The notes beneath the pieces are model-generated. The model saw only the letters and a program-made list of their open reading frames with translations. It had not been told where the DNA came from and made no database searches. From the IMG/VR virus record IMGVR_UViG_3300042566_001608, positions 1 through 20,588 of that record: a DNA stretch of 20,588 nucleotides; one strand, 5' to 3'. Source of the DNA: a virus. Numbering within the stretch: the stretch's first letter is position 1; each line of letters opens with the position of its first letter. Position numbers and translations under genes: made by a program. Shown here piece by piece: positions 1 through 20,588 of this stretch.

Positions 1-229
1 CGACAATCTCGGTTGAGAGGGGGCCACCCTCGCCCGCTCCACCCGCCCGGCGGGGGGCCGGGGGGCGGGGGGTCCGCGCCGGCCGCGCGCCACCAGGCGC
101 CCGATCGGCCGCTTGCGGCGCGTTCGCGGCCAGCGCAAGCTGCGTCTCGCGCCCTGCCCCGCTTGTCTCACCGACCGCGTTGGCAGATCTATAGATCAAT
201 GACTTAGCGGGTGCGCTTTCCATAATCAT
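1..229 (-). CDS. Possible start of a leftward gene running off the left edge
   Basis: A minus-strand reading frame opens at two in-frame ATG codons (229 and 223) and stays open for 76 codons to the window edge. It would encode a protein starting MIMESAPAKSLIYRS, followed by a stretch rich in Ala, Pro, Gly and Arg. No domain is recognisable. It lies downstream of the small terminase gene on the same strand, where a large terminase gene is expected, but nothing seen here is terminase-like. No Shine-Dalgarno sequence precedes the ATGs, the first 20 codons use A/T at many third positions unlike the neighbours, and open frames are common by chance in such GC-rich DNA. It may equally be non-coding. 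Confidence 0.25.
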   Translation of the reverse strand, partial: MIMESAPAKSLIYRSANAVGETSGAGRETQLALAANAPQAADRAPGGARPARTPRPPAPRRAGGAGEGGPLSTEIV

Positions 230-341
230 ACTTATGCGGCGCGCGAAAGACCGTCTCAGGCCGGTTTGCGCGGGGTGCCTGGAAATATTCCGGCCGAAGG
301 CCTGTCTCACCGGTCCCAGCTTTTGAGACGATGCGCCTGCG
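230..341. other. Gene-free spacer after the small terminase gene
   Basis: This short stretch after the terS stop shows no gene. It contains a GTCTCA/TGAGAC inverted pair (304-309 with 324-329) and a GGCC-GAA-GGCC mini-hairpin (292-302), neither followed by a T-run. With bases 1-229 it forms 341 bases without a well-supported gene. Bases 180-240 are noticeably less GC-rich than the rest of the window and could hold a leftward promoter. Confidence 0.4.
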
Positions 342-836
342 TCACGCATCTTCTGTGGCCTGTTCGATCGCCAGCACCGGCTCGGCCACGCCCTCGATCG
401 CCCCGTCGTCGCCCTCGTCTTCGACCGCGGCTAGGAAGCGGCGGAGCATCTCGGCGTTCAGCCCATCGAGAGGGCTGCTGACCTTGATGTCGGCGCGCTG
501 CACGAACATGCCGAGCTCCTTCCCGATGAGCTCCAACCCTCGCAGGGTGCTCGGTCTGTCCTGCGCGGTCTTCGCTTCCTTGACCGTCGCCCAGAGCTCG
601 TTGAGCACCTCGGCGCGCGTCGGCATGACCATGCTGGTCATGAGCTCGCTGCGCTTGGCGTCCACGATCGGCTGGAGCTCGGCCAGGCGCTTCTGGATGT
701 CGGCCCGCTTCATCAGCTTCGCGGCCTCGACATGAGGGTGCGCGAAGCCGACCATCTCGGCGGCCTGGCCTTGCCGGATGCCCTGCGCCCGAAGTTCGCA
801 GAACCGCTCCCACCGCTCATTCCGCAGCGCCGGCAA
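342..836 (-). CDS. Phage terminase small subunit (likely)
   Basis: This 164-aa protein probably recognises the packaging site and recruits the large terminase. Residues 8-55 look like the N-terminal DNA-binding helices of Terminase_2-type small subunits (a Q-A-A-E-M-V-G-F turn with the following helix). The motif LRGLELIGKELGMF at residues 98-111 matches the conserved 'lelLGkhlGmF' segment of that family. The C-terminus is acidic, as is usual. The start is a TTG at 836, supported by AAAGGAG about 10 bases upstream; no in-frame ATG gives a better start. It follows the RuvC-like gene on the same strand, separated by 71 bases packed with inverted repeats. The large subunit is not visible in the window. 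The family assignment rests on motif recognition only. Confidence 0.72.
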   Translation of the reverse strand: MPALRNERWERFCELRAQGIRQGQAAEMVGFAHPHVEAAKLMKRADIQKRLAELQPIVDAKRSELMTSMVMPTRAEVLNELWATVKEAKTAQDRPSTLRGLELIGKELGMFVQRADIKVSSPLDGLNAEMLRRFLAAVEDEGDDGAIEGVAEPVLAIEQATEDA

Positions 837-861
837 GGTGCTGTGTCTCCTTTAGGCCTTG

Positions 862-919
862 GACTAAGCGACTTAGTCGCGCCTGCCTAAGTCCACTTAG
901 GCTTGCGTCAGACGCAAGC
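862..919. repeat. Three consecutive perfect inverted repeats upstream of terS
   Basis: Three palindromes stand almost end to end: 862-878 (7-bp arms, 3-base centre), 885-902 (8-bp arms, 2-base centre) and 901-919 (9-bp arms, 1-base centre). The first two are built from CTAAG/CTTAG words, four copies within 37 bases. The third contains TTGCGTCAGACGCAA and overlaps the RuvC-like stop codon at 908-910, so it could terminate that transcript. Terminase small subunits often bind repeats beside their own gene, so this is a candidate pac/cos or operator region. That role is inference. Confidence 0.6.
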
Positions 920-1459
920 CCTTTCGCGCTTCAACCACCCAAACCAAGCAATGAGGCTCGCTTCTGCCTCCGCTTCGGGCAGCCGGATGCCGAGCAGCCT
1001 CTCCGCCATGCGGATGCTCTCCGCCTTCCCCGCCCGGCCGCCAGGAAGCCCGTAGGACGCCTTCCAGCGGCTCGCCGGCATGGTCATGTGCTCATCCACC
1101 TCCAGACACCTCAGAACAGCCTCTGCGGCCCCTGTGGCGCGCCCGAACATGAACGTGCTGGCAAGCCCCTGACCGGGCGCTGCGCCGACATCCTCGACGG
1201 CTGCCAGGCCGATCCGCCCGTGCTGCTGGAGCGTCCGGAGCAGCCAGGCCGCGTCGAGCCGCTTGTCATCGGTGATCGGCAGCCGGTCGCTCGACAGGTA
1301 GTCAGGCAATTCGCATCCCGGCGAACACCGCAAGATCGCCCACGCCCCTGACAGCCCCGGATCGAGGCCGAGCACGAGCGTCACGGGTGGCACGGTTGCC
1401 GCGGCAGGGCGCCCGCCTGCACTCGATGCACTCACACCCTCCCTATTGTAGGCACCCAT
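908..1459 (-). CDS. RuvC-like Holliday junction resolvase
   Basis: This 183-aa protein has the RuvC/RNase H-like endonuclease fold, which cuts branched DNA arising from recombination or replication before packaging. Visible motifs are LGLDPGLSGAW with the first catalytic Asp (D33), AAVEDVG with the second acid (E89), the conserved FMFGRATGAAEAVL helix region (103-116), and a C-terminal acidic cluster (E162, E164, E166) before ASLIAWFG, where RuvC carries its last two acids. The KAESIRMAERL helix (145-155) is also typical. The first 26 residues precede the fold and are not conserved-looking, so a later start is possible; the ATG at 1459 has only a GGGG stretch upstream, within an AT-rich leader. 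It sits between the primase and the small terminase, fitting a DNA-processing role. Confidence 0.8.
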   Translation of the reverse strand: MGAYNREGVSASSAGGRPAAATVPPVTLVLGLDPGLSGAWAILRCSPGCELPDYLSSDRLPITDDKRLDAAWLLRTLQQHGRIGLAAVEDVGAAPGQGLASTFMFGRATGAAEAVLRCLEVDEHMTMPASRWKASYGLPGGRAGKAESIRMAERLLGIRLPEAEAEASLIAWFGWLKRERACV

Positions 1460-1632
1460 AGTTATATATCCCCGTATTTATCGCCTATTTTCCGCCTATT
1501 TTCTCTCTCTTCTCTCTATAACTTATAGAAGGAGAATGCTGAGTGTACTGAGACAGAGAACAGCGAAGAACTGAACGGAACAGCGCGCAACGGGACGACA
1601 CCGCATCGCAAACCGGCATGCACTCACTGCAC
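1460..1632. promoter_or_regulatory. AT-rich spacer with tandem 11-bp repeats, candidate promoter or origin
   Basis: This is the most AT-rich stretch in the window (core about 1460-1545). It contains two perfect tandem copies of CGCCTATTTTC (1482-1492 and 1493-1503), a long CT-only tract (1503-1516), a palindrome CTATAACTTATAG (1516-1528), and a tandem TGCACTCAC pair beside the primase stop (about 1619-1636). It separates the primase-polymerase gene from the RuvC-like gene and must supply the leader of the latter. A promoter or a replication-origin melting region are both plausible; neither is shown by sequence alone. Confidence 0.45.
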
Positions 1633-4179
1633 TCACTCCCCGCCCCCCGCGCCATCGGCGATCGCCATCTTTGCGCGCCGAATTTCCCGCTCAATTTCCT
1701 CCGCCTGCTCCCGAATTTCCGGCGCCTCGGCAAACAGCCTCTCGCGCAGAGCCGTCCCCGTGAGTGCATCGCCCTCCCAAGCCTCCTTCCGCCACCACAC
1801 CCGGCGGCGCACGACGACGCCCATCGAGCGCGGCACCAGCCAGATCTGCGTGTCGCCATCGTTCGACCAGCCGGCCGCCTTCAGCCCGGCGCCGGCCTTC
1901 TGCTGGCTCCATGACACCTTGACGGAGCCGAAGCCCGAGCGCTGGGCGTTTTCGAAAGCCTCTTCGACCTCATTGGCCGAGATGACCGTGCGGCCCGTCT
2001 GCGCCGTCTGCGCCAGCCACTCCTCCACCCAGCGCTGAACCGGATGCCTGCCGGCTTCCGCCATCATCCGCTTCGCCGCGGTCGGAGCCGGGCAGCGGTG
2101 CGCGCTGTAGGTGCCGAGATCGCCCCACTGCGTGACGCCCACGCGGCGCTGCCGCAGCCAGGCCGCGACCGCCATCAGGTTCTCCTCGGTCATGTGGCCG
2201 CGGAGCTCCTCGATCTCCGGCGCCGTCAGCGTCGGCCCCGCGCAGAGCACGATGAAGAACCGCCGCTCATCGGCGCTCGGCAGCGCCAGCGCGTCGGCGT
2301 TGTTGGTGGTGAGGATCCAACAGGCATGATCGGGCGCGATGTAGGTGTCCCGATAGAGGCGCCGGGCGATCTGGGCCCCGCTGCTGTCGCCCGTGATCTT
2401 CTCCTTTAGAAAGTCGTACATGTCGGCCTTATGGAAGCTCGGGAGCTCGGCCACCGAGACGATGTGCTTCTCCACCCACGGCGTCTCGGTCTGCTCGGCG
2501 CGCAGCTTCATGCCGGCCACCCAGGCGACGTTGTGCCGCCCGATGCCGTACCGGATCCAGCAGTCGAGCAGCGTGTCCTTCCCGTTGCCCTGCTCGCCGA
2601 ACAGCACCGGAGCCCAGAGGCATTTCACCTCCGGCCGCTGGATGCGATCGGCGAAGTAGTCGAACAGCATGCCGAGCTCGTTCTCGTCGGGGATCAGGCG
2701 CTGGGCGAAGCGGATGAACCAGGCGATGCGAGGGTCATCGTCGCGGGAAGGCGCCATGCCGACCAGGCGCTCCGGCGGCGTCCATGTGTTGAACCAGAGC
2801 GCGGCCCCCTTGCCCTCGCCCCACTTGAAGCGCGCGAGCCGCTCGCGGCCGGGGAGGTGCAGCGTTCCGACGACCTGGCGCACGCCGGCCTCGATGGCGA
2901 AGTCTGCCGGCCTCTGAATGAGGCGGCCGTTCTTGTTCGTCGGGATCACATCGAGCAGCGCCAGGCCGAGATCGCTGGAGGTGTTGAAGCCCTCCTTCGT
3001 CAGCATCAGCCCGTTGTCGAGGCGCAGGAACTGCTCGCGGGCGGGCATCCAGGCCACCTTCGCCAACACCCCGCGCAGCACGTCCCGCTCGCCCGCCTGC
3101 TTCTCCCCCGCGGCCTCCATCGCGGCCACGCCAGCCGCGTCCCCGGCGTCGTCGAAGGCCTCGCGGGCGTTCACCCGCCGCGACGGGTGCGTCCAGTTGG
3201 GCTGATGGAAGCGGGCCTCATGCACCAGCGAGCCCATCCCGATGCGGTCAGGCGGCGAGGACGAGCCCCAGTGATCCCAGCGCTCCTCGCAGGCCGCCGG
3301 GTCATGCTTGCTGCTGCGCTCGGACCAGGCGGCCCATGCGTCGAAGCCATCCGGTGATCCGCCGGAGGCGCGCCAGGCGGCCATGCCGATCCGCGACCAG
3401 TCGTCCCACCCGAGATCCTCATTCGGGATCGCGGCCAGGGCGGCCACGATGTCCTCCACCTCCCCGAGCGCGTCAGGGTTCTGGGCGATCGGCGCGTCGC
3501 CGGTCACCGGCTTCTGACCGGCTGCCTGCACCGCCAGGTCCAGCACTACGTCCGAGATGTCGCCGAGCTCGTCGGCGCTGGCCGGGCCCGCGATCTGCTG
3601 GCCGGTGACGGTGATGTAGCGCGGCGCAAGGTGGTAGATCTCGACCTGGGCCCCCGCCACGCTGCCGTCCACGCGCAGCACCGACTGGAAGCCGGTGTCG
3701 AGGTCGCAGCGCCCGATCACCCGCAGCCCGGCCCCGCTGGGCGTCACCTCGACATACGCACCAGGGCACCGATCAAGGATCTCCTGCGCCCAAGCGTCGA
3801 GCTCGCCCGTCTCGGGGTGCCGGCACTTGTCCAGATCCAGGGCCCCGTACCCCTCCGCCTGGAGCAGCACCAGGCCGATGCCATCCGCCTGCCCGAGCCC
3901 GGCGGCCTGTTGCGCGTCCCGCAAGCTGCCCCAGGTCCGCGGGTCGTTCACCCGCGCCAGGCGGCCCGTCTGCGTCGGCCGGTAGGGCCGCTTGGTCGGC
4001 TTGCCATTGGCCCGCGCCTCCAGGCGCCAGATGACCCACAGCCTGCGATCGGCCAGCGGCGCGAGCGCAGCGGGCAGCGGCCTTGCTGTTGATGCGCTTG
4101 CACTCGCTGTGGATGCTGGTGCATCTCTTCCAGCGGCGCCCCTACTATCGGCGCCGGGCTGGCCTGACTTTTGGTTCAT
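1633..4179 (-). CDS. Primase-polymerase fused to SF3 helicase (phage replicase, NrS-1-like)
   Basis: This 848-aa protein probably opens the origin and primes or extends DNA. Residues 35-200 form an archaeo-eukaryotic-type primase-polymerase domain: LWVIWRLE near 47-54, the metal-binding D-L-D at 115-117 in ALDLDKC, TPSGAGLRVIG at 146-156, and IYHLAPRYITVTG at 181-193. Residues 245-325 resemble a PriCT-2 linker (DWSRIGMAAW, CEERWDHW). Residues 500-650 form the D5/DUF5906-type SF3 helicase with Walker A GEQGNGKDT (528-536), an acidic VAELP strand (575-579), sensor TTNN (624-627) and DERRF (637-641). The C-terminal 200 residues are unassigned. The frame extends to an ATG at 4239, but the ATG at 4179 has an excellent site (GGAGGTAGGAG), so I chose it. 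The usual His of the SGxGxH primase motif appears to be Arg here. Confidence 0.85.
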   Translation of the reverse strand: MNQKSGQPGADSRGAAGRDAPASTASASASTARPLPAALAPLADRRLWVIWRLEARANGKPTKRPYRPTQTGRLARVNDPRTWGSLRDAQQAAGLGQADGIGLVLLQAEGYGALDLDKCRHPETGELDAWAQEILDRCPGAYVEVTPSGAGLRVIGRCDLDTGFQSVLRVDGSVAGAQVEIYHLAPRYITVTGQQIAGPASADELGDISDVVLDLAVQAAGQKPVTGDAPIAQNPDALGEVEDIVAALAAIPNEDLGWDDWSRIGMAAWRASGGSPDGFDAWAAWSERSSKHDPAACEERWDHWGSSSPPDRIGMGSLVHEARFHQPNWTHPSRRVNAREAFDDAGDAAGVAAMEAAGEKQAGERDVLRGVLAKVAWMPAREQFLRLDNGLMLTKEGFNTSSDLGLALLDVIPTNKNGRLIQRPADFAIEAGVRQVVGTLHLPGRERLARFKWGEGKGAALWFNTWTPPERLVGMAPSRDDDPRIAWFIRFAQRLIPDENELGMLFDYFADRIQRPEVKCLWAPVLFGEQGNGKDTLLDCWIRYGIGRHNVAWVAGMKLRAEQTETPWVEKHIVSVAELPSFHKADMYDFLKEKITGDSSGAQIARRLYRDTYIAPDHACWILTTNNADALALPSADERRFFIVLCAGPTLTAPEIEELRGHMTEENLMAVAAWLRQRRVGVTQWGDLGTYSAHRCPAPTAAKRMMAEAGRHPVQRWVEEWLAQTAQTGRTVISANEVEEAFENAQRSGFGSVKVSWSQQKAGAGLKAAGWSNDGDTQIWLVPRSMGVVVRRRVWWRKEAWEGDALTGTALRERLFAEAPEIREQAEEIEREIRRAKMAIADGAGGGE

Positions 4180-4186
4180 GCTCCTA

Positions 4187-4196
4187 CCTCCAAACG
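4187..4196 (-). promoter_or_regulatory. Ribosome binding element CGTTTGGAGG that decides the primase start
   Basis: Read on the minus strand, CGTTTGGAGG followed by TAGGAGC leads straight into the ATG at 4179. This is much better than anything before the upstream ATG at 4239, so it fixes the primase-polymerase start. The same 10-mer precedes the starts at 6802 (6812-6821) and 6996 (7003-7012). Confidence 0.7.
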
Positions 4197-4197
4197 A

Positions 4198-4228
4198 TCG
4201 GCCCCGGCGGTTCGCCCGCCGGGGCCGA
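4198..4228. terminator. Perfect 13-bp hairpin between integrase and primase genes
   Basis: Arms 4198-4210 and 4216-4228 pair perfectly around a 5-base loop (TTCGC). The stem is almost pure G/C. On the minus strand it lies after the integrase stop and immediately before the primase ribosome binding site, with no T-run, so it could be a weak terminator or attenuator, or a leader structure affecting primase translation. Confidence 0.6.
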
Positions 4229-4296
4229 CATTGATGCAAGGTCTTGTGTGGTCAGCGCAAGCCACAGGATGTGGGGACGCCCGCACACGCGGCCCC
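4229..4296. other. Spacer downstream of the integrase gene, candidate attP location
   Basis: These 68 bases between the integrase stop and the 13-bp hairpin are the only non-coding DNA directly next to the integrase, so an attachment core or arm sites would most simply lie here. No tRNA-end similarity or clear core with flanking arms is visible. The placement is inference. Confidence 0.2.
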
Positions 4297-5466
4297 CTAC
4301 CTGTTGATGATCTGATCCATCGCTTCGGCCAGGGTGTCGTCGTCGTCCGGTAGGACGTGGCCGTAAACGCCGAGCGTCACGCTGATGTCGCTGTGGCCCA
4401 TGCGGCGCTGGACCGCCCGCGGCGACAGCTTCGCCCGCAGCAGGGCCGTGGCGTGCATGTGGCGGAGATCGTGCAGGGACAGGCTGGGGTAGCCCGCCTC
4501 GGTCAGCACCTCCGAGATCGCGCTCGACAGCCCGTCCAGGCTCCAGGGGCGACCGTGCGACGTGCGGAAGATGACCATGTCCTCGACCTCAACGGCCAAG
4601 CCGCCGGTTCGGAGCACGGCGACCTCGTCCCGGTGGCGCTGTTCGCGGAGCTCGACGAGGAGCGATTTCGGCACTTTCACTGTGCGCTGGCTGCTCTCGG
4701 TTTTCGTCTCGCCAACGCGCTGCGCGCCGTCTTCGTCGTAGTACGCAGCCCGCGATATGCTGACGCTGCCGGCGCGCCAGTTGATGTCCCTCCACTGGAG
4801 CGCGGCGATCTCCTGCCGCCTGGCGCCCGTCGCCAGCGCGAAACGCACCAACATACCTTTCCTGTGCCCGGCCACATGCGCCAGCACCTTCGCTTGGTCG
4901 GCGTCGGTCAGCACCACGCCCGCGCTCTTCGGCCGCCGCGGGAGGGGCAGATCATCCCAATGCGCCAGCTTTACCGACGCGCCGGCCGCCGCGGCGTCCT
5001 TCATGAGGCGCCTGCCGTAGGCTGCGGCGCCGCGGAGCCGGTGCGGCCCAAGCCCGCGCTTTGCGAGTGACACCAAGCCGTTCAGCACGTCCGTGCGGGT
5101 CAGGCTCGAGATCCGCTTCGGCCCCCAGGCGACCGTCACGTAGTGGCAGAGGCGGATGACGGTCCGCAGCGCCTGCGGCCTGTACACCTTCATGGTCTTC
5201 TGGGTGTCGAGCCATTGCTCCACCCAGGCCCCGACCGTCAGCGTGTCGAGGGGCGTCGGCCCGGCCAGGACGTTCGTCACATCAGCAGGCTCCCCGCCTG
5301 GCGTCGTCGCCAGGGCGACCATCAGGCGCGAGCGCTCCGCGTCCGCGTCCTTCCGGCTGCCTTTCACGGTCGCGTACTGGAACGCCCGCTTGCCGGCGGC
5401 GTCGCGCGTCTCGACGCGGACGGTCCAGACGCCGGGCTTGCGCTCGCGAACAGTGATGTTCGACAT
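4297..5466 (-). CDS. int: Tyrosine recombinase, phage integrase
   Basis: This 389-aa protein catalyses site-specific integration and excision of the phage genome. An N-terminal arm-binding region (about 1-60) begins with VRERKPGVWTVRVE, a SAM-like core-binding domain covers about 75-165, and the catalytic domain runs from about 185 to 375. The catalytic residues are visible: R216 (TGARRQEI), K255 (ETKTESSQR), H332 and R335 (LHDLRH), H358 (RRMGHSD) and the nucleophile Y368 (GVYGH). The length is normal and the gene intact. Its ATG is 3 bases after the preceding stop codon, with the GGAGGG site lying inside the previous gene's end, so translation is probably coupled. It lies inside the phage gene order, not at a visible end, which implies that either the window is from the free phage map or the att site is close by. 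Confidence 0.93.
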   Translation of the reverse strand: MSNITVRERKPGVWTVRVETRDAAGKRAFQYATVKGSRKDADAERSRLMVALATTPGGEPADVTNVLAGPTPLDTLTVGAWVEQWLDTQKTMKVYRPQALRTVIRLCHYVTVAWGPKRISSLTRTDVLNGLVSLAKRGLGPHRLRGAAAYGRRLMKDAAAAGASVKLAHWDDLPLPRRPKSAGVVLTDADQAKVLAHVAGHRKGMLVRFALATGARRQEIAALQWRDINWRAGSVSISRAAYYDEDGAQRVGETKTESSQRTVKVPKSLLVELREQRHRDEVAVLRTGGLAVEVEDMVIFRTSHGRPWSLDGLSSAISEVLTEAGYPSLSLHDLRHMHATALLRAKLSPRAVQRRMGHSDISVTLGVYGHVLPDDDDTLAEAMDQIINR

Positions 5467-5469
5467 GCG

Positions 5470-5718
5470 TCAGCCCTCCGCCTTGCCAGCCAGCAGCGCC
5501 GCACGCTCGGCCTCCAGCTTCGCGATCGCCTCGCGCAGCCAGAAGCACGCCTGGCGTGTGTCGGCCTCCTGACCGTCAGCGAGCCTTTGCGCGATCTCGC
5601 AGCCGTAGCGGCGAGTGCTCGCCTCATCGAGGTGACGCTCCAGGCCCGCCAGGTAGGTGGTCAGGCTGCCGATGGTGCGCTCCAGCGCGTCGGCAGTGTT
5701 GTTGCCGGGGTCGGGCAT
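5470..5718 (-). CDS. Small phage protein of unknown function, helical
   Basis: This 82-aa protein is predicted to be almost wholly alpha-helical and charged (for example LRDAI-type repeats near LREAIAKLEAERAALLAGKAEG at the C-terminus). No family is recognised. The ATG at 5718 has a GGAGGG site, which overlaps the stop of the upstream gene three bases away. The 15 bases at this junction (5721-5735) are repeated exactly at the next one (5469-5483), so both this protein and the 224-aa one end in A-E-G. It is cotranscribed with the integrase. A role in controlling recombination is conceivable from position only. Confidence 0.7.
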   Translation of the reverse strand: MPDPGNNTADALERTIGSLTTYLAGLERHLDEASTRRYGCEIAQRLADGQEADTRQACFWLREAIAKLEAERAALLAGKAEG

Positions 5719-5721
5719 CGG

Positions 5722-6396
5722 TCAGCCCTCCGCCTGGGCGGCGATGGCTCGGGCGCGTTCCAGCGTGCCCTCCGACATCGCGTAGGTGGCGTGCAGCCGG
5801 CCCCAAGTCTCGTGGATCTCGATCGCCTTGCGGGCGCAGGCGGCGGCGTCCGCGTGCTTGCCGAGCCGCTCCCAGCGCGCCGCCAAGTTCATCCACTCGC
5901 CGATGCTCTCCTTCGTCACCCCGGCGCGCGTCGCCTGGCGCATCACCTCAAGGGCGACCGGCGACCGATCGAACTCACCGAACACCCCCGGCTTCTCCAC
6001 CGGGATCTGCGCCCCGGCGTCGGGGCCACCGATCGGGTCGGTCAGGCTGAAGCCGGGCCCGTCCTGCTGAAGCTGCTCCACCGGCTGCTCGACCAGCGGC
6101 TTCGGCTCGGGGTCCGCGCCAGTGCCGGCAAGGAACGTCTGCTTGTCGCCCCAGACCACGCGGCGCGTCGTCCTGACGCGCCCGTGGGCCTTCCACCAGG
6201 CCGCCGCGGCGGCCTTCGCCGCGGCCACGCTGCGCTCGCTGTGGTAGGCCGGGAACTCCTGGCCGCCGCGCTCCGCGTACCAGCACCAGACGCCGGGCTC
6301 CCGCCGCCAGACGTGCAGGGTGACGCCGCCGCCGACATCCGCGTCGTGGGTGTAGGCGCCGTCGAAGACGGCGCCCTGCTGCCACTGGATCTTCAT
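5722..6396 (-). CDS. Uncharacterised phage protein, aromatic N-terminus and helical-repeat C-terminus
   Basis: This 224-aa protein has two parts. Residues 1-75 are rich in Trp and Tyr (IQWQQG, VWRREPGVWCWYAERGG) with an alanine helix, a layout seen in many small phage proteins of unknown role. A Pro/Gln-rich linker follows (about 95-140). Residues about 160-220 form TPR-like helices (WMNLAARWERLGKHADAAA). No catalytic motif is visible. The ATG at 6396 lies 4 bases after the previous stop; only a poly-G stretch serves as a ribosome binding site, so it is probably translated by coupling. It belongs to the leftward unit leading to the integrase. Confidence 0.7.
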   Translation of the reverse strand: MKIQWQQGAVFDGAYTHDADVGGGVTLHVWRREPGVWCWYAERGGQEFPAYHSERSVAAAKAAAAAWWKAHGRVRTTRRVVWGDKQTFLAGTGADPEPKPLVEQPVEQLQQDGPGFSLTDPIGGPDAGAQIPVEKPGVFGEFDRSPVALEVMRQATRAGVTKESIGEWMNLAARWERLGKHADAAACARKAIEIHETWGRLHATYAMSEGTLERARAIAAQAEG

Positions 6397-6400
6397 GGCG

Positions 6401-6802
6401 TCAGGCCCCCGCCCCGGCGCCCAAGAGCGCGTCTTCGCGCTCCATCTCCCACTGGTGCTGGGCGTTGTACTCGGCGGCCCGGAGCCACGCGCCCTCGGCC
6501 CACTGCTCGGCGTCGGCCTGGGCTTCCCAGCGAGCCCACAGCTCGACGTACATGCTCCGGATTTCGGCCAGCAGAACGCAGAGGCGGATCTGGCTATCGA
6601 CGAGGCCCTTCATCTCTTCTTGGTTCGGCACGAACACCCAGGCTTCGTCGGCGATGAGGCAGCCCATACCCTGCTGGCTGATGACGACGTTGCGGCGGAG
6701 CTCGACCGTGCCGAAGTCGCAGCCGGGCAGCATGCTGTCCTCGCGCACCGCGTAGGCGGTCGGGGAGATCTTGCGGGCGGTGAAGCTGAACGTCTTGACC
6801 AT
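6401..6802 (-). CDS. Uncharacterised phage protein, 133 aa
   Basis: The frame is open further upstream, but the ATG at 6802 (MVKTFSFTARK) has a strong GGAGGAG site 8-10 bases ahead and is preceded by a 36-base hairpin leader, so it is the likely start. The N-terminal half is predicted beta-rich (AVREDSMLPGCDFGTVELRRNVVI), and the C-terminal half is one long helical region with many Trp, Glu and Ala (ELWARWEAQADAEQWAEGAW). No family is recognised. It is first in a leftward run of genes ending with the integrase and has its own leader, so it may start a transcript. Confidence 0.7.
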   Translation of the reverse strand: MVKTFSFTARKISPTAYAVREDSMLPGCDFGTVELRRNVVISQQGMGCLIADEAWVFVPNQEEMKGLVDSQIRLCVLLAEIRSMYVELWARWEAQADAEQWAEGAWLRAAEYNAQHQWEMEREDALLGAGAGA

Positions 6803-6838
6803 CACTCTACTCCTCCAAACGAGCGCGTCCGAAACGCA

Positions 6839-6870
6839 ACGCGCACCCGCAGCATCCCACGGGTGCGCGT
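6839..6870. terminator. Perfect 11-bp hairpin between the membrane peptide and the 133-aa gene
   Basis: Arms 6839-6849 and 6860-6870 are perfectly complementary around a 10-base loop. It stands downstream of the 30-aa ORF and upstream of the CGTTTGGAGG site (6812-6821) of the 133-aa gene. No T-run follows, so it may be a partial terminator or a leader structure, and possibly a stabilising 5' hairpin. Confidence 0.55.
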
Positions 6871-6903
6871 ACAGCGCAAGATATTTCGTGTAGAGCGTAA
6901 GGA

Positions 6904-6996
6904 TCAAGGCAGCGCGAGGATCACCAGGGCGAACCCGACGAAAGCCGCGCCCCAGCAGGCGGCTTCGACGGCGGCAGAAAGCAGATCGCGGAACAT
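6904..6996 (-). CDS. 30-residue single-span membrane peptide
   Basis: A short frame starts at the ATG at 6996 and ends with TGA at 6904. The peptide begins MFRDLLSAAVEAACWGAAF and continues into a hydrophobic run ending ILALP. That is one likely transmembrane helix (about residues 12-29) after a short charged start. It has a strong GGAGG site 7 bases upstream, which is what makes it credible despite its length. It sits directly downstream of the repressor gene on the same strand, a position where temperate phages often place small lysogeny or exclusion proteins. The function is unknown. The site can be sequestered by an upstream complementary segment (see the hairpin at 7001-7035). Confidence 0.5.
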   Translation of the reverse strand: MFRDLLSAAVEAACWGAAFVGFALVILALP

Positions 6997-7000
6997 ACTG

Positions 7001-7035
7001 AACCTCCAAACGGGCAGACACGCCCGCTGGAGGTT
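7001..7035 (-). promoter_or_regulatory. Leader hairpin that can sequester a ribosome binding site
   Basis: In minus-strand RNA, AACCTCCA (7035-7028) pairs with TGGAGGTT (7008-7001), and GCGGG-type bases 7026-7022 pair with 7015-7011, around a six-base loop. The 8+5 bp stem, with only a small internal loop, completely covers the GGAGG of the 30-aa ORF. The pairing is read directly from the sequence; translational control is inference. Confidence 0.55.
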
Positions 7036-7046
7036 CTAAGTCACGT

Positions 7047-7061
7047 TTGCGTCATATGCAA
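7047..7061. promoter_or_regulatory. 15-bp palindrome TTGCGTCATATGCAA, candidate operator
   Basis: This near-perfect dyad lies in the 83-base gap between the repressor stop and the 30-aa ORF. It matches TTGCGTCAGACGCAA at 903-917, TTGCGTACATTGCAA at 14815-14829 and the close variant at 7531-7545. A half-site TTGCGTCC follows at 7066. It may be an operator of one of the XRE regulators. Confidence 0.4.
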
Positions 7062-7079
7062 ACAGTTGCGTCCAGAGCG

Positions 7080-7475
7080 TTATGCCCGCGCCTCTGAAGC
7101 GCGCCCCAGCAGGGAGACGAGCTCGCCCGCCAGCGTCGCTGGCAGATCGAGGTGCAGCAGCACCCGGAGCCGCCCGCCTTCGCCCATCGCTAGGCTCGTC
7201 GTGCCGATCGGCGGCGCCGAGCTCGCGACGATTGGCGGCGGCGGCGTCTTGCCCCGCCGGTAGCCGACGCGCTGGGCGAACTCGTCCAGGCCCATGTCGA
7301 GCATCTGCGCCAGGTCACACGCCCGGCTGAATGGGAGGTCTTGGTTCTCGGTCCCCGAGAGGAAGCGCGACACGCTGGCCTCGCTCACGCCCCAGGATTT
7401 CGCCACATCGCGCTGCGAGTAGCCACGGGCCACGAGCGCGTCCTTGATCCACTCGGTCTTCGCCTTCACCACCAT
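7080..7475 (-). CDS. XRE-family repressor (CI/Cro-like)
   Basis: This 131-aa protein has an N-terminal helix-turn-helix of the lambda-repressor type at about residues 8-65: YSQRDVAKSWGVSEASVSRFLSG (19-41) is the HTH core, followed by LPFSRACDLAQMLDMGLDEFAQRVGY. A Pro-rich linker (PPPP near 77-81) leads to a short C-terminal region with no visible protease Ser/Lys dyad of LexA/CI type. It is therefore probably not cleaved by RecA. It is transcribed divergently from the early rightward operon across 249 bases, the classic position for the lysogeny repressor. The ATG at 7475 has only a purine-rich AAGAAAGAAAA ahead of it, suggesting modest translation. The gene ends with TAA at 7080. Confidence 0.85.
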   Translation of the reverse strand: MVVKAKTEWIKDALVARGYSQRDVAKSWGVSEASVSRFLSGTENQDLPFSRACDLAQMLDMGLDEFAQRVGYRRGKTPPPPIVASSAPPIGTTSLAMGEGGRLRVLLHLDLPATLAGELVSLLGRASEARA

Positions 7476-7724
7476 GCCGTTTTCTTTCTTCTTACCCGGC
7501 GCGTAGGCGCGCCGCGCTCACCGTAACCGATTGCGCTTGGCGCACCAACAGCGAACCAGCGCGCACACCACAAAAAACCATGCATTAACATTTGGCTAGA
7601 TAATGCCCCCCCCGTTAACTATTTCGTGATCGTCCAGTTTCCTATCCGTTTCAAACGACTACAGCCCGCGGGTGAGATGATCCCTTGGTTTGACGCGAGA
7701 TCACTTTGTGTTGAACGTAAACAC
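7476..7724. promoter_or_regulatory. Divergent control region between repressor and early operon
   Basis: This 249-base region contains no convincing gene. It holds a GGCGCG/CGCGCC dyad (7498-7513), TTGCGCTTGGCGCAC (7531-7545, one mismatch from a perfect TTGCG-N5-CGCAA dyad), an AT-rich segment with a possible rightward -10 element GATAAT (7599-7604), a run of eight C, and TTGACG (about 7690). Repressor operators and both divergent promoters should lie here. A GTG at 7626 opens a frame in phase with the next gene, but it has no ribosome binding site. Confidence 0.55.
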
Positions 7725-7961
7725 ATGCACAACACACAAGCACCCGCCACGACGCCGCTCCGCCGCACCATAGACGCGAAGGACGCGGCTGTATTCCTCG
7801 GCCTGCCGCTGCGGACGATCTACGACCTCTGCCGCAAGGACCGGCTGCCGCACATCAAGTTCGGCTCCCGCGTCCTGTTCCTGCCCGACGCGCTGGAGCA
7901 GCACCTCCGGGCGCAGATGCGCGGCGGCCACGCCGCCGCCCCGGTCGATCCGCTGTCCTGA
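7725..7961 (+). CDS. MerR/excisionase-type helix-turn-helix protein
   Basis: This 78-aa protein consists mainly of one HTH_17-type winged HTH: TIDAKDAAVFLGLPLRTIY (15-33), then LCRKDRLPHIKFGSRVLFLPDALEQHL (35-61), with the R-L-P-H-I-K-F-G wing typical of phage excisionases and similar small regulators. It may assist integrase in excision or act as the first early regulator. The start is uncertain: the ATG at 7725 lies just ahead of the domain but lacks a clear ribosome binding site, and in-frame GTG 7626 and ATG 7677 exist. Its TGA overlaps the ATG of the helicase gene by one base, so the two are coupled. Confidence 0.75.
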   Translation: MHNTQAPATTPLRRTIDAKDAAVFLGLPLRTIYDLCRKDRLPHIKFGSRVLFLPDALEQHLRAQMRGGHAAAPVDPLS

Positions 7962-9301
7962 TGCTGCGCCCCTGGCCTCATCAGCGGACTGCCCTGGGCG
8001 ACCTCCTGCTCGGCCACACCGCGCTGTGGTGGGAGCCGGGCGCCGGCAAGACGTTGCCTTTGGCCCTGGCCGGCGCGGAGGCGGGCGGCCGGCAACTGTG
8101 GATCACGCTGGGGATGCTGCGCGAGCAGGCGGCCCGTGACATCCAGGCGGCCCGCGGCCGTTGCTCGGTGCAGATCATCCGCTCGCAGTCGGACACGATC
8201 GATCCCGACGCCGATGTCGTCATCGTCTCCTACGACCTGATCCGCAGCGCGCCCATCTGGCGCCAGGCCTTCGGGCTGCGCTGGTCGAGCATGGTGTGCG
8301 ACGAGGCCCACGCGCTGAAGGAGGGCCGCAGCCTCCGCACCCGCGCGATCTACGGCGCGACGCGGGAGAGCCAGGGGGCGCTCTGGCGGAAGGCCGATCG
8401 GGTGTGGCTCGCTACCGGCACGCCGATGGTGAACCACCCCGGCGACCTCTACCCCCACATCAGCCGCCTCTGGCCGCATCTGTTGCCTGGGCCGGGCCGC
8501 AAGCAGGACTGGATCGACACCTACTGCGTCACGCGCCGCACCCAGTTCGGCCTCCAGATCGTCGGCGGCCGGAACCTCCCCGAGCTCCAGGGGCTGCTGA
8601 AGCGCTGCGGCACGGTCGTGCGGTTGGAGGATGTCGCGCGGGATCTCCCCGCTATGACGGTGGATGAGGTGCCGGTCGAGATCGACGCAGCGCACCGCGC
8701 CGACCTGGCGGCGGCCATGACGGAGGAGCAGCGGCGCGAGCTCGTCGGCCTGCTGGCGGCGATCGACGGCGGCAGCGCGAAGGCCGAAGCCGCCCTCCAG
8801 GGCCTGCTGCTGCCGCTCGCCACCGCCCGGCGCGTCCTGGCGCTCGCGAAGGCGAAGCCGGTGGCGGCCCGCGTTGCGGCCGAGATCGAGGGCGGCCTCG
8901 ACCGGGTGGTGGTGTTCGGCCAGCACGTCGAGGCGCTCGGCGTCGCGGCGGCCGAGCTCCAGAAGCACGGCGTCGGCCTGCTGCTGGGCAGCACGCCGCC
9001 GGAGAAGCGCCAGGCGCTGATCGACGGCTTCGTCGCCGGGCGCCTCAAGGCCCTGGTCGCGAATGTAACCGTTGCGGGTACTGGACTGAACCTCCAGGCG
9101 TGCCGTAGGATTGTGTTCCTCGACAGCACATGGACACCAGCAGCCAACACGCAGGCTATTCGGCGCTGCCATCGGGCCGGTCAGCGCCGCTCTGTTCACG
9201 TTTCGTTCGTAGGCGTGGCAGGATCTGTGGACGAGCAAGTGCAGCGCACGCTCGCCCGCAAGGCGGCCCTAGTTGACGCTCTTATGGGAGGGGCAGAGTG
9301 A
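7961..9301 (+). CDS. SNF2/DEAD-like phage helicase
   Basis: This 446-aa superfamily 2 ATPase is compact, as phage SNF2-type helicases are. It shows HQRTAL (Q-motif-like, 7-12), Walker A EPGAGKT (25-31), VIVSYDLI (87-94), the DEAH box CDEAHALK (113-120), motif III ATGTPM (151-156), motif V VAGTGLNLQ (371-379) and motif VI QAIRRCHRAGQRR (398-410). These are the full set for ATP-driven DNA translocation or remodelling. The RRCHRAGQ form of motif VI is characteristic of SNF2 relatives. Start and stop overlap both neighbours (TGATG before, GTGA after). It lies with the nuclease, ssDNA-binding protein and polymerase genes, so a role in replication or recombination is likely. Confidence 0.88.
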   Translation: MLRPWPHQRTALGDLLLGHTALWWEPGAGKTLPLALAGAEAGGRQLWITLGMLREQAARDIQAARGRCSVQIIRSQSDTIDPDADVVIVSYDLIRSAPIWRQAFGLRWSSMVCDEAHALKEGRSLRTRAIYGATRESQGALWRKADRVWLATGTPMVNHPGDLYPHISRLWPHLLPGPGRKQDWIDTYCVTRRTQFGLQIVGGRNLPELQGLLKRCGTVVRLEDVARDLPAMTVDEVPVEIDAAHRADLAAAMTEEQRRELVGLLAAIDGGSAKAEAALQGLLLPLATARRVLALAKAKPVAARVAAEIEGGLDRVVVFGQHVEALGVAAAELQKHGVGLLLGSTPPEKRQALIDGFVAGRLKALVANVTVAGTGLNLQACRRIVFLDSTWTPAANTQAIRRCHRAGQRRSVHVSFVGVAGSVDEQVQRTLARKAALVDALMGGAE

Positions 9302-9711
9302 TCGAAGTACATTTGAAGGTAGAGACGCTGGCCGAATTGTCGGCCGAGCTCCAGCGCGTACTGGGCCCGCTGCTGGTGGCGCAGGGCGTGACGCTGCCGG
9401 AGGCCCCGAAGCGCGGGCGCCCGCGGAAGGATGCGAGCGCCACGGCGGAGCAGCCCCCGGCCGCTGAAGAGGCCCCGGCGGCGGAGGAGGCCCCATCTCC
9501 CGAGCCGGAGGCGGAGAAGCCGCTGACGCTGGAGGAGATGCGGGCGTTGCTGGCGCGCTTCCAGGCCGCCCACCCGCGCCAGGTGGCAGCCGTGCTCGAC
9601 CTCATGCGTCAGCACGGCGGCGCCTCGCGTCTGTCGGATTGCCCCGCCGAGACGTGGCCGGCGATCGCCGCCGGGGCGGAGCTCTATCTGGCGCAGGGCG
9701 TGGCGGCATGA
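9298..9711 (+). CDS. Phage protein with AT-hook-like basic motif
   Basis: This 137-aa protein starts with GTG at 9298, overlapping the helicase stop by four bases, with a GGGAGGGG site. A helical N-terminus (1-33) is followed by RGRPRK (39-44), which matches the core of AT-hook minor-groove binders, then an Ala/Glu/Pro-rich flexible stretch (48-75) containing a repeated A-A-E-E-A-P unit, and a C-terminal helical domain (76-137; LEEMRALLARFQAAHPRQVAAVLDLMRQHGG). The C-terminal part resembles small phage replication-cluster proteins of unknown role. DNA binding is inferred from the hook only. Confidence 0.72.
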   Translation: MIEVHLKVETLAELSAELQRVLGPLLVAQGVTLPEAPKRGRPRKDASATAEQPPAAEEAPAAEEAPSPEPEAEKPLTLEEMRALLARFQAAHPRQVAAVLDLMRQHGGASRLSDCPAETWPAIAAGAELYLAQGVAA

Positions 9712-9899
9712 GGGACGACACACCCGCCTTCGACAGCCTGCGCGAGGCGTTCGGCCAGTTCTTGCGCGACTGCACGATGATGAACGTCTCGGAGATCCGC
9801 GTGGAGACGCTGGAGCGGCTGCTCGACCACGGTCGCGGGGCCGACACGCTGGCCCTCGCGCTGGCCGAGCGGCGCCGCCAGGAGCCGGTCAATGGCTGA
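9708..9899 (+). CDS. Small phage protein, 63 aa
   Basis: The ATG at 9708 overlaps the preceding TGA (ATGA), and the stop overlaps the next gene's start by eight bases. The sequence, beginning MRDDTPAFDSLREAFGQF, is acidic and mostly helical, with repeated Leu spacing in the second half (VETLERLLDHGRGADTLALAL). No family is recognised. The overlaps at both ends and matched codon use make it a real member of the operon. Confidence 0.65.
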   Translation: MRDDTPAFDSLREAFGQFLRDCTMMNVSEIRVETLERLLDHGRGADTLALALAERRRQEPVNG

Positions 9900-11052
9900 C
9901 GCCCCGAACGGGCCGATCGGCCCCAGCGGCCACAGCATCGTCGGCATGAGCACGCTGGAGCGGCGTCTCGGCTGCCCAGGCTCGGCGCATGCAGAGGCGC
10001 CGCTGCCGAACCGCACCACCGAAGCCGCCGAGCGCGGCACGGCGCTGCACGAGGCCGCAGCGCGGGCTCTCATCGGCAACCTCTCGGCCGGCGAGGTCTG
10101 GGAGGAGGACGAGGAGGGGGCGCAGATCATCGACGCGTACCTCCAGGCGGTGCGCGAGACGCATCAGCGTCTGGGCGGGCTGCTGCTCATCGAGCACGCC
10201 TTCCGCCTCGACCATCTCCACCCGGATCTCTGGGGCACGGCCGACGCGGTGGTCGTCGCGCCGCCGGCCATCGCGGTGCTCGACCTCAAGAGCGGGCGCG
10301 GCACCCGCGTGGATGTTCGGCGGCGTGACGGCAAGCCGAACCTTCAGCTTGCGGGCTACGGCCTCGGCGCGCTGACCGCCGCCCCGCAGGGTGCGATCAT
10401 CGAGCGGCTCGAGCTCCATGTGGTGCAGCCCCTGGCGGGCGGCCACACGCAGACCGAGCTCGACGCGGGCGAGATCATCGAGATCGCGGCCGACATCCAA
10501 GAGCTCGTCCGCGCCGCGATGGAGCCCGACGCACCGCGCCGGCCGGGCGATCACTGCAAGTTCTGCCGGGCGGCCGGGTCGTGCCCCGCGCTGCGCGGCC
10601 ACGCCCTGGATGCGGCGAAGGCGGATTTCGATGAGACGCCTGACATCATCGACTGCGCCGACCCGGCCGGCATGACGCCGGAGGAGATCGCCGCCGCGCT
10701 GGCGGAGGCGGATGTGCTGGAGCTCTGGGTCAGCCGCCTGCGCGAGCACGCGAAGGCGGAGGCCGAGCGCGGCCGGGTGCCCCCCGGCTTCAAGCTGGTG
10801 CAGCGCCGCGGCATCCGGAAGTGGATCGACGCGGCCAGCACCGCGAAGGCCCTGACAGCCCACGGGCTGAACGACATCTGGACCGAGCCTGCGTTGCAGA
10901 GCCCGGCGCAGATCGAGAAGGCGATCAAGCGGGCGAAGCTCGCGATCAACATCTCGGAGATGACCACCTCCACCAGCCCCGGCCTCGCGCTGGTGGCTGA
11001 CACAGATCCGCGGCAGGGCATCCAAGCCGGCCCCGCTGCTGACTTTTCGTGA
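9892..11052 (+). CDS. DUF2800 RecB-like nuclease with Cys cluster
   Basis: This 386-aa protein is a PD-(D/E)XK-type exonuclease of the DUF2800 group. Seen in order: C28 in RLGCPGS, H53 in GTALHEAA, D118 in WGTADAVV, the D131-L-K133 signature in VLDLKSG, and QLAGYGLGAL (152-161, the conserved Q/Y helix). C222-X2-C225-X5-C231 lies in DHCKFCRAAGSC. One distant N-terminal Cys plus three C-terminal Cys is the pattern of 4Fe-4S-bound nucleases such as Cas4 and AddB. The gene is directly followed by a DUF2815 ssDNA-binding gene, the usual pairing, and together they probably act in recombination. Its start overlaps the preceding gene by eight bases. Confidence 0.85.
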   Translation: MADAPNGPIGPSGHSIVGMSTLERRLGCPGSAHAEAPLPNRTTEAAERGTALHEAAARALIGNLSAGEVWEEDEEGAQIIDAYLQAVRETHQRLGGLLLIEHAFRLDHLHPDLWGTADAVVVAPPAIAVLDLKSGRGTRVDVRRRDGKPNLQLAGYGLGALTAAPQGAIIERLELHVVQPLAGGHTQTELDAGEIIEIAADIQELVRAAMEPDAPRRPGDHCKFCRAAGSCPALRGHALDAAKADFDETPDIIDCADPAGMTPEEIAAALAEADVLELWVSRLREHAKAEAERGRVPPGFKLVQRRGIRKWIDAASTAKALTAHGLNDIWTEPALQSPAQIEKAIKRAKLAINISEMTTSTSPGLALVADTDPRQGIQAGPAADFS

Positions 11053-11081
11053 CCAACGGCTTGCGTGAAAGACACAAACAG

Positions 11082-11630
11082 ATGAGCCAGACGAAACAGC
11101 GCGCCCGCATTGTGGTCGGCCCCGGCCGGCTGTCGTTCCCGTTCCTGCTGGAGCCGCAGGCCACCGAGAACGGCGACAAGTACAGCGTCACCCTGCTGCT
11201 GCCCCCCGGCTACGACACGAAGCCGCTGCTGGCGGCCTTGAACGATTGCGCGCGGGAGGCCTGGGGGCCGGATAAGGCCAAGTGGCCGAAGAAGGCCCGC
11301 ATGCCGGAGGACGTGATCCGCGACGCAAGCGAGAAGAGCCTGTCGGGTTATGACGAGGGCTGGAAGTTCATCTCGGCCAGCAGCAAGGCGAAGCCCGGCA
11401 TCGTGGACGCCAACAAGGACGAGGTGCATGACCCCGACGCGGTCTATGCCGGCCGCTGGGGCCGTATCAACGTCACGCCCTACACCTACGCAGCCAAGGG
11501 CAACGTCGGCATCTCGTTCGGGCTGAACAGCGTGCAGATCCTCAAGAACGACACGCCGTTCGGTGGCCGCGGCAACGCGAAGAACGATTTCGACGCCTGG
11601 GCGGAGGACATGGAAGACGCCCCCTTCTGA
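11082..11630 (+). CDS. DUF2815 single-stranded DNA-binding protein
   Basis: This 182-aa protein has the DUF2815/gp2.5-like OB-fold layout: [17 protein letters not shown] (9-25) at the N-terminus, then a beta-rich core with [11 protein letters not shown] and [13 protein letters not shown], and an acidic C-terminal tip ending E-D-M-E-D-A-P-F. That tip resembles the D-D-I-P-F tip by which bacterial SSB recruits partners. It binds ssDNA during replication and recombination. The ATG at 11082 matches the expected family start but lacks a clear ribosome binding site. A GTG at 11049, which overlaps the nuclease stop as GTGA, would add 11 residues and give translational coupling. Both are possible. 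Confidence 0.82.
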
Positions 11631-11638
11631 TCCTCGAC

Positions 11639-11673
11639 GCGGCGGGCGTATTGCGCCCGCCGCCTTGCGTTTT
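11639..11673 (+). terminator. Probable intrinsic terminator after the ssDNA-binding protein gene
   Basis: A perfect 10-bp GC stem (11639-11648 with 11654-11663) has a 5-base loop and is followed six bases later by TTTT (11670-11673). It begins eight bases after the DUF2815 stop. The T-run is short, so termination may be partial, leaving reduced readthrough into the HNH and polymerase genes. A 17-base dyad, TTGCG-N7-CGCAA (11665-11681), overlaps its tail. Confidence 0.6.
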
Positions 11674-11701
11674 CAGCGCAACAGCTTTCGTGGAAAACCG
11701 T

Positions 11702-12160
11702 ATGGAAGAGTGGCGTCCGGTGCCGAGCGCACCAGGGTATCTGGTCAGCAACCAAGGGCGGGTGCGCGGCCCCCGTGGGTGGCTGCTGAAGCCTGCCCCC
11801 AAGCGTGGGGGCCACCTTCAAGTCGTCTGCCGTCCTGGTGGGAGCAGATGCGTCCACAGTTTGGTGCTTGAGGCGTTCGTCGGGCCGCGGCCGGAAAAGC
11901 ACGAGGCCCGGCATCTAAATGGCGACCCAACCGACAACAGGGTCGAGAACCTCCGTTGGGGGACGCGCAGTCAGAACAGGCGCGACCGTAAGCACCACCG
12001 CCCCGAACGAGGACGGCTCAGTGCGCTGCAAGTGGCCGACATAAGGGCAGCGCTTCAATCTGGGGAGTTTGGCGTGGGTGCGGGGCTTGCCCGGCGCTAT
12101 GGCGTGAGCCAGGCCACCATCAGCGCGATCAAGGCCCGCCGGAACCACGCCGATGTCTGA
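11702..12160 (+). CDS. Free-standing HNH homing endonuclease with NUMOD4
   Basis: This 152-aa protein starts with the NUMOD4 DNA-binding motif [21 protein letters not shown] (2-22). It then has an HNH_3-type core: [14 protein letters not shown] (51-64) and [18 protein letters not shown] (71-88), supplying the conserved His and Asn residues. The C-terminus (about 106-148) forms a helix-turn-helix, [19 protein letters not shown], likely for target recognition. It cuts DNA, usually to spread itself into sites lacking the gene. It lies between the ssDNA-binding protein and the polymerase, overlaps the polymerase start by eight bases, and follows a likely terminator. The ATG at 11702 has a weak site. 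The catalytic core looks complete. Confidence 0.85.
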
Positions 12161-14162
12161 GCGCCGCCTGGTATGGGACAGCGAAACGCGCTCACTAGCC
12201 GACATCCGGAAGGTCGGCGTGTACCGCTACGCCGAGCACCCGAGCACGGCGCACATCCTGTCCCGCTTCCGGCTGGACGACGCGCGCCAGGTCGAGGTGC
12301 GCTTCGGCGATCCGCTGCCGATCGAGATCCGCGACGCGCTGGAAGACCCCGCCGTCCGCATCGTCGCCCACAACGCCACCTTCGAACGGCTGCTGCTCCG
12401 CAACGTGCTGGCGCCGCGCCACGGCTGGCCCGATGTCTCGCGCGACCTGACGCGCTGGCACTGCACGATGGCACGCGCTCGCGCGAGCGGGTTGCCCGGC
12501 TCCCTGGAGGGCGCGCTCGCGGGCCTCGGCCTGCCTGTCCAGAAGGACAAGGAGGGCCACAGCCTGATGCTCCGCATGTGCCGCCCGCGGCGGCTGGAGG
12601 CGGATGGCACGCCGGTCTGGTGGGAGGACGAGCCCCGCCTGGCGCGCCTGGCGGAATACTGCGGCGTCGATGTGGACGGCACCCGCGTGCTCGATCGGCG
12701 CCTGCCGCCGCTGGCGGAGGGCGAGCACGAGATCTGGGCCGCGACAGAGGAGATCAACGACCGCGGCGTCCGCTTCGATCTCGGCTTCGTGGCGGCGGGC
12801 CGGCGCGTGGCCGAAGACGCCCGCAAGGATCTCGACCGGAAGATGCACGCGGCCACCTTCGGTGCGGTGCGGGCGGCGTCCAACGTGGGCGCGCTGAAGG
12901 AATGGCTGCTGAAGCAGGGCGTCGAGATCGCCCCTCCGGCGGAGGAAGACGCGGCGGAGGGCGAGGACGATGACGCCGAGCCCGAGCTCCGCCGCGCCGA
13001 TGTCGCGCGCCTGCTGAACACCGCGCCGCGGGGGCCGGTTCGCGACGCCCTGACCATCCGCCTGGAGGCGGCGAAGAGCTCGGTGAAGAAGCTGGACAGC
13101 ATCGCGGCGCGCTCCGACGCCCGCGGCTACGTCCAGGGGCTGCTCGGGTATCATGGGGCGAGCACGGGCCGGTACACCGCGACCGGCGGCGTGCAGATCC
13201 AGAACTTTCCGCGCGAGACGGTGAACGATTGGGACGCGGCGCGCGGGGCGCTCGATCTCGGGGCGCCGACCGTCGATGCGCTCTATGGGCCGCCGCTCGA
13301 TGTCGTCAGCAAGATGCTGCGCGGCTCGATCATGCCGAGCCCTGGCTGCGAGCTCATCTCCGCCGACTACGCCGCCGTCGAACTCCGCGGCGTGGCCTGG
13401 CTCGCCGGCCAGGACGACCTTGTCGAGGATCTGCGGGCGGGCGCGAAGATCTACGAGCAGATGGCTGCGAAGGTGTTCGGCCAGAAGCCGGAGGAGATCG
13501 GCAAGGAGAGCCGCGAGCGCTGGGTGGGCAAGCAAGTGGTGCTCGGCAGCGGCTACCAGATGGGCGCGACGAAGTTCGAAGCGATGTGCGCCGCTCTCGG
13601 GAAGCCGGTGGAGACGGAGCTCGCCGAGCGCGCGATCCGCACCTACCGGTATGAGTACCCGCGCGTCCCAGACCTCTGGTACGAGATGGACGACGCCGCG
13701 CGTGCGGCTGTCCTCAACGACGGCAAGCGGGTGGACGCGGCCGGCGGGCGCATCGCCTTTCGCCGCGACGGCGACATGCTGCGGATGCGCCTGCCGAGCG
13801 GCCGATACCTCCGCTACCGGCGGCCGGAGGTCGAGCGCGACGAGAAGTTCGGCCGCGACGGCGTCACCTACTGGGGCGTCGATAGCCGCACCCGGCGCTG
13901 GTCGAAGATCCGCATGTTCGGCGGCCGGTGGGCCGAGAACGCGGTGCAGGCGCTCTGCCGCGACCTGATGATCCTCGGCATGCAGCGCCTGCGCGCCGCC
14001 GGCTACACGATCATCACCACCGTCCACGATGAGATCGTGGTCGAGAAGCCGATCGGGCAGGGCGACGTGGACGAGGTCGTCCGTCTCATGTGCGAACTCC
14101 CCGACTGGGCCGCCGGCTTCCCCCTCTCGGCGGAGGGCTGGAAGGGGGAGCGCTACGGATGA
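12153..14162 (+). CDS. Family A DNA polymerase with 3'-5' exonuclease
   Basis: This 669-aa replicative polymerase of the phage PolA type lacks a 5' nuclease domain. The exonuclease domain (1-190) shows Exo I D9-S-E11, Exo II H-N74-A-T-F-E78 and Exo III Y169-C-G-V-D173; the Exo II acid is Glu, where bacterial Pol I has Asp. The polymerase domain (about 310-669) has motif [10 protein letters not shown] with D405, motif B around K460-x6-GYQMG, and motif C TTVHDE (622-627). An acidic Glu/Asp insert (263-277) separates the two domains. It overlaps the HNH gene by eight bases and the next gene by four. No T7-like thioredoxin-binding loop is evident. It is very probably the main replicase, with the primase-helicase on the opposite strand. 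Confidence 0.93.
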
Positions 14163-14437
14163 AGGCCCAGGAGCACAGCGACACCAGCGCCGCGGCGGCG
14201 GAGGCGATCGAGCCCGCCGCGGCAACGCTCCGCATGGCGGTGCTCGGCGTCATCGCCGCGACCGGCGGGGCGACCGACGAGGAGATCCAGGCCGCGCTCG
14301 GCCTGGCGGGCAACACGCAGCGCCCGCGGCGTGTCGAGCTCTGCGAGGCCGGGCGCGTCGTGGACAGCGGCGCGCGTCGTCGCGCGAAGAGCGGTCGCCA
14401 GGCCGCGGTGTGGATCATCAAGCCGGAGTGGTGGTGA
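14159..14437 (+). CDS. Small winged-helix-like phage protein
   Basis: This 92-aa protein starts with the ATG at 14159, overlapping the polymerase stop (ATGA). It ends with TGA, of which the last base begins the next ATG. After an Ala-rich start, residues 25-92 look like a winged helix: a GGATDEEIQAALGL helix pair, NTQRPRRVELCEAGRVV, and a DSGARRR...GRQAAVW wing. This pattern occurs in small phage proteins next to replication genes. DNA binding is likely, the precise role unknown. Confidence 0.7.
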   Translation: MKAQEHSDTSAAAAEAIEPAAATLRMAVLGVIAATGGATDEEIQAALGLAGNTQRPRRVELCEAGRVVDSGARRRAKSGRQAAVWIIKPEWW

Positions 14438-14721
14438 TGCACCGGACCATTCTGAACCCCGCCGAGCGCGTCTTCGCCCACGCTCTCGGGGCCGCGCTGG
14501 AAGAGCAGCGCCGGGCGGCCGGGCTGTCGAAGGCCGAGCTCGCCCGGCGCCTCGGCCTGGCGGAGAGCACGATCTTACGCTGGGAAGATGGGCGGGGTAT
14601 CCCGCACCTCAGTCTGCTGCGGCGGGTGGCGGTCGAGCTCGGGACCACCGCCCTGGTGCTGCTGTTCCGCGCCGAGCGCCGCGCCGTCGCGGCCCCGGCA
14701 CCCGCGGGTGAAAACGGGTGA
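14437..14721 (+). CDS. Second XRE-family regulator
   Basis: This 94-aa protein has a Cro/C1-type HTH at about 14-75: LEEQRRAAGLSKAELARRLG (21-40) and LAESTILRWEDGRGIP (41-56), ending in a hydrophobic LGTTALVLLFRAE helix. The ATG at 14437 overlaps the preceding TGA by one base. It closes the rightward operon. The last 17 bases of the gene contain the first two CGGGTGA repeats of the array that follows, so self-regulation or action on the convergent junction is possible. A role as a late switch or Cro-like factor is inferred from position. Confidence 0.78.
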   Translation: MHRTILNPAERVFAHALGAALEEQRRAAGLSKAELARRLGLAESTILRWEDGRGIPHLSLLRRVAVELGTTALVLLFRAERRAVAAPAPAGENG

Positions 14722-14750
14722 CGGGGTGACGGGCGGGTGAAGGCGGGTGA
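14705..14750 (+). repeat. Five direct GGGTGA repeats, about one helical turn apart
   Basis: GGGTGA occurs at 14706, 14716, 14724, 14735 and 14745; four of the five are CGGGTGA. Start-to-start distances are 10, 8, 11 and 10 bases, so all lie on roughly the same face of the helix. Three further copies follow: 14846-14852 and 14895-14901 forward, and 14855-14861 inverted. Iteron-like protein-binding arrays look like this. The first copies fall in the coding end of the XRE gene. Confidence 0.55.
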
Positions 14751-14814
14751 CAGATTGGCCGGAAAGCCTAGACTTACATGAAAAACAAGGGATGCCCCAT
14801 TTCTCTCGGTGTCG

Positions 14815-14829
14815 TTGCGTACATTGCAA
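14815..14829. promoter_or_regulatory. 15-bp palindrome TTGCGTACATTGCAA, candidate operator
   Basis: This dyad has the same half-sites and the same 15-base length as those at 903-917 and 7047-7061. It lies between two convergent operons, where a promoter is not expected, so if it binds protein it may act on DNA structure or on an unseen antisense promoter. Confidence 0.35.
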
Positions 14830-14844
14830 ACCAATGCTTTAGGC

Positions 14845-14901
14845 GCGGGTGATTTCACCCGCCGACCCGATTTTGCACCCATTGCGGGGGTCGGCGGGTG
14901 A
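14845..14901. terminator. Nested inverted repeats, probable bidirectional terminator
   Basis: A perfect 8-bp dyad around TT (14845-14862) overlaps a second, perfect 14-bp inverted repeat (14855-14868 with 14888-14901; 19-base loop). The two pairings share an arm and so are mutually exclusive. A TTTT lies in the loop (14871-14874). Position between convergent operons favours termination from both sides; the alternative is a protein-binding site. Confidence 0.5.
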
Positions 14902-14935
14902 CGGAATCGCATCCCTTAGCCCCCTGCAATTCGGG

Positions 14936-16951
14936 CTAGTCGAGGAGCCCGCGGCGGAGCTCGTCGGCCGGGACGCTGGTGCCCAGGAGGGAGCCAGCGC
15001 GAGCGGCCAGCATGGGGTTGATGCCTCCCCGCCGGGCCGCCTCCGCAGCCAGGGCGGCGTCCACCCTGCGCGCGGCGGCTGCCTGCTGGGCGGGGTCGGT
15101 GGTGGAAAGGAGACGGGCGAGGGCGTCGTTGCGCCGTTCGGCCGAGCCTTGCATCACCCGGCGTGCCCCGGCCCCCGCCAGGCCAGCCGTAGCGCCCAAG
15201 GCCGCGCCGGGGCCGAAGCCGCCGCCGCCGAGCCAGTACTCGCTCAGGCCACCGGCCGCCCCGCCACCCGCGGCCCCGGTCGCGAGCTCCTGCATCGCGG
15301 CCTGGCGCCGGGCCGTTGCGCTGTTCCGCAGCACCGTGTTCTCGAAAGCGGCACCCGCGGTTTCGCTGCCCAGTGCTGTCGGGCTCGTCCCAAGGTAACG
15401 GGCCAGCAGATCGAACCGGCGAGCCGCGTCGCCAGGCGCCAAGCCCAGCGCGTCGGTGAGCACGCGGATCTGGTCGCGCTCCATGTCGGTGTCGAAGACC
15501 GCGCGCACAGGGTTCGCCGTGCCGGTCCTCGGGACGGTACGGAGCCGGTCGCGGAGCGCGTTCATACCGCCTTCCACGAAGTGCATCCGCTCGGTGTCGG
15601 TCATGCGCTCGATCGTCGTCCGCAGTTCGGTGGGACGGGTTCGGAAGATATTCCGGCCGAGATCGAGGGCGTCGTTGTGCGCGCTCGGGCCAGCCCACAG
15701 AAGCCGCGCCTGCCGGTAAAGGCTCGTGCCATCGGGCTGCACCGTGAGGTCGTCCAGCCGATCAACGATCTGATCGCGCAGCCGGCGGGCAGAAACCGAC
15801 ACCGGGCTGCCTCGGCCGGAGCCGCGGAGCTCGCGCTCGATCAGTTGGTCCAGGCCTTCCTTCGCCGACATCAGATCCGCGATCGTGGGCTGGCTGTTCG
15901 CGGTTGCGGGGCGCCCTTCCAGCGTCGAGATGGTGCGGGCGTCACCGGCTGCCGGCTGTGCGCGGCGCCAGAGCGAGACATCAAGGTCGGTCTGGAGCGG
16001 CGCGTTGTTGGAGCGCACGGCGGTGTAGAGCGGCCCCGCGTCCTGGCTGCGCTGCGTGAACAGCGCCTGCTTGCGGATATATGCGTCTTCGGCATCGCCG
16101 AAGGTCGTCTTGAGCGCCTCAAGGATGCGGTCCATTCGGCCGCCCTGGCGCGTCTCAAGCTGGCGCGTCAGGTTCGCCATCGCCTCGCCGGGCTGCTGCG
16201 CGAGGGCTTCCAGCGCGGTGCGGCTGTTCGGCCCCATCGCCTCCGCCAGCGTCGTGCCGGTGTCGGGAAGCCCGGCGGCGGCGCGCTCGGCCCGATCGTC
16301 GGCCGACGCCTCGACCGCCCGCAGCGCGGCCCCTGGCGCCGGTTGGTCGCGCGCCACCTGTTGCGCCAGAAGGCGATCCGCGGCGCCCTGCGGGTTAGCA
16401 AAGTCCCGGAAGGACTGAGCGGTCCTCTGCGCCAGCGGCCGGGCGCCCTCAACGGCGGCCCCGCCCAGAGCGCCCACGCCTGCGCCTACGCCCGCGCCGA
16501 CAGCAGCGCCTGCTGCCATAGCGCCGACACCGCCCTCGGCGTCACCGACGCCCTGGAGGGCGCCCTGGCGCATGCCAGCGTTCGCCCCAGCCGTCGCGGC
16601 TTGGGCCACGCGGCTGCCGGTGGTGGCGGCCCGTGCGGCTTGGCCCGCGACGCCCAGGCCGGGGATCAGCAGCGTGGGCAGGCTGCCGGCCACCTCCAGG
16701 CCGGTCGCCAGCACCGGGCGCTCTGACCTGTAGCGCTCGACGTTCGCCCGCTCTTCCGCCAGCGCCTGGCGGTACGGCGACCCGAACAAGCTGCGGACGC
16801 CGGCCGTGATCTCGTCGCCGAAGCCGAAGGTGAGCCCCTGCGCGGCGGTCGCAACGCTACCGGGCAGCGCGGCACGAGAGGCCTGCTCACGGCGCCCGGA
16901 AACACGCAGCACCTCATCGAGGAAGCGGTCGATCTCGTCGTTGGTCGCCAT
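14936..16951 (-). CDS. Large Ala/Gly-rich virion or DNA-ejection protein
   Basis: This 671-aa protein is the last gene of the leftward late operon. The N-terminal part has FGFGDEITAGVRSLFGSPY (42-60), a spaced-Arg helix and NVERYRSERPVLATGLEVAG (70-89), a segment widely conserved in internal virion proteins of short-tailed phages. Hydrophobic glycine-rich stretches at about 85-100 and 140-168, and another near 545-590 (GGLSEYWLGGGGFGPG), could insert into membranes. The middle (170-540) is helical and charged. It probably travels with the DNA into the cell. No lysozyme or transglycosylase motif is visible. The ATG at 16951 has TGGAG nine bases upstream, inside the end of the preceding gene. 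Confidence 0.72.
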   Translation of the reverse strand: MATNDEIDRFLDEVLRVSGRREQASRAALPGSVATAAQGLTFGFGDEITAGVRSLFGSPYRQALAEERANVERYRSERPVLATGLEVAGSLPTLLIPGLGVAGQAARAATTGSRVAQAATAGANAGMRQGALQGVGDAEGGVGAMAAGAAVGAGVGAGVGALGGAAVEGARPLAQRTAQSFRDFANPQGAADRLLAQQVARDQPAPGAALRAVEASADDRAERAAAGLPDTGTTLAEAMGPNSRTALEALAQQPGEAMANLTRQLETRQGGRMDRILEALKTTFGDAEDAYIRKQALFTQRSQDAGPLYTAVRSNNAPLQTDLDVSLWRRAQPAAGDARTISTLEGRPATANSQPTIADLMSAKEGLDQLIERELRGSGRGSPVSVSARRLRDQIVDRLDDLTVQPDGTSLYRQARLLWAGPSAHNDALDLGRNIFRTRPTELRTTIERMTDTERMHFVEGGMNALRDRLRTVPRTGTANPVRAVFDTDMERDQIRVLTDALGLAPGDAARRFDLLARYLGTSPTALGSETAGAAFENTVLRNSATARRQAAMQELATGAAGGGAAGGLSEYWLGGGGFGPGAALGATAGLAGAGARRVMQGSAERRNDALARLLSTTDPAQQAAAARRVDAALAAEAARRGGINPMLAARAGSLLGTSVPADELRRGLLD

Positions 16952-16957
16952 GATCGA

Positions 16958-18664
16958 CTACTCCACCAGAGAGGGGTTGATGTTGGCGGCCCGCGCCGCG
17001 CGACGGCGCGCTTCGATGTCGCCGGGGAACCTTGTGCGGATGCGCTCGGCGATCTGCGCTTCGGAGGCGTTGGGCGGGCGCGGGACGCGGGGGGCGGCGC
17101 CTTCGCTGTTCGCACGCGCGGCTTCCGCGGCGGCCCGGCGCTCCGCCACAACGTCGCGGAAGCCAGGGACGACGTTCTCCGGGTTGAGGCCGCGGCGCGT
17201 TGCGAGGCCGGTGTAGAAACCGCCCACCTCGTTGACCTCATTGCGGTACACTTGCATGCGGTCGTCGGCCACCGAGCGCATCTGGGCGATGGTGCTGGTG
17301 GTGAGCGCAGCGCCCTGGTTGACCCGCGCGATTTGGGCCTGCATCCAGCCAGGCAGGCCGCTCGTGCGCTGGATCGTGACCACCTCTTCGCCGCGCACAA
17401 CGCTGCCGGGGTCGAGGATGTTGGCGAGGGCGAACACGGCGTCGAGCGCCGCCACTTGGTCGTATTGCCCGGTGCGGGCGCCTGTCTCGATGCGGTCGAG
17501 GGCCGTGTGGATCGTGCCGTAAAGCGGGACGCTCTGGGTGAAGCGCTGCACCTGGGGCTGGCGCAGGAACTCCCCGCGCAGCGGGTCTTCCTGTTCAGCA
17601 AGGCGCGGCGTCTCACGCGTAGCCAGGGCGCGGATGGCTTGGTCCTGCTCCTCGCGCGTACCGAGCGACGCGATCATGCGGGCGCTCTGCGCCGGCACCC
17701 CAAGCCCGGTGATCTGGGTTTCCGACAGCACCGGGCCCCGCTCGTTCGCCGGGCCGTAATCGCGGCCGAGCTCGCCACTCGGCAGCATCTCGCGCACCCG
17801 GCCACCACTTGTGATGGTCTGCACGGTGGGCGGGTTGCGGGTCAGCCAGTCAGAGACAATGCGCTGGCCCCCTTCATGGTCGCCGCGTGCGAAGCTCTCG
17901 GCCGCAAGGACGCGGAGCTCGGCCGGCATGTTGGCAAGCGAATTGCCGTTGAAGCCCGGCGTGCGGGGCGCGGCCCCCTGCACTGGAGCCGCGAGCGCGG
18001 CCTGCTGCGGCGTTAGCGCGGGCGCGGGCGGGGTCGTGGGCGGGGCGGCGGGCCGTCCCCCCGGCATCCCGGCGATGGCGCCGTTGTTGATCGCCATGAG
18101 CCGCTCTTCGTAGTCCGGCGCGTTCGGGTCCAGCGCGTTGCGTGCGGCGATACGCTGCGAGACCGCCAGAGGCGCTTCGCCACGCTGGGCCACAGGGGCC
18201 ATGAGCGGTGCCGGAGCCGGAGCCGTGGGGGTGGCGGCACCCGGAGCCGTGGGGGTGGCGGCACCCGGAGCCGTGGGGGTGGCGGCACCACCGCCCAAGA
18301 GAAAGTTCGCCATCCGCAGGCCGGACGCCACTTGTCCCTCACGCTGGGCGATCTGGCTGCGAAGCGCCCGCTGCTGGAGCATCTGCTGACCGGCCTGGTC
18401 GCCGGCCTGCATCGCCGCCATCGGCGCCTGCGCTGCCTGCGAAAGCGCTTGCGCGCGAAGCGCACCGGCCTGGGCAAGCGGAATGCCGCCCTGGCCCGCC
18501 GCCATCAGGCTCGGGCCGAGCGTGCCCAGCAGCGCCTGCATCGAGCGCTGGCGCGCGAAGGCCTGCTCCTCCGGCGTCATGCCGGGAAGGCCGAACATCG
18601 GGGGCTGGGGCGTCGCGGGGCTCGCGCCGCCGCCAAGCCCGAAGAAGTCGAGGAGGCCCTGCAT
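16958..18664 (-). CDS. Internal virion/structural protein with Pro-Thr-Ala repeat linker
   Basis: This 568-aa protein starts at the ATG at 18664 with a GAGGAGA site overlapping the previous stop. Residues 1-122 are Met/Gln/Ala-rich helices. Residues about 125-225 form a low-complexity linker of Ala, Pro and Thr that includes three copies of an eight-residue unit (A-A-T-P-T-A-P-G). The C-terminal half is a folded domain (about 340-520) with RQPQVQRFTQSVPLYGTIH, LDAVFALANILDPGSVVRGEE and VGGFYTGLATRRGLNPE, a layout common to podovirus internal or DNA-ejection proteins in which 'kvlDPgSVVRegE' is conserved. No enzyme motif is visible. The gene is six bases from the downstream 671-aa gene, and both probably assemble into the same internal structure. 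Confidence 0.75.
   Translation of the reverse strand: MQGLLDFFGLGGGASPATPQPPMFGLPGMTPEEQAFARQRSMQALLGTLGPSLMAAGQGGIPLAQAGALRAQALSQAAQAPMAAMQAGDQAGQQMLQQRALRSQIAQREGQVASGLRMANFLLGGGAATPTAPGAATPTAPGAATPTAPAPAPLMAPVAQRGEAPLAVSQRIAARNALDPNAPDYEERLMAINNGAIAGMPGGRPAAPPTTPPAPALTPQQAALAAPVQGAAPRTPGFNGNSLANMPAELRVLAAESFARGDHEGGQRIVSDWLTRNPPTVQTITSGGRVREMLPSGELGRDYGPANERGPVLSETQITGLGVPAQSARMIASLGTREEQDQAIRALATRETPRLAEQEDPLRGEFLRQPQVQRFTQSVPLYGTIHTALDRIETGARTGQYDQVAALDAVFALANILDPGSVVRGEEVVTIQRTSGLPGWMQAQIARVNQGAALTTSTIAQMRSVADDRMQVYRNEVNEVGGFYTGLATRRGLNPENVVPGFRDVVAERRAAAEAARANSEGAAPRVPRPPNASEAQIAERIRTRFPGDIEARRRAARAANINPSLVE
18219..18290. repeat. Three tandem 24-bp repeats within a virion gene
   Basis: Units at 18219-18242, 18243-18266 and 18267-18290 are identical except for the final base of the third. 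They stay in frame and encode the A-A-T-P-T-A-P-G units of the linker in the 568-aa protein. The near-perfect DNA identity indicates recent duplication or slippage. Confidence 0.9.
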
Positions 18665-18676
18665 GTGTCTGTCTCC

Positions 18677-19672
18677 TCACCGGCTACCGAGCAGGCCGAT
18701 CAGGCCGCCCGCGGCTGCACCGATCCCCGTGCCGATGCCGGGGAACATGCTGCCCATCATCGCGCCCGACGCAGCGCCGCCGAGCGCGCCCATAGCGGGG
18801 TTGCCGCGCGAGAGCGGGTTCGTCGCTGTCTGCGTCTGGCCGTAGGGGATCTGACCACCCAACGGCAGCAGGCGCGTCTGAAGCTGCTGGAGCGGGAAGT
18901 TCTGGGCCTCGTTGAAGCGGGCCTGCTGGTCGGAGAGGCCCGCCTGCTCCAGCGCCTGCTGCTCCGCGCCGGAAGCCGACAGGGCCGAGATGTCGGTGTA
19001 CGCCGCGCGCTGGCCGCCGCCCGCCAGGTTGCCGGCCTGGCCGAGCGCCTGGAGCGCCGCCTGCTGGCCCTGGAGCCCAAGGTTCTGGTTGAACTGATCG
19101 GCCTGGAAGGTCCGACCCAGATCCTGCGTCGCCATCTGCTGCGCGTTGCCAAAGGCCTGGGCGCGGAGGTTGGCGCTGGTGCGCGCTGCCGTCTCCATCG
19201 CGTTCTGGTCGTTCATGCTCTGCTGGAGCGCCAGGCGGCTGCCGCCGAAGGCCCGCGACGCGATGGCCCGGTCAGCGAGGGCGTTCTCCGCGTTCCGCCG
19301 CTGGTTCTCGATGCCGTCGAGCGCGAAGCGCTCCACGTTGTCGAGGTACGGGTTCATGTACTGGGCCATGTCGGTGCCCGGCAGCGTGCCGGCGGCGACC
19401 GCGGTCGGCCGGTAGCTCGCGAGGCCGGCGGCGTTCTGCGCGAGCCCGCCCATGAAGCCGGCGGTCGCCCCCTGCATGTCGCGGACGCCCTGCTGCGCCT
19501 GCGTCTGGTCGCCGCTGAAGCCGGCCACCGTCTGGCCGGTGAAGGGGTTGTACGGTCGATCGGCGACCTGGCCCGCCATGTTCAGCGTGTTCTGGCTGTA
19601 GTCCTCCAGCCACGCAGGCAGCTTGACCTCGGTCGTCTGCGTCGCGGAGCTCGGCGCGCTAGGGCTCGGCAT
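18677..19672 (-). CDS. Virion structural protein with conserved YMNPYLDNV region
   Basis: This 331-aa protein starts at the ATG at 19672 because of a good AAGGAG site (the frame itself runs to 19792). The N-terminal LPAWLEDYSQNTLNMAGQ, PYNPFTGQTVAGFSGDQ (40-56), DMAQYMNPYLDNVERFAL (101-118) and RAIASRAFGGSRLAL (135-149) segments match a widespread family of podovirus structural or internal proteins. The middle is Gln/Ala-rich helix. The last 40 residues are Gly/Ala/Met-rich and hydrophobic (GGAASGAMMGSMFPGIG), possibly membrane-active at DNA entry. The stop overlaps the ribosome binding site of the next gene. It is the first of three large late proteins in this operon. Confidence 0.75.
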   Translation of the reverse strand: MPSPSAPSSATQTTEVKLPAWLEDYSQNTLNMAGQVADRPYNPFTGQTVAGFSGDQTQAQQGVRDMQGATAGFMGGLAQNAAGLASYRPTAVAAGTLPGTDMAQYMNPYLDNVERFALDGIENQRRNAENALADRAIASRAFGGSRLALQQSMNDQNAMETAARTSANLRAQAFGNAQQMATQDLGRTFQADQFNQNLGLQGQQAALQALGQAGNLAGGGQRAAYTDISALSASGAEQQALEQAGLSDQQARFNEAQNFPLQQLQTRLLPLGGQIPYGQTQTATNPLSRGNPAMGALGGAASGAMMGSMFPGIGTGIGAAAGGLIGLLGSR

Positions 19673-19674
19673 CG

Positions 19675-20037
19675 TCAGATCTCCTTCGTGAACAGGACAC
19701 CGGCCGGCTGGTAGCCAAGCGCGCCTGTGTATTTCGTCCAACCGCGGCGGCCGACCGCCTCGACCCGCGTCGCGCCGTGTCCGCGCGCCCAATCTTCCAG
19801 GCGAGGCGCCAGGTCGAGCAGATCGCCCAGCCGTCCAGCCGCCAGCCAGTACCGGAGCGCCATGCGCTGCGGGTAGCGCACGAGCTCGGTGGCGACGAGC
19901 CCGTCGCCGTGCTCCCAGATCTGCGCGTCGCCGCGGCGCGCGGCACCGATCACATCGGCCACCGTGTGGGTGTTGCCGCCGCGATCAAGCGCCCGCTGCA
20001 AGCGCTCCATGATCTGATCCTCGCGGGTCACGATCAC
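19675..20037 (-). CDS. GNAT-like phage protein
   Basis: This 120-aa protein, taken from the GTG at 20037, overlaps the previous gene's stop by four bases (GTGA). An ATG at 20010, with GAGG eight bases upstream, would give 111 aa. The C-terminal half, RLGDLLDLAPRLEDWARGHGATRVEA followed by GRRGWTKYTGALGYQPAGVLFTKEI, resembles the end of acetyltransferase-fold proteins that many short-tailed phages encode between tail and internal virion genes. The acetyl-CoA-binding loop is not clear, so it may be a structural, non-catalytic relative. Confidence 0.6.
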   Translation of the reverse strand: MIVTREDQIMERLQRALDRGGNTHTVADVIGAARRGDAQIWEHGDGLVATELVRYPQRMALRYWLAAGRLGDLLDLAPRLEDWARGHGATRVEAVGRRGWTKYTGALGYQPAGVLFTKEI

Positions 20038-20234
20038 GCCGCGGCCACCGACAACACGCCCAGGCTGTTCACCGTGACGCGCCAGACCGACCCATCCGGG
20101 GCCTGGAGCAGGATCGCCGGGGCGGCCTCTGTGCTCGACACCGCCGGCGCGAAGGCGCGGCGGATTGCCTCGACCATCTGCCGCATGCGCGAGGCTTCGA
20201 ACTTGTCCCCCGCGTCGGGGATCTGAACCCTCAC
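20034..20234 (-). CDS. Small phage virion-operon protein, 66 aa
   Basis: The start is a GTG at 20234, overlapping the preceding TGA by four bases, with a very strong GAGGAGG site. The N-terminal half is helical and charged (residues 8-28, including RMRQMVEAIRRAF). The C-terminal half reads as beta-strands (ILLQAPDGSVWRVTVNSLGVLSV), a pattern seen in small phage proteins next to tail genes. No family is recognised. Overlap at both ends supports its reality. Confidence 0.68.
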   Translation of the reverse strand: MRVQIPDAGDKFEASRMRQMVEAIRRAFAPAVSSTEAAPAILLQAPDGSVWRVTVNSLGVLSVAAA

Positions 20235-20588
20235 CGCTGACCTCCTCGTGCCAGGTCGAGACGCATCTCGCCGATGCTCCAGTCCCGGTCCTGCGTTGCC
20301 TCGATGCGGAGCCGGAAGTCGCGGGCGCTGAAGCGCATGTCCATCCAGCCATCGTCGCGGGGCGCGAACGGCCCCTCGGTGTATTCCTGCCCATCCGCAG
20401 TGAAGCGGCTGTAGGCGCGCACCTGGGTGGATGCGTAGCCGGCCCCGCTGTCCATCTGCGCGCCGAGCACGTCCACGGTCGTCGCGCCGCCACGCGGCAC
20501 GTCGATCGCGCCCGTCTCGGCGTACACCTGGCCGGTGCGCGGCAGGCCGGCGTCCGTCCAGCCCGTCTCATGCTGGTACAGGTGCCGG
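20231..20588 (-). CDS. Tail-associated phage protein, 5' end beyond the window
   Basis: The minus-strand frame is open from the right edge to the TGA at 20231 and encodes at least 118 residues. The visible part contains HLYQHETGWTDAGLPRTGQVYAETGAIDV, a pattern shared by podovirus tail or head-tail accessory proteins, then beta-rich sequence with GQEYTEGPFAPRDDGWMDMRFSARDFRLRIEAT. A GTG at 20527 could look like a start, but the codons upstream continue the same conserved pattern, so the true start lies outside. Its stop overlaps the next gene's GTG. Confidence 0.7.
   Translation of the reverse strand, partial: RHLYQHETGWTDAGLPRTGQVYAETGAIDVPRGGATTVDVLGAQMDSGAGYASTQVRAYSRFTADGQEYTEGPFAPRDDGWMDMRFSARDFRLRIEATQDRDWSIGEMRLDLARGGQR

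Follow-up and report, generated by a model that had tools for sequence, protein, structure and literature searches.

Iteron origins are known from primase-helicase replicons of the P4-like kind, and phage attachment sites (attP) usually adjoin the integrase gene (int). In phage lambda, the N-terminal domains of the integrase hold the arm repeats and the catalytic domains work at the core (PMC4880445). The published attP of an oenophage has 10-bp arm repeats, with two in one arm and four in the opposite arm (PMC8074189), and excisionase-type direct repeats one helical turn apart, the Apl sites, are found in phage 186, with five at its att site (PMC7498355). The locus described here lies in a virus contig of 20,588 bases, analysed as a whole and called the window. 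Like the lambda-type attP (PMC4880445; PMC8074189), it shows short direct repeats spaced by about one turn in both arms around a putative core, uneven copy numbers per arm, and an integrase with a predicted extra N-terminal domain. It differs in its arm word, CGGGTGA, and in its location where the early and late operons converge, at a distance from the integrase gene that is 9–12 kb across the window and two relatives. We consider the gap at 14698–14901 to be probably an attP, with the CGGGTGA repeats as arm sites of the tyrosine integrase. This would make it a familiar type of element at an unfamiliar location; excisionase sites are an improbable answer, a replication origin a slightly less probable one, and what little is left falls to a transcription element or something else.

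The last genes of the plus-strand operon are those of polymerase A, a small ORF and XRE, and the minus-strand operon closes with the gene of a 671-aa protein that resembles PHROG 5880. Between 14705 and 14901 there are seven exact copies of CGGGTGA, six on the plus strand (14705, 14715, 14734, 14744, 14846 and 14895) and one on the minus strand (14855). The first-pass annotation had described a phased run of five direct copies. This run exists, with steps of 8–11 bp (about 10 bp), but four of its members are exact and the fifth, at 14723, is GGGGTGA, with one mismatch to CGGGTGA. The rest of that description was borne out: the run begins inside the XRE gene (14437–14721), whose final codons contain the first two exact copies; two direct copies and an inverted one follow; and the hairpins formed by 14845–14852 with 14855–14862 and by 14855–14868 with 14888–14901 have one arm in common and are thus mutually exclusive. 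The inverted near-copy at the outer end of the run had escaped it (Table 1). Two near-identical contigs match 1400 bases around the array exactly and, being near-identical, contribute no independent evidence.

Table 1. Coordinates of the repeat elements and of the genes discussed, as positions in the window.
Feature	Position	Strand	Basis or remark
Inverted near-copy GCACCCG, outer end of P arm	14698..14704	-	Sequence; MJing1 and G003 also have an inverted copy at this end
P arm: four exact CGGGTGA copies plus GGGGTGA, at a spacing of about one helical turn	14705..14750	+	Spacing matched in G003 and MJing1
Lower-GC stretch between arms; predicted crossover core ~14785-14825	14751..14845		Position projected from G003
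P' arm short hairpin: direct copy 14846-14852, inverted copy 14855-14861	14846..14861		Sequence
14-bp perfect inverted repeat, 19-nt loop, near late operon end	14855..14901		Includes inverted copy and distal direct copy
Distal P' copy CGGGTGA	14895..14901	+	151 bp from start of last P-arm copy
Tyrosine integrase, 389 aa, proposed repeat ligand	4297..5466	-	Pfam Phage_integrase, PHROG integrase
Primase-helicase	1633..4239		Encoded elsewhere in the window
HTH_17 protein: candidate excisionase/regulator and alternative ligand of the repeats	7626..7961	+	Pfam HTH_17, PHROG 66 excisionase
Candidate replication origin, apart from array: GAGTGCA pairs flanking AT-rich DNA	1418..1634	-	3' end of primase-helicase gene

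A count of CGGGTGA over the whole window, which the same annotation had proposed, gave 12 copies versus 3.87 expected, a number reached in 0 of 100 shuffles. When the gap itself was shuffled (n = 1000), no 7-mer exceeded four copies, compared with seven in the real gap. When the whole 20.6 kb was shuffled (n = 100), one shuffle attained seven copies of some 7-mer within 220 bp, so the copy number by itself is not overwhelming and the stronger argument is conservation.

The Microcystis phage MJing1 (OQ540923.1) has the same gene order as the window, and its homologous convergent gap (15744–15960) contains GTACCCG (minus strand) and CGGGTAC (plus strand) copies together with one distal CGGGTAC. 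In a third phage, G003, the left arm contains three exact CGGGTAC copies and the right arm one, with one more located elsewhere. With the start of the last P-arm copy taken as zero, the copies stand at 0, -10, -20, -29 and -39 in the window (inverted copy at -46), at 0, -9, -20 and -26 in MJing1 (inverted at -39), and at 0, -10 and -20 in G003 (inverted at -29), and the distal P' copy lies at +151, +142 and +142 bp, respectively. The intervening sequences differ, so the layout has been retained despite changed sequence and even a changed repeat word. MJing1 also carries a 14-bp inverted repeat, unrelated in sequence, at the same place as that of the window. Loss of the spacing in related phages was among the findings that the first-pass annotation had named as fatal to its idea of a phased, protein-binding array in the convergent gap; the spacing is kept, and the idea, as far as sequence can tell, looks right. 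Of the two proteins it had proposed for binding tests, the 94-aa XRE protein is not the likely ligand: no XRE match was found in G003, and in MJing1 its position is taken by an HNH gene and a hypothetical gene, yet both phages carry arrays. An operator for XRE was accordingly rejected, as array-bearing relatives do without the gene.

The sequence of G003 (44,314 bases) starts after the polymerase gene and ends after the gene of the 671-like protein, which places its opening in the homologous gap. Both ends carry GGTTAACTCAAGG as a direct repeat, a 13-bp attL/attR pair, and the DNA beyond the left repeat comprises the 3' end of a flgD-like gene (the FLgD_tudor match is weak and sub-threshold). 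The flanking DNA is 78% identical over 82 bases to an Acetobacterales genome, at the locus of its flgD-like protein. From these ends we read G003 as an integrated prophage bounded within the homologous gap. Counted from where the last P-arm copy starts, the 13-bp repeat lies at 50–62 bp; it is 43 bp from the end of the array on one side, and an exact copy and a near-copy are found on the other side. Repeats flank a known crossover core in G003, and in the window they would do so judging by position; prophage ends inside the site, att repeats and host DNA beyond them are seen in G003, the relative. The functions suggested in the first-pass annotation, an origin, a late-switch element or a transcription roadblock, become less likely given that G003 is integrated through the homologous gap.

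The window encodes a tyrosine integrase, and integrases of the same clade are encoded by MJing1 and G003 (35–36% identical to that of the window). Tn1549 Int is among the nearest solved structures. The approximately 60 extra N-terminal residues are predicted to form three strands and a helix, with a pLDDT of 81 for the model of this domain and a poor-quality model for the full-length protein. Three strands and a helix are the topology of the lambda- and Tn916-type arm-binding domains; a Pfam match identifying the domain as arm-binding was not obtained, and the fold search was not informative. The second strand reads W-R-L-R in MJing1, G003 and a further integrase (L163), all with the word CGGGTAC, and W-T-V-R in the window, with CGGGTGA, in the four cases compared. 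The L163 integrase is 31% identical, and about 20 bp after its gene begins a 167-bp stretch flanked on either side by CGGGTAC pairs.

In the proposed mechanism, the P arm comprises one inverted and five direct copies and the P' arm three. By analogy with lambda, these repeats would be gripped by the N-terminal domain of the integrase that the phage itself encodes, which would bring the subunits to the core between the arms, where strand exchange with a host attB would take place. Integration would leave the ends of the polymerase operon and the late operon at the two prophage borders, reading towards the host. The attP reading is favoured by the P-to-P' distance of 142, 142 and 151 bp in three phages that share one integrase clade, and by the L163 gene being directly followed by CGGGTAC pairs around 167 bp. 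It is also favoured by the relatives G005, G009 and G010, which retain the primase without an intact clade integrase (none in G010, fragments in G005 and G009) and have no array of CGGGTGA or CGGGTAC. Against it count the distance of 9–12 kb between site and integrase gene in all three phages (9.2 kb in the window), the presence of arrays of both words beside primase genes in unrelated viruses, and the shortness of the 13-bp repeat in G003, the one prophage seen with such ends. A core and attB for the window, or a lysogen of its phage, were not found, the integrase search of approximately 1180 alphaproteobacterial genomes leading to Enterovirga alone; a search of Acetobacterales with the joined empty site of G003 returned no more than partial flgD-type matches. 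The Enterovirga prophage carries related genes for a polymerase, a primase and an integrase, and was rejected, being located in tRNA-His beside another integrase and lacking such an array.

It is also conceivable, although unlikely, that the array does lie in an attP and that the repeats are sites of an HTH_17 directionality factor which bends the arm for excision. A candidate HTH_17 protein is encoded in the window, with a weak homologue in G003, and the repeats at the att site resemble the excisionase-type direct repeats, one helical turn apart, of phage 186 (PMC7498355). Unlike the Apl sites, however, the copies occur on both sides of the core, and the early promoters have no second array, a single CGGGTGA being found at 7669, inside the HTH_17 gene itself. 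A second array at the early promoters is, to our knowledge, not universal among directionality factors (RDFs).

The view that the array is a replication origin, with iterons bound by the primase-helicase, became a serious candidate when 7 of 11 unrelated array families with CGGGTGA or CGGGTAC proved to have a gene for a primase or helicase no more than 200 bp from the array, a count that is partly circular, as the example proteins were drawn from the same loci, while the Pfam matches are independent. Such arrays (in L202, L234, L320, L323, L327, L335 and L360) resemble that of the window in words, spacing and lower-GC DNA between the repeat sets, and the primase is found in the window, MJing1 and G003. 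Arrays of a control word turned up next to primases too, in 2 of 13 cases; this rate is lower, so some enrichment of both words near primases is left unexplained. In the window, however, the array is 10.5 kb away from the primase-helicase gene, and other words are found there: GAGTGCA pairs (9 bp apart, 1418–1433 and 1619–1634) flank AT-rich DNA directly 3' of the gene, and in MJing1 (L037, 40395–40495) TGGTCAGGG repeats lie on either side of TATATATGTATTCATATG, also directly 3' of the primase gene, as a candidate origin. G009 and L060 likewise have GTGCA-containing repeats at this place. The lack of CGGGTGA or CGGGTAC arrays in G005, G009 and G010, whose primases are just 31–42% identical in the aligned part, so that their repeat word could differ, also speaks against an origin, as does GC skew, put forward as a check in the first-pass annotation, which does not invert at the gap in the window or MJing1. 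The origin reading is thus weakened, by the other-word repeats and by the control word, and must be considered quite unlikely. No origin was found in G003, so that its gap may have a double role. A combined arrangement, in which attP lies inside a two-sided iteron origin that is split by integration and rebuilt by excision, tying replication to the excised state, appears highly improbable.

That the gap is mainly a transcription element acting between the convergent operons, whether an XRE operator, a terminator working in both directions or a roadblock formed by a G-quadruplex, is just as doubtful as that arrangement. It is favoured by the XRE gene adjoining the array, by the 14-bp hairpins near the late operon end in the window and MJing1, and by GGG runs every 10 bp that fit a quadruplex pattern in the window and G003. 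Against it, there is no U tract, a terminator scan called no intrinsic terminator in the gap, the plus strand folds with a z-score of just -0.62, the G-runs are a consequence of the repeated word, the relatives have the arrays in common and not the XRE gene, and the prophage ends of G003 are left unexplained. No RNA family was matched.

If the attP reading is correct, the gap is the likely integration site for a little-studied group of GC-rich temperate phages, and attP can be remote from the gene of its integrase and sit where two operons converge. The paired integrases and arm words (CGGGTGA in the window, CGGGTAC in MJing1 and G003) would offer material for studying a change of arm-site specificity. 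A check of the remaining noncoding regions is needed if phased repeats of this kind are not to be mistaken for an origin.

Several further observations were made. The dense CGGGTAC/CGGGTGA arrays of the unrelated viruses listed above lie directly beside primase or helicase genes of the Prim-Pol, Toprim, VapE, DUF3987, DUF927 and AAA_25 families, and are probably origins with a shared word. Among the relatives without an array, integrase fragments adjoin the primase gene in G009 (L066, 3521–3988) and G005 (L442, 19326–19901), and two bases separate the polymerase from the late genes at the G005 locus L004; L066/L149 was rejected as a prophage, its contig ends overlapping by 127 bp, which makes it circular. 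The Enterovirga aerilata prophage (L196–L198, contig positions 206626–250756) measures 44 kb, is bounded by 46-bp repeats at tRNA-His and encodes two tyrosine integrases; TGTAAAC repeats occur close to one of its ends. The recorded assignment of MJing1 to Microcystis as host looks doubtful, given a GC content of 71% and the alphaproteobacterial hosts of its closest prophage relatives. Lastly, the gene of a 568-aa late protein in the window contains an in-frame 24-bp tandem repeat (18213–18290) that encodes ATPTAPGA units.
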